IMG/VR virus record: IMGVR_UViG_3300018432_000018
Location: 1 to 48,982 of that record
Direction: 5' to 3' (one strand)
DNA length: 48,982 bases
Source: a virus
Notes under the pieces: model-generated
Told to the model about the DNA's origin: nothing
The model's database searches: none
Seen by the model: the letters and a program-made list of their open reading frames with translations, nothing else
Position numbers and translations under genes: made by a program
In this document: in pieces, positions 1 through 48,982 of the stretch
Numbering within the stretch: the stretch's first letter is position 1
How the letters are laid out: each line of letters begins with the position of its first letter

Positions 1-78
1 CGTCCGCGCGCCCGGTCTGACAGCCCTTTCCTCACCTCGCTTCATCACAGCGTCAAGGCGCGTGTACGCTAGGAGCTC
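1..78. other. Left genome end, non-coding
   Basis: No gene is seen before the HNH start codon. The stretch is GC-rich and ends in an AGGAG ribosome-binding site at about 71-75. By analogy with other phages that carry HNH-terminase modules next to the packaging site, this is probably the left physical end (cos-proximal). That is inference: no cohesive-end sequence can be proven from one strand. Confidence 0.5.
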
Positions 79-408
79 ATGACTCGTCAGTTCGTCTGCC
101 CCGACTGCATGGAGGTGTCTCACAGCCGCGTGTGCCCTGATTGCGACCGAGAAAACCAAGCAAATCACGACAGAGGACGTGTACGCCCCTACGACAGCGG
201 AATCTACCAGAGGGCAAGGCGTACCATGCTTCGTGCTCACCTCCGTACGAACGGAGCTTGGTGTCCCGGCTGGGGTCACCGACAGGCGCACTACACGGGG
301 AGGCTCAGCATCGATCACATCGTCCCCGTCACGGCGGGCGGTGCCACGACTCGGAGCAACCTCCAAGTCCTCTGCGTCACCTGCAACGCCAGCAAAGGAG
401 GAGCCTGA
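79..408 (+). CDS. HNH endonuclease, terminase-associated
   Basis: 109 residues. An N-terminal zinc-ribbon-like pair (CPDC at 7-10 and 19-22) precedes a compact HNH core: SIDHIVPV with the catalytic D79-H80 pair, N94, and the closing pair C99/C102 in VTCNASKGG. In HK97-like phages a small HNH protein encoded beside the terminase helps the packaging motor cut DNA at the cos site. The position first in the genome and directly upstream of the terminase fits that role rather than a free-living homing nuclease. The ATG is preceded by AGGAG with good spacing, and the stop overlaps the small terminase start (TGATG). Confidence 0.88.
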   Translation: MTRQFVCPDCMEVSHSRVCPDCDRENQANHDRGRVRPYDSGIYQRARRTMLRAHLRTNGAWCPGWGHRQAHYTGRLSIDHIVPVTAGGATTRSNLQVLCVTCNASKGGA

Positions 409-872
409 TGCCCCCCAAGGGTGGAATTCCGGCAGTACGCGACCGGCGCAACCAGATCGGTCCTCATCAGATCGCCCAGATCGTCCCGGGCAGGGTCGCG
501 GACGTGACGCCGCTGGTGCCGCTGGACAAGGAACGCCAGCGCCTCTGGGATGAAGTGGTCAAGGCGTTCGACGGCACGGATCACCTGCGAGCCAGCGACA
601 GCGGTCTGGTTCAGGCTTACGTGGACTCGATCTTCAACTACGTCCGTCTGCGGGAGCAGGTCGAGCTCCGACACGACAGCGACCTGACGCCGAACAACCT
701 GAAGACGCTCTACAGCGCGCTGGGCGACCAAAGTCGGCTCGTGGGGATGTTGGGCAGGGAGCTCGGCTTCGGCCCCATGGCCCGAAATCGGCTCGGCGGG
801 ACCATCCCCAACCCCAGCGAAGGTGCCATCGAGAACTTCACACAGGCACGACCCGGTCGCAGCACGCGCTGA
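408..872 (+). CDS. terS: Terminase small subunit
   Basis: 154 residues. The ATG at 408 overlaps the HNH stop and is preceded by AGGAGGA; the stop overlaps the large-subunit start (TGATG). Basic, helical and compact, with the P27-like layout of an N-terminal basic stretch (RDRRNQIGPH), a central helix-rich region (ERQRLWDEVVKAF) and a C-terminal segment with ARNRLG. It would recognise the packaging site and load the large subunit. Assignment rests on size, position and the general P27-family look; sequence conservation in this family is low. Confidence 0.85.
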   Translation: MPPKGGIPAVRDRRNQIGPHQIAQIVPGRVADVTPLVPLDKERQRLWDEVVKAFDGTDHLRASDSGLVQAYVDSIFNYVRLREQVELRHDSDLTPNNLKTLYSALGDQSRLVGMLGRELGFGPMARNRLGGTIPNPSEGAIENFTQARPGRSTR

Positions 873-2452
873 TGGTCGTCGTGCTGGAACAGGAGGGCAT
901 CGCACGTCCCATTCGGCTGGCGGTGGGCAGCGATGGGGCTCGCTTCACGGAGTTCTGCCGCCGTTTCATCCGGCACAGCAAGGGACGCTGGTACGGGACG
1001 CCCCTAGAGCTCGAAGACTACCAGATCAGGTTCTTCGAAGAGCTCCTCAGCTACGACGATCAGGGTCAGCGGCTCTACAAGGAGGCGCTGCTCCTGCTGC
1101 CAAGGAAGAACGGCAAGTCCGTGGTGGCCAGCGCGTTCGCTCTGTACATGCTGCTGGCGGATGGGGAGGCCGGTGCGGAGGTGTACTGCGCCGCGTCCAG
1201 CAAGGATCAGGCTCGCATCGTGTTCGATCAGGCCAGCAGCTTCGTTCGGGCGAGTCCAGACATCCAGCGGATGACCACCGTGTTCCGCTACGAGATCAAG
1301 ACGAAGGACAAGCAGTCCTTCTACAAGGTCTTGAGCTCCGAGGGGAGCAAGCATCACGGCTACAACGCCAGCGCGAACGTGATCGACGAGCTCTGGGCGC
1401 ACGAAGACCCGGAGCTCTACACCGCGCTGACGTCTGGGTCCGGCGCAAGGCTCCAGCCCCTCACGCTCTCCATCAGCACGGTGGGCTGGAACAAGGACAG
1501 CGTACTCGGCCGGATGTTCGACGCCGCCATGAGCAAGCGCCACCTGATCACAGAGGAGCCGGGGCTCACCATCGTCAAGGACATCGCGGGCAGATTCCTG
1601 ATGTGGTGGCACCACAGTCCCCTCGGAAGTGATCCAGAGGACATCGAAGCCGTTCGGATCGCCAATCCGGCCCCGTGGATCACCGATGAGTACCTCCAGG
1701 ACGAGTTTCACAAGCCGTCGATGCGTGTCGCGGACTTCATGCGCCTCCACATGAACCTGTGGACGTCCGCAGAGACGGATTGGCTGCCCCGAGGAACGTG
1801 GGAAGCCTGTTTTGACGCCACCGTGGAGCTGGATCCGGGTCTGCCGGTGTCGGTGGGCATCGACATCGCCCTCACGCATGACTACTGCGCCGTGGTGGTC
1901 GCTCAGAAGGACGGCGACCGGATCAAGCTGATCCCGCAGTTCTGGTTCAACCCGTGGGAACCCGGTCATCCGCAGCACAACCTCTGGGAGTTGGACATCA
2001 GCATCATCCGGGAGCACTTGCGGGGCCTCTTTGTCCAGTTTCCGGAGAGCGCATCCTTCAAGGCGGGAACGCGGGTCAGCGCACCGGGACCCGCGTTCCT
2101 GTACGACCCGTGGAAGTTCCGGGAAAGTGCGCAGATGCTGGCCGGTGAGGGTCTGCAGATGCTGGAGATGCCTCAGTGGGATCGTCACATGGTTCCGGCC
2201 TGTACCGAGTTCTACGAGCTCGTGGTCAGCAGCCGGATCGCCCACGACGGGGATCCCATCCTTACGGAACACGTCGCCAACAGCCGGGGCGTCGCCCGCG
2301 ACCGTGGCTGGCGCATCCGCAAGCCCAAGGACGCTCGCGGGCATGAGATCGCAGAGAAGCACATCGACGGAGCCATCGCAGCCGCCATGGCGTCATGGCA
2401 CGCGAGCCAGCCCTACAACAAGTCCCGGAAGCAGAACATGAGGGGGTTCTAA
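872..2452 (+). CDS. terL: Terminase large subunit
   Basis: 526 residues, the usual length. ATPase domain: Walker A-like PRKNGKS at 77-83 and Walker B VIDE at 170-173 followed by W175. Nuclease (RNase H-fold) domain: VGIDIALT with D331, and a C-terminal HIDGAIAAAMA at about 493-503 giving a further acidic residue. This is the HK97/Terminase_1 pattern: the motor hydrolyses ATP to pump DNA into the prohead and cuts the concatemer. It sits in one operon with HNH, small subunit and portal, with only three bases before the portal start. Confidence 0.96.
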   Translation: MVVVLEQEGIARPIRLAVGSDGARFTEFCRRFIRHSKGRWYGTPLELEDYQIRFFEELLSYDDQGQRLYKEALLLLPRKNGKSVVASAFALYMLLADGEAGAEVYCAASSKDQARIVFDQASSFVRASPDIQRMTTVFRYEIKTKDKQSFYKVLSSEGSKHHGYNASANVIDELWAHEDPELYTALTSGSGARLQPLTLSISTVGWNKDSVLGRMFDAAMSKRHLITEEPGLTIVKDIAGRFLMWWHHSPLGSDPEDIEAVRIANPAPWITDEYLQDEFHKPSMRVADFMRLHMNLWTSAETDWLPRGTWEACFDATVELDPGLPVSVGIDIALTHDYCAVVVAQKDGDRIKLIPQFWFNPWEPGHPQHNLWELDISIIREHLRGLFVQFPESASFKAGTRVSAPGPAFLYDPWKFRESAQMLAGEGLQMLEMPQWDRHMVPACTEFYELVVSSRIAHDGDPILTEHVANSRGVARDRGWRIRKPKDARGHEIAEKHIDGAIAAAMASWHASQPYNKSRKQNMRGF

Positions 2453-2455
2453 GCC

Positions 2456-4051
2456 ATGGTGGTCGCCGAGAAGACCGCGGACCTGACATTCCTGCCCCCG
2501 GTGGCCCAGACCGGGAACTTCATCATGGATCCGGTCATCGCGGGGATGATCAAGGGAATGATGGAGTCGATGGACGTCCGGCTGGAGCTGTTCGACAAGT
2601 ACGAGTCCTACTACATCGGCGTGCAGGGGACGAGCCTCGCCAGCGCGAAGTTCCGCAGCGATTTCGGGTACCTGTTCCGCACGCCGTTCAGCGCGAACTG
2701 GTGTCAGGTCGTGGTCGATGCCGTCGAAGAGCGCAGCATCGTGCAGGGCTTCCGGTTCGGCGACGGCATGGAAGACAGCGAGGACCAGTGGAAGGAACTG
2801 GACGACACGGCGTGGGCCATCTGGAAGCACAACAATCTGGACGCCGGGAGCTCGATGTGCCACACGGAGAGCTTGGTCAAGGGCGTGGGCTACGTCTTGG
2901 TGAGTCCGGGTGACCCGTACCCGATGATCACCCCCGAAGACGGCGCTCAGTGCATCGTCACGCACGAAGCGGGCACCGGCAGGCGGATGGCGGGCCTGAA
3001 GCGGTGGGTGGACACCTTCGGCTTCCAGAACGTGACGCTGTACCTGCCGGACCGGATCGAGAAGTACGTCACGGCCCGACCCATCCGGTTGGAGGCGGGC
3101 AAGACCCCGACGGTGACGTGGGGCGTCAACAGCCTCGTGCCCCGCGTGGTGGAAGGCGAGAGCTGGCCGCTGGCCCACAGCCTCGGCGTCGTGCCCCTCG
3201 TGGCGTTCCCCAATCGCCCCCGCCTCGCGGCCACGCCTGACGGCCTCAGCGAACTTGAAAGTCTGCTGCCACTCCAGGACGCCGTCAACAAGGAACTTCT
3301 GGACTTGCTTGTCGCCAGCGAGTTCGCGGCCTTCCGTCAGCGCTGGGCCACGGGCCTCGAGATCCCGGTCGATCCGGTGACGGGTCAGCAGTTGGAGCCC
3401 TTCAAGACGGCGGTGGACCGATTGTGGGTCGTGGAGCCCACCGGGACCGGAGATGAGCCCAAGTTCGGGGAATTCAGTGCGACCGACCTCGTTCCCTACG
3501 TCAAGGCGGTGGAACTGCTCGTGCAGCAGGTCGCCAGCATCACGCGGACGCCTGCGCACTATCTGCTGGCGGGTCAGACCGTTCTGCCCTCTGGAGAGAC
3601 GCTGCGGTCATCTGAGGCCGGTCTGGTCGCCAAGACGCGTCGCAAGCACCTGTTCTGGGGCAACGCATGGGTCGATGTGATGAAGATGGCCCTGTCCCTC
3701 GCGGGCAAGAACATCGAGAAGCTCGCGGGCGAGACGACATGGATGGATCCGGAGATGAAGGCGGAGGGCGCGCATATCGACGCCCTGTCCAAGCTCCTGA
3801 CGATCGGGGTCCCGCCGGAGCAGCTCTGGCTGGATGCGGGCTACACTCCCGCGCAGGTGGAACGCTTCAAGACGCTGAATGAAGAGGCGGAGGCAAAGGC
3901 CGAGGCCAAGGCCAAGGAACTCCAGGACCAGATGATGGCTCAGGGAGCCAATGTGAATAATCCAGACGGTTCTGTGAGTAAGAACGCTCCGCCTTCTGTG
4001 CAAAAGACGCCACCCAAGACGCCACCCAAGGGAGGAAAGCCGAATGCCTGA
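2456..4051 (+). CDS. Portal protein (SPP1 gp6-like)
   Basis: 531 residues, typical of siphovirus portals. It has the SPP1 gp6-type N-terminal region (MDVRLELFDKYESYYIGVQG), the central ANWCQVVVDAVEER strand-helix and a long helical C-terminal half containing ITRTPAHYLL. The C-terminus is Lys/Pro-rich and low complexity (KTPPKTPPKGGK). It forms the dodecameric ring at one capsid vertex through which DNA passes. Its end overlaps the scaffold start by eight bases, which suggests coupled translation. Confidence 0.93.
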   Translation: MVVAEKTADLTFLPPVAQTGNFIMDPVIAGMIKGMMESMDVRLELFDKYESYYIGVQGTSLASAKFRSDFGYLFRTPFSANWCQVVVDAVEERSIVQGFRFGDGMEDSEDQWKELDDTAWAIWKHNNLDAGSSMCHTESLVKGVGYVLVSPGDPYPMITPEDGAQCIVTHEAGTGRRMAGLKRWVDTFGFQNVTLYLPDRIEKYVTARPIRLEAGKTPTVTWGVNSLVPRVVEGESWPLAHSLGVVPLVAFPNRPRLAATPDGLSELESLLPLQDAVNKELLDLLVASEFAAFRQRWATGLEIPVDPVTGQQLEPFKTAVDRLWVVEPTGTGDEPKFGEFSATDLVPYVKAVELLVQQVASITRTPAHYLLAGQTVLPSGETLRSSEAGLVAKTRRKHLFWGNAWVDVMKMALSLAGKNIEKLAGETTWMDPEMKAEGAHIDALSKLLTIGVPPEQLWLDAGYTPAQVERFKTLNEEAEAKAEAKAKELQDQMMAQGANVNNPDGSVSKNAPPSVQKTPPKTPPKGGKPNA

Positions 4052-4568
4052 GCCGATTCAGGGCGAGACCACACCCGAGGCGCAGCAGGGAGGTCAGCCG
4101 CCGCCTCACCAGAACGGCGCTGCCGGAGCCGCCACCCCGGAGCCCCCGGAGACGCTGCGAGCGCTCCAGACGGAGCGTGAGGCGCGGGCTGCCGCCGAAC
4201 GAGCCGCTGCCACCCTCCGCACGGAGCGGGAGGCGGAGCAGAAGAAGTGGGCCGAGGAGCGGGAGACGCTGACCAAGGCCGTCAGTGAGGCGAACACCAA
4301 GGCGACCACGACAGAGGTCAAGCGGGTGCTGGGCGCGGCCGGATGCATCGACGTTGACCTCGCGGCGCTGGCTGGGGAGTTCGCTGGGGTCGATCCGGCC
4401 AAGATCCCGGATGCGGTGAAGAAGTTCCAGGAAGCGCACCCCTCGCTGTTCCCCAAGGCCCCCACGAGTCCCCATTCCTTCGATGGAGGGGCGCAGCCGG
4501 GTCAGAACCCCGGCCAGCGGACCATGAACGACGTGATTCGGCGGGCGGCGGGCAAGACCGCCATCTAG
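4044..4568 (+). CDS. Capsid scaffolding protein
   Basis: 174 residues. A Pro/Gln/Gly-rich N-terminus (1-35) precedes a charged coiled-coil at about 37-95 rich in Ala/Glu/Arg, then a small helical domain and a flexible tail. There is no protease signature. Composition, length and position between portal and capsid genes match phage scaffolds. Unusually the capsid gene does not follow directly: a terminator and a 1.4-kb leftward island lie between. Confidence 0.82.
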   Translation: MPEPIQGETTPEAQQGGQPPPHQNGAAGAATPEPPETLRALQTEREARAAAERAAATLRTEREAEQKKWAEERETLTKAVSEANTKATTTEVKRVLGAAGCIDVDLAALAGEFAGVDPAKIPDAVKKFQEAHPSLFPKAPTSPHSFDGGAQPGQNPGQRTMNDVIRRAAGKTAI

Positions 4569-4586
4569 GTCCTGAAAACCGTCTAG

Positions 4587-4625
4587 AAAGCCCCGGGAGT
4601 GCGTATCCACCACTCCCGGGGCTTT
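4587..4625. terminator. Strong bidirectional terminator
   Basis: A perfect 15-bp inverted repeat (arms 4587-4601 and 4611-4625) with a 9-nt loop; the arms run AAAGCCCCGGGAGTG and its complement, so each strand ends in CTTT. It ends the rightward packaging operon and the leftward operon that stops at 4660. Confidence 0.93.
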
Positions 4626-4659
4626 CGGCCGTCTAACCGGTCGCTAGAGGGCTCTCAGA

Positions 4660-4917
4660 TCAGTCTCGCTTGGGCCAGCGGGCCGCGTCCACCTTGGCGA
4701 ACTGTTCGGGGCTGATCCGGCGGGCTCCGCAGAGGAACTGCGTCGTTTCGGGCTCCTCGATGCCCTGCTGCTGATGGGACACGTACCGGATGTTCTTGCT
4801 TCCGCAATGCCAGCAGCGATCCGTGCTGATGGCCGTGCCGCCGAAGCAGTCCTGACACTCCTGATCCATCTTGCCGACAGACGCGAGTTTGAGCTGCTCG
4901 GCGGTCATTTCAGCCAT
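4660..4917 (-). CDS. Small zinc-ribbon protein
   Basis: 85 residues. Two CxxC pairs (C21/C24 and C35/C38) in a typical zinc-ribbon arrangement (ECQDCFGG, RCWHCGSKN). Last gene of the leftward island; its ATG overlaps the preceding gene's stop by eight bases and has a GGAAGGAC ribosome-binding site inside that gene. Function unknown; a nucleic-acid-binding or regulatory role is only a guess. Confidence 0.75.
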   Translation of the reverse strand: MAEMTAEQLKLASVGKMDQECQDCFGGTAISTDRCWHCGSKNIRYVSHQQQGIEEPETTQFLCGARRISPEQFAKVDAARWPKRD

Positions 4918-5086
4918 CTGGGTCCTTCCAGCCGGTCTTTTCGGCCTTTTCCCGGTTTCGCTTCATCAACTCCCGGGTTCGGGTGCAGAAGTGACACAGT
5001 ACCCGTCCCGAGTGGGCTGGGATGGACACGATGCAAGAAGTACCCTCTGGGTACCCGAAACACTGGATGGTGCCCAGCGGGGTCAC
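4910..5086 (-). CDS. Very small Cys4 protein
   Basis: 58 residues, GTG start inside a GTGA overlap with the preceding stop at 5083. Cysteines at 9, 18, 31 and 34, the last pair as CHFC, suggest one bound zinc; the C-terminal third is a strongly basic helix (TRTRELMKRNREKAEK). The overlap architecture matches the rest of the genome, which supports it as real. No family recognised. Confidence 0.62.
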   Translation of the reverse strand: MTPLGTIQCFGYPEGTSCIVSIPAHSGRVLCHFCTRTRELMKRNREKAEKTGWKDPDG

Positions 5087-5571
5087 TTCAGACCCTTGAC
5101 GATCGCCTCGATCTGCGCCTTGGACGCGGCGGCTTCCGCTTGCTGCTCCGGCGTCAGCGTGGCGTTGGCAGCCTCGACTTCGGCCTTGAGCTCCCGGTAG
5201 CGCGCCGCCTTCGCCAGACCGCCCTTCTGGGACTTGAGGCGATGCTGCTCGGCATGTGCGTCGGCCTGTCCGAACCACTCGTCCCATGAGTCCTCCGGGA
5301 TGCACCCCGTCTTGTCGAGAAGACCGGCGCTGGTCAGCGCATTCGCCACCGCTGGGAGGATAGTCTCCGGGACGAAATGCTCTGGCCAGCACTCATCGAT
5401 CGGCAACCGCTTCCCAGCCCTCCAGGAGTCGCAGACCACGGACAGGTACACCACCACGGACTCCAGCACCACGGCGGCATGGTGACGTCGAATGTGACGC
5501 CACTTGCGGTGGTTCAGGATGTCAACGGACAGGTCGACCTCGTTGAAGCCTCCGTTACGGAGGATAGCCAT
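5083..5571 (-). CDS. Winged-helix, replisome-organiser-like protein
   Basis: 162 residues from the ATG at 5571 (GAGG ribosome-binding site nine bases upstream). The N-terminal 100 residues resemble the winged-helix domain of phage replication organisers and related HTH proteins: VDLSVDILNHRKWRHI, then a helix with YLSVVCDSWRAGKR, then SAGLLDKTGCIPEDSWDEWF. The C-terminus is a charged Ala/Glu helix (AEVEAANATLTPEQQAEAAA). A longer in-frame start at 5703 exists but its extra residues are Pro-rich and read through a simple repeat, so the shorter start is preferred. In this island a DNA-binding regulatory role is as likely as replication. Confidence 0.7.
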   Translation of the reverse strand: MAILRNGGFNEVDLSVDILNHRKWRHIRRHHAAVVLESVVVYLSVVCDSWRAGKRLPIDECWPEHFVPETILPAVANALTSAGLLDKTGCIPEDSWDEWFGQADAHAEQHRLKSQKGGLAKAARYRELKAEVEAANATLTPEQQAEAAASKAQIEAIVKGLK

Positions 5572-5608
5572 GTCGTCGTTCCTCTCATGCGCGCACGCGC
5601 GATTTGGA

Positions 5609-5642
5609 AGGATGGATGGTAGGTAGGTAGGAGGGTAGGGGC
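5609..5642. repeat. G-rich tandem repeat in island leader
   Basis: Consecutive GGAT, GGTA and GGGTA units on the + strand directly upstream of the 5571 start; several G-tracts could form a quadruplex. An inverted repeat GCTCAGGC/GCCTGAGC (5646-5653 and 5678-5685) lies beside it. Together they form the only sizeable gap (5572-5735) inside the leftward island. Confidence 0.6.
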
Positions 5643-5735
5643 AAGGCTCAGGCAAAGCGGAGCCATACCAGAACCTCGCCTGAGCTGTGCCTCGGGCAGA
5701 CATCTGAGCTCAAACCCCTCCGGAAACACGCCATT

Positions 5736-5969
5736 TCAGCGTTGAGCCTCCTCTGCTTCGACCGGACCACCGGGGCTGACCAACACGTAGTCGGCCATCT
5801 TCCCTGCCTCCTTTCGTGTGAGGATCACCCAGCCAGCCTTGCGAAGCTGGTGAATGTAGTGGGCGGTCCTCGTGATTCCACGTCGGTAGGTCATGTGGTG
5901 AGCCGACACCACGCCGTCCTCCAGCAATGTCTGGCGAACGATGTTGAGCTGGATGGCTGGATTTGTCAC
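5736..5969 (-). CDS. Small winged-helix DNA-binding protein
   Basis: 77 residues, GTG start with a GGAGGCTCATC ribosome-binding site. The sequence reads as a winged helix: TRTAHYIHQLRKAGWVI as recognition helix plus first wing strand, then YVLVSPGG as the second. First gene of the leftward island, next to a hairpin and a possible rightward promoter, so it may autoregulate or control the capsid operon (inference). Confidence 0.72.
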   Translation of the reverse strand: MTNPAIQLNIVRQTLLEDGVVSAHHMTYRRGITRTAHYIHQLRKAGWVILTRKEAGKMADYVLVSPGGPVEAEEAQR

Positions 5970-5992
5970 GATGAGCCTCCGATTGCAACAGA

Positions 5993-6036
5993 AACGGCCC
6001 CGCGCTCACGTCTGCCAACGAAGCGGCGGGGCCGTT
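5993..6036. terminator. Inverted repeat between divergent units
   Basis: An 11-bp perfect inverted repeat (5993-6003 and 6026-6036, AACGGCCCCGC) with a 22-nt loop. It lies between the leftward island start and the rightward capsid promoter, so it may insulate them or serve as an operator. There is no long T-run. Confidence 0.5.
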
Positions 6037-6040
6037 CCCA

Positions 6041-6046
6041 TATAGT
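6041..6046 (+). promoter_or_regulatory. Probable -10 box of capsid operon
   Basis: TATAGT in an otherwise GC-rich stretch, placed so that transcription would start at about 6053-6055, exactly on the GTG of the next reading frame. This is the actinobacterial TANNNT pattern for leaderless transcripts. No clear -35 box is visible. Confidence 0.5.
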
Positions 6047-6054
6047 CGGGTCCT

Positions 6055-6258
6055 GTGGCAGCAGGGACGTACGAATTCTACTCCGTGGGGTCGGGTCACC
6101 ACAAGGTGAAACACCGAGGTTGCCGTAGACATTGCGGTCACGTTACGCTGAACGCTCGTCGGCCGCGATGCCCTCCCGATGGGGTGATCCCAGAGGAGTT
6201 GACATTAGGCTCCGTCCCGATGACCGGGCGGCGGGTGAGATGCCCTGACTGGAACTGA
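6055..6258 (+). CDS. Possible leaderless small Cys/His protein
   Basis: 67 residues from a GTG with no ribosome-binding site. It lies at the expected transcription start of the TATAGT promoter at 6041, so translation could be leaderless. The product is basic with Cys at 23, 27, 39 and 63 and several His (GSGHHKVKHRGCRRHCGHV), compatible with zinc binding. It ends 22 bases before the capsid gene. It could also be just the capsid leader. Confidence 0.42.
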   Translation: MAAGTYEFYSVGSGHHKVKHRGCRRHCGHVTLNARRPRCPPDGVIPEELTLGSVPMTGRRVRCPDWN

Positions 6259-6280
6259 CAGACCAGCAGGAGACACACTC

Positions 6281-7357
6281 GTGCCCTACGCGGACCTCAT
6301 CGATCGGACCAACAGCGACAGCCTGATCCCGATCGAGTACTCGAACGAGATCATCCAGCTCCTCCCGGCGGAAAGCCTCGCGATGTCGTTGTGCCGCAAG
6401 GTGACGATGGGCGCGAAGCAGCAGCGCCTCCCCGTGATCGCGACCCTCCCGATGGCCTATTGGGTCAACGGTGATGTCGGCCTCAAGCAGACGACCGAGA
6501 TGTCGTGGGGCAACGAGGTCCTCGACGCGCAGGAGATCGCAGTCATCGTCCCGATCCCGGAGGCCGTGCTCGACGACGCCGCCTTCGACCTCTGGGCGGA
6601 GGTGCGCCCGCGCATCGTCGAGGCGATCGGCAAGGTGCTCGACCTCGCCGCGCTGTTCGGCGTCAACGCCCCGACCGGATGGCCGGTGGGCGGGGTCCGC
6701 AAGGACGCCCTCAACTCGGCACAGGTGGTCGTGGCGGGTTCCACGGCTGGCCGGGACATCCCCGGCGACCTGAACATCCTTCAGGGCATGGTCGAAGAGA
6801 CGGGCTTCTTCCCGAATGCCTACGCGGCCTACCCGACGCTCCGCACGAACCTCCGCGGTCTGCGCGCCAGCACCGGGGAGACGATCTACGCGCCCAGCCT
6901 GACGCAGGACAGCCCGGACATGATCTGGGGTCTGCCCACGCGGTTCAGCCGGAACGGCGGCTGGGTCAACACCGGGAACGGTGGGGCGCTCGCCATCGTC
7001 GGCGACTGGCGCTACGCCATCCTCGGGATCCGGCAGGACATCACGATGAAGCTCCTCAGCGAGTCGGTCATCAGCGATGCTGCCGGTGTGGTCATCCTGA
7101 ACCTTGCCCAGCAGGACGCGGTCGCACTCCGTGTCGTGTTCCGGGCCGGGTTCGCCATCGCCAATCCGGTGTCCCAGCTCAAGCCGACCGGCTCCAGCGC
7201 CTTCGCGGTTCTCGCCCCCGTGGGCTCGACGCCGGCGATGGTCATGGCGGACGGCAGCACGGTTCCGGCCACCGTTCCCACGTTCGTGGACACCGGGACC
7301 TACGGGGTCGTGCCCACCGCCCCGACGGCCTCGACCAAGCCGCCCAAGAGCGAGTAG
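6281..7357 (+). CDS. Major capsid protein (HK97 fold)
   Basis: 358 residues, GTG start with GCAGGAG upstream. Typical HK97-type features: a short N-arm (the start IPIEYSNEIIQLLPAES is close to the mature N-terminus of related capsids), the E-loop region YWVNGDVGLKQTTEMSW, the spine helix AAFDLWAEVRPRIVEAIGKVLDLAALFGV and a C-terminal A/P-domain with VVFRAGFAIANPV. No long delta domain is present, in line with a separate scaffold gene. A strong terminator follows. Confidence 0.93.
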   Translation: MPYADLIDRTNSDSLIPIEYSNEIIQLLPAESLAMSLCRKVTMGAKQQRLPVIATLPMAYWVNGDVGLKQTTEMSWGNEVLDAQEIAVIVPIPEAVLDDAAFDLWAEVRPRIVEAIGKVLDLAALFGVNAPTGWPVGGVRKDALNSAQVVVAGSTAGRDIPGDLNILQGMVEETGFFPNAYAAYPTLRTNLRGLRASTGETIYAPSLTQDSPDMIWGLPTRFSRNGGWVNTGNGGALAIVGDWRYAILGIRQDITMKLLSESVISDAAGVVILNLAQQDAVALRVVFRAGFAIANPVSQLKPTGSSAFAVLAPVGSTPAMVMADGSTVPATVPTFVDTGTYGVVPTAPTASTKPPKSE

Positions 7358-7364
7358 CCTGAAC

Positions 7365-7403
7365 GGGGGGCCGGGGCTGAGTTGCTGCGGTGACCGGCCC
7401 CCC
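7365..7403 (+). terminator. Terminator after capsid gene
   Basis: A 10-bp GC-only stem (7365-7374 and 7394-7403, GGGGGGCCGG) with a 19-nt loop, followed by TTTCT. It probably lowers transcription past the highly expressed capsid gene. Confidence 0.88.
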
Positions 7404-7420
7404 TTTCTAGGCGGTGCGAC

Positions 7421-7513
7421 ATGTCCACTGAGCAGCTCATCTGGCTGGTCATCGTCATCGTGGTGGTGGTGCTCGCCCTCTATGGGCTGCGCTACTTCAT
7501 GGCGAACCGCTGA
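7421..7513 (+). CDS. 30-residue membrane peptide
   Basis: ATG at 7421 with AGGCGG upstream; the stop overlaps the next start (TGATG), as is usual in this operon. The product is one hydrophobic helix (residues 6-20: LIWLVIVIVVVVLAL) with a basic end (YGLRYFMANR). It sits between capsid terminator and connector genes, where a membrane peptide is unexpected. The overlap and ideal membrane segment support it; function unknown. Confidence 0.68.
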   Translation: MSTEQLIWLVIVIVVVVLALYGLRYFMANR

Positions 7514-8073
7514 TGTCTGAGGCGAGCGGCGTCACGCCGGAGATGGTTCGGCTGGTCCATGCGACCAGCCTGACCGACGCCGCGCTGGATCAGCTCATCC
7601 TTCAGGCAGAAGCCGAACTCGCATCTGTCATCGGACCGCTCACCGGCCCGATCCAGCAACGGTTCCCGGGGACCGCGATCACCTCGGTGATCCTCGCACG
7701 CCGTGTAGTCACCGAGGACCTCCTCCTCTCAGTGGGCGGCGGGCCGGTCCAGGGAACCGACTGGATCCTCGGGTTCGACGGGCGCAGGGTGGACAACATC
7801 GCCACCAGCGCGTGGAACGGGCTGCTGGCGACGTACACGCCGAACGACCTGCCGCTCGTGCAGAGCACCATCATCGACATGACCATCCTCGGCGCGACCA
7901 TGTCTGTCGCGGGCGGCTACACGAGCGAGAAGCTCGGGGAGTACTCCTATCAGGCGCTGTCGCCCGTGGATCTGGAAGCGACCCGCCGCGCCATGTTCCG
8001 GCGCTTCAAGTACATCGGCTTCGGCCCCGCCTACACGACGCGCCTCGTGCCCGTGGGGATCCTCGACCGATGA
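7513..8073 (+). CDS. Head-tail connector (adaptor)
   Basis: 186 residues. The N-terminal helical part (TPEMVRLVHATSLTDAALDQLILQAEAEL) resembles the small helical-bundle adaptors that dock under the portal (HK97 gp6/SPP1 gp15 type). First of four overlapping genes that in siphoviruses encode adaptor, stopper, tail-completion and tail terminator. Assigned by position and general fold pattern. Confidence 0.75.
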   Translation: MSEASGVTPEMVRLVHATSLTDAALDQLILQAEAELASVIGPLTGPIQQRFPGTAITSVILARRVVTEDLLLSVGGGPVQGTDWILGFDGRRVDNIATSAWNGLLATYTPNDLPLVQSTIIDMTILGATMSVAGGYTSEKLGEYSYQALSPVDLEATRRAMFRRFKYIGFGPAYTTRLVPVGILDR

Positions 8074-8420
8074 GCCTCTCCTCCATGCTGGCGCAGTCCT
8101 GTACTCCGGTATACCGGAGTGACGGCGCTGAGGACGAGTACGGCCATCCGCAGCCCATCTGGACCGATGGTCCGCCGCAGCGATGCAGCGTCCAGACCTC
8201 GAAGTCCATGGGCTACCGGCACGGCGAGACGCGGAACCCGCTGGAAGCCGCCCCGATGGTCGTCTACTACAACGTTTTCTTCGAGCGGACCAGCACGTTG
8301 ACGGAGCGCGACCGCTTCAAGCTCGACGGCAAGACGTACGAACTGGACCTGATCGTTCCGGACGCCAGCGGCCGGAACAACCATCAGGAAGGCCAGTGCC
8401 ACGTGATCAGGCCGGGTTGA
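8070..8420 (+). CDS. Head closure (stopper) protein
   Basis: 116 residues. ATGA overlap with the previous gene. Beta-rich sequence with the pattern of stopper proteins: a short N-terminal segment (PVYRSDGAEDEYGHP), then strands including YYNVFFERTSTLTERDRFKLDGKTYEL. Probably seals the DNA-filled head and joins it to the tail. Assignment is mainly from order and length. Confidence 0.72.
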   Translation: MSLSSMLAQSCTPVYRSDGAEDEYGHPQPIWTDGPPQRCSVQTSKSMGYRHGETRNPLEAAPMVVYYNVFFERTSTLTERDRFKLDGKTYELDLIVPDASGRNNHQEGQCHVIRPG

Positions 8421-8421
8421 C

Positions 8422-8994
8422 ATGCCTGTCGGCTATAACATCCGTCTGGATGTCGGTTCGCCGCCCAAGGTCCGTCGGTATCGCTACGGACAGGTCACCA
8501 CCGGCCCGAAGCTGATCGCCGCTCGTATCGGCGCGACCGTGAAGTGGCAGCGCGGCACCATGGAGCTCGGCGGCTGGCTCAGCGCCGCTCTGGTGTCAAC
8601 GCTCCTTGAGGAGATCGCGAGCGCCATCCTGGACACGGCACCCGTGGGACCCGATCCGCCGACGCACCCGGCGTGGAGCGGTCACGTTCACATGCGCGAC
8701 AGCATCAACACGACGATGCACGTCAAGGGCAAGGGCGACATCAACGGCACACCGGACGCGACGAGCCGAAGCCATGCCTACGGTGAGATCTTCGTCGGCT
8801 TCCCGTGGCGCTTCCTGGAGTACGGAACCGTCAAGATGAGCGCCCGCCCGTTCGTAGAACCGGCCTACGAGGCCGGTATGGCTCGGTATGGGCAGATTGT
8901 CGCCGATCTACGGGGCAAGTTCCTCGGTGGCGGCAGCTCCGGCGGAGGAGGCGGCGGTCGCGTCGGTGAAGGCTCGCTGGGCGGTGTCGTGTGA
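8422..8994 (+). CDS. Tail completion protein (HK97 gp10-like)
   Basis: 190 residues. It contains the signature of the HK97 gp10 family: a helix followed by TAPVGPDPPTHPAWSGHV, a central variable part, then FLEYGTVKMSARPFVEPAYE, which is the conserved end of that family. A Gly/Ser-rich tail of about 25 residues follows (GGGSSGGGGGGRVGEG). The family acts at the head-tail junction. The next gene's GTG start overlaps its stop. Confidence 0.82.
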   Translation: MPVGYNIRLDVGSPPKVRRYRYGQVTTGPKLIAARIGATVKWQRGTMELGGWLSAALVSTLLEEIASAILDTAPVGPDPPTHPAWSGHVHMRDSINTTMHVKGKGDINGTPDATSRSHAYGEIFVGFPWRFLEYGTVKMSARPFVEPAYEAGMARYGQIVADLRGKFLGGGSSGGGGGGRVGEGSLGGVV

Positions 8995-9401
8995 TCACCG
9001 GCTGGGACGATCCCACGGGCACCATCATCCGGGACATCCGCGACGCGCTCGGCCCGGACATTCCGGGTCTGGTGGTACGCGGCACGCAGCCCGGTCCGGA
9101 CGACAAGCCGCCGCTCATCCTCGTGCAGCGCGGCAGCCTCGTCCCGATGGACCGCATGGACGTGCAGCGCGTCCGGCTCGTCATCCGCACCTACGGCGAC
9201 CGCCCTCACGTCGCAGCGGAGATGTTCGGCAAGATCGCAGAACTCTTCCACCTCAAGCACCACGCAACCGGTCCCGATGGGACGCAGATCTACCAGACGC
9301 GCATGGGGAGCGCGTACCCTGCGAATGAAGATCCTGACACCCGCTGGCCCTACGAGATCTGTTCCCTCTACGTCTACACCAACGCCAAGCGGAAGATCTG
9401 A
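8991..9401 (+). CDS. Tail terminator protein
   Basis: 136 residues, GTG start in a GTGA overlap. Small alpha/beta protein (IRDIRDALGPDIPGLVVRG; RVRLVIRTYGDRPHVAAEMFGKIAELF; C-terminal YEICSLYVYTNAKRK) of the length and strand order expected for lambda gpU/Ad-type tail terminators, which cap the tail tube. It sits directly before the major tail proteins, as in other siphoviruses. Confidence 0.75.
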   Translation: MITGWDDPTGTIIRDIRDALGPDIPGLVVRGTQPGPDDKPPLILVQRGSLVPMDRMDVQRVRLVIRTYGDRPHVAAEMFGKIAELFHLKHHATGPDGTQIYQTRMGSAYPANEDPDTRWPYEICSLYVYTNAKRKI

Positions 9402-9404
9402 CAG

Positions 9405-9491
9405 GACCTCAGCCCGGTCGCCGGGTAGAGGTCACCATCCAAGCGAACAGCACACGCGGTTCGCCATGACGGCACTCACCTGACGGGTGAG
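9405..9491 (+). promoter_or_regulatory. Two hairpins before first tail-tube gene
   Basis: A hairpin at 9405-9433 (GACCTC/GAGGTC outer, GCCCGG/CCGGGT inner, TCG loop) and a second at 9475-9491 (CTCACC/GGTGAG around TGAC). The second lies 20 bases from the major tail protein start, just before its AGGAGAG site. They could attenuate, terminate or protect the tail-tube mRNA. Confidence 0.55.
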
Positions 9492-9510
9492 CACCGGATA
9501 GGAGAGGCAC

Positions 9511-10290
9511 ATGGGAGTCACACCCAGCAGCCCGGCGGACATCTTCATCGGTGCGCCCGGACAGGTCGTGTGGGGCGGGCGTGAGCTCGGTGCCACCACC
9601 GGAGCAGTCACCGTCCGCATTCGCCCGGATGCGATCTTCACGCCGCAGGTCAACGGCATCCCGGGTCTGCTCGCCATGACCGACTACCTCACCAGCGAGA
9701 CGGTCGAGGCCGAGTTCACGCTGCTGGAGATGAGCAAGACCAACCTCCTCTCCGTGCTGGCAGGTTCCACCGAGAACCCCGCCGACGTGATCAAGCGGAC
9801 CGGCACTCGGCGCTACCCGACGTCGATGTACAAGGACCTGATGATCGTGTTCAAGGGCTTGGACACGGCACAGCTCGTCATCAACATGCCTCAGACGACC
9901 TGCACCAGCGGACTGGAGTTCAGTGGCGCGGATGACGCGGCTGTGTCCCCCACGCTGATCTTCTCCGGTCGCTACAAGCTCGGCAGCGACTTCTGGACCG
10001 TGGTGCGCAAGGCGAACACCGGGCTGGAGTTCGTGGGCGGCATCCCGGCGACGGGTCGCAGCGACCCGAATGGCACCGTCGTCACGGCCTACGTCCGGGC
10101 CGTCAGTATCCATGGGCGTGCGGTCACCTATACGTTCGCGGGGCTGCCCACGGGCCTCACGGGGAACACCGCCACGGGCGACATCACCGGCACCATCGCC
10201 AGCACCCTCGGTCCCAAGGCTGTCACCGTGACGGCCAACGATGGGCTGTCGACAGCCAAGGTCCTCAACTTCACGTGGACGGTCACCTAG
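9511..10290 (+). CDS. Major tail protein with C-terminal Ig-like domain
   Basis: 259 residues. Residues 1-165 form the tube domain and are closely similar to the next gene product (shared IFIGAPG, ELGATTG/DLGATTG, TPQVNGIPGLLAMTDYL, RRYPTSMYK). Residues 180-259 form an immunoglobulin-like module of the putative-Ig type (VTYTFAGLPTGLTGNTATGD through AVTVTANDG). Such domains decorate tail tubes of several siphoviruses and may bind cell-surface sugars. The start has AGGAGAG eight bases upstream. Confidence 0.86.
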   Translation: MGVTPSSPADIFIGAPGQVVWGGRELGATTGAVTVRIRPDAIFTPQVNGIPGLLAMTDYLTSETVEAEFTLLEMSKTNLLSVLAGSTENPADVIKRTGTRRYPTSMYKDLMIVFKGLDTAQLVINMPQTTCTSGLEFSGADDAAVSPTLIFSGRYKLGSDFWTVVRKANTGLEFVGGIPATGRSDPNGTVVTAYVRAVSIHGRAVTYTFAGLPTGLTGNTATGDITGTIASTLGPKAVTVTANDGLSTAKVLNFTWTVT

Positions 10291-10409
10291 TCAGCCACTT
10301 CCCCCGCCGCTATGGTGGGGACATCCCTTCCGGCACTCGGCACCGAGGACCGGCACCACGGCTTCACCCCTGACGGGGGCGCTGCCGAAACAGGAGGTCA
10401 CTGAGACTC
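10291..10409 (+). promoter_or_regulatory. Leader between the two tail-tube genes
   Basis: 119 bases without a gene. It holds two hairpins: CCCCGCC/GGTGGGG around GCTAT near 10304-10322, and CCCC/GGGG with a TGAC loop near 10368-10379, then an AGGAGGTCACT ribosome-binding site. The TGAC-loop hairpin recalls the one before the first tail-tube gene. Confidence 0.5.
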
Positions 10410-11150
10410 ATGGGCGTCACCGTCAACTCTCCCAAGGAGATCTTCATCGGGGCTCCCGGTGTGGTCAAGTTCCGCACCGTGGACCTCGGGGCCACGACGG
10501 GCGGCATCACGGTCCGCATCCGGCCGACCATCTTCACTCCCCAGCTCAACGGCATCCCCGGGATGCTCGCCATGACGGACTACCTCCAGACGGAGGAGGT
10601 CGAAGTGGAGCTGAGTCTGGCGGAGCTGTCTCAGGCGAACCTTCTGGCCGTGCTCGCGGGCAGCACCGCGAACGCGAACGTGATCACCCGGACGGGCAAC
10701 CGGCGATACCCGAGCTCCATGTACGGTCCCTTCCAGATCCAGTGGGCGGGTCTCGACTCGAACACGCTGGAGTTCAACATGGCGCTCGCCACCTGCATCA
10801 GCGGACTGGAGCTCACCGCCGCTGACGATGCAGCCGCCGCGCCGACCGTGATCTTCGCTGGTCGCGTCGATCCGGCCAACCCGCTCACCTCCATCTGGAG
10901 CTTCACCCGTGGTGCGCCTGTCCTGCTGAACGCGCAGGGCCAGCCCATCGAGGGCGAGCCGGCCGAGGGAGAGGGCTCGGAGACCGTGACCACGACCGAG
11001 AATCCGGCCGATGGCGATGTCGAGGCACCTGTGTCCGCACCTGCCGCGATCGACCCCGCCAGCATCCCTGTTGAGGCCATGGCTGCTCAGGCTCAGGCCC
11101 GCACGACCAAGGCCAACGGGAAGGCTGTCCAGCAGCCCATTCAGGCGTGA
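10410..11150 (+). CDS. Second major tail protein, acidic tail
   Basis: 246 residues. Residues 1-160 parallel the preceding gene residue for residue over long stretches, so the pair arose by tandem duplication. In place of the Ig-like domain it has a disordered Glu/Ala/Pro-rich tail (residues about 180-246, GEPAEGEGSETVTTTENPAD and onward). Both could be co-assembled in one tube, or one may be used in small amounts, as in phages with long and short tail-tube forms. Confidence 0.86.
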   Translation: MGVTVNSPKEIFIGAPGVVKFRTVDLGATTGGITVRIRPTIFTPQLNGIPGMLAMTDYLQTEEVEVELSLAELSQANLLAVLAGSTANANVITRTGNRRYPSSMYGPFQIQWAGLDSNTLEFNMALATCISGLELTAADDAAAAPTVIFAGRVDPANPLTSIWSFTRGAPVLLNAQGQPIEGEPAEGEGSETVTTTENPADGDVEAPVSAPAAIDPASIPVEAMAAQAQARTTKANGKAVQQPIQA

Positions 11151-11587
11151 GGGGCGAGACCGAAGCCTTCGCCGCGAAGATCACCGGGACCGTAGACGGG
11201 GAACCCGTCTCGATCCCGGTGCTGCGGATCAAGCACGCTGACGAGTGGCGCACGGAGTTGGAGGTTCAGGCGGCAGTCGTCGGGACCAGCATCTTCGAGG
11301 GACTCCCCGGCATGATCGGCATGTCCAGCAGCATGGTCCAGGCGATGTTGGAACTCGTCATCGCCTACGACCGCTCCAACGTGCTCGGCGGCATGGACAA
11401 CTTCGTGGAGAAGGCCAGCGACGGTGAGGCGTGGGCGCTCTTCAAGGAGATGGTCGACGCGTCTTACCCTTTCGTAGACGACCTCAACAGGATGGGGCTG
11501 CTGTTGAGCAAGATCACCTCGGCTCCATCTACGAGTGGGCTCTCGCTCATTGGGGCCTCACTCCCGCCGGAGTCGGACGTCGCCTGA
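11147..11587 (+). CDS. Tail assembly chaperone, short form (gpG-like)
   Basis: 146 residues, GTG start in a GTGA overlap with the tail protein stop. Lies between major tail protein and tape measure, the invariant site of tail assembly chaperones. N-terminal strands (AAKITGTVDGEPVSIPVLRIKH) are followed by helices (MVQAMLELVIAYDRSNVLGGMDNFVE). It is expected to coat the tape measure during tail assembly together with its frameshifted long form. Confidence 0.85.
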   Translation: MRGETEAFAAKITGTVDGEPVSIPVLRIKHADEWRTELEVQAAVVGTSIFEGLPGMIGMSSSMVQAMLELVIAYDRSNVLGGMDNFVEKASDGEAWALFKEMVDASYPFVDDLNRMGLLLSKITSAPSTSGLSLIGASLPPESDVA

Positions 11588-11877
11588 CCGACGAGCAGCT
11601 CATGTACCTGTGGGACGCCGCTCTGGCGCGACAGGTCAAGGAAGAAGAACAGGCATGGGTTCGGTCCTACTCCACCACACGTGACGCACTGATCGGAGTC
11701 GAAAACATGAGGGGCGGCGGAAAGCCGGAGGTTCCTGACTACGTCAAGCCCCGGCTGAAGGCCGTCCCGCCCCCGCAGCCCATGGACCTCGAGACGCAGC
11801 TCCAGGGCCTCGCCATGCTGTACCCGAAGAACGTGGACCTCGGCCCCGCCGTGAGTGGAGAGTCCCGTGCCGGGTGA
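11147..11877 (+). CDS. Tail assembly chaperone, -1 frameshift fusion (gpGT-like)
   Basis: The -1 frame is open from about 11428 to 11877 and overlaps the short form, with no good start of its own; its sensible sequence begins near GSIYEWALAHWGLTP. A canonical X_XXY_YYZ heptamer, C_CCT_TTC at 11467-11473, is in the correct frame and would give the long product. A second possible slip is the G run at about 11493-11496. The long form would be about 243 residues with a Pro-rich end (VPDYVKPRLKAVPPPQPM). Confidence 0.75.
11467..11473 (+). other. Candidate -1 ribosomal slippery site
   Basis: CCCTTTC read in the zero frame as C CCT TTC, i.e. Pro-Phe codons that can re-pair as CCC TTT after a -1 slip. 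It lies within the only window (11428-11587) where both frames are open. Confidence 0.6.
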
Positions 11878-14800
11878 GTTCCTTGCTGGCAACGCCGTCA
11901 TCGCGATCAGTGGTGACGACGCTGGCTACAAGCGAGCTCTGATCGCCGCTGAGAAGGAGACCATCGCTCACGGCGTTCGCATTCACAAGGCGCAACTCGC
12001 CAGTCAGCTCAACGCCGAGAAGGCTCGCCAGAAGCTCCGTCAGATGCGGCTGGCCGGTGAGATCGCGACCGAGAAGCAGATCCTCAAGGCCGAGCAGGAC
12101 CGCATCGCCCGCAGCCAGAAGGGTCGCCTCGCGACGATCCAGAAGACGAAGTCGGCCAAGGTCGCCGCTGCCAAGGCGGAACAGATGGCCACCATCGCCT
12201 TTGAGAAGGCGGAGCAGAAGGCGACGCTGGCGCTGGTCGCGGCGGAGATCAAGCAAGAGCACCGGATGCGGATGGAGGCGCTCAAGCAGGAGCAGCGGAT
12301 GCAGCTCCTCGCCGCCCGCAACATGGCGAAGACCAAGAAGGGTGGTCTGCTCGGTGGAGCCGGGGGCGGCGGGTTCCTCGGCGGCTTCGGCAGCGGCGCT
12401 TCCATGATGGGAGGACCGCTGGGCGGTGCCTTCGGCATGGGCCTCGCGGGCGGTGCGGGCTTCATTGCCGCTCAGGCCATCGTCGCGGGCATCAGCGCCG
12501 TGTCCGACGCGATGAAGGAAGCCATCAACGACGCCAAGATGTACGAAGTCCAGATGGCGAAGATCAACACCGTCGCCAATCTGACGCCAGCCGCGCTCCA
12601 GAAGGTTGGTCAGGACATCATCAATCTCTCGAAGGCGACAGGGAAGACCTTCGAGGACCTGTCCAACGGCATGTACGACCTCTATAGCGCGGGCATCGAG
12701 GGTGCGGACGCGCTGGACGTGCTGACCAACAGCGCGAAGCTCGCCATCGCGGGCCTGTCCACCGGCGAACAGGCCACCGACCTGATGACGAGCGCGTTCA
12801 TCGCGTTCAAGAACGAGGGCAAGTCGGCGGCGCAGATCGCGGACATCTTCGCGGTCGCCATCGACAAGGGCCGCGTCAAGGCCGAGGATCTGGCGGAGGC
12901 GTTTGGCGACATCGGCCCGATCGCGAGCAGCAGCGGACTCAAGTTGGAGGAAGTCGCCAGCACGCTGTCCTTCATCTCCCTGTCTGGCTCGACCGCCAGC
13001 GAGGCGGCGACCCAGATGCAGTCCGCTCTGCGGTCGCTGATCAAGCCGAACACCACGCTGCTCAAGCTCCAGGACCTGACCGGCAGGAACTACGGCGAGC
13101 TCGCCAAGCAGACCAGCCTCTACACGGCGATGATCACCCTCCGCAACGACGCGGAGGACAAGGGCTTCAACGTCAACAAGCTCATCGGGCGCATCGAGGG
13201 CGTCCGGTACCTCGCCAACGTCACGCGCACGCTGTCCGACGGCACCAACGAGTACGAGCAGTTCCTCAGTGATACGAACGATCAACTGGAGCGTGGCGAC
13301 ACCCTGAACACGCAGTACGGCATCAACATGGACACGACGGCGGCACGTCAGGCTCAGTTGAACGCCAAGATCGAAGAGTTCAGCATCAAGCTCGGTCAGG
13401 CGCTCATGCCGATCTTGGAAGCGGCCATCAGCCTGTTCGGCGGCTTTGTCGATGTGGCGTTCGCCCTCGGCGATGCGCTCGCGAAGGTGTCGGACGGCGT
13501 TGACGAGACGCTCGACGTGCTCCAGGGCGGTCTCGATGCGAAGTCCATGGACGATCTGGTCCACGGCGTCAACCGGGCGGGCCTCAAGTTCTTCGAGGCG
13601 GAGAAGGCCGCTGCCGCGTGGGGCGACACCACTCGGTCGGAGGTCGAGCAGGTGCTCGCGGCGCTCTGGCGTGCTGACAAGCCGCAGATGTTCGGCCTGT
13701 TCGAGCCGACGGGCGAGTTCGCCGGGTACTACGACGCGGCCAATCAGGCGTTCGCTGACGCGGTCCTCAAGCGTGGCGGAACGATGGACGCGATGGTGCA
13801 GGACAACGTCGCGTCCGAGAACTACATGAACGAGTTCCTGCGGGACACCCGTGGCAACCTCGACAAGGAGGCCACGCTCCATCTGGTCATGGCTGCCCGC
13901 TTGGAGAAGACGAAGGCGGTCCTGCAACAGGCTCGGTCCTTGGTGCCCGACCGTACCACCTATCACCTCGCAGCGGCGGACATGGCGAACCGTCGCCGGG
14001 AGCTGATCGAAGAGAACAAGGCGCTGCTGCTCCAGTTCCCAGAGATGCTCAACTTCGCGGAGCGCTACGCGCTCGGGCTGGAGGAGTACTCGACCATCGG
14101 CGCGAAGGCCATCGCTCAGTTCGCTACTGCCATGGCGTCTGCAACGCCTCACATCGCGCGGTCCACCAGCGTGATGACCACGAACTTCGGGGCGCTGCTG
14201 GAAGCGCTCAGCACTGACGACGTTGGCAATCGCCGACCGTTGCAGGAAGTGATCGACGGCCTGACGCAGATCTCCGCTGGCGGCGCAGGAGGCTACGCCA
14301 CGATGCTGGAGGGCTTCCTGGAGGGCGGCAAGTCGCAGGGCGACATCGTCGCCGAGTTCGGTGGCAAGTTCGCCGACCTGTTGATGAAGGTCGCCAAGAG
14401 CGGCTTCGAGGGCGCTCAGCCGGTCGCTGCCATCATCGGCGGTCAGGCGATCTCGGATCTGCTGACCAACGTCGCCGAGTTCAACATGCAGGGCTCCGCC
14501 ACCGCCGGAGCCGCCATGGCGAAGATCATCAACGCGATGTTCGCGGCGGGCATGTCGCAGATCGACATCGGCGAGTCGATGAAGCTCATGGACCCCAGCT
14601 CTGGGTTCGGGGACGTCAAGCAGTTCCTGGAGGCATCCGGCTGGACGGTGCAGACCGCCGAGGACGGTGCGGAGATGATCGTCGAGACGATGGCCGGGGC
14701 GCTGGCTCATGCGTGGAAGGGCCGGGTCGCGCCGCTGGTTCCCGCCGAGGCGCTGATCCCCAAGTTCGACGGAGCGGCCCTCGCGGCTCAGCTCACCGCG

Positions 14801-15784
14801 CAGTACGGCGGCATGGAACCGATCATCAGTCAGTACTGGTACGAGCTCGGTTCCCGGACCCCGGACGACTACGTCGCGGGCGCGGTCGAGGCATCCACGC
14901 GGGGCAAGGATCTGCTGGAGATGCTGATCAACCTCGTCAAGAACACCGAGAAGCCCGCCGAGATCCTCGCTGTCGCCACCGGCAAGAAGTTCAATGACTG
15001 GTTGAACAGGGGCCTCCGATCCAACGACGAGACCGTCGTGGAGGGTGCCCGGCTGATCACCTACGACATGATCGCGGAGGTGGTGCGCGTGGCCTCCGGT
15101 CCCAAGGGCATGAAGGTGGCTGGACGCCTCGCCGGGAAGCTCATGGCCGAGGGGGCCACCGCTGAGGAGGCCGCAGCCGGACTCGCCGGCGCGGGCCTGA
15201 GTTGGGCGGCTATCAACAAGATCATGGGGACGCTCGGGTACTGGTACAACGCCGGAGCCGCAGGTGGCGGTCGCTGGGTGAGGGGCAACCGGAGCAAGCG
15301 GGACGAGGCGCGAACTGCTGGTGGGAGCCTGAGCAGGTCAGGCGCGGAGGGAGCAGGAGCCGTGATCCGCCCGTGGACCGGCGCTGGGAACAAGGCCGGG
15401 AACGCCTACGTTCAGGGCATCGTGGCGAGCGTGACCAAGGGCATCCCGCTGGTCGGCGGGATCATCAGCACCATCGCGAACCTCCAGGCTCGGACCGGCG
15501 GAGGCACGGGTGGAGGGCTGGGCAGCGGACCCAGCCGTGGACCGACCAGTGCCGTGCAGAACCTGAGCTCACCCGCGCTGACGTCCTACGTGGCACCCGG
15601 CCTCCTCAGCGCCGGCACGAGCACGGGCGCTCAGGCCGTGACGACGGAGGTCAACCACAACTTCCGCGGGCTGCCTCCGGGCATCAGCGCCAGTGAGGTC
15701 GCGGAGCAAGTCCGGCGCGGCAGCGATGCCAGCGGCCTCGCCCGCGCCATGCGCTATCAGCGCAGCTTCCGGGCGGCTCCCTGA
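11867..15784 (+). CDS. Tape measure protein
   Basis: 1,305 residues, by far the longest gene. The GTG at 11867 is preceded by GGAG with six-base spacing; a GTG at 11855 lacks a ribosome-binding site. Order: Ala/Lys/Glu-rich coiled coil (about 20-155), Gly-rich segment followed by a hydrophobic stretch (GLAGGAGFIAAQAIVAGISA), then the TP901-type tail core with VQMAKINTVANLTPAAL and GKTFEDLSNGMYDLYSAG. Later parts include further helices and a Gly/Arg-rich section. It sets tail length and may help DNA entry. Confidence 0.95.
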   Translation: MPGEFLAGNAVIAISGDDAGYKRALIAAEKETIAHGVRIHKAQLASQLNAEKARQKLRQMRLAGEIATEKQILKAEQDRIARSQKGRLATIQKTKSAKVAAAKAEQMATIAFEKAEQKATLALVAAEIKQEHRMRMEALKQEQRMQLLAARNMAKTKKGGLLGGAGGGGFLGGFGSGASMMGGPLGGAFGMGLAGGAGFIAAQAIVAGISAVSDAMKEAINDAKMYEVQMAKINTVANLTPAALQKVGQDIINLSKATGKTFEDLSNGMYDLYSAGIEGADALDVLTNSAKLAIAGLSTGEQATDLMTSAFIAFKNEGKSAAQIADIFAVAIDKGRVKAEDLAEAFGDIGPIASSSGLKLEEVASTLSFISLSGSTASEAATQMQSALRSLIKPNTTLLKLQDLTGRNYGELAKQTSLYTAMITLRNDAEDKGFNVNKLIGRIEGVRYLANVTRTLSDGTNEYEQFLSDTNDQLERGDTLNTQYGINMDTTAARQAQLNAKIEEFSIKLGQALMPILEAAISLFGGFVDVAFALGDALAKVSDGVDETLDVLQGGLDAKSMDDLVHGVNRAGLKFFEAEKAAAAWGDTTRSEVEQVLAALWRADKPQMFGLFEPTGEFAGYYDAANQAFADAVLKRGGTMDAMVQDNVASENYMNEFLRDTRGNLDKEATLHLVMAARLEKTKAVLQQARSLVPDRTTYHLAAADMANRRRELIEENKALLLQFPEMLNFAERYALGLEEYSTIGAKAIAQFATAMASATPHIARSTSVMTTNFGALLEALSTDDVGNRRPLQEVIDGLTQISAGGAGGYATMLEGFLEGGKSQGDIVAEFGGKFADLLMKVAKSGFEGAQPVAAIIGGQAISDLLTNVAEFNMQGSATAGAAMAKIINAMFAAGMSQIDIGESMKLMDPSSGFGDVKQFLEASGWTVQTAEDGAEMIVETMAGALAHAWKGRVAPLVPAEALIPKFDGAALAAQLTAQYGGMEPIISQYWYELGSRTPDDYVAGAVEASTRGKDLLEMLINLVKNTEKPAEILAVATGKKFNDWLNRGLRSNDETVVEGARLITYDMIAEVVRVASGPKGMKVAGRLAGKLMAEGATAEEAAAGLAGAGLSWAAINKIMGTLGYWYNAGAAGGGRWVRGNRSKRDEARTAGGSLSRSGAEGAGAVIRPWTGAGNKAGNAYVQGIVASVTKGIPLVGGIISTIANLQARTGGGTGGGLGSGPSRGPTSAVQNLSSPALTSYVAPGLLSAGTSTGAQAVTTEVNHNFRGLPPGISASEVAEQVRRGSDASGLARAMRYQRSFRAAP

Positions 15785-18681
15785 TGCCCTACCGGGACTT
15801 CGGCCTCAACAAGGACGCCTTCATCGTCAGCTCCGGCGGAGGCGCTGGCGCTGGCTGGACGCTGAACAGCGGGCGAAGCACCAGCGGCGACATCTACCGG
15901 ATGCTGCTGCGCTTCAACCTCAACTTCAGCGACATGACGGACATCACCAGTGCCGAGCTGCGGATGAAGACGGCCAGCGAGGTCGGCTGGACGTATCCCG
16001 GTACGCCGCGAGCGGTGACGCGTCGGGTCAAGCAGAACTGGGACGCTGGCACCTACGGTCACAGCGGCGCGGACAAGATCACGTTCAGCAGCAGCAACGC
16101 GGTCAACTGGTCGAACCAGCCGGACCAAGAGGGAACCACCGGGCCGAACACGGCCCTGAGCGGTGGGACCAACGTGGTGATCAGCATCCCCTGCACGGCC
16201 ACCGTCAAGGAGTGGGCTCCAGCGTCGGTGACGGGCGGTGGCGGCAAGGCGAACTACGGCCTGATCGTCAAGGCCGACGACGAGAGCACGAGCGCCCAGC
16301 GCCTTGAGGTCTGGTCGAACAACAGCGGGAAGTTCGACCCCTACATCCGCGTCTACTACGAGAACAACCTCGCTCCTGCCGCCCCCACCGACCTGAACCC
16401 CGGTGGCGAGGCGCATCCGGTGCTGATCAGCCCCACGGGCACCACGGGCACCTTCACCGGTCGCTTCATCGATCCGGACATCGGCGACACCCTGTACGCC
16501 GTCAACTTCGAGCTCCACGACGTCGCCAGCACCGACGAGGTCCCCATCGTGCTGAGCGAGTCCACGCACACGAAGGCGGCACCCGGCGGAGCCACCCTGA
16601 CGAACAACACGTTCAGCATCCCCAAGACGGGACTCGTGGTCGCCACCCAGCGTCGCTGGCGAGCGCGCACGCAGGACGTCGGCAACAGCGGGAACGGAGG
16701 CAAGTGGGGACCGTACAGCCCCCTCGCGGATGGGCTCTACCGGGCGGTGGCTCAGCTCAACGCGCCCACGGGACTCAGCGTAGACATCGATACCGCGCAG
16801 CCGTTCTTCTACGGGAACATCTCCGGGGCCGACGCGAACGCCTACATCACCGCCGTGGACTTCGAGGTCCTCACCTCGCCGACGACCGGCAGCGCGACGC
16901 CGAAGTGGGTCACCACGCCACCCGGCTCCATTCAGCCGCAGGGCATCGACGTGGGCGGCTCGCTGAAGAAGTTCCAGCAGCTCTACCAAGGCGATGCCCT
17001 CTCCCCCGGCCTTCGCTACCAGTGGCGCGTCCGGGTGCGGGACCAGTACCTCCAGTGGTCGCCGTTCAGCGCCTTCCAGACGTGGACCTACCTGCTGCCG
17101 ACCGGTCCCGCGACCATGATCCCGAAGACGAACAATCTGGTCACCGTCACGCCGCTGCTCACTATCGGACACACCGCTGCCTTCGACGCTCGGCAGTTGG
17201 AGATCAGCGCCAGTGAGGGCGGCGGCGGGACTCCCGTCTACAGCAACGCGGCGACCGTCGCCAGCACCACGAGCACGACGCACAGCGTCCCTGCGGACAA
17301 GCTCAACAACGGGACTCCCTACTGGTGGCGAGCGGCCATCCGCCTGACGGGCACCGGGGACTACGGTCCGTGGAGTGACTGGTATCCCTTCCGGACGAAC
17401 ACCCCGCCGCTCAAGGCGACCATCGTCAGCCCCGGCAGCCGTCAGCTCAGCACCGCGCAGCCCATCGGCGTGCGCCGTCCGCTCTACAAGGCGACCTACG
17501 AAGACCCGGAGCTCGAGAGCGACAGCGACTACCCGAAGAAGCGCATCATCAGCATCAAGCGCACCAGCGACAACGTCGTCCTGGAGACGAACACGCTGAA
17601 CAGCCCTCCCTACAACGTGCCGATGTCGTATCAGGGCACGGTGGACCTCGCGCTGGAGACGGGCTACTATCAGGAGTGGACCTTCGAGGATCAGCTCAAC
17701 GCGAGCAGCGGCCTCAGCGAGAAGTTCTACTTCCGTCACAGCACGCCGCCCGTGCTCACGTTCGCCGGACCGCCGAACCCGCTGCTGGACCCGACACCGC
17801 TGCTGTCGTGGAGCGCGACGTACAGCGGTGGACGCAGTCAGGTGGCCTACCGGATCCTCGTCCACCAGTGGAACCCGCTGTTCACGCAGCTCCTGGACAC
17901 GGGCTTCATCACCGGCACCGCCACCACGTTCCAGATGCCCGGTGGCATCCTCGCCAACAGCCTCGGCACCCGGTTCGAGGTCAGCGTCAAGGATCAGGAC
18001 GGCAACATCGGCACCGTCCAGCGCACGGTCACGGCGCAGTTCAGCGCGCCCACCGCGCCGACGGGATTCACCGCGCTGCCCAGCATCGGTGACAGCAGCA
18101 TCGACCTCGCGTGGGTCGCCGTCGCGAGTGTCGACTCCTACATCATCCGGCGCAAGTCTGGCTCTGGTACCGCCGTCGAGATCGCGACGGTGCTCCCGCC
18201 AGAGGTCACCTATCGAGACTTCGGTGCCCCGCTGGGTGTCAGCGTGGAGTACGAGCTGACGGCGTACAACGGATGGGCGGAGAGCGTTCCTGCGACGGCG
18301 AGCGCCGTCCTCGAGACCACCACTCCGGGCAGCAGCGTGGTCAACACCGAGGACTTCGCCATCGAGTTCAGTCAGGTGACGGACATCCCCAGCGAGTACA
18401 GCCCCATCCAGGAGATCGTCCAGCCCATCGGTCGCCCGAACCCCATCGTCGAGGCCCTCGCCACCGGCACCGAGTCGGGCAGCATCACCGTGCGCGTGCC
18501 GCTTGAGGATCGCTGGCAGGTCGATGCGCTGCGGAACCTCGCGGGTGCCGTGGAGACGCGCATCTGGGTCAAGGATCGGTACGGGGCCACCTTCCGGGTC
18601 GCGCTGGGCAACGTCCGTCGGGTGCCCAGCCCTGACGCGATGATCGAGCTCCAGGCGACTTGGGTCAAGGTCGGCAACTGA
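15784..18681 (+). CDS. Minor tail protein with DNRLRE-like and FnIII domains
   Basis: 965 residues, starting in the tape-measure stop (TGATG). Residues 1-200 resemble a DNRLRE-type carbohydrate-binding module: YRMLLRFNLNF, ITSAELRMKT, then a Trp/Asn-rich middle and GLIVKADDESTSAQRLE. Several fibronectin type III-like repeats follow (segments beginning LAPAAPTDLNPGG, LNAPTGLSVD, PTAPTGFTALPSIGDSSIDL). The C-terminal 70 residues (VRVPLEDRWQVDALRNLAG) look like a structural anchoring domain. Probably a tail-tip protein exposed to host sugars. Confidence 0.82.
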   Translation: MPYRDFGLNKDAFIVSSGGGAGAGWTLNSGRSTSGDIYRMLLRFNLNFSDMTDITSAELRMKTASEVGWTYPGTPRAVTRRVKQNWDAGTYGHSGADKITFSSSNAVNWSNQPDQEGTTGPNTALSGGTNVVISIPCTATVKEWAPASVTGGGGKANYGLIVKADDESTSAQRLEVWSNNSGKFDPYIRVYYENNLAPAAPTDLNPGGEAHPVLISPTGTTGTFTGRFIDPDIGDTLYAVNFELHDVASTDEVPIVLSESTHTKAAPGGATLTNNTFSIPKTGLVVATQRRWRARTQDVGNSGNGGKWGPYSPLADGLYRAVAQLNAPTGLSVDIDTAQPFFYGNISGADANAYITAVDFEVLTSPTTGSATPKWVTTPPGSIQPQGIDVGGSLKKFQQLYQGDALSPGLRYQWRVRVRDQYLQWSPFSAFQTWTYLLPTGPATMIPKTNNLVTVTPLLTIGHTAAFDARQLEISASEGGGGTPVYSNAATVASTTSTTHSVPADKLNNGTPYWWRAAIRLTGTGDYGPWSDWYPFRTNTPPLKATIVSPGSRQLSTAQPIGVRRPLYKATYEDPELESDSDYPKKRIISIKRTSDNVVLETNTLNSPPYNVPMSYQGTVDLALETGYYQEWTFEDQLNASSGLSEKFYFRHSTPPVLTFAGPPNPLLDPTPLLSWSATYSGGRSQVAYRILVHQWNPLFTQLLDTGFITGTATTFQMPGGILANSLGTRFEVSVKDQDGNIGTVQRTVTAQFSAPTAPTGFTALPSIGDSSIDLAWVAVASVDSYIIRRKSGSGTAVEIATVLPPEVTYRDFGAPLGVSVEYELTAYNGWAESVPATASAVLETTTPGSSVVNTEDFAIEFSQVTDIPSEYSPIQEIVQPIGRPNPIVEALATGTESGSITVRVPLEDRWQVDALRNLAGAVETRIWVKDRYGATFRVALGNVRRVPSPDAMIELQATWVKVGN

Positions 18682-19823
18682 TGTGGGCGGTCAGCGCGCG
18701 ATACATGACGCGCTACCGGGAGTCCAAGGTGCGGCACTTCCGGCTGGTGGTGCTGGACCCGACCACCCTGAGCGAGAACAGCGTGCTTCAGGTGGAGAGT
18801 GCCGTCGTCATGGAGGGCAGCATCACCGCTGAGGCGGGCCTGTTCGAGCGGACATGTCAGCTCCGGGCGCTCTGGACGGACGTCACCAGCGACCCGATCG
18901 GCATGGTGATGCGCGTGGACTGCGGCTTCAGCCTTCCCGGCATCGGTGGCGCGGCTGCTGAGGTCGAATGGGTGCCCATGATCGTGATGGTGGTGGACGA
19001 TCTGGAGGTTGACTTCACCGCTGCGAACGCCACCGTGGACATGCGCGGTCGTGACCGGATCAGCTTCATGGGTGAGACGGTGTTCGGCAGCGTGTGGACC
19101 GCGAGCCCCGGGGACAGCGTGGGTGCCGTGATCCGGCGCATCTGCGAAGACGGCGGCATGGGCACCAACGATCAGCTCTACGACATCCAGGACGGCAACC
19201 GGGTGCTGTCGACGGACTTCAAGGCGGAAGAGGACGACAGTCGCGGCGACGCGGTGCAGCAGCTCATGAACGACCACTCCCTGACGGTGCGCTGCCGACC
19301 CAACGGGGTCGTTGAGATCCGCCCGTTCGTGGAGGCGACATCTCGGCCGGTGGCCGTGGTGATCGAGTCTGGGGAGTCGGGAACCTTGGTCACCGGCACG
19401 ATGGCATACACCCAGAAGGGGCGGTTCAACCGTGTCATCGTCGTCGGTGAGGCACCCGACATGGACCCCGTTCGCGCCGAAGCGCGCGACCTCGACCCAC
19501 TCAGCCCCACCTACAACCCGACTGATGGGAGCGGCCCCAGCGGCGACAGGGTCGCGCCGATCGAACGCAGCAGCGACATCCGGAACTACGATCAGGCGTA
19601 CGAACGCGCCAAGCAGCTCCTGGAGGAGTACACGCTGGTCAGCGAGGTGATCACCCTCACGGCGGTCAGCCTCCCCGCCCTCGACATCAACGACCGCATC
19701 ACCGTGTTCAACAAGGAGACGAACCTCTCCTACGACCTGACCGTCGATCAGGTCGCGTGGCCGCTGGGCGTCGGCCTGATGACCGTCTCCGGACGACGCG
19801 TGCGGGCGCTGTTCCCAGCATGA
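18681..19823 (+). CDS. Minor tail protein (DUF5047-like)
   Basis: 380 residues, ATG overlapping the previous stop. The opening pattern YRESKVRHFRLVVLD, then SITAEAGLFERTCQLRALWTD, then VEWVPMIVMVVDDLEVDF and MRGRDRISFMGE is that of actinophage DUF5047 minor tail proteins, which have a hub-like split-barrel architecture. It probably forms part of the tail-tip hub between the distal tail proteins and the fibre encoded next. Confidence 0.78.
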   Translation: MWAVSARYMTRYRESKVRHFRLVVLDPTTLSENSVLQVESAVVMEGSITAEAGLFERTCQLRALWTDVTSDPIGMVMRVDCGFSLPGIGGAAAEVEWVPMIVMVVDDLEVDFTAANATVDMRGRDRISFMGETVFGSVWTASPGDSVGAVIRRICEDGGMGTNDQLYDIQDGNRVLSTDFKAEEDDSRGDAVQQLMNDHSLTVRCRPNGVVEIRPFVEATSRPVAVVIESGESGTLVTGTMAYTQKGRFNRVIVVGEAPDMDPVRAEARDLDPLSPTYNPTDGSGPSGDRVAPIERSSDIRNYDQAYERAKQLLEEYTLVSEVITLTAVSLPALDINDRITVFNKETNLSYDLTVDQVAWPLGVGLMTVSGRRVRALFPA

Positions 19824-22246
19824 GGATCACGGACGCCGCCATCCTCAGCGAGATGCGGAAGCTGATCCAGTCCGAGATCGCCATCGCGCTGCGCTCCCGT
19901 GCTGAGGAGCACTTCGGCATCATCGACAGCGTGGACATCGCGACGCGCACCGCCAGCGTGTTCCGCGCCGGAGCCAGCGAGCCCAGCCCCGGCTATCACT
20001 ACATGGACGTGACCCCACGAGTGGGCGACCGTGTCCGGCTTCTGCGCACTCCTGCTGGCAGCATGGTGGAGCGCATCGTGAGCCGCGACATCTTGGCCGA
20101 CTTGGATGGAGGCGGCGGTGGGGGTGCTCACCCCGACCTCGCGACACACGATGCGCTCGGCCTCGCCACGGACAGCGCCCTCGGGCTGCTGGAGTCGCAG
20201 TTGGAGGCGCACGAGGGCACGCCGCACGGAGGCGGTAGCGGCATCTCGTTCGTCGGCTGCCGCGTCGAGCGGACCACGGTGTTCAGCGTCCCGAACGCGG
20301 TTGACACCGCGATCCCGTTCGACACCGGGAACGCCGTCGAGATCTACGACGATGGCGGACTGCACAGCCTGACGACGAACCCGACGCGGCTGACAGCTCA
20401 GCAGGCTGGGAAGTACCACGTGGACGGAGCATGCTCCTTCGCGTCGAACGCAAGTGGTGGTCGCATCGTGTCGATCACCGTCACCGATGTCAGCGCTGGC
20501 ACGAAGATCACCATCGCTCGGAACCGGATGATCTACGACACGGCTGCCATCCAGCAGGGAATGCCGACGTCAGCCGATGTGATCCTCGACGTGGGCGACT
20601 ACGTGGAGTTGGAGGTCTACCAGAACAGTGGCGGTGCGCTGAACACCACGTCCCCTAGCTCCACCGATCGTTTCGTGTCGCTCAACATGCACCTGATTGG
20701 TGGTGTCAAGGGCGACACGGGCGCAGCGGGAGCCGCTGGTGCTGCGGGAGCGACAGGGCCGACGGGTCCGGCAGGACCGGGTGTCCCGGTCGGCGGCACC
20801 ACCGGACAGGTGCTCGCCAAGACCAGCAACTCGGACTTCGCCACCGGATGGACGCCAGCAGGCGGAGGCCTGACCGATCACACCCACGCTGCGACCGGCT
20901 CCGGTGCCACGGGCGGCGGAGACGCGCTCGAGCCGGACCACATCCAGTCGCGCATCCTGTGGCTCCGCGCTCTGGGCTTGGGCGACGTCGCCTTCGGTGG
21001 CTGGACCGCCGCCGACGACGCGAACACCTTCAACCGCTGGCAGATCCGCGGTGACGGCACGATCGAGTGGGGTCCTTCCGTCACCACCTACGACACCCGC
21101 CAGCGACGCAGCGGCGTCAAGACGCTCACCTTCGACGACGGGGCTGGTGGCGCGGTCACGCTCAATGTCGTGGGCACCATCCAGCAGGGTGGCGTCGGGG
21201 TCAGCACCACGGCTCATGCTCACGCTGGCGTGTACGAACCGGCTGGCACGGTCGGGACGCACGCCGCAGCAGCCGATCCTCACACCGGCTACCAGAAGGA
21301 GTCCGAGAAGGGGGTCGCGTCGGGCTACGCCAGCCTCGACAGCGGAGTCCTCGTGCCGGTCGCTCAGCTCGGCACCGGCACCCCGGACGGGACCAAGTTC
21401 CTCCGGGACGACCGGACGTGGGCCGTCCCTGCCGGTGGCGGAGGCGGAGCGCCCACCAACGCTCAGTACCTCGTGGCGGCAGCGGATGCCACCCTCAGTG
21501 CGGAGGTCGTCGTCGGGGCGACTCCGGGTGGGGAGCTCGGCGGGACGTGGGCAGCGCCGACCGTCGATGCATCCCACGGCGGCGGAACGCACGCGGCGAC
21601 TCAGGCAGCAGCGGAGGCGACAGCAGCAGGGGCACTGTCGACTCACGCCGCCGCAGCGGATCCTCACACGGGCTACCAGCGGGAGAGCGAGAAGAACCAA
21701 CCGAGCGGATACGCGGGACTGGATGCCAGCACTCGCATCGCGAACGGGCAACTCGGCAGCGGCACGCCAGACAAGTTCAATGCCCTCGCCGGTGACCGGA
21801 CGTGGGACAAGCGATGGCTCGTCTGGGCGCTGCCCGCTACCCTCGCCGTCCCCGGAACGGCATGGGTGGATACCGGCTGGGAAGTCACCGTCACTGCGGC
21901 GTCCAACATCCCGCTCGTGATGTTCTACATCCACAATCGTCAGGCGACGGGCGGCGGACTCCAGATCCAGTTCGTCAGCACCGGCGGAGGCAACATCAGG
22001 GCGGCGCTGGAGCCGGGTGATGCGGCGGGCACGTCGTGGGGCACGTTCAGCTCCATGGCGAACTACGCGACAGCCTATGGAGGGGTGATCCCCAGCGCGA
22101 ACGCTGCGGGTCGCTACGCTCGCATGACGGGGCGTCTCAACATCGCCGGTCCCGGCGTGGTCAAGCTTCAGGTCAACAGCATCGCGGCTGCTGCCGTTCA
22201 ACTCGTGGTCGGCACGTGGATCCAGTACGCCGTCGTGCCCGAGTGA
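19820..22246 (+). CDS. Tail fibre / receptor-binding protein
   Basis: 808 residues, ATGA overlap. Segments in order: tail-attachment domain (1-100, ILSEMRKLIQSEIAIALRSR; DVTPRVGDRVRLLRTPAG); a C1q/TNF-like jelly roll (about 150-295, FVGCRVERTTVFSVPNAVDT to RFVSLNMHLIGG); a collagen-like stretch (KGDTGAAGAAGAAGATG); then fibre repeats, two of which are near copies (ADPHTGYQKESEKG and ADPHTGYQRESEKN). The C-terminal 140 residues form a further beta-rich tip. This is the best receptor-binding candidate. Confidence 0.85.
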   Translation: MRITDAAILSEMRKLIQSEIAIALRSRAEEHFGIIDSVDIATRTASVFRAGASEPSPGYHYMDVTPRVGDRVRLLRTPAGSMVERIVSRDILADLDGGGGGGAHPDLATHDALGLATDSALGLLESQLEAHEGTPHGGGSGISFVGCRVERTTVFSVPNAVDTAIPFDTGNAVEIYDDGGLHSLTTNPTRLTAQQAGKYHVDGACSFASNASGGRIVSITVTDVSAGTKITIARNRMIYDTAAIQQGMPTSADVILDVGDYVELEVYQNSGGALNTTSPSSTDRFVSLNMHLIGGVKGDTGAAGAAGAAGATGPTGPAGPGVPVGGTTGQVLAKTSNSDFATGWTPAGGGLTDHTHAATGSGATGGGDALEPDHIQSRILWLRALGLGDVAFGGWTAADDANTFNRWQIRGDGTIEWGPSVTTYDTRQRRSGVKTLTFDDGAGGAVTLNVVGTIQQGGVGVSTTAHAHAGVYEPAGTVGTHAAAADPHTGYQKESEKGVASGYASLDSGVLVPVAQLGTGTPDGTKFLRDDRTWAVPAGGGGGAPTNAQYLVAAADATLSAEVVVGATPGGELGGTWAAPTVDASHGGGTHAATQAAAEATAAGALSTHAAAADPHTGYQRESEKNQPSGYAGLDASTRIANGQLGSGTPDKFNALAGDRTWDKRWLVWALPATLAVPGTAWVDTGWEVTVTAASNIPLVMFYIHNRQATGGGLQIQFVSTGGGNIRAALEPGDAAGTSWGTFSSMANYATAYGGVIPSANAAGRYARMTGRLNIAGPGVVKLQVNSIAAAAVQLVVGTWIQYAVVPE

Positions 22247-22353
22247 TGTGCGGGTTCAGCATCGACCCGATCGACGTGCTCGCTTACATCAGCATGTTCA
22301 GCATCGGCATGGTGGCAGGGTTCGCGATCGACAGCCTACGTGGACGCTCGTGA
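22246..22353 (+). CDS. 35-residue membrane peptide
   Basis: ATG overlapping the fibre stop (TGATG) and ending in a GTGA overlap with the next gene. One hydrophobic helix (about residues 10-28: DVLAYISMFSIGMVAGFAI) and a short basic end (DSLRGRS). Position directly before the holin-like gene suggests part of the lysis cassette, perhaps an antiholin or accessory holin. Confidence 0.7.
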   Translation: MCGFSIDPIDVLAYISMFSIGMVAGFAIDSLRGRS

Positions 22354-22571
22354 GCCACGCGCGAGCAGCGCTCGCCGGGGCGCTCGTCATGCTGCTCGGC
22401 ATCTGGGTGATGGCGAACGACCAGACCGGGTGGGACACGAAGGACGTGGTGTTCGCGGTGCTGGCTCTGCTCGTGGTCGTGCTGCTGCTGCTCGGCGTCG
22501 ATGTCCGGCGGGAGCGCTACCGTGGCGCTCACTATGATGAGGACAAGCCCAACGATGAGGAGGCTCCATGA
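22350..22571 (+). CDS. Holin-like two-helix membrane protein
   Basis: 73 residues, GTG start in a GTGA overlap. Two membrane helices (about 7-22, LAGALVMLLGIWV; 32-50, VFAVLALLVVVLLLLG) joined by a polar turn (ANDQTGWDTKD), then a charged tail rich in Asp/Glu. This is the plan of actinophage holins, which permeabilise the membrane for lysis. The next gene, a predicted peptidase, starts inside its stop. Confidence 0.8.
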   Translation: MSHARAALAGALVMLLGIWVMANDQTGWDTKDVVFAVLALLVVVLLLLGVDVRRERYRGAHYDEDKPNDEEAP

Positions 22572-23410
22572 GTTACCTGCCACGCCATCAACGACAGCTC
22601 AACGGCACGCCCACGGCCGGAGCCGACTGCGGGGTGCGGAGCACCAGCATGGCGATCGACTTCGCCACCAAGGGCAAGACGGTCCCCACGGTGACGGCCC
22701 TCCGGAGCCGCATGGGCGTCAAGGCTGGGAGCACCACCACCGCTGATCAGCAGCGCGGCGCTCAGTCCTACAACACGCCCGAGGAGACGGGAGGCCGCAA
22801 GCCCATCAAGTTCAACCGTCATGTCGGGGTGCCGTTCAGCACGTTCGTCCCGGCGCTGAAGAACGGCAGCGTGGCGGTCGTCCTCAGCCTGTCCTACAAG
22901 GTCGTCAACAACAAGAAGCCGGGGCTCAGCGGCGACCCGAACTTCATGGGCAGCCACAGCGTCATGTTCCTCGGCAGCCGCCAGACGGCATCGGGCGGCA
23001 CCGAGGTCAAGGCGTGGGACAGCCTCTACGACGGGCGACGGGCGTCCATTCCCAAGGGGCCTCAGTGGTGGCCGCTGTGGCTCGTCGAGGATGCGTGCGC
23101 GGCCTTCGCCGCAGCGGCGGGAGCGGGCAAGGCGACGGGAGGCATCGTGCCCACGCCAGCACTCCTGTCCGTGCCAGTGCCCACGCCTCCGCCCCCGGAT
23201 CCTGAGCCTGAGCCGCCCATCGACCTGCCCGAGTCCCCGACCCGTGAGCAGGAGATGGAAGAGGCGCTCAACGAGGAGCGCGCCGCGCTGGTGGACTTCA
23301 TCGTCGCCGCACAGGCACGCATCCTGGAGCTCGACCGCATCAACCCGCCGAACACCCAGCAAGCTCTTGCCGTCGTCGAGGATGGTCAGTCTCCTGAGGA
23401 TTCAGAGTAG
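22568..23410 (+). CDS. C39-like cysteine peptidase, candidate endolysin
   Basis: 280 residues. N-terminal papain-like/C39-type domain with candidate catalytic residues C21 (TAGADCGVRS), H130 (MGSHSVMFLG) and D151 or D155 (AWDSLYDG). A Pro/Glu-rich linker (about 188-225, with VPTPPPPDPEPEPP) leads to a charged coiled coil (EMEEALNEERAALVDFIVAA). It follows the holin-like gene by overlap, so it is the best endolysin candidate; it could instead be a virion-associated peptidase. No amidase, CHAP or lysozyme motif is visible anywhere else in the window. Confidence 0.68.
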   Translation: MSYLPRHQRQLNGTPTAGADCGVRSTSMAIDFATKGKTVPTVTALRSRMGVKAGSTTTADQQRGAQSYNTPEETGGRKPIKFNRHVGVPFSTFVPALKNGSVAVVLSLSYKVVNNKKPGLSGDPNFMGSHSVMFLGSRQTASGGTEVKAWDSLYDGRRASIPKGPQWWPLWLVEDACAAFAAAAGAGKATGGIVPTPALLSVPVPTPPPPDPEPEPPIDLPESPTREQEMEEALNEERAALVDFIVAAQARILELDRINPPNTQQALAVVEDGQSPEDSE

Positions 23411-23448
23411 CCTGTCGTCCGGAGCCCAACAGCCTAGGAGGCACGTTC

Positions 23449-23766
23449 ATGTCGAAGCAGAACCCCGAGGGTATCCCCGCGAACCTCTCCGAGGAGCAGC
23501 GCCGAGCGCAGGTAGCTCAGGAGGCCGGTGGCGGGTACACCAACATGATCGGACGAGAGAACGTCACGGGGGCGGTCAGCGAGAGCGGTGACGTGGTCAC
23601 CGGGGTCCGCAGCGACCCCACCGCCACGCAGGAGCTCGCCGACCAGACCACCGACGCGAACTACGAGCGGGTCGCGAAGATCCGCAACGAGGAGCGTGAG
23701 GCGAAGGAGCGGGCTGCCGAGCAGGACGCAGAGCGTCTTGGCCAGCAGCCCACTCAGGAGCGCTAG
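23449..23766 (+). CDS. Hydrophilic protein, end of late operon
   Basis: 105 residues with a CTAGGAGGCACGTTC ribosome-binding region. Highly charged, probably largely disordered, with a Glu/Arg/Lys-rich C-terminal helix (IRNEEREAKERAAEQDAERL). No family recognised. Its TAG stop interlocks with the stop of the convergent leftward gene through the shared bases CTAG. Confidence 0.72.
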   Translation: MSKQNPEGIPANLSEEQRRAQVAQEAGGGYTNMIGRENVTGAVSESGDVVTGVRSDPTATQELADQTTDANYERVAKIRNEEREAKERAAEQDAERLGQQPTQER

Positions 23767-23855
23767 TTCTCGCCCCAGAACAGGGCGATCAGGGTGATGG
23801 CGCTGACCCCTAGAAAGGTCAGCGCCACGATCCCGAGGCTGATCCAGTCGATCAC
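23763..23855 (-). CDS. Possible 30-residue membrane peptide
   Basis: GTG start at 23855 (a TTG at 23870 would add five residues). One hydrophobic helix (DWISLGIVALTFLGVSAITL) ending in ALFWGEN. No clear ribosome-binding site; coupling to the preceding gene, which ends eight bases upstream of the GTG, is possible. A hairpin that may be the convergent terminator lies inside it, so the coding call is uncertain. Confidence 0.45.
   Translation of the reverse strand: MIDWISLGIVALTFLGVSAITLIALFWGEN
23799..23826. terminator. Hairpin at convergence of operons
   Basis: A perfect 10-bp inverted repeat (GGCGCTGACC, 23799-23808 and 23817-23826) with an 8-nt loop, at the meeting point of the rightward late operon and the leftward operon. 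No T-run on either side, so termination strength is uncertain. Confidence 0.6.
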
Positions 23856-23862
23856 CGTCAGG

Positions 23863-24135
23863 CTAGGCAACGTGGATCACGTAGACGCCTCGGTCATACC
23901 CCTCCCCGTGCTCGTAGTGCGGGACTCCCTTGAACATGCACTCGGCCCATTCGCACGCCAACTCTTGCGGAGCGAATAGGGCCGAGAGCTCGTCCCCCAG
24001 CAGAACCCGGCGAATGTCGTTGGGTGCCAGCACGTCCCCGAAGTGGCCGGGATGGCGTTCCTCGACGATGTCCGACAGCCGCCGCGCCACGTCCCACAGC
24101 AGGTCCCGCGTGATGGTGATGCTCGGGTCAGCCAT
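23863..24135 (-). CDS. Hypothetical protein, 90 residues
   Basis: ATG at 24135, overlapping the preceding stop by eight bases. Soluble alpha/beta look: N-terminal helix RDLLWDVARRLSDIVEERHP, then LGDELSALFAPQELACEWAECMFKG and a short C-terminal strand GVYVIHVA. Two Cys only. No family recognised. Confidence 0.72.
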   Translation of the reverse strand: MADPSITITRDLLWDVARRLSDIVEERHPGHFGDVLAPNDIRRVLLGDELSALFAPQELACEWAECMFKGVPHYEHGEGYDRGVYVIHVA

Positions 24136-24259
24136 CGGTGCGGAACAGGGTGTTCGGTTCGCCCGGGAACGCGAGGAAGTTGACCAGCAGATAGGCAGCC
24201 ATCCACACGACCACGATGATCGCAAGGATCAGCAGGAACCGGCGGAACGCGAGACTCAT
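24128..24259 (-). CDS. 43-residue single-pass membrane protein
   Basis: ATGA overlap with the secreted-protein gene upstream. Short basic N-terminus (MSLAFRRF) followed by one membrane helix (LLILAIIVVVWMAAYLLVNF) and a 15-residue polar tail. Topology by the positive-inside rule is N-in. It may work with the secreted protein made from the same transcript. Confidence 0.72.
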   Translation of the reverse strand: MSLAFRRFLLILAIIVVVWMAAYLLVNFLAFPGEPNTLFRTDG

Positions 24260-24840
24260 GGGTTGTGACCCCTTCCGATGTGGAACGTGACCGGCTGGCC
24301 GGGGTAGAAGCGGAACACCGCGAACTGCGGCTCACTGAACTCGATGGGTGGCACCGTGAACTTGACGGTGAACTTGGCACCGCCCACCTTTCCGCCGCCG
24401 CTGGACCACACTCCGCACTCGTTGGGGTCGTTGACGTCCAGCTCCAGCGCGACGTAGACGGTGGTGTGACGGAAGCACTGGACGAGGATCCGGTCCCAGT
24501 ACCACGAGTTGAACAGCGGCGGGATCCAGTTCTTCTGATAGTAGGCGTTCAGGGTGAAGCCCCACAGCGCCGTGCCGATCTCTAGGTTCCAGTTCCCATC
24601 GCTGTAGGGGATTGAGCCTCCTGCGGTCCACATCGCCGGGAAGGTCGGGTTGTTCTTGACGAGGGTGTCCCGCTCCGGGGTGCATTTCGTCACGCGCTGC
24701 TCATAGCTCAGCCACGGACGCTTCGTCTCGAGCGCCTCCATGCACGCCTTGTCCGCGTAGGCGTTGGTCACGGCTGGCGCTGCGACCCCGAGTGCTGTGA
24801 TGCCGAGCAGGGCGCTCAGCATCAATCGCTTGGTGTTCAT
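24256..24840 (-). CDS. Secreted protein with signal peptide
   Basis: 194 residues from the ATG at 24840 (AGAGGA upstream). Residues 1-29 are a classic Sec signal: basic MNTKRLM, hydrophobic LSALLGITALGVAAPAV, cleavage likely after NAYA before DKAC. The mature part is beta-rich and aromatic, with four Cys that could form two disulfides (KACMEALE, RVTKCTPE, LVQCFRHT, NECGVWSS). A phage protein exported by the infected cell suggests superinfection exclusion, envelope modification or lysis timing; none is proven. Confidence 0.78.
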   Translation of the reverse strand: MNTKRLMLSALLGITALGVAAPAVTNAYADKACMEALETKRPWLSYEQRVTKCTPERDTLVKNNPTFPAMWTAGGSIPYSDGNWNLEIGTALWGFTLNAYYQKNWIPPLFNSWYWDRILVQCFRHTTVYVALELDVNDPNECGVWSSGGGKVGGAKFTVKFTVPPIEFSEPQFAVFRFYPGQPVTFHIGRGHNP

Positions 24841-24872
24841 CGGTCGATGTCCTCTGGTTCCGTTGGGCATGG

Positions 24873-24910
24873 TCAGGAGCCGTCGCGGCCCAACGCACGA
24901 CGGCTCCTGA
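24873..24910 (-). terminator. Hairpin terminator
   Basis: A 13-bp perfect stem (24873-24885 and 24898-24910, TCAGGAGCCGTCG) with a 12-nt loop, between leftward genes ending at 24924 and starting at 24840. It separates the secreted-protein operon from the upstream operon. Confidence 0.82.
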
Positions 24911-24923
24911 TGAATGGTGCTAT

Positions 24924-25112
24924 TCAGCTCTCCTCATAGGCCTCCACTAGGATGCGAGCGGCCCGAACGTTGTCAGCCGCGTCCGCCAGTGCTCCCGCTG
25001 CCTCGGCGAGAGCCTCTAGCGTGTTGGGCTGGAGGGTGCTGTAGAGGGTGATGTCTGAGGTGGCCGAGTCAACCGCTGCTGACAGGGCTGTGATCCGCTG
25101 GAACAGCATCAT
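24924..25112 (-). CDS. Small Ala-rich helical protein
   Basis: 62 residues. Two adjacent ATGs (25112 and 25109). Mostly helix (LEALAEAAGALADAADNVRAARILVEAYEES). It overlaps the preceding gene by 44 bases in another frame, longer than usual here. No family recognised. Confidence 0.62.
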   Translation of the reverse strand: MMLFQRITALSAAVDSATSDITLYSTLQPNTLEALAEAAGALADAADNVRAARILVEAYEES

Positions 25113-25431
25113 CTCCGCGTCCCGGTGCTGTTCCCTCGCCTTCTGGATCTGTGGGCGGGCTATGCGGGAGCTCCTTTCCGTAGTAGGCGACCAGCATCCA
25201 AGCCGACCTCCGCAGGGCGCTCTCTGCTGTCCTCAGTGCTTGGCGGATCTTGGGGTTCAGGTGAAGCGACTCCGGACCGGGCACGATCTTGAGCAGCTCC
25301 TCGACCTCTTCGATGGCCCGCGACACGCTGACGTAGTCCTCGACGTGCTCGTCATCCACGTTGCGGTAGTCCGTGGGGTTCGGCTTGTACCGTCCCGGAC
25401 TCGGGTCTCCGATGGGCATCGCTTTCACCAT
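25069..25431 (-). CDS. Hypothetical protein, 120 residues
   Basis: The ATG at 25431 has the genome's signature GGAGGCTCACC ribosome-binding site. N-terminus PIGDPSPGRYKPNPTDYRN, a central acidic helix (VSRAIEEVEELLKIVPGP) and a second helix (RQALRTAESALRRSAWMLVAYY), then a disordered Pro/Gly tail. A possible dimeric helical protein; no family recognised. Confidence 0.72.
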   Translation of the reverse strand: MVKAMPIGDPSPGRYKPNPTDYRNVDDEHVEDYVSVSRAIEEVEELLKIVPGPESLHLNPKIRQALRTAESALRRSAWMLVAYYGKELPHSPPTDPEGEGTAPGRGDDAVPADHSPVSSG

Positions 25432-25441
25432 GGTGAGCCTC

Positions 25442-25876
25442 CTACGTGGGCTGTCGAAGGTGCAGCGCCTCTGCGATGTTGAGGTACTCCTCCCCCACCG
25501 GAGGGAGGTACTGCCAGACGGCTTGGAACCGATTGAAGCCCAGCTCCGCGCCGTGCTGGTAGACAAGATGGGTCAGGTCGTACCAGTCGGGCAGGGGAAC
25601 GGGCGAGCGTTCCCCTCCGCGACGTTTGCGACCGAGAAATCGCTGATCGGCCAGCGCAGCCTGGAGTTGGCCCGCCACGGACACACTGACGTGTCTCCAC
25701 GTCCGTATGCCGAGCTGCGTCGCGTAGGCGTCTCCCAGATCGTAGACGTCGATGCTGTGGATGACGATCAGGTCGTCATGGGTGTAGGGCTGATAGTCCT
25801 TCCCGGCCGCTTCGATCAGGTCAGCCAGTTCTGGACTCATGCCCGGTGGTAGGGGCTCTGGGATCAGATCACCCAT
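25442..25876 (-). CDS. Hypothetical protein, 144 residues
   Basis: ATG at 25876, eight-base overlap with the preceding stop. Features: Pro-rich start (LIPEPLPPGMSPELADLIEAAG), YQPYTHDDLIVIHSIDVYDL, a basic turn (RFLGRKRRGGERS) and a C-terminal half with PDWYDLTHLVYQHGAELGFN. No recognised family. Confidence 0.72.
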   Translation of the reverse strand: MGDLIPEPLPPGMSPELADLIEAAGKDYQPYTHDDLIVIHSIDVYDLGDAYATQLGIRTWRHVSVSVAGQLQAALADQRFLGRKRRGGERSPVPLPDWYDLTHLVYQHGAELGFNRFQAVWQYLPPVGEEYLNIAEALHLRQPT

Positions 25877-26150
25877 CGCGCACCCATCCCTCGACCCACT
25901 CACCCTCGTCATCAGCCCAGATCAGCCGCTGCTCGAAGTGGAACCCACGCCGCTGGAGCATCCCGGCGAGGACTTCGCTGATCACCGTCGGAAAGGCGAT
26001 GCGCTGGTCGGTCGGGAGTGAGTCCAGGAAGCGGCCCATGTGACCAGCACCGGGCTCGTCACACTGAACCCATGGCACGGCGCGGGTCCCATCCTTCCAC
26101 ACCGACCAGTAGCCCCGGACGTGCGGAGCCAGTTCGTCGAGCTCAAGCAT
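25869..26150 (-). CDS. Hypothetical protein, 93 residues
   Basis: ATG at 26150 with AAGGTG upstream. Acidic, Trp-rich (VRGYWSVWKDGTRAVPWVQC; LIWADDEGEWVEGW). Short alpha/beta protein without recognisable motif, in the same overlapping operon as its neighbours. Confidence 0.72.
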   Translation of the reverse strand: MLELDELAPHVRGYWSVWKDGTRAVPWVQCDEPGAGHMGRFLDSLPTDQRIAFPTVISEVLAGMLQRRGFHFEQRLIWADDEGEWVEGWVRDG

Positions 26151-26559
26151 CGCTGGGCACCTTGTCCCAATGCATCGGCTCGGTGCAGGTTGTGTAGTCA
26201 TCGCTGCCGTGATGACCCAGCGCGCCACGCTCGTTGAGGGTGACCTCTACCCGGCCACCGGGCAAGGGTCCGAGACCGGCGACCTTTCGGGCGTGCTCCC
26301 ACGCTAGGTCCTTGGCTTCCTGCTGCTGGTCCGGTCCCACGTTGGTGACCATGGCAGCCGACAGCGACTGCGCAAGGTTCCAGTTCAGCTCCAGCAGCCG
26401 AGCGTCGTCATCATGGATTTGACGCTTTTTGGCCGCGATGAACCTGCCGTCACCCAGATCGTGGTAGGCGGTCACCACGTACCACACTCCGGTGAGCACG
26501 GAGCGGAACACGCGGGGCGGTCCACCACGGATGTACTTCGGCTTCTTCTCAGCCGTCAT
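26143..26559 (-). CDS. Hypothetical protein, 138 residues
   Basis: ATG at 26559, eleven-base overlap with the upstream gene. N-terminal strands (RVFRSVLTGVWYVVTAYHDLGDGRFIAAKK), an acidic helix (DDDARLLELNWNLAQSLSAAM) and a short end with CTEPMHWDK. No family recognised; not catalytic as far as motifs show. Confidence 0.72.
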   Translation of the reverse strand: MTAEKKPKYIRGGPPRVFRSVLTGVWYVVTAYHDLGDGRFIAAKKRQIHDDDARLLELNWNLAQSLSAAMVTNVGPDQQQEAKDLAWEHARKVAGLGPLPGGRVEVTLNERGALGHHGSDDYTTCTEPMHWDKVPSDA

Positions 26560-26752
26560 CGGGCTTCTCGTAGGTGCCGCCGCTCCCGATCAGGCGCTTC
26601 GCCTCGAACGCTGCGTGCTGCATCTGCTCCGCGTAGCGATAGGCCACGCTCAGGTCCCGCATGTTCAGCGCGCTGTCCACCAACCTGTTCAGTCGGCGAG
26701 CCTCACGCAGCGCCTTGCGAACCTCCCGCGTGTCGATGGTGACGGTGCTCAT
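26549..26752 (-). CDS. Small helical protein, 67 residues
   Basis: ATGA overlap with the upstream gene. Almost entirely helical and basic (VRKALREARRLNRLVDSALN; YAEQMQHAAFEAKRLIG). Typical of small actinophage accessory proteins; function unknown. Confidence 0.72.
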   Translation of the reverse strand: MSTVTIDTREVRKALREARRLNRLVDSALNMRDLSVAYRYAEQMQHAAFEAKRLIGSGGTYEKPDDG

Positions 26753-26922
26753 TGCACGTACTCCTTCACGTCCTCATCTGGCGTCGGCATGTCGATCTCG
26801 CGACGCTCCACCATGTCCGCCAAGACGCGCAGCGACGATGCGAGCAGCTCACGCTTCTGCTCGTCGGTGTAGTCACGCGGGATGGGGATGCGCGCGATGA
26901 ACTGGTGGTCCTTCTCTGCCAT
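26749..26922 (-). CDS. Small protein, 57 residues
   Basis: ATG at 26922 with a strong AAGGAGATC site. Sequence starts AEKDHQFIARIPIPRDYT, which resembles a short strand then helix (EQKRELLASSLRVLADMVER). No family recognised. Overlaps both neighbours. Confidence 0.75.
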   Translation of the reverse strand: MAEKDHQFIARIPIPRDYTDEQKRELLASSLRVLADMVERREIDMPTPDEDVKEYVQ

Positions 26923-27398
26923 CACTTGATCTCCTTCAACTGCTGGGCGAGCATCGCGCACTGGCCGGTGACGTAGACACGGTCCCGGTAGACGGCTGCC
27001 CGATCTGAGAGGTCCATCACGCCCTTGTACCGAGCCTCGATGCCCGGAGCAAGGTCACCCGCGTGACAGCAGTCGAAGCCGAACCACCACACGTCCTCCG
27101 GCCGACCCGGCTCGGGAATGTGGCAGATGCCGTGGCCCTCCGGTGCCGTCTCCTCGCACGCTGCGGCGAAGCTCAGGCCACCGTGGACCTCCACGTCGGG
27201 CTCCTCGTAGTCCTTCCCGTGTAGAGGATGCTCCGGTGGCACGCCGACGTAGCCGCACCAGTGTCCGCTGTGCTCGTTCCGGACCATGATGCAGTCGAGG
27301 TCGGTGCCGCTGTCCACCCACTGGATCTTGTCCGGCTCGTACTGCCACGGTCCATCACCCCACGCCGTCTTGTCGACGTGGGTCCACTCCTGCGCCAT
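26922..27398 (-). CDS. Conserved actinophage hypothetical protein
   Basis: 158 residues, GAGGAGATCAGAC upstream of the ATG at 27398. The pattern WGDGPWQYEPDKIQW, CIMVRNEHSGHWCGYVGVPP, HPLHGKDY, VHGGLSFAAAC, PGRPEDVWWFGFDCCHAGD is one I recognise from many actinobacterial phage and host proteins of unknown function. Conserved His, Cys and Asp could bind a metal. Role unknown. Confidence 0.82.
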   Translation of the reverse strand: MAQEWTHVDKTAWGDGPWQYEPDKIQWVDSGTDLDCIMVRNEHSGHWCGYVGVPPEHPLHGKDYEEPDVEVHGGLSFAAACEETAPEGHGICHIPEPGRPEDVWWFGFDCCHAGDLAPGIEARYKGVMDLSDRAAVYRDRVYVTGQCAMLAQQLKEIK

Positions 27399-27506
27399 GT
27401 CTGATCTCCTCTGAGGGGCGTCTAGAGACCGCTCTAAGCCCGGAAGATGCAAGGAGCGGTGTTACTCCACTCTCAGAAGCAACGCCGCCCCTCGCGCCGT
27501 TTCTAC

Positions 27507-27593
27507 TCAGCGCCTACGACCACCGCATCCGCGATGACCGCAGCCGCCGCACCATCCCCCACGATTGCACTCACAGGGGCACTTGTCGTTCAT
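27507..27593 (-). CDS. 28-residue Cys-rich peptide
   Basis: ATG at 27593 with a perfect GGAGGCTCACC ribosome-binding site. Six Cys (5, 7, 9, 15, 18, 23) plus H20 in a Gly-rich 28-residue chain that ends in three Arg: CPCEC, then WCGGCGHRGCGG. It may bind one or two zinc ions or form disulfides. The strong site and non-random composition favour a real gene. Confidence 0.62.
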   Translation of the reverse strand: MNDKCPCECNRGGWCGGCGHRGCGGRRR

Positions 27594-27611
27594 GGTGAGC
27601 CTCCCCCGAGG

Positions 27612-27639
27612 GGGCGGGCGACACGCAGGTCGCCCGCCC
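27612..27639 (-). terminator. Terminator after AAA+ ATPase gene
   Basis: An 11-bp perfect stem (27612-27622 and 27629-27639, GGGCGGGCGAC) with a 6-nt loop, between the ATPase stop (27653) and the Cys-rich peptide start (27593). Confidence 0.85.
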
Positions 27640-27652
27640 TTGTTCGGGAAGA

Positions 27653-29104
27653 CTACCGGGAGCCGACCAACCCCCGGGAGCCGTCGCTATCCACGCCCTC
27701 GACCTCGCCGTTGACGTGGTGGCCCGACTGGATCTGTGCTGCGAGCACCGTCGCCTTGGCAGTCAGGTCGGCTGCCTTCAGCACGTCGGACCGCTTGTCA
27801 GCCTCACGCGGCGCGAGCAGCGCGAGCTGATTCTGCATGGACAGGGTGGCGATCCGCAGGTCCGCGCTGGTGACGCGGAGGCCCGGATCCTCAGGGTCGC
27901 GGCTGATGGCCGTCAGCTTCGACCGCTGCACCACTTCCATGATGACTGCCGGGATGTTGCCCGCGAGCATCTGACCGATTTCCGTCAGGTCCTCGTTGGG
28001 GTCCACCCGACCCGCACCGTACAGACGCACGAGGCGCTCTGCCGACTTGGCATCCGGCGGCTTCACGTCGATGACCGCGTCCAGCCGACCGGGCCGGAGC
28101 ATGGCCTGATTGATGCCCATGACGTCGTTGGTGGTGAGGATCACCATCAGCTCCGCCGTCTTGGACTCGACGCCATCCACGATGTTGAGGATCTCGTCCA
28201 TGCTGATGTTCCGCTCTCCGGACATCACCCGATCGATGTCCTCGCAGAACACGACGCTGGGCTGGTACATGCGAGCGAGCCGCAGAACCTCGGCCAGTTC
28301 GTCTGCACGCTCGGCCAAGATGAACGTCCAACCGTTCGCAGCAGCGATGGCTGCCGCGACCAGACTGGTCATGCTCTTGCCCGTTCCCCACGGACCGGCC
28401 AACAGCACGCCGCGCTTCAGGCTGACGCCCTCCTGCTTGACGCGCTCCCGGTGTTCGATCATCGTGAAGATGCTGGTCTCCACGTTGGCCGACACGTCAT
28501 CGTTGAAGATGAGCTGGTGCCGAAGCTCCGGCCGCAGCTCCAGGAAGTGCGGCTCGGGCATCTCGATGTGCATCCCATCGTCATCCCGCAGCCGAATCCG
28601 GAAGGCACGGCTCTTGTAGATGGACTGCTCGCGGACCAGACGCTGCGTGCGGTCCACCAGTTCCATCACGATCCGCTCGTGCTTTCGCTTGACCTGACCA
28701 CCGATGTAGAAGGTGGTCCGCTGGCCGTCCGTCCGGTCCATCCCGGTCTGCACGTAGCCGCTCACACCGGGGAGCTCCATCCTGCCCCACGGCACCTGCA
28801 CCGTCGTGTTCGGACCCGTCCGCACGGCGAGCATGGTGGGCGGCGTCATGCCGAACCACCCTGCGATGCCCACGCCGTGGACGTACCCGAACTGCTCCTT
28901 GCACGCGAGGTAGAAGGCGTGCGCGCAGTCGGTGACCAGCCCCTCGATGGGGGCATGGATCCCCGTCTGCTCCTCGTTGTAGGTCTTCTCCCGCTGGAGC
29001 GCCACGATGGCGCGATCCAACGACATCCCTTCGGGCAGGACGATCTTCTGCCCCTTGTTCTCGACCTTCACCACATCGACTGTGGTGGGCTTCTCCTTCG
29101 GCAT
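27653..29104 (-). CDS. AAA+ ATPase (Cdc48/FtsH-like core)
   Basis: 483 residues, GGAGGCTC upstream. Residues 1-200 are a phage-specific N-domain. The AAA+ module has Walker A GPWGTGKS (237-244), Walker B VVFCEDID (284-291), sensor 1 in LTTND (323-327) and an arginine-finger motif LRPGRLD (336-342). No protease or DNA-helicase domain is attached. This class remodels or unfolds protein complexes; a role in replication, capsid or host-protein remodelling is open. It lies apart from its neighbours, with a hairpin on each side. Confidence 0.9.
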   Translation of the reverse strand: MPKEKPTTVDVVKVENKGQKIVLPEGMSLDRAIVALQREKTYNEEQTGIHAPIEGLVTDCAHAFYLACKEQFGYVHGVGIAGWFGMTPPTMLAVRTGPNTTVQVPWGRMELPGVSGYVQTGMDRTDGQRTTFYIGGQVKRKHERIVMELVDRTQRLVREQSIYKSRAFRIRLRDDDGMHIEMPEPHFLELRPELRHQLIFNDDVSANVETSIFTMIEHRERVKQEGVSLKRGVLLAGPWGTGKSMTSLVAAAIAAANGWTFILAERADELAEVLRLARMYQPSVVFCEDIDRVMSGERNISMDEILNIVDGVESKTAELMVILTTNDVMGINQAMLRPGRLDAVIDVKPPDAKSAERLVRLYGAGRVDPNEDLTEIGQMLAGNIPAVIMEVVQRSKLTAISRDPEDPGLRVTSADLRIATLSMQNQLALLAPREADKRSDVLKAADLTAKATVLAAQIQSGHHVNGEVEGVDSDGSRGLVGSR

Positions 29105-29166
29105 GGTCGTGCCGAGCCTCCTGTTGCTGGGCGCTCCTCAGTGCGGAGTCTCGCCCACCTCCGCAG

Positions 29167-29181
29167 ACGGCTTGCAGCCGT
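29167..29181 (-). terminator. Small hairpin between leftward genes
   Basis: ACGGCT/AGCCGT with a 3-nt loop, just past the stop at 29187 and before the ATPase leader (29105-29166). A weak terminator or processing site. Confidence 0.5.
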
Positions 29182-29186
29182 TTCGT

Positions 29187-29765
29187 TCAGTTCACAAGGT
29201 GCTTCCTGATGGAGCCCACCACGTCCTTGTCCATGCCGAGCGTCCACAGGCTGACGTGCTCCGTGGCGAAGACGAGCGACTTGCCGTCACCGCTGGCTGC
29301 CACCAGTGCCGGAACCTCGCGGCCCATCATGACGGTCAACTCGTCACCCAGCAGCTCCGGGTCCACCAGCACGCCCGGTTCCAGCGGTGGCACCATCCAC
29401 ACGTCCCAATCCGGCTCCTGCGCGTGCGGGTCGATGTTCCCGGTGATGGTGCCGAACTCGTTGGTGGCGCTCCAGACCTTGCTGTTCGACTTGAACAGCA
29501 TCGGCAGGTCACCCTGACCCGACGAGGCTAGAGACCCCAGCGGGTGCATCCCGTAGTGCTCGATGCAGAGGCTGGTGGCTGCCTCTGTGACCGGGTCCAC
29601 GCTGGCGACCCGGATGCTGATCAACTGCACGTCACTCGATGCGCGCACGTCCACGTGGACCCCGTCACCCACCGGCACGAACCAGACCGGTGACTCGTGC
29701 GCGACGTGATCAACGGCCATGAGGGCGAGTGTGAGGTCGCGGTTCTTGGGGGAGAACCTGATCAT
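29187..29765 (-). CDS. Hypothetical protein, 192 residues
   Basis: ATG at 29765 with AGGAG nine bases upstream, overlapping the SLOG gene's stop (ATGA). Mixed alpha/beta sequence (VWFVPVGDGVHVDVRASSDV; DWDVWMVPPLEPGVLVDPEL; SLVFATEHVSLWTLGMDKDV). No catalytic motif or known family seen. Longer in-frame start codons upstream lack a ribosome-binding site. Confidence 0.75.
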   Translation of the reverse strand: MIRFSPKNRDLTLALMAVDHVAHESPVWFVPVGDGVHVDVRASSDVQLISIRVASVDPVTEAATSLCIEHYGMHPLGSLASSGQGDLPMLFKSNSKVWSATNEFGTITGNIDPHAQEPDWDVWMVPPLEPGVLVDPELLGDELTVMMGREVPALVAASGDGKSLVFATEHVSLWTLGMDKDVVGSIRKHLVN

Positions 29766-30172
29766 GTGGTCTGACTCCTGTGTGTGATGGGTGTGAAGGC
29801 GGGCAACGGTTGTCCTTGTCGGTGCAGCCACACCGGGATGCCGAGCATCAAGGCGCTGACCATGGCGTTCGCGGTCCCCGGACTGCGACCGTTGGGTCCG
29901 TAGAATGCGAGCAGCAGCCGAGCCCCATCGAGCATGGCCCGGTTGCGAACGTGTCCTGCTCCCTTGCCGAACCGAGTCCAGTCGGCGTTCCAGACCTCGT
30001 GCGGCATGTCAAGTTGACGGACCACCGCCCGGACGATGGCGTCGAGTCCCCTCGCGTCACCGACCCGGACGATGGTGGTGGGCTCGGCGTAGTGAATGCC
30101 TGTCAGCACGCCGCGCACCACCGTGATGTCGTTGAAGTCCCGGCTGCCGCTCAGGACGATGTAGTCGCTCAG
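29762..30172 (-). CDS. SLOG-fold (DUF2493-like) nucleotide-binding protein
   Basis: The family's conserved first strand and loop, VLSGSRDF, lies upstream of the first ATG/GTG/TTG in frame (GTG at 30121). The frame extends to a CTG at 30172 placed in a CTGA overlap with the previous stop, the same geometry as the ATGA/GTGA overlaps elsewhere. From there the product is 136 residues: GSRDF near the start, VGDARGLDAIV, then GKGAGHVRNRAMLDGA and NGRSPGTANAM, the standard signature. SLOG domains bind nucleotides or nucleotide-derived ligands. Called with the CTG start; 30121 is the fallback. Confidence 0.8.
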   Translation of the reverse strand: MSDYIVLSGSRDFNDITVVRGVLTGIHYAEPTTIVRVGDARGLDAIVRAVVRQLDMPHEVWNADWTRFGKGAGHVRNRAMLDGARLLLAFYGPNGRSPGTANAMVSALMLGIPVWLHRQGQPLPAFTPITHRSQTT

Positions 30173-30825
30173 TTGAGGCGTGGGTCTGGCGGGATCACCG
30201 CGTTCGCGGCAGCCATCGCTGCCGGATCGTTCGGGTCAACCTGCCCAATCACCTGCACCTGATTCATGCCCCGTGGCATCTCGCTCTGTGGTCCTGGATC
30301 GGGAGCCCACCGGAGGTTCCCGCTGCGGACCCCGACCCATGTCTTGAGGCGCTTGGCACGCTCCAGCCGGAAGCCCGTCCTCGTGTCGACGAGGATGCCC
30401 CGGCCAACCATCTCATCGTTGAAGAACAGGGTGCCGTGGAAGCAGAGCGCTGGGCAGAACTCCCGGAAGCTCTCGGTCCAGTCGTTCTGGCTCAACACGA
30501 GGGCGTTGTACTCACCCTCTTCGCCGTTCCACTCGGCCGACTCGACGTGGATCTCCTTCGGACCCATCACCCAGCCCAGCGTCATCAGTCGCATCTCGAT
30601 CAGGAAGCGGCTGAATGCGATCTCGTCCTTGCGCGCTTCAAGCTCCGGCTTCTGCAACGACGGGTCGTTGACCAGTTCCAGTGCCAGTTCACAGATCTGC
30701 TTGTCGAACAGCCAGACCGGTGAACGCATGACGAACATCTTGATGATGCCGTCGCGCACGGTGAGTGTCTTCATCCGATCGTCGGACATCGTGCTCAGGG
30801 TGTGGCCGTGGTCGTGTTCCCGCAT
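30169..30825 (-). CDS. Hypothetical protein, 218 residues
   Basis: ATG at 30825 with GGAG six bases upstream; later ATGs at 30789 and 30774 are alternatives. Mixed alpha/beta, acidic. Segments: GIIKMFVMRSPVWLFDKQIC, a long helix with EARKDEIAFSRFLIEMRLM, and strands such as LCFHGTLFFNDEMVG. The C-terminus is Pro/Ala-rich (DPNDPAAMAAANAVIPPDP). No family recognised. Confidence 0.74.
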   Translation of the reverse strand: MREHDHGHTLSTMSDDRMKTLTVRDGIIKMFVMRSPVWLFDKQICELALELVNDPSLQKPELEARKDEIAFSRFLIEMRLMTLGWVMGPKEIHVESAEWNGEEGEYNALVLSQNDWTESFREFCPALCFHGTLFFNDEMVGRGILVDTRTGFRLERAKRLKTWVGVRSGNLRWAPDPGPQSEMPRGMNQVQVIGQVDPNDPAAMAAANAVIPPDPRLN

Positions 30826-30828
30826 GGT

Positions 30829-31167
30829 TCACTCCAGTGCTCGCTCCACAATGCCGTCCATCCAGTCGGACGGCCTCCAGTACCGGACGGTGTGGCCCAC
30901 GGCTTTGAGCCACTCTGCCCACATGACCTGCTCTGGTCTGATGTCTCCCAGCTCCGTCTTGAGCTCCACGAACAGGAGCTTCCGTCGGACGAGCACCAGA
31001 TCCGGGAAGCCGGTGTCACCTTGGACCACACCGGCCTTCGCGTTCCGTACGTGATAGGCGTGCCAGCCCTTGACCTTGGCGATGACGAGCACGTTGGCCA
31101 GCAACTCGTCTTCCTTCATGGCCCGGGCGATCTGCTCCCGACCAGTCAGCACCTGACGCTTGGTCAC
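30829..31167 (-). CDS. VRR-NUC endonuclease
   Basis: 112 residues, GTG start in a GTGA overlap. PD-(D/E)XK core: D56 in GFPDLVLVR, E68 and K70 in LLFVELKTE, then RPEQVMW with Q80. This is the compact VRR-NUC module that stands alone in many phages and is related to Holliday-junction-type nucleases. Likely roles are branch resolution or DNA end processing with the RecT/exonuclease pair further upstream in the leftward region. Confidence 0.88.
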   Translation of the reverse strand: MTKRQVLTGREQIARAMKEDELLANVLVIAKVKGWHAYHVRNAKAGVVQGDTGFPDLVLVRRKLLFVELKTELGDIRPEQVMWAEWLKAVGHTVRYWRPSDWMDGIVERALE

Positions 31168-31406
31168 CGCCGCTTGGCCAGTTCTTCATTGAGGGCGTGG
31201 GTACACGCCTCGTACCAGACCTCCGCGTTGTTCAGGCTCACTTGCTGCTCCCGGTTGGGCTCAGGCCACGCAGCGGTGAGCCGAGCGATGCGTCGTGCTG
31301 CCGAGTAGTGCTGACCCCGTAGCCAGCGGAGCCGGTCGGTGCCCTCTGGCAGCGATGTCTTCAAGATGTCGAGAAACTGCGCCAGCAGCGTTGGTTCCTC
31401 AGTCAC
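31164..31406 (-). CDS. Small helical protein, 80 residues
   Basis: GTG at 31406 preceded by AGGAGGAGTGGAA; GTGA overlap at the other end with VRR-NUC. Largely helical (LLAQFLDILKTSLPEGTDRL; RGQHYSAARRIARLTAAW; EVWYEACTHALNEELAKRR). No family recognised. Confidence 0.72.
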   Translation of the reverse strand: MTEEPTLLAQFLDILKTSLPEGTDRLRWLRGQHYSAARRIARLTAAWPEPNREQQVSLNNAEVWYEACTHALNEELAKRR

Positions 31407-31684
31407 TTCCACTCCTCCTGTCCAGGGATGGTGCGGTTCAGGTGGATGACCTGCTCGGTCATGACGATGAACTCGCGCTCCGGGAACTCGGTCTGAAGTG
31501 GCCGGTCCTTGGCGACCTGCCAGCCATGGCGGAAGGCGGCGTACAGGAGTCCGTGGTCCAGCGCGCTCCGCGCCGGATAGCGGTCGAGCAGCCGTCGGGT
31601 CTTGCGGTTGACCCACCACGACACGACCAGCGAGATGGTGCAGACGAGAGCCGAGATGACGACCACCCAATCGGCCACCGTCAT
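31403..31684 (-). CDS. Membrane-anchored small protein
   Basis: 93 residues, GGAGGCTCAAGCCGTG upstream of the ATG at 31684. N-terminal membrane helix (VADWVVVISALVCTISLVVS) followed by a basic stop-transfer patch (NRKTRRLLDRYPARS) and a soluble helical domain. The cytoplasmic tail suggests it acts at the inner face of the membrane. Unknown function. Confidence 0.74.
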   Translation of the reverse strand: MTVADWVVVISALVCTISLVVSWWVNRKTRRLLDRYPARSALDHGLLYAAFRHGWQVAKDRPLQTEFPEREFIVMTEQVIHLNRTIPGQEEWK

Positions 31685-31917
31685 CACGGCTTGAGCCTCC
31701 GTATCAGCAGGAAGTTGCAGTGAGTGATGGTCGTCACGTTGCCGCACTCCTCACACTGACCCTGCCGGTACAGGACGTTCGGGATGGCCATGGTCTGCCG
31801 CTGCCCACAGGTGGAGCACGTCCACTTCTGGTACAGCACGTCCCCCCGTGGGACGAGCTCCTCGAAGCTCTTCAGGACCTCCTCGATGGGGTAGTCCGGC
31901 GCGTCAGACTTCGACAT
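31684..31917 (-). CDS. Zinc-ribbon protein, 77 residues
   Basis: Two CxxC pairs about 20 residues apart (TCSTCGQRQ and CEECGNVT) form a standard zinc ribbon after an acidic 30-residue lead. Likely binds nucleic acid or a protein partner. It overlaps the ADP-ribosyltransferase-like gene by 14 bases, so the two are probably co-expressed. Confidence 0.76.
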   Translation of the reverse strand: MSKSDAPDYPIEEVLKSFEELVPRGDVLYQKWTCSTCGQRQTMAIPNVLYRQGQCEECGNVTTITHCNFLLIRRLKP

Positions 31918-32653
31918 CAGTGGCCATCACATCGAAGGGGTTCACGATCACCTCGCTCTCGCCCCTCGCTGTGAGGTAGGCGTAGACATGCTTGCGCTTG
32001 ACCTTGGCGACGATGATGGCCGGGTTCGGTCGGTTCCTGACGCGGAGGGCCGCGCCATGAGCGAACTTCTCCGCCACGCTCTTGTCAAGGGACCATGCGA
32101 TGCCCACCGGCAACCTGTCCGGGTCCCTGCCGAACGTGTCATCGTCGAAGGCGTCCTGCCCCCGGTAGATGCGGAGCACCGCACCGGGCAACGGACGCCC
32201 GTCCGTGATGGGACGCCGCTTGTTGTGAAGCCACGCCTTGTGCCACATCGTCAGGAACCGGACATCGGTGTCGTCCGGATCACTGAACGCCCACAGCTCA
32301 GGGAGGATCTCGAACAGCTCCTCCTCGGTGCAGTACCCACGATCCTGCGCCCGCAGCGCGAAGTCCACCCGTCCGTACGAGCCGACGAAGTGCAGCGCCC
32401 GCTGGAAACTGACACCAGCCTCCAGCATCTTGTCGCTGCGCTCAGCGCTGACCAGATCGCCGGCCATGATGATGGCCGTGATGTACGGGAGGCTGGGGTC
32501 CTTGTCGAGGAGCTCCTGCGCCTTCCGTGTCCGTGGCTCCTCACGCTCAGCGAGAGCCTTGGGGTCATCGAATGGAACGGGCGGGAAGAAGGAGTCGACG
32601 AGGATGTCCTCGTCGCTCTTCTCCCTCTGCCCGGTGGCCGGGTTCGGGTCCAT
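31904..32653 (-). CDS. ADP-ribosyltransferase-like protein (R-S-E class)
   Basis: 249 residues, GGAGGCTCAACC upstream. The C-terminal half shows the three-part motif of NAD-dependent arginine-type ADP-ribosyltransferases: LRIYRGQD (R161 or R164, NAD site), GIAWSLDKSVAEKFA (S188, followed by the usual helix), and RGESEVIV (E232-x-E234, catalytic). The first 120 residues are helical and unrelated to anything I know. If active it would move ADP-ribose from NAD to a host or phage target, as T4 Alt/ModA/ModB do with host transcription and translation factors. Confidence 0.75.
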   Translation of the reverse strand: MDPNPATGQREKSDEDILVDSFFPPVPFDDPKALAEREEPRTRKAQELLDKDPSLPYITAIIMAGDLVSAERSDKMLEAGVSFQRALHFVGSYGRVDFALRAQDRGYCTEEELFEILPELWAFSDPDDTDVRFLTMWHKAWLHNKRRPITDGRPLPGAVLRIYRGQDAFDDDTFGRDPDRLPVGIAWSLDKSVAEKFAHGAALRVRNRPNPAIIVAKVKRKHVYAYLTARGESEVIVNPFDVMATDVEV

Positions 32654-32675
32654 GGTTGAGCCTCCTATGGGTGGG

Positions 32676-33461
32676 TCAGACGCGACCCGCCTTCCGTAGC
32701 ATCCGCCAGAGCGTGATGAACTCCTGCTCCATCGGACCTATCTTGGTCTCGCTGATGACTAGGTCGGCTAGGTCCTGACGGCCAGCCGCACGCAGAGCGT
32801 CCACCGCCCGGTGCAGATCCTCCTGCCCATTCACCAATGAGCGGAGCAGCGGCAGCTCTGCCAGCGGGTCCGCCGGGAATGGCGGCGGTGTCACCGCTGG
32901 CCGCTCCGCCGGAGCGATGCCTAGATGACTGAGCAGCGGTGTGGACGGTGGCGCTGGCTTCGGCTCCCGCTTGGGCTTCGGCGGCGCTGGTGTGTCCAGC
33001 ACCGTCGCGTCCACCCGATTGATCTTCGGCCCGTCCCGCTTCGGCTCGATGCCCATGCCCAGCGGCGTGACGAGGATCCGTACCGGGATACCGTCCGGGT
33101 GACTGCTGCCACCACCACGCTCACCCTGAGCACCTTGGCGACCGGGTGACTTGCTGGTGCTGAACCGGAGCAGCCCACGGTTCCGTAGGTCATACAGAGC
33201 GTGGGTCACATCGTGAGGGGTGATGCCACACGCCGCGCTGATGCTGCGGACGTTGCTGCCTGTCCATCCCTTGCGCCGGTGACCCATCCGGGCGGCTTCG
33301 CCCTGCGCGTCCTTGGCTGTCAGGGAGAACGGCCTGTCACCCTCGGCTCTGGCCCGTAGGTGAGCCATGATGCGAGCCTTCTGGCTGGCGTCGGCTGGTG
33401 TGTCTATCGGAGCCCCTATCCCATTGGGACGGGACGCTGGCTGTTGCTGAACCTCTGTCAT
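32676..33461 (-). CDS. Winged-helix DNA-binding protein
   Basis: 261 residues, GAGGAGGCTCTA upstream of the ATG. Winged-helix segment at about 60-105: WTGSNVRSISAACGITPHDV, recognition helix and wing HALYDLRNRGLLRFSTSK. The middle is disordered and Pro/Lys-rich (PAPPKPKREPKPAPPSTP); the C-terminus is helical. This looks like a regulator or replication-initiator type protein. It has its own promoter (33528-33542) and a leader hairpin, so it is probably expressed separately from the modification cassette. Confidence 0.75.
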   Translation of the reverse strand: MTEVQQQPASRPNGIGAPIDTPADASQKARIMAHLRARAEGDRPFSLTAKDAQGEAARMGHRRKGWTGSNVRSISAACGITPHDVTHALYDLRNRGLLRFSTSKSPGRQGAQGERGGGSSHPDGIPVRILVTPLGMGIEPKRDGPKINRVDATVLDTPAPPKPKREPKPAPPSTPLLSHLGIAPAERPAVTPPPFPADPLAELPLLRSLVNGQEDLHRAVDALRAAGRQDLADLVISETKIGPMEQEFITLWRMLRKAGRV

Positions 33462-33487
33462 TAGAGCCTCCTCAGGTAAGAGGGTTG

Positions 33488-33520
33488 CCGGGTGGAGGCT
33501 ACCTGACTGCCCCCACCCGG
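33488..33520 (-). promoter_or_regulatory. Leader hairpin, possible attenuator
   Basis: CCGGGTGG/CCACCCGG (33488-33495 and 33513-33520), transcribed just after the promoter at 33528 and before the winged-helix gene. It could end the modification-cassette transcript or attenuate the next gene. Confidence 0.6.
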
Positions 33521-33527
33521 TACACCT

Positions 33528-33542
33528 AGTGTACCACGCTAC
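33528..33542 (-). promoter_or_regulatory. Extended -10 promoter, copy 1
   Basis: Minus strand: GTAGCGTGGTACACT, i.e. extended -10 TGG-TACACT. Start codon of the winged-helix gene lies about 65 bases downstream. One of four sites sharing the GTAGTGTGGTAC core (others at 44298, 46340 and 48786). Confidence 0.72.
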
Positions 33543-33559
33543 GGCACTTCACCGCAAGT

Positions 33560-34543
33560 TCACCCGACGGCTTCTTCGGCCATCTCCTGCACGGTCAGAT
33601 CGGCAAGGCCAGTGAACACCTTCCCCTGCTTTTCGGTCTGTTCGCGGGCTCGCTCTTGTTCCTCTTCCTGACTGCCGCACGCCGTGAGCTTGGTGCGGAA
33701 GTAGGACACGATGCTGATGCGCTCGACGCCGCACGTCTCACTGTGATCGAGACGCGGAGCGCCCGACCGAAACGCTCCCATCTGCTCACCGCAGACGTTG
33801 CACGTCATGGCCGTGTTCCCATGCCAGCGGTGAGCATCCATCAGGATCAGGTCACCGTGCTGCATGTCCACGGCGACCCGGTTCTCCACGAAGGTGAACA
33901 GGCCACCGCTGTAGGAGCCGCGCCGGAGCACGGCGAGGGTGCTGAACCCCTCGTCCAGATCACCGCTGTCGGTGTGAACACCCGTGGGGTACGAGTTGTT
34001 CACGGTGATGGTTGTGAACGGTGTGCCCTCGATGATCCAGTCCGGGTGCGTGTCCCTCACCTGCCGCATCTGGTTGGTCCATCGGTCGGGCACGTTCTCA
34101 GCGAAGTGACGCCCGATCAACTGGAACAGCGGGAACAGGCTCCGGTACTTGTTCCACTCCTTGCCGGACCACGCGGTCAGGCGACAGTAGCGGAACTGGC
34201 CTCCCGGGTCGATGCTCCCGATGATGGCGCTCGACACGTTCGGTGCATAGGTCACGGCTCCCTCTGCGTACCGCTTCTCCCGAGTGCCGCCGCTGGCGAG
34301 CCCTCGGTTGCTGCTGACGGTCTTCCTGAGCTCGTGGAGCACGTCGTAGGACCCGTCGAGGGTCTCACCCTTGAGGATCCCAGGAAGGTAGATGGCGAGC
34401 AGCGTGCCCGTGGTGTCCTTGACGATGGTGGGACCCACCAGCAGGATGTCGATGTCGGCGTTGCCGACGAGCTTCCCCTTCTTCTGCTCCAGATCCTCGG
34501 CGCTGATCTTGGTCCGCACCCGGACCTCACTGAACGCGGTCAC
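33560..34543 (-). CDS. TET/JBP-type Fe(II)/2-oxoglutarate DNA dioxygenase
   Basis: 327 residues, GTG start in a GTGA overlap with the glycosyltransferase gene. Double-stranded beta-helix motifs: metal ligands H190-x-D192 (SYPTGVHTDSGD), distal His H238 or H241 (DAHRWHGNTAM), and the 2-oxoglutarate-binding Arg R275 in VERISIVSYFR. The middle strands RRGSYSGGLFTFVENRVAVD fit the TET/JBP branch that oxidises methyl groups of 5-methylcytosine or thymine in DNA. Between the distal His and R275 is a putative zinc site (C248, C251, H267, C271). The C-terminus is charged (EEEQERAREQTEKQ). Confidence 0.87.
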   Translation of the reverse strand: MTAFSEVRVRTKISAEDLEQKKGKLVGNADIDILLVGPTIVKDTTGTLLAIYLPGILKGETLDGSYDVLHELRKTVSSNRGLASGGTREKRYAEGAVTYAPNVSSAIIGSIDPGGQFRYCRLTAWSGKEWNKYRSLFPLFQLIGRHFAENVPDRWTNQMRQVRDTHPDWIIEGTPFTTITVNNSYPTGVHTDSGDLDEGFSTLAVLRRGSYSGGLFTFVENRVAVDMQHGDLILMDAHRWHGNTAMTCNVCGEQMGAFRSGAPRLDHSETCGVERISIVSYFRTKLTACGSQEEEQERAREQTEKQGKVFTGLADLTVQEMAEEAVG

Positions 34544-35361
34544 TTCGCTACCTCATTGCCAGCCGTGTCGTAGGTCTTGCCCTTGCGCTGAGGCAGGAGC
34601 TTGAGCTCGTACTGACTGCTCGTCTCCTCGAACACCGGCTCACTGGTCAGTGTAGGGAAAAGTGCGTGAAGACGGTGAGCTCCCTCGCTCCTGGATACTT
34701 CCGTCCGATAGGTCTGCATCCCGCCGTGCTTGGCGTAGTAGTCAGCGTCGATGCAGACGTACCCGCACCTGATGACGCCACCGTGCTGGAGGTAGAAGCG
34801 GATGGTCCGCTCGTAGTCCTCCTTCTCGTCGATCACGGTCTGCGCTGGCGGGTCCTTGACGGTGAAGCCATAGAACCCACCCACGATGAGGCGCAGGTCG
34901 GTGGTGATGACCCGCTTCATGAAGAAGCCGTTGCTGATGGGATAGAGGCCGAACAGCGTGTCGTCATAGAGCGTGGCGACCCGCCGGAGTGTGCGGATGG
35001 TCATCGGCAGGTTGGCTGGCACGAGCTTCTTGTTCCTGTCGATGGTGAGGTAGCCCTTGATGTCGTCGTCCGTGCTGACGAGCTTCGTGCCCACCGGGTA
35101 CGAGCGGGCGATCAGGTTGCGGACGCCGCGCACGCAGAGCGTCTGCTCGCCTGTGTCCGCGAGGGTGTAGGTGCGAACGGTGATGCCAGCCTCGTCGCGG
35201 ACAGCGGCGCGGTAGGCATCCCCCTCCTCTTCTGCGACCCATACCTCCACCTTCTCGATGGAGCATCCCGCTGCTTTCAGCGAGGTGATGGTGCGCGCCA
35301 CGATGGTCTCGTGACGCCCACGGCTCGGGATGGTGAGCACGTCCCACGGTGCTGTGCTCAT
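34540..35361 (-). CDS. TET-associated-type glycosyltransferase
   Basis: 273 residues, ATG at 35361 in an ATGA overlap. GT-A-like features: start LTIPSRGRHETI, then TLCVRGVRNLIAR, the metal/nucleotide-sugar DDD at 98-100 (VSTDDDI), SNGFFMKR, an acidic EKEDYERTIRFYLQHGG at about 179-195 and a late YAKHGGMQTYR. This order matches glycosyltransferases found next to phage TET/JBP oxygenases, which put a sugar on oxidised DNA bases. Sugar donor and product are unknown. Confidence 0.82.
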   Translation of the reverse strand: MSTAPWDVLTIPSRGRHETIVARTITSLKAAGCSIEKVEVWVAEEEGDAYRAAVRDEAGITVRTYTLADTGEQTLCVRGVRNLIARSYPVGTKLVSTDDDIKGYLTIDRNKKLVPANLPMTIRTLRRVATLYDDTLFGLYPISNGFFMKRVITTDLRLIVGGFYGFTVKDPPAQTVIDEKEDYERTIRFYLQHGGVIRCGYVCIDADYYAKHGGMQTYRTEVSRSEGAHRLHALFPTLTSEPVFEETSSQYELKLLPQRKGKTYDTAGNEVAK

Positions 35362-35783
35362 GCGGGCACCGCCTCGTTGAGTGGCGTGGTCAGGTCGTGG
35401 GGCCGGACAGCACCCTCGTCGACCACGCATCTTCCAGCGGCGCTACCGCTCGGGATGGAGTACCTGCTGCGAACGAATGACCGTGCGCCCTTGCGCTTGA
35501 AGTAGGTGTCGATGGTCGGGTTCGGGTGGTTCTTGATGCCATGCTCACAGAACACGCCCACCAGCGCCGTCTCATCCCGGAACACATGCGTCAGCACGTG
35601 GAGCGGCAACGGAATGAGGACCGTGCGGATCTCCCCCGTGTCACGGTCGATGCTGGGGAACCCCTCCTCGTCGGTGGCGTTCACGCGCACGTCCTCGTAG
35701 CGGCCTACCCGGAGGCAGGAGCCACAGGCTGAGCACAGGACGTGTTGCGTGTCGGTGCAAACCTCCGGCTGGATGAAGCTCAT
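35358..35783 (-). CDS. Unknown protein of the modification cassette
   Basis: 141 residues, ATGA overlaps on both sides. N-terminal CTDTQHVLCSACGSCLRVG has five Cys within 20 residues (possible zinc or metal site), then YEDVRVN, EIRTVLIPLPLHVLTHVFRD and a basic segment TYFKRKGARSFVRS. No known family. The rigid gene order makes a role in base modification likely: DNA binding, a partner of the oxygenase, or a step after glycosylation. Confidence 0.72.
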   Translation of the reverse strand: MSFIQPEVCTDTQHVLCSACGSCLRVGRYEDVRVNATDEEGFPSIDRDTGEIRTVLIPLPLHVLTHVFRDETALVGVFCEHGIKNHPNPTIDTYFKRKGARSFVRSRYSIPSGSAAGRCVVDEGAVRPHDLTTPLNEAVPA

Positions 35784-36718
35784 GCTTCGCCGCCGAGGTC
35801 TTGCAGTCCGGGGAGCTCCTCGTAGGGGATGTCCGTGGGCCACAACGGCTCAGGTTCTGGATCAGGTGCCTTCACCTTCTCCACCTTGGGAATGAACCTG
35901 TCGATGCACCCGAGGATCACCGTGCGAGTGAAGGCAAGGTCGCTGATGCTGGTGACGAGCAGCCGGAGGTCGAGCATCGCGCTCCGCACCGCCATCTCCG
36001 TCGCCGTCAGCGGTGCGATCTCACCAGCGACGTTCTGCCCTCCCTGCTCCCATGCGCGCTGGCGCTTGACCGCCTCCAGCACGGTGTCGATGGTCCCCTT
36101 GGTGCCGAACGCCTTCCGCAGCTCCTGAACGCTGCTGGCGAAGTCGGCGTAGTCGTTCTTGCTGAACCGGAGCGGAACCTCGTTGAGCCGACCGCTCTCG
36201 CGGTGGGTCTCAGCCCGCTCCTTCACCTTGGCCTCGAACTCAGGATCCAACTGAGCGTAGTCCGCTTCGGTTGCGGCACCACTCAGGGTGGCGAGGCCCT
36301 CCAGCTCATCTTCCAGATCAGCCAGTTCCTCGTCATCCCACAGGGTGCCCATCAGGCCCGTCTCGTCGGACAGCCGACGGAGGCCGCTTGCGAGCTTCGC
36401 CTTGTCGTACCCTGCGAGGTCACTGGAGCGGTTGTCGTCGAGGAGGAATGCGTAGGCCTCCTCGTCGTCCATCTCCTGGAACACCATGGCCGCGTCAGGC
36501 CAGCCGATCTCCTTGGCTGCCGCCCACGTCCCGTTCCCCTTGACGATCCTCCCCGTGCTGGCTTGGACCACGATGGGAGCCCGCTGACCGTGGGTCAACA
36601 GGCTCTTCGTGATCTTGTCCAGCCGGTGCTTGCGCACGTTGTCAGGATGCGGCCGAGCATCCGCCAGTGGATGTCGGTACTGCTCCAACTCGGGTGCGAT
36701 GCTGCTCTTGACTGGCAC
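35780..36718 (-). CDS. ParB-like protein of the modification cassette
   Basis: 312 residues, GTG start with GGGAGGCTCTG upstream. ParB N-terminal domain at about 20-100: ARPHPDNVRKHRLDKITKSL, IVVQASTGRIVKGNGTWAAA (GNGTWxAA in place of the usual GxGRxxA), LLDDNRSSDLAGYD. The C-terminal half is acidic and helical, with a Pro/Glu-rich linker (KAPDPEPEPLWP). Solo ParB domains are frequent beside phage DNA-modification genes and in some cases act as nucleases or CTPases. First gene of the four-gene unit. Confidence 0.84.
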   Translation of the reverse strand: MPVKSSIAPELEQYRHPLADARPHPDNVRKHRLDKITKSLLTHGQRAPIVVQASTGRIVKGNGTWAAAKEIGWPDAAMVFQEMDDEEAYAFLLDDNRSSDLAGYDKAKLASGLRRLSDETGLMGTLWDDEELADLEDELEGLATLSGAATEADYAQLDPEFEAKVKERAETHRESGRLNEVPLRFSKNDYADFASSVQELRKAFGTKGTIDTVLEAVKRQRAWEQGGQNVAGEIAPLTATEMAVRSAMLDLRLLVTSISDLAFTRTVILGCIDRFIPKVEKVKAPDPEPEPLWPTDIPYEELPGLQDLGGEA

Positions 36719-36737
36719 CAGAGCCTCCCTATAGAAC

Positions 36738-36760
36738 GACCCCGAACAGCCGTCGGGGTC
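36738..36760 (-). terminator. Hairpin upstream of ParB-like gene
   Basis: GACCCCGA/TCGGGGTC (36738-36745 and 36753-36760) with a 7-nt loop. It lies downstream of the candidate promoter at 36874 within the 187-base gap 36719-36905, so it could terminate the previous operon or attenuate the modification cassette. Confidence 0.65.
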
Positions 36761-36873
36761 AAGCGGTCAAGCAGAAAACCGGCAAGCGGCACCCGGAGCG
36801 CCGGGAGAGCGGAGGCTCAACTCCCTCCCTCGACTCAACAGGCACACCGCTCACCGGCTCTCTGCTTGACTCT

Positions 36874-36879
36874 ATTCTA
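36874..36879 (-). promoter_or_regulatory. Candidate -10 of modification cassette
   Basis: Minus strand TAGAAT in an AT-richer island within a GC-rich gap; a weak GGCGTG lies 17 bases upstream. It differs from the four repeated promoters. Direct repeats of GGTCAAG/GTCAAGC also occur near 36757-36773. Confidence 0.5.
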
Positions 36880-36905
36880 CTCTGAGGGGACTCCTTCACG
36901 CCAGT

Positions 36906-37130
36906 TTACGAGCGTGAGGTCAGGTACCCGACAAGGGCCTCCAGTGCCTCGTCGATGGTGGGCTTGGTCATGCTGAACATGGCCTCCATCTCATCGGTCA
37001 GGATGGAGCTGGGGACCAGCACCCGGACTCGAGTGCTCCGGTTGCCGTCGATGCAGAGCACGATCCGCTCCCACGGCTTCGCTCGTTGGCTGATCAGGTC
37101 CAGCAGGTTGCCTGACTTGTCCACCGTCAT
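36906..37130 (-). CDS. Small protein, 74 residues
   Basis: ATG at 37130 with AGGGGAAGAG upstream. Short alpha/beta protein (ERIVLCIDGNRSTRVRVLVP; ALEALVGYLTSRS). No family recognised. Last gene before the modification-cassette promoter region. Confidence 0.72.
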   Translation of the reverse strand: MTVDKSGNLLDLISQRAKPWERIVLCIDGNRSTRVRVLVPSSILTDEMEAMFSMTKPTIDEALEALVGYLTSRS

Positions 37131-37141
37131 CTCTTCCCCTC

Positions 37142-37390
37142 TCACCGCCGCTCACTGAGGCTCCTGAGCGCCTGACTCACTCTCACGCACTGAGCCAGCA
37201 GGGTCTTAGGGTGTTCGCACCCACGGGCATCCTCACTGAGCACCTTGTGGATGGCCGACGGACTGAGGATGTGACTGCACGAGCAGCGGCCCACGGTGAG
37301 CTCGCAGCCGGTACATCGCTCGGCCATGTTCCGCCACGACTGGCGCTCCGGGATGAACACGTCCCGGCCGCACCTTCTGCACAGGTTCAT
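37142..37390 (-). CDS. Cys-rich zinc-binding protein, 82 residues
   Basis: ATG at 37390 with AGGAAGCT upstream. CRRCGRDVF near the start, then CTGCELTVGRCSCSHILS: at least six Cys in zinc-knuckle-like spacing, followed by a short helical tail with CEHPKTLLAQC. A recognisable actinophage zinc-binding type; role unknown. Confidence 0.75.
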   Translation of the reverse strand: MNLCRRCGRDVFIPERQSWRNMAERCTGCELTVGRCSCSHILSPSAIHKVLSEDARGCEHPKTLLAQCVRVSQALRSLSERR

Positions 37391-37397
37391 AGCTTCC

Positions 37398-37652
37398 TCA
37401 TCTGTGGCGGACAGGGTCGCGAGGCTGGTCGGGCTTCTTGTGCCCGTCCCAGTCCTCGCTCTTCCCCTGCCAGCCGCACTCACACAGCATGGGAGCCTCG
37501 TTGGTCGGCCTCCCGGTGGAGTAGTTGACCATTGCGATGATGTGCTTGCGGACGGGTCGATTGGTCGCAGGCCCGTCCGTCCCCGGATTGAACCGGCCGA
37601 AGGTGGAACCCTCCAGCGTAGGGTTCCACTTCCGCTTGGCCTCTTCAGTCAC
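37398..37652 (-). CDS. Hypothetical protein, 84 residues
   Basis: GTG in a GTGA overlap. Basic, with RPVRKHIIAMVNYSTGRP and APMLCECGWQGKSEDWDGHK, where a C-x-C and a His could form part of a metal site. Similar short CxCGWxG proteins are frequent in actinophages; function unknown. Confidence 0.72.
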   Translation of the reverse strand: MTEEAKRKWNPTLEGSTFGRFNPGTDGPATNRPVRKHIIAMVNYSTGRPTNEAPMLCECGWQGKSEDWDGHKKPDQPRDPVRHR

Positions 37653-38239
37653 GGACCCACCTTCACGCTGATCTCGGTGGTCTCCCCGGTGTCCCACTCG
37701 AAGGCGATGGCACCGTCGCTGCACGGCACGATGAATGGCTCGGGCACACCGAACGCCACGAGCATGTCGTAGAAGCGGAGCGCTTCCTGATGGACCTCGA
37801 AGGTGATGCGCTCCGCTCCGTAGGAGTCCCAGTTGTTCGGGAGCTGAGCCAGTTCGGCGAGCTTCTGCACACCGGTCCTCTCCGGTGGGCGGGGCGCGGG
37901 GAGGGTGGCGAGCCACGGGTGCCGCTCGATGACCGTCTCGACGCTCTCTCGGCAGACGCAGTGCTCGTCTCCCAACTCACCAGGGTCGGAGACATCGTGG
38001 ATGAGCAACGCCACCCGCTCCGTGTCCAGCGCCGCCGTCCGGTCCGGCTCCGGTGGGCGGGGCGCGGGGAGGTTGGCGGCGGTGATGACCCGAGCCATGT
38101 GTGTTGCCAGATCCGACCAGTCCTTGATCCAAGTCGGGCTACAGATGCACGAGCCCTCGTAGTCGATGCCGTGGCCGTCGGTGAGTGCCGCCACCAGCGC
38201 CGTCGTCCGGTCCGGCTCCTCCGGGCGGTCGTGAGTCAT
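37649..38239 (-). CDS. Tandem-repeat protein, 196 residues
   Basis: ATG at 38239. Two homologous halves joined by near-identical linkers: EPDRTTAL...CICSPTW...LPAPRPPEPDRTAAL, then CVCRESV...LPAPRPPERTG. The DNA of the linkers is also nearly identical (around 37880-37905 and 38050-38075), so the duplication is recent. A C-terminal 80-residue domain follows with NWDSYGAERITFEVHQEA, a pattern seen in phage hypothetical proteins. Unknown function. Confidence 0.75.
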   Translation of the reverse strand: MTHDRPEEPDRTTALVAALTDGHGIDYEGSCICSPTWIKDWSDLATHMARVITAANLPAPRPPEPDRTAALDTERVALLIHDVSDPGELGDEHCVCRESVETVIERHPWLATLPAPRPPERTGVQKLAELAQLPNNWDSYGAERITFEVHQEALRFYDMLVAFGVPEPFIVPCSDGAIAFEWDTGETTEISVKVGP

Positions 38240-38601
38240 GGCCGGACCTCGAACACGAAGTGCCCGCCCCGGCTGGACATGACCCAGCACAGGATCCAGA
38301 AGAGACCGTTGTCCTGGAGCGCCTCGATGATCGACTCGTTCCCGGACCAGCCTCCCGTGTGGAACTCCCAGCGCCGCTCGTTCTCCTGGACGTAGTCGGG
38401 GTATCGCCAGAGCTTCTGGCAGTACCGGAGCAGCTCGTTCCAGTCGGGCAGGGTGTCACCCTTGGACCCGAACCGACGGATCCGCTTGAGTGCCAACGCC
38501 GTCGGGTAGCCGTCGTCGTCAAGGTCATCTAGGGATGAAACATCAGCCGGTTCTCCAAAGTCGGGAGCCTTCCGACCGTTTTCCTCCCGGATGCTCCACA
38601 T
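38236..38601 (-). CDS. Conserved actinophage hypothetical protein, start uncertain
   Basis: The conserved core LDDLDDDGYPTALALKRIRR, WRYPDYV, WEFHTGGWSGNESIIEALQ, FWILCWVMSSRGGHFVFEV is familiar from many actinophages. The only in-frame ATG near the core is at 38601 (121 residues), without a clear ribosome-binding site and overlapping the next upstream small gene by 73 bases. The overlap with 37649-38239 is ATGA. Confidence 0.75.
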   Translation of the reverse strand: MWSIREENGRKAPDFGEPADVSSLDDLDDDGYPTALALKRIRRFGSKGDTLPDWNELLRYCQKLWRYPDYVQENERRWEFHTGGWSGNESIIEALQDNGLFWILCWVMSSRGGHFVFEVRP

Positions 38602-38696
38602 TCGGGGCAGGTCAGGCGGAGCAAAACCTCCCCCTTGCGGACTACTTCCCACGTCCATGCCAGCGGGCACGTCGCGGGCGGCTTGGTCCTTGTCAT
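38529..38696 (-). CDS. Zinc-ribbon-like protein in overlapping frame
   Basis: 55 residues. ATG in an ATGA overlap with the RecT stop. Contains LTCPECGASGRKTV with one CxxC pair and another Cys near the N-terminus (PPATCPLAW). Its 3' half overlaps the N-terminal part of the next gene in a different frame. The overlap start and CPECG motif support it. Confidence 0.5.
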   Translation of the reverse strand: MTRTKPPATCPLAWTWEVVRKGEVLLRLTCPECGASGRKTVGRLPTLENRLMFHP

Positions 38697-39574
38697 CCCT
38701 CACCCTTGGCCTCCTCCGTCTTGCCCTCCGTGGCTGCGGACAGCGCCCGCTGACGGATGGCCTCCAGTGCCGGGTCAACCTTCTCGATGCGTGCCGTCAC
38801 GGTCTGCTCCCGCAGCTCATCAGCACGAGCGTCAGCAGCGAGCAGAGCATCCACGGCAGCGGCAGGGAGGCGCTTGCTCATGCGACGGAGCACCGTCTTC
38901 CGAGACATCTCCCCGTAGTTCGTGTCCCACGGGGTCTCCTTGCCGTACTTGGACTTCTTCTTCGTGGCTCCGTACCGATCCCGGATCACGTTGATCTCGG
39001 CCTCGGTCATCCACTCCACGATGCGCCGACCGCTCGGCATCCACGCGATGCCGTACACGCCCCGGTAGCCTCCGCTGCCGAGTTGACTGCCGTCTTCCTG
39101 CCGCTCGGGCAGCGCCGGGATGTGATGAACGTCTGGCTCGGAACCGAGGGTGAGCTTGAAGTCATCCTCATCATAGACGATCTGACAGTCGATGTCTTCG
39201 ACCATTCTTGAGTTTCTGATGCGCTTCAGATATCCGCGGTACATCGGCATGAACGTGGCCTTGCCGTCGTAGACGACGATCGTACCGTCCTCAGTCAGCG
39301 GCGTCAGGCCCATGGAAGCCGCCGTCTTGATGGCATCCAACAGGCTCATCGGCTCCGCATCTTGCAGGAGCTTCGTGTTCCGAGCCAGCGCGGTGAACAC
39401 CACCGCGAGGAACTGATCGGTGGTGGTCTTGTCGCCGCCCATCATGGCCCGGAAGGCACGCGCCACCGAGCCGTTCCCCTTGACAGCCTCGCTGATGGTG
39501 AGGTAGTTGCGTTCTGCGACCGAGATGCGCTGCTCCGGAGCCTTCTGCACACCCTTCTCATTGGGCTGGTTCAC
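38693..39574 (-). CDS. recT: RecT-family single-strand annealing protein
   Basis: 293 residues, GTG with a strong AAGGAGGACTC site, GTGA overlap upstream. The RecT pattern is clear: FLAVVFTALARNTKLLQDA, SLLDAIKTAASMGLTP, KATFMPMYRGYLKRIRNS and GYRGVYGIAWMPSGRR, ending in a charged tail. It anneals complementary single strands in recombination-dependent replication or repair. The partner exonuclease is encoded about 2 kb upstream in the same leftward run. Confidence 0.93.
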   Translation of the reverse strand: MNQPNEKGVQKAPEQRISVAERNYLTISEAVKGNGSVARAFRAMMGGDKTTTDQFLAVVFTALARNTKLLQDAEPMSLLDAIKTAASMGLTPLTEDGTIVVYDGKATFMPMYRGYLKRIRNSRMVEDIDCQIVYDEDDFKLTLGSEPDVHHIPALPERQEDGSQLGSGGYRGVYGIAWMPSGRRIVEWMTEAEINVIRDRYGATKKKSKYGKETPWDTNYGEMSRKTVLRRMSKRLPAAAVDALLAADARADELREQTVTARIEKVDPALEAIRQRALSAATEGKTEEAKGEG

Positions 39575-39798
39575 GAGTCCTCCTTCTTGGCCTTGGGGTA
39601 CGGAACCTTGGCCGGGTCGTCCCGCTTGTAGACTCCGAAGATGGTGACGTGCCCGCAGTACGAGCACTCCTCCACCTGCGGCTCCCGGAGGCGCACCGGC
39701 ATCCTGATCTTGACCTCGTCGCCATTGACCTCGCTCTCCAGTTGGAGCCAGCACTCCTCACAGATGGGCTGGGTCCACGACATGCGCGGTGCGGTCAC
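39571..39798 (-). CDS. Zinc-ribbon protein, 75 residues
   Basis: GTG at 39798 in a GTGA overlap (an ATG at 39783 gives 70 residues, WTQPICEECW start). Two CxxC pairs (CEEC and CSYC) about 30 residues apart; a basic C-terminus (KRDDPAKVPYPKAKKEDS). Common small actinophage protein; function unknown. Confidence 0.74.
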   Translation of the reverse strand: MTAPRMSWTQPICEECWLQLESEVNGDEVKIRMPVRLREPQVEECSYCGHVTIFGVYKRDDPAKVPYPKAKKEDS

Positions 39799-39995
39799 AG
39801 CCGGACGTCCGCTGGCACAGTCACCTTGGTGAACCCGCACGGGCAGGTCCAGTGGAGGTGAGCTCGCTTGATGACGGGACCGGAGCACAGCGCCCGGTCC
39901 TCGGGGTGCCACGTGATGCCCCACGACTGCCTTCGGCACTTGGGACAGGTCCCTCCTTCAAAGGGGAGGACCACGGGCTCGTCGTCGTACGGCAT
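39795..39995 (-). CDS. Zinc-ribbon protein, 66 residues
   Basis: CPKCRRQSW near the N-terminus pairs with CPCG near the C-terminus (HWTCPCGFTKV). Probably folds round one zinc. ATG at 39995. One of a run of zinc ribbons around recT. Confidence 0.75.
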   Translation of the reverse strand: MPYDDEPVVLPFEGGTCPKCRRQSWGITWHPEDRALCSGPVIKRAHLHWTCPCGFTKVTVPADVRL

Positions 39996-40270
39996 CAGTT
40001 CGGCTCCTTCATCATGAGATCAGCGACCGCCTTGCCGTCGCGCTCCTTGTCGCCAGTCAGGGTGATGGTCTCCGCAGCCACGAGCTTCACGTTGGCTGGG
40101 ATGGAGCGTCCTACCGGACACAGCACCCAGATGGGCATGTCGAGGAACATGGCCGCGCCGAGCTCCACGCACACCTTCATGTCCAAGCCCCCCGCCTCTG
40201 CCGGTGGCATCAGCAGGAGGAACACCCGGCTGGCCCGGAGCTTGTCGAGCAGTTCAGCGAACGGGTCCAT
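39995..40270 (-). CDS. Nucleoside deoxyribosyltransferase-like protein
   Basis: 91 residues, TGATG overlap with the preceding gene. Rossmann-like half-domain: LRASRVFLLLMPPAEAGG, VCVELGAAMFLDMPIWVLCP, GRSIPANVKLVAAETITL. This is the pattern of phage proteins related to nucleoside 2-deoxyribosyltransferases and their nucleotide-sensing relatives; the VELGAA motif supplies the usual catalytic-type Glu. Enzyme activity is uncertain because the N-terminal strand is short. Confidence 0.68.
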   Translation of the reverse strand: MDPFAELLDKLRASRVFLLLMPPAEAGGLDMKVCVELGAAMFLDMPIWVLCPVGRSIPANVKLVAAETITLTGDKERDGKAVADLMMKEPN

Positions 40271-40521
40271 CAGTCGACCCTCCATCCATCAGCGAGCAGC
40301 GCATCCATGCTCTCGTACGAGGTCTTGGGCGTGTCCTGCGTGAACTTCTGGAACAGGTTCTTCCGGTACACGTCGGGCACCACGCCACCCACGTCCTCCA
40401 CCATGACACCGAAGTCGGACTGCCCGTCCCGGTGGCGCTTCACCGGGAGCTGCGGCCACTGAGGCCACTTCTGCGGGCTCGTCATCATGTCGAGCTCCCG
40501 CGCCAGATCTTCGTTGGGCAT
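40270..40521 (-). CDS. Conserved actinophage hypothetical protein, 83 residues
   Basis: ATG at 40521 with AAGGAG eight bases upstream; an ATG at 40593 would add 24 residues. Pattern MPNEDLARELDMMTSPQKWP, then LPVKRHRDGQSDFGVMV, VVPDVYRKNLF and YESMDALLADGWRVD is one I recognise from many actinophages. Function unknown. The 61 bases upstream (40522-40582) are either an N-terminal extension or empty. Confidence 0.78.
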   Translation of the reverse strand: MPNEDLARELDMMTSPQKWPQWPQLPVKRHRDGQSDFGVMVEDVGGVVPDVYRKNLFQKFTQDTPKTSYESMDALLADGWRVD

Positions 40522-40582
40522 TTCATTTGCTCCTTGGGCGACACGAAATCGCGCCTTGACATCGTCCTGAAGTCGCGTATGG

Positions 40583-40816
40583 TCAGCGGCCATCGCCGTT
40601 CTCCTCGTCATGCTCTCGAACCATCCAGATGAGCCTCCGTGCGTGTGCGAAGTGATTGAGCATGGTCATGTCGATCTCCAGGAGCTTCGTGCCGACCTGC
40701 CACACCAGCCAGCCCTCTTCGGGCGACTCGACCAGCCCGCACGTGTGAGCCTCCCCCATGCGGTTGCATTCCGGTCCGTAGCCGTCGATGGCAGGAGCGC
40801 ACCCGCTGAACTTCAT
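40583..40816 (-). CDS. Hypothetical protein, 77 residues
   Basis: ATGA overlap with the upstream gene. Cys at 6, 17 and 26 with an adjacent His (AHTCG) hint at a metal site; the rest is alpha/beta (WLVWQVGTKLLEIDMTM). No family recognised. Confidence 0.72.
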   Translation of the reverse strand: MKFSGCAPAIDGYGPECNRMGEAHTCGLVESPEEGWLVWQVGTKLLEIDMTMLNHFAHARRLIWMVREHDEENGDGR

Positions 40817-41154
40817 GCGTCTGGCTTCTTCTGCCGGTAGTCCTCGAGGTTGACGATGATCCCCGTGCTCCGGAAGACGGCCTCCTCGAAGGGCATCGAC
40901 TCGATCACCTCACCCGTGGCCGGGTCCACAGCCTGACCCTTCGCCTTGACAGGCTCCAGCCGGTCGAAGTCACCGGGCTTCCCAGCGAGCACCTTGCGGA
41001 ACTCGTGATAGGTCTTCACCGCCCGGATCTCCTCCTCCGTCACCGCAGGGTTCGGGCGAGGCTCGGGGTGGCAGATGCCGCCCTCCTGATAGCGCCCGCA
41101 CTCCCCGCTACCGTCGTGGATGACGACCTCCGGAAAGTCGAAGCAGCGGGTCAT
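40813..41154 (-). CDS. Hypothetical protein, 113 residues
   Basis: ATGA overlaps at both ends. N-terminal Cys/His region (TRCFDFPEVVIHDGSGECGR, GGICHPEPRP) then a helix (TEEEIRAVKTYHEFRKVLAG) and basic end. Function unknown; belongs to the same overlapping operon as the exonuclease. Confidence 0.72.
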   Translation of the reverse strand: MTRCFDFPEVVIHDGSGECGRYQEGGICHPEPRPNPAVTEEEIRAVKTYHEFRKVLAGKPGDFDRLEPVKAKGQAVDPATGEVIESMPFEEAVFRSTGIIVNLEDYRQKKPDA

Positions 41155-41513
41155 CTGTCTTCCTCCGCTGAGTACTCGATGGTGACGCTGCCACGAGCGT
41201 CGTCCCAGACCTGCTCGGCCTGACCCTTCTTCTTGCGGCTCTTGCTGTACCGCTCCTCGGTGGCGTCGAGAGAGTCGTACGCCTCATCCGGCGGGCTTTC
41301 ACGCCAGTCCTGCAAGAACATCCACGTCACGTTGTCGTGGCGGTCGTAGTGCATGGCTCCCTCGTGGTCGTTCGGCATGGAACACACGAGGCTGTAGACG
41401 TTCCGCCCGAACGCTTGGCGCTGCTCATCCGTGACGGTAGCGGAGACCTCGCAGACTGGGGGCTCCAGCTCAGTGAACCCATCGCCGATGATGACCGCCT
41501 CTTGGCTGGTCAT
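41151..41513 (-). CDS. Hypothetical protein, 120 residues
   Basis: ATGA overlaps with both neighbours. Acidic; VCSMPNDHEGAMHYDRHDNV is a Cys/His-rich loop of the kind seen in small actinophage proteins, followed by a Lys-rich helix (YSKSRKKKGQAEQVW). Directly downstream of the exonuclease gene; function unknown. Confidence 0.72.
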   Translation of the reverse strand: MTSQEAVIIGDGFTELEPPVCEVSATVTDEQRQAFGRNVYSLVCSMPNDHEGAMHYDRHDNVTWMFLQDWRESPPDEAYDSLDATEERYSKSRKKKGQAEQVWDDARGSVTIEYSAEEDR

Positions 41514-42469
41514 CCCTTCCTCCAGTTGAACTTGCGCTGTGGGTCGCGGGTGCTCATTGATTCCTCCTTCAGCCGAGCCAGCACGTCAGCAGGGATGCCC
41601 TGCTCCACGGCGAGCGCGGCCAGACCGAGGGCATACGCCTCGGGGTCGTACTGAGGGTTCGGGTTGTCTCGCTTCCACGTCACCACGCCGTTGTTGCCCT
41701 GAACTCCGGCGTTGTTCCCGATGAAGCGTTGGAGCCGTGCCTTGAGGGTGTCTTCCTTACGCTGAGCCTCCAGTCGCAGCTCACGGGCTGCGGCGTACTT
41801 CTCGATCAGCACGTCGATGTCCGGCGTGGCGGTGCGGAGCGTCCCATCGGTGTCCGCCGGGTACTCCGTCTTGAGGTCGTCGAGGTCTGCGAAGATCACG
41901 TCCGGCATCACTCCTGCCAGCACGTTCTCGTTCCAGAACTGGTCCGCCCGCGCCAGTGCCTCCTTGATGAACGCGTCGTCCCTGTCCACCAGCAGGGTCC
42001 GGTACTCGCCGAAGCCGAACAGCACTCCGACGAAGGTGATCTCCTTCTTCAAGCAGAGCATCTCGATCTGGCACTGGATCCAGACGTCCACCGGCACCAC
42101 GCTCGTCATGGGAGCGCCCCAGCCCGTGTCATCACGTCGGGTCTTGCACTCCAGCAGCCAACGCTCGCCGATGATGGCGTAGTCCGCGTGCGACGCGACG
42201 TGAGAGCGGTCTTGCGACCGGTAGAAGCCCCGCAACCTCCGGACTCGGTACCCTGTGTCCTCCATGAACAAACGGGCCACGGTGGGCTCTAGTTCGAGAC
42301 CGAGCCGAGCCGCCAGACTCATGGGTCGCGGTGGCTGCGGATCGACCTTCTCCAAGTAGACGCTTCTCGGGCTGCCCCATGGGGACAGCCCGAGGATCTT
42401 CGCCATGTCAGTGCTCGTGATGGCCGTGCGTCGTTCCGCGTGGAACTGCTCGTCATCGACGATTGGCAT
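41510..42469 (-). CDS. YqaJ/lambda-exo-type recombination exonuclease
   Basis: 319 residues. PD-(D/E)XK nuclease of the YqaJ family: FHAERRTAITSTDMAKILGL with WGSP, RLGLELEPTVARLF (E59/E61), D96 in HADYAI, E107-x-K109 in LLECKT, and VWIQCQIEML (Q132, Q134). Resects double-strand ends 5' to 3' so that RecT can anneal the single strands. Together they form a phage Red-like recombination system. Confidence 0.9.
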   Translation of the reverse strand: MPIVDDEQFHAERRTAITSTDMAKILGLSPWGSPRSVYLEKVDPQPPRPMSLAARLGLELEPTVARLFMEDTGYRVRRLRGFYRSQDRSHVASHADYAIIGERWLLECKTRRDDTGWGAPMTSVVPVDVWIQCQIEMLCLKKEITFVGVLFGFGEYRTLLVDRDDAFIKEALARADQFWNENVLAGVMPDVIFADLDDLKTEYPADTDGTLRTATPDIDVLIEKYAAARELRLEAQRKEDTLKARLQRFIGNNAGVQGNNGVVTWKRDNPNPQYDPEAYALGLAALAVEQGIPADVLARLKEESMSTRDPQRKFNWRKG

Positions 42470-42747
42470 CAGGACTCCTTCATGCCCGCCGCGACTAGAC
42501 GTCGTCGCCGAGCCGTCGCGGCGTCGACTCGGTGCTTCATGGTCTGACGACTGATCTCGAGTTGCCGAGCGACATCAGCCTGACTGCTGGCTGCCACCTT
42601 GGCGAGCAGCTCGTCATCGTCGTCGAGGCGACGGAGCGCCTCCTTGATGCGTCGCTCGCGGAGGTAGTGCGGGCGACAGAGGTCTGTGGTGCCAGTGACC
42701 GGCGTGTTGACGCCGATGGCCGCACAGACGGGACACGTGCGACTCAC
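42469..42747 (-). CDS. Zinc finger plus HTH protein, 92 residues
   Basis: GTG start with AGGAG upstream. Residues 5-30 hold CPVCAAIG and LCRPHYLRERR (CxxC...CxxH type zinc site). Residues 55-80 read as a helix-turn-helix: SSQADVARQLEISRQTMKHR. Probably a DNA-binding regulator placed first in the recombination operon. Confidence 0.76.
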   Translation of the reverse strand: MSRTCPVCAAIGVNTPVTGTTDLCRPHYLRERRIKEALRRLDDDDELLAKVAASSQADVARQLEISRQTMKHRVDAATARRRRLVAAGMKES

Positions 42748-42771
42748 GATGTGGGACTCCTTTCTGGGCTC

Positions 42772-42802
42772 GTACCTCTGCCCGGTGGCCGGGCAGAGGT
42801 AC
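42772..42802 (-). terminator. Terminator after second ParB-like gene
   Basis: A 14-bp perfect stem (42772-42785 and 42789-42802, GTACCTCTGCCCGG) with a 3-nt TGG loop. One of a set of hairpins with a CCCGG-NNN-CCGGG top. Confidence 0.88.
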
Positions 42803-42814
42803 CGAACCGAGTGA

Positions 42815-43942
42815 TCAGGCGGTGGCGGGTGCCGCCTCTTCCTTGGGCTCCGGCTGAGGGACGAGCGCCTCGGCTGCCGTCAGGGCCTCCTGCGTCGCGT
42901 CGAGCCGCTCCTGGATGAGCGCCGCCGCTTCGGCGAGGCTGTCCCGGTACTCCCGGAGGCCATCCAGACCCTTGGGCCACGGCTTGCCGGACTGGAGCAT
43001 GGCCTTGACCACGTCCGGGAGCTTGTTCCGTGCCGCCCGGGGCGGTGCCTGACGGATGGACTGGATCGCCTCGTGGAGCTGCCGTGGGAGGACATCCCCC
43101 GGCGTGTGCATGGGCTTGACCGGAAGCCCTTCCCGAGCCTCCCCATTGACGGTGGTGTCCTCTTCGGCAGCCACCGCCTCCTCGCGCTCCTCGAGGATCC
43201 GGAGCGCACCCTTCAAGGTGATCTCCTTGTTCTCCATGGCATCCGCCAGATCCGGAGCGTGGGTGCGCAGCCGCTGGATGTCGTGCTCCTTGGCCCGCTG
43301 GTCCTCGCTCTTGAGCGACTTGGCTGCTGCCTTGGGGGTCATCACCCCGGACTTGACCTTGTCGTGGAGCTCCGTGTCCCGCATGATGGCCGTGGCTTGC
43401 GTGGTGGAGAGCTCGCCGTCCTTGATGGCCTTCGCCAGTTCGGGAGCCTTCTTCATCAAGCCAGCCGCCTCATCGACGACCGTCTTGCCGACGCCGATCT
43501 TGTCGGCTGCCTCCTGAGCGGACGACTTGCCCTCTTCGGCTGCCACCCCGCTCTTGATGCGCTCCGCTGCCTCCTCGCGGATCTTGAGCCATGTGGGCGA
43601 CATGACGAGCAACATGGCCCGCTGGCTCTTGCTGAGGTGACGGCGGCTGGCGGCTGCCAGGATCATGTAGTCATAGGGATCGGGCGGATCGATGACCCGG
43701 ACCGGCACTGACTGGATGCCGAGGTTCATGGCGATCTGCCACCGGGTACGGCCATCAACGATGGTGCCGTCCCCGAGGATCTCGATCGGGACCTGGATGC
43801 CTCGCTGGCTGATGTCCAGCACCATCTCATCCCACTGGTCCTCGTCCGGCGTGGGCACGTCCTCCGCCTTGGCGTGGGGGCGCAGATCCGACGTGGGACG
43901 CTCCTGGACGGGGGTGGGCTTGATCTTCGTGTCTGTTGCCAT
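42815..43942 (-). CDS. ParB/Spo0J-like protein
   Basis: 375 residues, GGAGGCTCACTCAC upstream. ParB N-domain at about 10-105: ERPTSDLRPHAKAEDVPTPD, RGIQVPIEILGDGTIVDGRT, RWQIAMNLGIQSVPVRVI, and a central helical domain with AASRRHLSKSQRAML. A long helical/coiled-coil region and an Ala/Glu tail follow. Unlike the cassette ParB it keeps the usual DGRTRWQIA motif. Could bind and organise phage DNA or regulate transcription; a partition role is unlikely without a ParA. Confidence 0.84.
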   Translation of the reverse strand: MATDTKIKPTPVQERPTSDLRPHAKAEDVPTPDEDQWDEMVLDISQRGIQVPIEILGDGTIVDGRTRWQIAMNLGIQSVPVRVIDPPDPYDYMILAAASRRHLSKSQRAMLLVMSPTWLKIREEAAERIKSGVAAEEGKSSAQEAADKIGVGKTVVDEAAGLMKKAPELAKAIKDGELSTTQATAIMRDTELHDKVKSGVMTPKAAAKSLKSEDQRAKEHDIQRLRTHAPDLADAMENKEITLKGALRILEEREEAVAAEEDTTVNGEAREGLPVKPMHTPGDVLPRQLHEAIQSIRQAPPRAARNKLPDVVKAMLQSGKPWPKGLDGLREYRDSLAEAAALIQERLDATQEALTAAEALVPQPEPKEEAAPATA

Positions 43943-43991
43943 GTGAGTGAGCCTCCTGAAACTGACTGTTGATGGATGGTTTCCGACTTTC

Positions 43992-44243
43992 CTACCCGAC
44001 GACTTCGAGTTGAGTGCCTTCCTTGACTCGCTGGGCGTACTCCTTCATCTGCTGTGCCTTCCGCAGCACGGGCGGCACGTTGGGGAACGGACGTTCCAAG
44101 TAGTCCTTGATGTCGTCCGCTGTGATGACCATGAGGGTTGTGGCGACGTTGAGGGTTCGCTCCAGCTCCTGGATCTTCTCCCACGCCCCCAGCAGCGCGT
44201 TCTTGAGCTCCCGGGTGTCGTCGCTCTCTAGTAGACCTGCCAT
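43992..44243 (-). CDS. Small helical protein, 83 residues
   Basis: ATG at 44243 with GGAGGCTCAC. Coiled-coil-like N-terminal half (RELKNALLGAWEKIQELERT), then TADDIKDYLERPFPNVPPVL. First gene behind repeated promoter copy 2. Function unknown. Confidence 0.75.
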   Translation of the reverse strand: MAGLLESDDTRELKNALLGAWEKIQELERTLNVATTLMVITADDIKDYLERPFPNVPPVLRKAQQMKEYAQRVKEGTQLEVVG

Positions 44244-44261
44244 GTGAGCCTCCGTTACCGT

Positions 44262-44289
44262 GCCCCGCGCTTCAGGTGAGCGTGTGGGC
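44262..44289 (-). promoter_or_regulatory. Leader hairpin with CACCTGA loop
   Basis: On the minus strand CGCT-CACCTGA-AGCG (44268-44282) with an outer GCCC/GGGC pair (44262-44289). It lies between promoter copy 2 and the start at 44243. Equivalent hairpins with the same loop but different stems occur before 46281 and 48730. Confidence 0.62.
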
Positions 44290-44297
44290 CTACCACC

Positions 44298-44312
44298 ATT
44301 GTAGCACACTAC
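44298..44312 (-). promoter_or_regulatory. Extended -10 promoter, copy 2
   Basis: Minus strand GTAGTGTGCTACAAT: extended -10 TGC-TACAAT, with TTGGTG 16 bases upstream as a possible -35. About 55 bases upstream of the 44243 start. Confidence 0.78.
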
Positions 44313-44333
44313 GGTGCTTCACCAAAAGTCCGG

Positions 44334-44471
44334 CTACTTCCGGACCACGAACACCGCCTTGCAGCCCCGGCGGAGGCAGAGGAAGAAGCGGTACTTGTTG
44401 GACAGGACAAGGTGACCGTCAATGCCGGTGTCCCACTCGTGAGCACCGATCAGGCACTTCCAGTTCCTCAT
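44334..44471 (-). CDS. 45-residue DUF1660-like phage protein
   Basis: ATG in an ATGA overlap with the preceding gene. Short basic zinc-knuckle-like protein: WKCLIGAHEWDTG at the start, then YRFFLCLRRGCKAVF. This is the pattern of small DUF1660-type phage proteins (two distant Cys pairs, here C6 with C32 and C37, plus H11). Function unknown. Confidence 0.72.
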   Translation of the reverse strand: MRNWKCLIGAHEWDTGIDGHLVLSNKYRFFLCLRRGCKAVFVVRK

Positions 44472-44803
44472 CGCTGGCCCTTGCCCTTGACCTTCATCCC
44501 GAGGATGCGCTTGAACTCCCGGACGGCGCAGTCATGGATCTCCGCTTCCGCGAGCTCCCGCTGCATCGTGACGACGAGCTCCTGACGGCACCAGCCCACC
44601 ACGTCGTCGCCCTTGAACCGAGGCTTCTCGATGGCACCCGGACGGAAGGGAGTGGCTCCCGGAGTGGGAGTTGCGAGCCGCTCCACCACCGCCCCTGCGG
44701 AGTTGACCGTCATCGGACGACGAACCGGCTCGTTGTCGCTGCCCATGGCGTACAGGGTGACCAGACCGAGGGCGATGCCCCCGGCCATGAGGCCCTTCTT
44801 CAC
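44468..44803 (-). CDS. Membrane-anchored or exported protein, 111 residues
   Basis: GTG start with GGAAGGAG upstream. KK pair then a hydrophobic helix (GLMAGGIALGLVTLYAMG), with no lipobox; an uncleaved anchor or signal peptide. The rest is polar, Pro-rich at first (ATPTPGATPFRPGA), then helical with two Cys (WCRQELV, DCAVREF). Confidence 0.74.
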   Translation of the reverse strand: MKKGLMAGGIALGLVTLYAMGSDNEPVRRPMTVNSAGAVVERLATPTPGATPFRPGAIEKPRFKGDDVVGWCRQELVVTMQRELAEAEIHDCAVREFKRILGMKVKGKGQR

Positions 44804-45129
44804 GACTGCTCCTTCCAGATGGCGAGCGCCTCGTGGTGGGCGGCGGTGATGTGCTCGTCATCTGTCATGCCGAGCGTGTCCAGGATCTGGAGGCAGATCA
44901 GCATCCGCTCCTGATAGGTGCGGAGCTTCTGCTCCTTGAACCGCTGGACCGGCGTGGGCACGGTGGCGAAACCGAGCGCCTCCTCCGTGTCCTCGATGAT
45001 GGCCCGCACCGTGGCCAGATCCTCATCCACCTCAGGAGTGGACTCGGTGTCCCCGAGGACGAGCTCCTTCTCCTCGGCGAGCTTGAGGATCCGCTGGAGC
45101 TGAGCCCTGCTGTACCCGCCCCCGGTCAC
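44800..45129 (-). CDS. Hypothetical helical protein, 109 residues
   Basis: GTG in a GTGA overlap. Start VTGGGYSRAQLQRILKLAEE, then an acidic region and FKEQKLRTYQERMLICLQIL. No family recognised. Confidence 0.74.
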   Translation of the reverse strand: MTGGGYSRAQLQRILKLAEEKELVLGDTESTPEVDEDLATVRAIIEDTEEALGFATVPTPVQRFKEQKLRTYQERMLICLQILDTLGMTDDEHITAAHHEALAIWKEQS

Positions 45130-45410
45130 TTGACGTACCCCATGACGATGCGGAACTCGCTGAGCAGCGTGCCGATCGTCATGCTCGGGATGGCGGCGTA
45201 CCGTGCCAGTGCGATGACGCACCCGAGCTCATGGACCCGAGCCTGAACCGTCACCCGGCTGAGCCTCATGTCCACGCCCCGCTGCTCCTTCGCGAGCGCC
45301 TCCGGCTGGTCCGCCCATGCGCCACCCTGCGCTTCTTGGGCGAGCTCCGCGCCGTCCGCGAATGCCTCGGTGACCAGTTCACCGAGCCTGTGACACTCCA
45401 TGCATTCCAT
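45126..45410 (-). CDS. Hypothetical protein, 94 residues
   Basis: ATG at 45410 with GGAGGCTCAACTCA. N-terminal ECMECHRLGELVTEAF shows a CxxCH pair; the rest is helical (RLSRVTVQARVHELGCVIAL). Function unknown. First gene of its overlapping operon. Confidence 0.74.
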   Translation of the reverse strand: MECMECHRLGELVTEAFADGAELAQEAQGGAWADQPEALAKEQRGVDMRLSRVTVQARVHELGCVIALARYAAIPSMTIGTLLSEFRIVMGYVK

Positions 45411-45448
45411 TGAGTTGAGCCTCCTATGTCCGTCTCTGAGTGAGCCGG

Positions 45449-45490
45449 TCACCGAGCCCCACTCACCTGAGTGGTGGGGCCGGGGTGACG
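45449..45490 (-). terminator. Long hairpin terminator
   Basis: Nested inverted repeat: outer GTCACC/GGTGAC (45449-45454 and 45485-45490), inner CCCCACTCA/TGAGTG-TGGGG around a CC loop (45458-45480). It ends the operon whose last gene stops at 45494. Confidence 0.82.
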
Positions 45491-45493
45491 GGC

Positions 45494-45919
45494 CTACTTC
45501 TTCTCGATGGGAGCCGTGGCCTTCTCCAGATCCAGACCGTACTCCTCAGCGGCTGCCACGTACCGCGCCTTGAGCTTCTCGAGGGTCTCGAGAGCAGCGA
45601 GGACCTCGTCCTTGACCTCCCACCTGTCCCATTGCATCAGGTCGTTCATGTCCGGGCCGGACCCGAAGTCGTTGTCCCGGAGCTGACTGATGCCGAGGTA
45701 CCAGAACTTCGCTTCGGCGTACCCGAGCTTCCACCAGTGCCAGCACTTCCAGCACGTAGGCGTGCCGGACTGGAACTTCTGGGCGACCTTGCCGCAGCCG
45801 CACAGCCCGTAGGTCCTCGCGTCCTCGACCTGATCCTCCCGGATCAACATCGCCGTGCTGTCCTTCCGGATGGCGTAGGGCGTGTCCCCTTCGTAGATGA
45901 CCTCCACCCCGTCCTTCAT
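45494..45919 (-). CDS. Zinc-binding hypothetical protein, 141 residues
   Basis: ATGA overlap with the preceding gene. Central zinc-ribbon-like motif LCGCGKVAQKF...CWKCWHWWK, strands before it and a helical C-terminus (LETLEKLKARYVAAAEEYGL). Trp-rich. No family recognised. Confidence 0.75.
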   Translation of the reverse strand: MKDGVEVIYEGDTPYAIRKDSTAMLIREDQVEDARTYGLCGCGKVAQKFQSGTPTCWKCWHWWKLGYAEAKFWYLGISQLRDNDFGSGPDMNDLMQWDRWEVKDEVLAALETLEKLKARYVAAAEEYGLDLEKATAPIEKK

Positions 45920-46281
45920 GCCACGCTCAGCAGGGAGATGACGAGGTTCATGGAGGCGATGTACCCCTCCGTGATTGACTTGAGCCGCTCCGGGTCAGTG
46001 GAGGTGTCATGCTCCTTGATCCACATGCCTTGGGCGATGCCGAGGGCGAGGGAGGCCACGTGGATGGACAGGTCCCACTCCTCCTCGGTCATGGGGAGGG
46101 TGCCGCCACCGTGGTTCTTGACCTGCTCATAGAGCTCCCGGCAGGTGCGCGCCCGTGCCGCGTCATCCTCCGTGGGGGTGCCAGCCTCGTCTGTGAGGAA
46201 CCACTGGCAGAGGTCGTCCTCCAGATAGAGCGCCCCTTCCAGGACCTCCCGCTGCGGTTCGTCCAGCGTGATGACTTTCAT
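45916..46281 (-). CDS. Hypothetical protein, 121 residues
   Basis: GGAGGCTCACCA upstream of the ATG; first gene behind promoter copy 3. Acidic and helical (ITLDEPQREVLEGALYLEDD; EEEWDLSIHVASLALGIAQG). It begins MKVITLDEPQ, as the next operon's first protein begins MKVIKRFTW, but the two are otherwise different. Function unknown. Confidence 0.76.
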   Translation of the reverse strand: MKVITLDEPQREVLEGALYLEDDLCQWFLTDEAGTPTEDDAARARTCRELYEQVKNHGGGTLPMTEEEWDLSIHVASLALGIAQGMWIKEHDTSTDPERLKSITEGYIASMNLVISLLSVA

Positions 46282-46302
46282 TGGTGAGCCTCCGTGTTGT
46301 GC

Positions 46303-46331
46303 GCCCCCGCCGCTTCAGGTGAGCGGGTGGC
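46303..46331 (-). promoter_or_regulatory. Leader hairpin with CACCTGA loop
   Basis: On the minus strand CCGCT-CACCTGA-AGCGG (46310-46326), between promoter copy 3 and the 46281 start. Same loop, different stem from the copy at 44268-44282; the surrounding leader is also similar. Confidence 0.62.
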
Positions 46332-46339
46332 CTAGTACC

Positions 46340-46354
46340 AGTGTACCACACTAC
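46340..46354 (-). promoter_or_regulatory. Extended -10 promoter, copy 3
   Basis: Minus strand GTAGTGTGGTACACT: extended -10 TGG-TACACT, about 58 bases before the 46281 start. Confidence 0.78.
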
Positions 46355-46381
46355 GCTTGTTCCGGTATAGCTCGGGGGGTG

Positions 46382-46408
46382 ACCTCGCCCCGGCCACCGG
46401 GCTGAGGT
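46382..46408 (-). terminator. CCCGG-type hairpin terminator
   Basis: ACCTCGCCCCGG/CCGGGCTGAGGT with a CCA loop and a small internal mismatch, right after the stop of the gene at 46408. Confidence 0.78.
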
Positions 46409-46713
46409 TAGACCTCCTCGATCGCCTCCTCCTCGCCCTTGAAGTCCTCGACACCCGCCCACAGCGCGTCATACTCCCCGACCAGCAGAGCGAGCATGTC
46501 CCGACCCTCCTGAGTGAACTCGGCGAGCACCTGCATGGTGCCGGTGCTCATCCCTGCATCCAGAGCCCGAGCCTCCTCGCCCTGACGGAACTCGATGTAT
46601 CGCTCCAGAGCACCGCGGAGGTTGATCAGCTCCTTGGTGTCCACCTCCAACTGAACCCGAGGGTTGGCACCCGGCCTGACGTCGCGCCACGTGAACCGCT
46701 TGATGACCTTCAT
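46408..46713 (-). CDS. Hypothetical protein, 101 residues
   Basis: GGAGGCTCAACA upstream of the ATG. N-terminal strands (KVIKRFTWRDVRPGANPRVQ) then two helices (KELINLRGALERYIEFRQG; MLALLVGEYDALWAGVEDF) and an acidic end. Function unknown; flanked by hairpin terminators so apparently a single-gene unit. Confidence 0.76.
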   Translation of the reverse strand: MKVIKRFTWRDVRPGANPRVQLEVDTKELINLRGALERYIEFRQGEEARALDAGMSTGTMQVLAEFTQEGRDMLALLVGEYDALWAGVEDFKGEEEAIEEV

Positions 46714-46731
46714 TGTTGAGCCTCCATTCCG

Positions 46732-46760
46732 GACCCTAGCCCGGCCACCGGGCTAGGGTC
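46732..46760 (-). terminator. CCCGG-type hairpin terminator
   Basis: A 13-bp perfect stem (46732-46744 and 46748-46760, GACCCTAGCCCGG) with a CCA loop, between genes ending at 46824 and starting at 46713. Confidence 0.87.
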
Positions 46761-46762
46761 CT

Positions 46763-46803
46763 GAGCCTTCCAGAGCATCCGGGAGCCTTCCAGAGCATCC
46801 CGG
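46763..46803. repeat. 20-bp tandem repeat
   Basis: Two copies of GAGCCTTCCAGAGCATCC-GG (46763-46782 and 46783-46803, the second with one extra C), followed by a partial third (AGGCTTCC). It lies in the untranslated gap 46761-46823. Confidence 0.8.
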
Positions 46804-46823
46804 AGGCTTCCGATGTGTTTTCC

Positions 46824-47021
46824 TCAGCCCTCTGCGCGGCCCACCGTGCCCCGGAGCTGACGCACCTGAGCCATTTCCCTGAGGTAGCCGTTCCGCATGG
46901 CCTCCTGCGCGTCCGGAACGTCGTGGAGCTCCCGACCCAGCGTGGCGTGTAGCAGGTCCAGCGCCCTCTTCAGCGTCTCGAGCTCGTCGGCGGTCAGCAC
47001 GAGTGTCTGCATCTTGATCAT
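46824..47021 (-). CDS. Small helical protein, 65 residues
   Basis: ATG at 47021, one base after the previous stop; a second ATG at 47012. Helical: TADELETLKRALDLLHATLG and AMRNGYLREMAQVRQLRGTV. The same frame stays open upstream through the repeats to an ATG at 47564 with a perfect GGAGGCTCAC site, giving a hypothetical 246-residue form; the extra part is low complexity, so the short form is preferred. Confidence 0.66.
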   Translation of the reverse strand: MIKMQTLVLTADELETLKRALDLLHATLGRELHDVPDAQEAMRNGYLREMAQVRQLRGTVGRAEG

Positions 47022-47022
47022 T

Positions 47023-47175
47023 TCAGCCCTCTGCGTAGATGCGGCGGAGTTCCGCCAGTTCCGCCCACCGGGCGGCTTGGATGCGTTCGTGCTTCCGGGA
47101 TCTGCTTGCCTCGTCCCGAAGCTCCCGTTGGGCACGCCATTGCTTGATGAGCGGATCATCACCACTCCTGACCAT
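47023..47175 (-). CDS. Small basic helical protein, 50 residues
   Basis: ATG at 47175 with GGAGGCTCAACTC. Highly charged helix: IKQWRAQRELRDEASRSRKH and AARWAELAELRRIYAEG. Basic composition would suit nucleic-acid binding. It overlaps the hypothetical long reading frame described at 46824. Confidence 0.68.
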   Translation of the reverse strand: MVRSGDDPLIKQWRAQRELRDEASRSRKHERIQAARWAELAELRRIYAEG

Positions 47176-47210
47176 GAGTTGAGCCTCCTGTACCCGCTAC
47201 TGGATGAGCG

Positions 47211-47338
47211 GATCACCAGAGTCCAGATGTTGATCTGATCTCTCGTGAGCTGCTGATCTTGACTCTGGATCTTGAGCCAGTTCACCGATCGGATGATCTG
47301 ATCTGATCCGATCCCTGATCCCTGATCTGATCTGATCC
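47211..47338. repeat. GATC-dense repeat block
   Basis: By my count 14 GATC sites in 128 bases, several in runs of TGATCTGATC (for example 47231-47239, 47293-47308 and 47322-47336), versus about 0.5 expected in random sequence. The block is markedly less GC-rich than its surroundings. No convincing independent gene; candidate replication-origin or protein-binding element. Confidence 0.75.
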
Positions 47339-47486
47339 TTGAATCCTGAGGAGTTTGGGCGACAGCGGCTCCTGTCAACCACAGACCACAGAATCCAATC
47401 AGGTGTCTGGCAGGTTTGGAGCTTTGGTGGACAGCGGCAGCGGCACCGGGCGCAACTCCGGTCCGGTCGGCGTCGGTGTCGGCGGC
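47339..47486. other. Gap between repeat blocks
   Basis: No independent gene with its own ribosome-binding site is seen on either strand. The minus strand carries the low-complexity part of the long open frame discussed at 46824. Sparse GGTCC and GGCGTCGGTGTCGG simple sequence starts near 47457. Confidence 0.5.
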
Positions 47487-47520
47487 GGTCCGGTCCGGTC
47501 CGGTCCGGTCCGGTCGGGTC
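47487..47520. repeat. GGTCC pentanucleotide tandem repeat
   Basis: Five perfect GGTCC units (47487-47511) followed by two GGTCG units. On the minus strand in the open frame they would encode PDRTGPDRT-type repeats. Microsatellite-like, probably variable between isolates. Confidence 0.85.
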
Positions 47521-47607
47521 GTGCCCCCGTGTGTGCGCGTCGTGTAGAAACTGCTAGCGCGCATGTGAGCCTCCTTTCCGGGTCGCAAGATGGCGGGCAT
47601 GAAGAAA

Positions 47608-47632
47608 GCCCCGGCCCCTAGGGGGCCGGGGC
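47608..47632 (-). terminator. Rho-independent terminator
   Basis: An 11-bp stem (GCCCCGGCCCC, 47608-47618 and 47622-47632) with a TAG loop; on the minus strand it is followed by TTTCTTC. Ends the gene that stops at 47639. Confidence 0.9.
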
Positions 47633-47638
47633 AGAGGA

Positions 47639-47920
47639 TCAGGGGCAGGTCACCTGGACGGGAGTCCAGGAGCCGTTGTAGGACTGTCCCACGGAGCATT
47701 CGCTGTCCGGGAAGACGAGCCCCACGTACAGGGTGCGGGCCGGGTCATCCTTGGGACCGGACCACTCATAGATCCGGTCACCGTCTTCCAGACCCGAGGC
47801 CTCACCGAGGATCCGGGCCACGGCCCACGTGAGTTCGTGGCGGCTGTCATCTTCGGCGGGAGCGGGAACCGGCCCGGTGGCCAGCATGGAAGCGACGAGG
47901 AGGGCGATGTTGATGATCAT
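47639..47920 (-). CDS. Small exported protein, 93 residues
   Basis: ATG at 47920 with AAAGGAAATCGCC. Signal-peptide-like start (IINIALLVASMLATGPVPAPA, cleavage likely near APA) followed by an acidic soluble part with IYEWSGPKDDPARTLYVGLV and two Cys near the end (SECSVGQS, VQVTCP) that could form a disulfide. Second predicted secreted phage protein; unknown role. Confidence 0.74.
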   Translation of the reverse strand: MIINIALLVASMLATGPVPAPAEDDSRHELTWAVARILGEASGLEDGDRIYEWSGPKDDPARTLYVGLVFPDSECSVGQSYNGSWTPVQVTCP

Positions 47921-47951
47921 GGCGATTTCCTTTCGGGGCTGAAATGGGGAA

Positions 47952-47977
47952 TCCCCCGGGCCATGCGGCCCGGGGGA
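47952..47977 (-). terminator. Hairpin terminator
   Basis: An 11-bp perfect stem (TCCCCCGGGCC, 47952-47962 and 47967-47977) with a 4-nt loop, between the genes ending at 47991 and starting at 47920. Confidence 0.88.
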
Positions 47978-47990
47978 AAGGAGCTGGAGC

Positions 47991-48230
47991 CTACCGGGCG
48001 CACCCTGCGCACCGGCAGGAAGACCGGCCCCGGCGGACCGGTTCCGTGTCCCGGTAGCAGGAAGAGCAGAGGTTTCCCTGCCTTTCCCGCGCCACCGGAT
48101 TTCCGGTCCAGAAGACCCAGCAGACAGGACACTGGGAATCCTTCCAGTAGACGTCTTCCGGGGAGTGGTCCCACTGATGCGGACAGTAGCAGATTTCCGT
48201 ACCGGACAGGTGCGGGGTGCGCTGGAGCAT
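47991..48230 (-). CDS. Cys-rich multi-zinc protein, 79 residues
   Basis: ATG at 48230 with GGAGGCTCACCATC. Ten Cys in pairs: CYC, CPVC, CSSC, CRCAGC, with His near the first (CPHQWDH). This is two or more zinc-binding sites in 79 residues. Likely a nucleic-acid or protein-binding module. Own terminators on both sides suggest it is an independent unit. Confidence 0.76.
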   Translation of the reverse strand: MLQRTPHLSGTEICYCPHQWDHSPEDVYWKDSQCPVCWVFWTGNPVARERQGNLCSSCYRDTEPVRRGRSSCRCAGCAR

Positions 48231-48259
48231 GATGGTGAGCCTCCGGGTGAAATGAATGT

Positions 48260-48289
48260 GCCCCCGGCACCCTTGCGGGTGCCGGGGGC
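48260..48289 (-). terminator. Hairpin terminator
   Basis: A 13-bp perfect stem (GCCCCCGGCACCC, 48260-48272 and 48277-48289) with a TTGC loop, after the gene that stops at 48308. Confidence 0.9.
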
Positions 48290-48307
48290 TGGGGGAAGAC
48301 GCCTACC

Positions 48308-48730
48308 CTACGCGGTGGGCGCGGTGGCCGGGGAATCCGTGGTGGGCGCGGTGGGCGCGGCAGATTCCGGTGCGGGTGCCGGGGTGTGCATGGCCACCGC
48401 GGCCTGGAAAAGAGCCACGGCGGGTGCGGCTGCGGGCCACGCGGGGTGCTTTACGGAAGGACCCCACGCGGTGCCGGCGGAAAAGGCGCCCACCTGCGCC
48501 GCGTACCGCAGGACCTTGCGGGTGTGGGCGGGGTCCACCGGCTGCCCCTGCGCGTGCTGCAGATTCCCTTTGTTGCTGGCCCACACGTAGTGCGCCCGGG
48601 CGGCAGGACCGGAAACCTGCGCCACCACGGGCGCGGGTGCTGCCGGAATTTCCGGCTGGGCGGGCGCGGGCGCAGCCGGAATTTCCGGTGCTGCTGCGGG
48701 CGCGGGTGCGGTGGTGATTTCTTTGGCCAC
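48308..48730 (-). CDS. Pro/Ala-rich protein, first gene of right end
   Basis: 140 residues, GTG start with AGGGGG upstream. The N-terminal third has repeated PAAPAP units (two copies of PEIPAAPAP) and the C-terminus is also Pro/Ala/Thr-rich; between them a folded core (ARAHYVWASNKGNLQHAQGQ to KVLRYAAQVGAFSAG). Flanking PAP repeats suggest flexible linkers around a small domain. No family recognised. Directly downstream of promoter copy 4, so probably an early gene. Confidence 0.72.
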   Translation of the reverse strand: MAKEITTAPAPAAAPEIPAAPAPAQPEIPAAPAPVVAQVSGPAARAHYVWASNKGNLQHAQGQPVDPAHTRKVLRYAAQVGAFSAGTAWGPSVKHPAWPAAAPAVALFQAAVAMHTPAPAPESAAPTAPTTDSPATAPTA

Positions 48731-48750
48731 GGTGGCCCCCTGTGCTGCGG

Positions 48751-48774
48751 TGCCCCGGGGCTCAGGTGGCCCGG
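48751..48774 (-). promoter_or_regulatory. Leader hairpin with CACCTGA loop
   Basis: On the minus strand GGGC-CACCTGA-GCCC (48758-48772), between promoter copy 4 and the 48730 start. Third example of the same loop with a compensated stem. Confidence 0.58.
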
Positions 48775-48785
48775 GTGCCCCCTAA

Positions 48786-48800
48786 CCGTACCACACTACG
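48786..48800 (-). promoter_or_regulatory. Extended -10 promoter, copy 4
   Basis: Minus strand GTAGTGTGGTACGGT: extended -10 TGG-TACGGT, a weaker -10 than the other copies. About 56 bases before the 48730 start; probably the first promoter entered from the right end. Confidence 0.68.
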
Positions 48801-48982
48801 GCCGGATGCTGCTGTAGCCCCTACAAGGGACCGCCACGCCCGGACGTTTTGCCGGTGGCGCTTTTGGGGGCGGCGGCGGCTTGCGGGCCGCTACGGGCCG
48901 CTGTGCGGGCTGTGGGGGCACGCTAGCACCGGGGCGGCACCCCCCGGGGGGGAGGGGCTTCCCCCCCCTGTTGCGGCCCACA
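48801..48982. other. Right genome end, non-coding
   Basis: No supported gene. It holds a small hairpin TGTAG-CCC-CTACA (48814-48826), a CGCCAC/GTGGCG inverted repeat, a direct repeat of GGGCCGCT near 48886-48902, and long C and G runs near 48941-48970. The pattern fits a packaging-site end region; the exact terminus cannot be derived here. Confidence 0.55.

Follow-up and report, generated by a model that had tools for sequence, protein, structure and literature searches.

The best-studied phage ADP-ribosyltransferases (ARTs), known to re-tune host transcription or translation, are those of T4. In ModB, R73-G74 is the counterpart of the YRG motif I described below, and mutation there inactivates the enzyme (PMC10468400). 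The protein presented here resembles T4 ModA and ModB in being a stand-alone product of 200-250 amino acids from an early region, and in carrying x-R-G, S-x-S/T with A-x-x-F-A, and E-x-E in the same order. It differs from them in its N-terminal region, in a shorter spacing from motif II to E-x-E, in having Ala in place of the first Ser of motif II, and in belonging to a phage family without a Pfam match. VIP2-like and MuF-fused ARTs are described in actinophages (PMC7302621, PMC10586128); these also belong to the ART superfamily but are found among virion proteins or fused to them, unlike the gene studied here. We propose, at a probability of about 0.6, that this gene encodes a stand-alone R-S-E-type ART belonging, as a divergent member, to PHROG 4776. 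The enzyme would modify a host macromolecule and would be synthesised within the infected cell, not brought in by the virion.

The window, i.e., the whole stretch of DNA analysed, comes from IMG/VR; this virus record is 48,982 bases long with 65.3% GC. The source virus is likely an actinophage, since many of the best terminase matches, at about 30% identity, were to actinobacterial phages. Genes for terminase, portal, capsid, tape measure and tail proteins occupy the plus strand in the first 20 kb of the window. The minus strand carries the ART gene together with RecE, RecT, two ParB-like genes and one glycosyltransferase-like gene. The ART gene sits there in a leftward non-structural run, away from the virion genes and without a MuF fusion, so the fusion to or position among virion genes that marks virion delivery of the Alt/VIP2 kind was not found in the window. 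This non-structural placement holds for the window and not for all members, the family gene being near the terminase genes in the relatives L152 and Octobien14. The coordinates of the features are given in Table 1. The original prediction had proposed an open reading frame here without stating its strand; the frame is real and is read from the minus strand, with an ATG behind a Shine-Dalgarno sequence, and the plus-strand frame over this interval, which is a different protein, was rejected. No PHROG match was obtained for the upstream ORF. The overlapping 77-residue protein contains C-x-x-C twice, and tblastn gave zero homologues of it among 50,697 phage records; its gene and the ART gene are likely co-expressed. 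Elsewhere on the minus strand, a glycosyltransferase-like gene within 33563-35430 matched PHROG 25200 (E 4e-24) and, weakly, the T4-type glucosyltransferase family (E 1.5e-4). The gene adjoining it in the same interval matched PHROG 24024, of unknown function (E 6e-51), and DNA sugar modification is possible. The two ParB-like genes, separate genes in one phage, are located at 35783-36718 and 42818-43942, with RecT (38696-39754) and RecE (41513-42469) between them, all on the minus strand.

Table 1. Features of the putative ADP-ribosyltransferase locus in the window.
Feature	Coordinates	Strand	Remarks
Putative phage ADP-ribosyltransferase ORF (PHROG 4776 family)	31904..32653	-	249 aa
Shine-Dalgarno AGGAGG (exact)	32661..32666	-	7 nt 5' of ATG, read from sequence
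Upstream ORF	32676..33461	-	same leftward run; stop 22 nt before ART start
Zinc-ribbon-like ORF, 77 aa	about 31684..31917	-	starts inside the 3' end of the ART gene (14-nt overlap)
All-helical N-terminal region, residues 1-150 (predicted)	32204..32653	-	AlphaFold2 pLDDT 86.4
Helices at alpha-lobe position, residues 95-148 (predicted)	32210..32371	-	VIA alignments
ART-like beta core, residues 156-249 (predicted)	31907..32188	-	AlphaFold2 and VIA
Motif I, Y163-R164-G165	32159..32167	-	R164 on strand 159-166
Motif II, A186-W187-S188-L-D-(3)-A194-(2)-F197-A198	32060..32098	-	Ala in place of first Ser
Motif III, R230-G-E232-S-E234	31952..31966	-	E-x-E on turn before strand 234-237

The 249-residue protein carries LRIYRG (160-165), AWSLDKSVAEKFA (186-198) and RGESEV (230-235), in the order originally claimed. 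Their occurrence is more than chance because a profile of 56 other members matched residues 160-246 of the window protein (E 1e-16), because PHROG 4776 matched it as well, and because the residues concerned include invariant ones. PHROG 4776, a family of unknown function, matched the protein over its C-terminal 72 residues only (E 6.4e-11), and all 57 of the 57 aligned members matched this PHROG. Y163, R164, G165, W187, A194, F197, A198, E232, E234 and P239 were invariant in 13 of 13 aligned members, comprising cultured actinobacterial, proteobacterial and firmicute phages and IMG/VR sequences, which were chosen without a motif pattern except for tool-derived conserved peptides in the case of three members. 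The pattern scans by which further members were found required the W, D, A and F-A of motif II, and the conservation of those letters is therefore partly built in; one scan also required T and a second W, the other S or T at position 188. Neither scan pattern contained the first Ser, YRG or E-x-E, while the regular expression used for the residue counts did require RG. At least 120 stretches came from the first scan; 111 of these matched the family at E<1e-3, and 103 still did so at E<1e-10. Of the 151 distinct members fitting the motif pattern, 146 have E-x-E; inspected by eye, four of the remaining five have it too and the fifth ends at a contig end. Five of 156 members fell outside the pattern and were left out of the residue counts. 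Two members, L215 and L104, have Q in place of the Arg of motif I.

With the window protein as tblastn query, 50 of the 50,697 phage records were matched, and the alignments were confined to the C-terminal part, 29-41% of the protein. Firecracker gp82 as query matched 108 of these records, with an alignment spanning 80% or more of the query in 103; the 108 are from phages of Mycobacterium (102), Gordonia (2), Lysinibacillus (2), Ruegeria (1) and Mesorhizobium (1). Among the 60 of these 108 matches listed, the annotation was 'hypothetical protein', bar one 'mRNA catabolic process'. The C-terminal domain is what makes the family, and in most members a helical region of about 150 residues precedes it. 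This architecture of about 240 amino acids, a helical N-terminal part followed by the domain, is found in 102 records of mycobacteriophages and two of Gordonia phages, although unannotated, and the original statement that no described actinophage example with this N-terminal domain was known did not hold for the family. One of these family members is LeBron gp117 (245 aa; locus L003), which aligned to the window protein by BLASTP at 31 of 89 positions (E 6e-10). Three bacterial MAG loci were obtained by a genome-collection scan. Weak matches to the C-terminal domain were also seen in 22 plasmid records, 20 of them from Agrobacterium and 20 of the 22 predicted conjugative; these plasmid relatives were annotated as hypothetical among the matches listed. 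Sequence searches of Pfam, NCBIfam, PADLOC and PDB recognised no ART. We found no literature naming the PHROG 4776 family as ARTs, and the supplementary family lists of PMC9503650 may include members.

When the family was compared with eight T4 Mod-family proteins as profiles, the score was 28.8 (P 0.0016), a value reached by none of 150 column-shuffled profiles (mean 12.8, sd 2.2, maximum 23.6). In hhalign the probability was 15.8% over 29 columns only, with motifs I and II in register and motif III outside, and the E-x-E of motif III was still unaligned in global mode. The aligned Mod counterparts were the R-G of motif I and S-W-T-x-D-x-x-x-A-x-W-F-A of motif II.

The AlphaFold2 model of the window protein (pLDDT 82.9, pTM 0.70) has the strand order of an ART, with strands at residues 159-166, 186-188, 212-219, 223-227, 234-237 and 243-248, and the invariant residues fall on this core; its A-W-S turn leads into the A-x-x-F-A helix. 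By VIA structural alignment, residues 149-249 matched solved ADP-ribosyltransferases. By title, 49 of the 50 matches listed belong to the ART superfamily, in seven different families and with Z from 5.4 to 7.8; since a Z of 7-8 can be background according to the tool, the fold call rests on the agreement across families together with the motifs. KptA/Tpt1, TreTu/TreX, Vis, ExoS/T, diphtheria toxin, PARPs and ART2.2 are among the matches, and the fiftieth is the SAIP catalytic domain, whose class is not evident from its title. The split beta sheet with an NAD cleft, which defines the ART fold, is present in the predicted model as judged by the agreement of the VIA matches. A Foldseek search of the whole model against PDB gave nothing significant (best E 0.056). 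Weak structural matches of the model in BFVD include several RIIB lysis-inhibition proteins (E 0.25-0.5). Taken together, the predicted structure, the profile similarity to T4 Mod and the conserved motifs support an ART-like fold for the C-terminal part. The structural comparison with known ARTs that had been suggested as a check gave an ART-like fold. The assignment as an NAD-dependent, arginine-type ART was supported in part, as far as the ART-like fold goes, its arginine-type label being a prediction from E-x-E.

The nearest solved folds by Z were those of the KptA/Tpt1 RNA 2'-phosphotransferases; KptA belongs to the H-H-h clade. An enzyme of ART fold might also act without transfer to a host protein, by hydrolysing NAD+ or by modifying a nucleic acid or a small molecule. 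ART folds carry out all such reactions, and ARTs acting on RNA or DNA, as well as RES-type NADases of phages, have been reported (PMC9503650, PMC12340436), but we regard this reading as rather unlikely for the window protein, as its R, S/T turn and E-x-E follow the pattern of the R-S-E clade, not that of H-H-h (clades according to PMC9503650), and NADase ARTs are under-represented in viruses according to the same source.

Modelled alone, the N-terminal region folded into eight helices. It had no confident match in PDB (Foldseek best E 2.1; VIA best Z 5.4 with rmsd 8.1), and a TPR/HAT-like fold was rejected on these VIA values; Pumilio matches of the region were taken as chance (E 0.024 at best, 0.45 with more members). 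The original prediction had called this part a novel helical domain of 120 residues. It is indeed predicted to be all-helical, over about 150 residues, and tblastn with these found nothing in cultured phages; its novelty is reduced by three IMG/VR relatives, L201, L148 and L152, which share it (E 1e-25, 1e-23 and 1e-18). In comparison with LeBron gp117, Firecracker gp82 and Catdawg gp78, all of PHROG 4776, the N-terminal part of the window protein is strongly divergent. A family signature, (H)ERPYR ... W-x-D-S-E-N, could be aligned to window residues 95-126 (G-S-Y-x-R, W121-x-x-S-D125). The score of this alignment for the single sequence was weak (1.5 bits, a value that 22 of 2000 shuffles attained), and a four-sequence N-terminal profile scored 18.8, reached by 0 of 200 shuffles (maximum 18.0). 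Judged from these alignments, the region is probably a divergent form of the helical region of the whole family. In some members (L102, L126, L130, L028, L062, L090 and similar) the C-terminal domain is kept and the N-terminal regions are quite different; because of such strong differences the region may vary with the target.

Several VIA alignments reached into the helices, i.e., those with ART2.2 (model residues 95-249), Vis (109-248), and ExoS and ExoT (109-249), so that the extent shared with these enzymes runs from the helical part through the beta core, at 12-17% identity and Z 5.5-6.2. In canonical R-S-E ARTs an alpha-lobe lies ahead of the beta core. In such enzymes the lobe binds NAD (PMC6628389). 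Because the four matches start at residue 95 or 109, the last third of the N-terminal region in the model is probably this lobe, while helices 14-90, which the phage protein has in addition, would be the family's own.

Two marks of the R-S-E clade are seen in the window protein, namely the motif I Arg on the first strand (R164) and the E-x-E before the fifth strand, where the clade has E-x-E or Q-x-E. The third, a Ser opening the S-T-S-type motif II, is present in the family and replaced by A186 in the window, and the 'full R-S-E motif set' originally reported is for this reason incomplete. The first Ser of the family S-W-T/S aligns with the first Ser of S-A-S in ModA, and Ser188 corresponds to the second position. 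Ser occupies the first position in 145 of the 151 fitted members and Ala in six, the window being counted once (as locus L001). Ala186 is common to the window and its relatives L201, L148 and L152, and all four have kept Ser or Thr at 188, the equivalents of R164 and E232/E234, and the A-x-x-F-A helix. As the family has the first Ser and the window branch does not, we describe the window protein as R-S-E-like and not as a canonical member; from its residues, it would work like an R-S-E enzyme within a family of such enzymes. Either the branch uses the second position of motif II, or its enzyme is weakened. An ART that in these four members is weak or inactive and retained for binding would agree with the rare Ala, since the first Ser is the conserved one in a solved structure, where the second is replaced by Thr (PMC5310789), and the Ser of the STS motif is critical for NAD binding (PMC6628389). 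We consider such decay improbable because the Arg, the E-x-E and the A-x-x-F-A helix, as well as Ser or Thr at 188, are kept in all four, and Ala, being small, would leave NAD unblocked.

Published data exist for some members of the family. Overexpression of LeBron gp117, listed as NKF, reduced colony size in M. smegmatis, with the mildest toxic score of a systematic screen (PMC13148394). The phenotype is not specific, as 38 or 39 of the 122 or 123 genes in that screen were toxic (PMC13148394). Catdawg gp78, whose coordinates (49266-48541) are those of the family member, was detected in lysate by mass spectrometry with few peptides (PMC4351075), and the virion proteins of the related phage Corndog, twice-banded, came from genes 34-67 and gp13 (PMC4351075). 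The data on these three phages are consistent with synthesis of the protein during infection.

At 82 representative loci, no family of neighbouring genes (BLAST E 1e-6) recurred in more than four, and no conserved adjacent antitoxin, as expected of type II toxin-antitoxin ARTs, was found by the same comparison. Because no neighbour family recurs more widely, the enzyme would appear to work without a fixed partner detectable by BLAST. Among the compared loci, the window and its three nearest relatives have only the ART gene in common, two further plus-strand matches between them being a shadow ORF over that gene. A phage-borne toxin-antitoxin pair or superinfection-exclusion toxin, with the zinc-ribbon ORF as partner, is suggested by the overlap of the two genes and by the mild toxicity of LeBron gp117 (PMC13148394), but is very unlikely given these comparisons, even if small antitoxins that change fast could escape BLAST at 1e-6.

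The preferred reading, an R-S-E-type ART acting on a host macromolecule, may be outlined as follows. NAD+ would lie in the cleft, with R164 holding its phosphate side and S188, perhaps together with the backbone at 186, replacing the usual Ser. E234 would drive the loss of nicotinamide, and E232 would favour arginine as acceptor, by analogy with other E-x-E enzymes. The helical region would supply the NAD-binding alpha-lobe and pick the target. From the position of the gene, the protein would be expressed in the infected cell from the leftward run, like ModA and ModB, and not injected like Alt. The putative enzyme would then slow or reprogram the host through the modified macromolecule, a role similar to that of ModA and ModB.

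Phage ARTs as a kind are already known; new here are a family outside the current ART models, its own helical region, and a branch without the first Ser. Tentatively, and with less confidence than for the window protein itself, PHROG 4776 may represent unrecognised and very widespread host-modifying phage ARTs that occur in at least 100 mycobacteriophage records and choose their target by a helical region of their own; the window branch would use the second position of motif II instead of the first Ser. If active, they would provide an enzyme with a measured effect on growth, available from the well-studied mycobacteriophages LeBron, Firecracker and Catdawg, and a predicted function for PHROG 4776 and many 'hypothetical' proteins. 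They would also offer a route to the mycobacterial targets that phages attack.

Follow-up and report, generated by a model that had tools for sequence, protein, structure and literature searches.

The window analysed here, 48,982 nucleotides covering IMG/VR virus record IMGVR_UViG_3300018432_000018, carries a compact cassette of four leftward genes that probably hypermodifies the phage's own DNA: a TET/JBP-family dioxygenase would make 5-hydroxymethyluracil (5hmU) from thymine in DNA and a TAGT-type glycosyltransferase (GT) would glycosylate the 5hmU, protecting the phage DNA. This kind of cassette was known before, from the ParB-TET-TAGT operons of Mycobacterium and Arthrobacter phages, and the one in the window is a divergent new example. 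What is new is a clue on the substrate, obtained from the neighbours of related genes, according to which the modified base is most likely thymine rather than methylcytosine. For thymine-acting phage TETs, which were proposed years ago, the literature consulted still gives substrate and product as predictions, and the neighbour pattern brings the matter within reach of direct tests on a handful of purified enzymes and a single predicted specificity residue. If the reading is true, a phage enzyme converting thymine in DNA to 5hmU, plus decorating transferases, would be useful for DNA labelling and sequencing.

According to the proposed mechanism, the cassette would act post-replicatively. The TET enzyme would act on thymine already in DNA, oxidising its methyl group and so producing 5hmU, the GT would transfer a sugar from a nucleotide sugar to the hydroxymethyl group of 5hmU, and the product, a base-J-like glycosyloxymethyluracil, would block host nucleases. 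A likely role for the ParB-like protein is to bring the enzymes to DNA by binding or clamping it, and a 141-residue Cys/His protein may be an optional, possibly zinc-binding, helper. The preliminary description had proposed that a base methyl group is oxidised and a sugar then added, which is the best-supported reading. It also agrees with the prediction for TET/JBP-TAGT phage operons in PMC4111573 (citing Iyer 2013), where TAGTs are predicted to act on 5hmU.

Genes of the cassette and their products

The cassette occupies positions 33560-36718 on the minus strand in the order ParB, 141-residue protein, GT and TET. Checking of the reading frames bore out the earlier account of four leftward genes joined by 4-bp stop/start overlaps, with ATGA or GTGA at each of the three junctions:

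36719..36733, minus strand, GGGAGG resembling a ribosome-binding site, ahead of the GTG start of ParB, from the sequence
35780..36718, minus strand, ParB-like gene, first of the cassette, GTG 36718 to TGA 35780, 312 residues
35358..35783, minus strand, gene of the 141-residue Cys/His protein, ATG 35783 to TGA 35358
34540..35361, minus strand, TAGT-type GT gene, ATG 35361 to TGA 34540, 273 residues
33560..34543, minus strand, TET/JBP dioxygenase gene, GTG 34543 to TGA 33560, 327 residues
35062..35070, minus strand, DDD motif D98-D100 of the GT, invariant in 36 aligned sequences
33974..33976, minus strand, H190 codon of TET, first iron ligand (HxD), invariant in alignments
33968-33970, minus strand, D192 codon of TET, HxD partner of H190, invariant in alignments
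33821..33823, minus strand, H241 codon of TET, second iron-ligand histidine, invariant, aligned to the TET2 LHATTP histidine
33719..33721, minus strand, R275 codon of TET, 2-oxoglutarate-binding arginine, invariant, aligned to the TET2 RISLV arginine
33731..33802, minus strand, C-x2-C...H-x3-C insert in TET (residues 248-271), present in few relatives only
33695..33697, minus strand, R283 codon of TET, candidate specificity residue, opposite the RISLVFYQH histidine of TET2 in the alignment

The last gene encodes a 2-oxoglutarate/Fe(II) dioxygenase of the TET/JBP family, matching Pfam Tet_JBP at E 6.4e-20 (71.5 bits, well above the cut-off of 34.9) and, by profile, TET2 at E 4e-8. Its structural model (pLDDT 89.8) has the predicted double-stranded beta-helix of TET enzymes, the best PDB fold matches being CcTet (4.8e-13), NgTET1, TET2 and CMD1, so that profile and predicted fold both bear out the assignment of this protein. 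The iron and 2-oxoglutarate residues named in the preliminary description, H190, D192, H241 and R275, are invariant across the aligned relatives, whereas H238, its alternative to H241, is not. The cysteine- and histidine-containing insert may be a zinc knuckle, and the CxxC that follows HGNT occurs in 5 of 83 sequences of the TET subclade, the window included. A single-sequence TET search of viral contigs gave no matches, so that searching had to start from aligned close relatives.

The GT overlaps the TET gene by 4 bp and contains the IPSRGRHETI and VSTDDDI motifs from which a GT-A enzyme had been proposed. The window sequence alone scores slightly below the Pfam TAGT cut-off (23.1 against 27.5 bits, E 7.7e-5), but each of the 36 sequences in its alignment hits TAGT with an E value no worse than 0.01, the best being 2.9e-19. 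The model (pLDDT 95.2) has a predicted GT-A fold with a DxD-type motif, and its best matches in the PDB are GT-A enzymes, including RmlT, TarS and TarP. The aspartates D98-D100 are expected to form the nucleotide-sugar/metal site. A glucosaminyl deacetylase, found in several relatives, was not detected in the window, which lowers the likelihood that the added group is a deacetylated amino sugar.

The ParB-like assignment is confirmed by Pfam ParB_N (26.7 bits, cut-off 26.3) and by the PHROG ParB-like family (E 9e-27), and the protein is 42% identical over 305 residues to the ParB of a related locus, L169. The 141-residue protein has six cysteines in the pattern CxxC...CxHG..HPN...C, which fits the label Cys-rich only mildly, and it had no match in Pfam (best 0.17), PHROG, NCBIfam, PDB or phages. 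Single-sequence searches of viral contigs with this protein and with ParB gave no matches either. The view of the small protein as an orphan was dropped once a relative turned up at L169:5323-5700 (E 2e-11, 34% identical), which keeps C17, C20, C79, H81, H86 and C119 and likewise adjoins ParB; a wider search with this pair again found L169 only. Since this one relative holds the same place after ParB, the protein appears to be a real but optional accessory.

Evidence on the modified base

The route through methylcytosine was examined by way of the C5 methyltransferase family PF00145 and is disfavoured, as this family is absent from the window and from the neighbourhoods of close relatives. PF00145 was not found in the window record, which is linear and may be incomplete, nor in 44 related GT-type viral records and nine named TET phages. 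A C5 methyltransferase occurs in 0/80 loci of relatives selected by GT and in none of the 82 loci of the subclade selected by TET, against 66/71 loci of a separate phage TET clade (these locus counts include related sequences); a PF00145 match lies somewhere in 3 of 38 whole records of the TET-selected subclade and in all 29 records of the Melnitz-type clade. The GT-type and methyltransferase-linked TETs form the two sides of one fully supported tree branch.

The partners of the TETs point in the same direction. In the TET subclade to which the window belongs, 40 loci have complete neighbourhoods; 27 of these carry a kinase together with an ADDT amino acid:DNA transferase, 11 carry a GT and none carries both (Fisher p 3e-8, loci treated as independent). 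On the tree, 5-9 changes from one kind of partner to the other are required, and the window groups with a GT-type and an ADDT-type neighbour. Counting against this pattern, the incomplete locus L169 contains an ADDT-like gene as well as a TAGT. The GT was at one stage taken as an obligate partner of TET, an idea that was dropped because fetching by GT similarity had biased it and TET-selected loci more often carry kinase/ADDT. In the window itself, ADDT and P-loop kinase (PF18724, PF18751) are absent, while they are present in sister loci. The ADDT family is also found in phages M6, ViI and PhiW-14, whose hypermodified thymidines come from 5hmdU via a DNA kinase (PMC6449724). M6 has a protein of PF00303, the thymidylate-synthase-family hydroxymethylase that acts at the nucleotide level, and this family was found in 0/44 TET records. 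Taken together, the lack of C5 methyltransferase neighbours, the ADDT shared with 5hmU phages and the lack of PF00303 argue that the TET most likely makes 5hmU from thymine.

Position 283 differs between the clades. The window carries arginine there, and so do the other HGNT-type TETs (56/56, 4 of them sisters and 52 others) and the TET-selected subclade (82/82); aspartate occupies the position in 65 of 68 methyltransferase-linked TETs. The residue aligns with the base-reading histidine of TET2, H1904. This pattern tracks the clades and is therefore not independent evidence on base choice. In a broader proposal, to which we give about an even chance, the TETs of this large phage clade are thymine hydroxylases, producing 5hmU directly in DNA and standing in for the nucleotide-level hydroxymethylase of M6-like phages, with 5hmU as a hub from which lineages have repeatedly swapped the TAGT sugar branch for the kinase and ADDT branch, and with base choice read at position 283 (Arg versus Asp).

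Some metagenomic phage TETs have been shown to oxidise 5-methylcytosine, and the foremost alternative, which we consider unlikely yet worth weighing, is that the window TET converts 5-methylcytosine to 5hmC that the GT then glycosylates, as in the phage route based on 5mC; the methylated base would come from the host or from a methyltransferase that was not seen. The structurally known TETs among the fold matches act on 5-methylcytosine, the GT weakly matches phrog_842, the 5hmC glucosyltransferase family of T-even phages (1e-4), and D195, which sits at the place of the NgTET1 aspartate contacting the cytosine amino group, is common to the window TET and the methyltransferase-linked clade; a methyltransferase could also lie outside the linear record, or host 5-methylcytosine could serve. 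However, the empty neighbourhoods described above, the separateness of the methyltransferase-bearing clade with its Asp rather than Arg at 283, and the kinase/ADDT partners that indicate 5hmU in the same subclade all stand against it.

It is improbable that the TET makes 5-hydroxymethyl bases while the GT acts on another target, such as a virion protein or the cell envelope, the two genes being mere neighbours. Wall teichoic acid glycosyltransferases are among the best matches of the GT model, but when relatives were collected through the GT only, almost every locus proved to contain a TET as well, in many cases with overlapping genes, so the linkage goes far beyond chance, and within the subclade the GT alternates with a DNA-base transferase. 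TET enzymes take part in animal demethylation, and a role of TET and ParB in regulating or removing host methyl marks instead of hypermodification has a still smaller probability, as the cassette shows no partner for base excision. The overlapping operon that TET forms with a TAGT, and the published association of TAGT with JBP-like genes (PMC4111573), likewise oppose such a role. A decayed or inactive remnant, for which only the GT's low Pfam score speaks, is the least probable of all given four open frames, translational overlaps and fully kept catalytic residues.

Comparison with known systems

The closest described systems are the operons of the actinobacteriophages Acadian and Donny (Mycobacterium) and Altadena and Klevey (Arthrobacter), which likewise combine a ParB-like protein, TET and TAGT-type GT and, as in the window, have no C5 methyltransferase; the product proposed for Acadian is GlcNAc-5hmU (PMC4111573). 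They differ from the window in gene order (ParB-TET-GT versus ParB-141aa-GT-TET), in an added glucosaminyl deacetylase, and in their TETs, which belong to another clade with an HGVT motif and mostly Leu/Ile/Met at 283 and are about 20% identical to the window TET. Nearer in TET sequence are the kinase and ADDT ParB-TET loci L163, L169 and L174/L244 (Streptomyces africanus), which fall in the window's TET subclade with about 50% TET identity, 51% in the case of L169, and have the same kind of ParB, but for which phosphorylation and amino-acid transfer would take the place of glycosylation. The Melnitz-type phage TETs share the catalytic motif of the window TET, yet form a separate clade with a C5 methyltransferase in the locus and Asp at 283.

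Phages M6, ViI and PhiW-14 share with the window the proposed intermediate, 5hmU in DNA, and share ADDT with its sister loci, although the window has neither the ADDT nor the kinase of that pathway. In those phages 5hmdU arises at the nucleotide level and is then polymerised into DNA (PMC6449724, PMC5977210), whereas the window TET would make 5hmU within DNA. By chemistry only, the cassette can also be likened to kinetoplastid JBP1/JBP2 with the J glucosyltransferase, where the proposed steps are similar, from T to 5hmU to glycosylated 5hmU (PMC4111573); base J is a eukaryotic modification that replaces about 1% of thymine.

Gene order and predicted enzymes of the cassette

The reading frames bore out the four leftward genes joined by 4-bp translational overlaps that had been proposed in the preliminary description, all on the minus strand of the 48,982-base viral record, and the GTG start of the first gene is preceded by GGGAGG, a ribosome-binding-like site.

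36718-35780, minus strand: ParB-like protein gene
35783-35358, minus strand: gene of a 141-aa Cys/His protein
35361-34540, minus strand: glycosyltransferase (GT) gene
34543-33560, minus strand: TET/JBP dioxygenase (TET) gene

Beyond the cassette, the gene content looks like that of a tailed phage: terminase, portal, capsid, tape measure and tail genes occupy the left side, and the right side encodes RecT, a RecE/YqaJ-like exonuclease and a VRR-NUC nuclease. The host is probably an actinobacterium, since the terminase is ~30% identical to those of Pontimonas and Streptomyces phages and the two matches of our TET scan in bacterial genomes (Streptomyces africanus and Haloechinothrix alba) are both actinobacterial. 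A second ParB-like protein is encoded outside the cassette (42815-43942, minus strand). Downstream of the cassette (31904-32653, minus strand), a 249-aa protein contains a pattern that on visual inspection resembles ADP-ribosyltransferases (YRGQ...WSLDKSVAEKFA...ESEVIV); Pfam and PDB searches gave no match to it, and its PHROG matches are all of unknown function.

The predicted TET scored 71.5 bits against the Pfam family Tet_JBP, and the proposed residues H190, D192 and R275, together with H241 rather than H238, were invariant among its aligned phage relatives. A PDB search with an alignment-based profile retrieved TET2 (E 4e-8), followed more weakly by NgTET1, CcTet and CMD1. The anticipated double-stranded beta-helix is supported by an AlphaFold model (pLDDT 89.8), because its best matches were CcTet, NgTET1, TET2 and CMD1. 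The window TET carries a CxxC...HxxxC insert (residues 248-271), located after the second iron histidine and before the 2-oxoglutarate arginine; just a few relatives have such an insert. The TET proteins of phages HTVC112P, DLP6, Cr30 and S-CBWM1 are publicly annotated as SNF2 DNA repair proteins, apparently a spreading misannotation.

The GT by itself reached 23.1 bits against the Pfam family TAGT (TET-associated glycosyltransferases), below the cut-off of 27.5, but all 36 members of its alignment matched (best E 2.9e-19); its predicted model (pLDDT 95.2) matches GT-A enzymes, as had been expected. Scanning viral contigs with a five-sequence GT alignment found 132 relatives, 80 of which were kept. 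Nearly all 80 loci contain a TET, often as an overlapping or adjacent gene, and 56 of the 89 loci examined have a ParB-like gene at a distance of no more than 3 kb. As GT similarity was the criterion of selection, these two links are informative and the GT count is not.

The probable substrate base of the dioxygenase

Gene identity, order and neighbours, together with the modelled folds, are best read as a pathway in which the TET would oxidise thymine of the phage DNA to 5-hydroxymethyluracil (5hmU) and the TAGT would glycosylate it from a nucleotide sugar, yielding a base that may confer resistance to host nucleases; substrate, product and protection are what we infer. Some phage TETs oxidise 5-methylcytosine. 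Three lines of evidence, namely methyltransferases, partner genes and the hydroxymethyl source, point to thymine here, drawn from records that are mostly fragments and partly redundant, the window record itself being possibly incomplete.

Cytosine-C5 methyltransferases (PF00145) were found neither in the window nor in 44 GT-type viral records, and among ten named phages only Methylophilales phage Melnitz-3 was positive, compared with 29/29 records of methyltransferase-linked (Melnitz-type) TETs. By locus, methyltransferases occurred in 0/80 GT-type versus 66/71 Melnitz-type loci, and in 0/82 loci of the window's own TET subclade; over whole records of this subclade, PF00145 matched in 3/38, one being a 92,743-base record listed as Streptomyces africanus. 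The two TET groups sit either side of one fully supported branch, and since the labels follow clades the contrast amounts in effect to one or two evolutionary events rather than 150.

Regarding partner genes, 145 relatives were found in viral contigs when an alignment combining the window TET with three sister sequences served as query, and ParB was present in 65 of 82 loci selected by TET alone. Where TET-selected neighbourhoods were complete, a P-loop kinase (PF18751) and an amino acid:DNA transferase (ADDT; PF18724) occurred in 27/40, a GT in 11/40 and both in 0/40 (Fisher p 3e-8, overstated because loci were treated as independent); in one locus, L169, whose neighbourhood is incomplete, both kinds of partner are found. 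On the TET tree, the partner must have changed between ADDT and GT 5 to 9 times, and the loci nearest to the window are one of each type (L163, ADDT; L164, GT). In phages M6, ViI and PhiW-14, hypermodified thymidines arise from 5hmdU via a DNA kinase (PMC6449724). All three, used as positive controls, carry an ADDT. M6 gp54, annotated as a terminase small subunit, is classed by Pfam among the 5-hmdU DNA kinases (PF18748), a family other than that of the kinases in the window's sister loci, and a home-made profile of the latter matched gp54 no better than P-loop kinases might. A TET feeding both the ADDT and the TAGT branch most likely makes 5hmU. A ParB-ADDT-FAD oxidoreductase-kinase-TET cassette was also seen on the 92,743-base Streptomyces africanus contig, which is listed in IMG/VR as well as among bacterial genome contigs and is probably a prophage or phage.

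M6 gp58, annotated as thymidylate synthase, belongs to PF00303, a family that includes the dUMP hydroxymethylases. No PF00303 match was found in 44 TET-phage records, the window among them, and thus the TET is the only hydroxymethyl source seen. Profile alignment places R283 of the window TET opposite the histidine of RISLVFYQH in TET2, presumably the base-contacting H1904. Arginine occupies this position in 52/52 TETs of the window's HGNT-type group, 4/4 sisters and 82/82 members of the TET-selected subclade, while 68 methyltransferase-linked TETs carry Asp (65) or Gly (3), and 22/24 of the HGVT-type group have Leu, Ile or Met. Because the residue correlates with clade, R283 is put forward as a candidate specificity residue, as a hypothesis and not a proof.

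The small Cys/His protein and comparison with known operons

For the 141-aa protein, described in the preliminary description as unknown and as a possible new component, a single relative was detected (L169:5323-5700, E 2e-11), and a wider search found none beyond it. C17, C20, C79, H81, H86 and C119 are conserved between the two, and because of this Cys/His motif we would guess at a zinc-binding helper. In both loci the gene follows ParB with a 4-bp overlap, the ParB and TET proteins being 42% and 51% identical, respectively. In L169, however, the genes that come next encode an ADDT-like protein, a dual-specificity-phosphatase-like protein and a kinase, ahead of TET and TAGT. Since these proteins are alike but the middle genes differ, the window looks like a relative of the L169 cassette with a glycosyltransferase replacing the middle genes. 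The phosphatase-like gene (L169:6729-7178), placed between those of the ADDT-like protein and the kinase, could conceivably act in phosphorylated-base chemistry.

Glucosaminyl-deacetylase-like genes were observed in or near some TET-GT cassettes (L088, L043, L015, L017, L073 and L084), which suggests that the phages concerned transfer GlcNAc and then deacetylate it. Arthrobacter phages Altadena and Klevey combine ParB, TET and GT with such a deacetylase, as does Mycobacterium phage Donny (Acadianvirus), whose TET (gene 2, PF12851 match) is annotated as hypothetical; in contrast, no deacetylase was listed among the window's predicted genes. After these genes Donny has an annotated adenylate kinase (L010:3022-3588) matching PF18751 (E 1e-62), and thus combines sugar-branch genes with a kinase of the family seen in the other branch. 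The linkage of JBP-like genes to TAGTs in phages has been described, with TAGTs postulated to act on 5hmU and GlcNAc-5hmU suggested as the Acadian product (PMC4111573). Since such operons are already published, the ParB-TET-TAGT arrangement is of a known kind, of which the window cassette is a new, divergent example.
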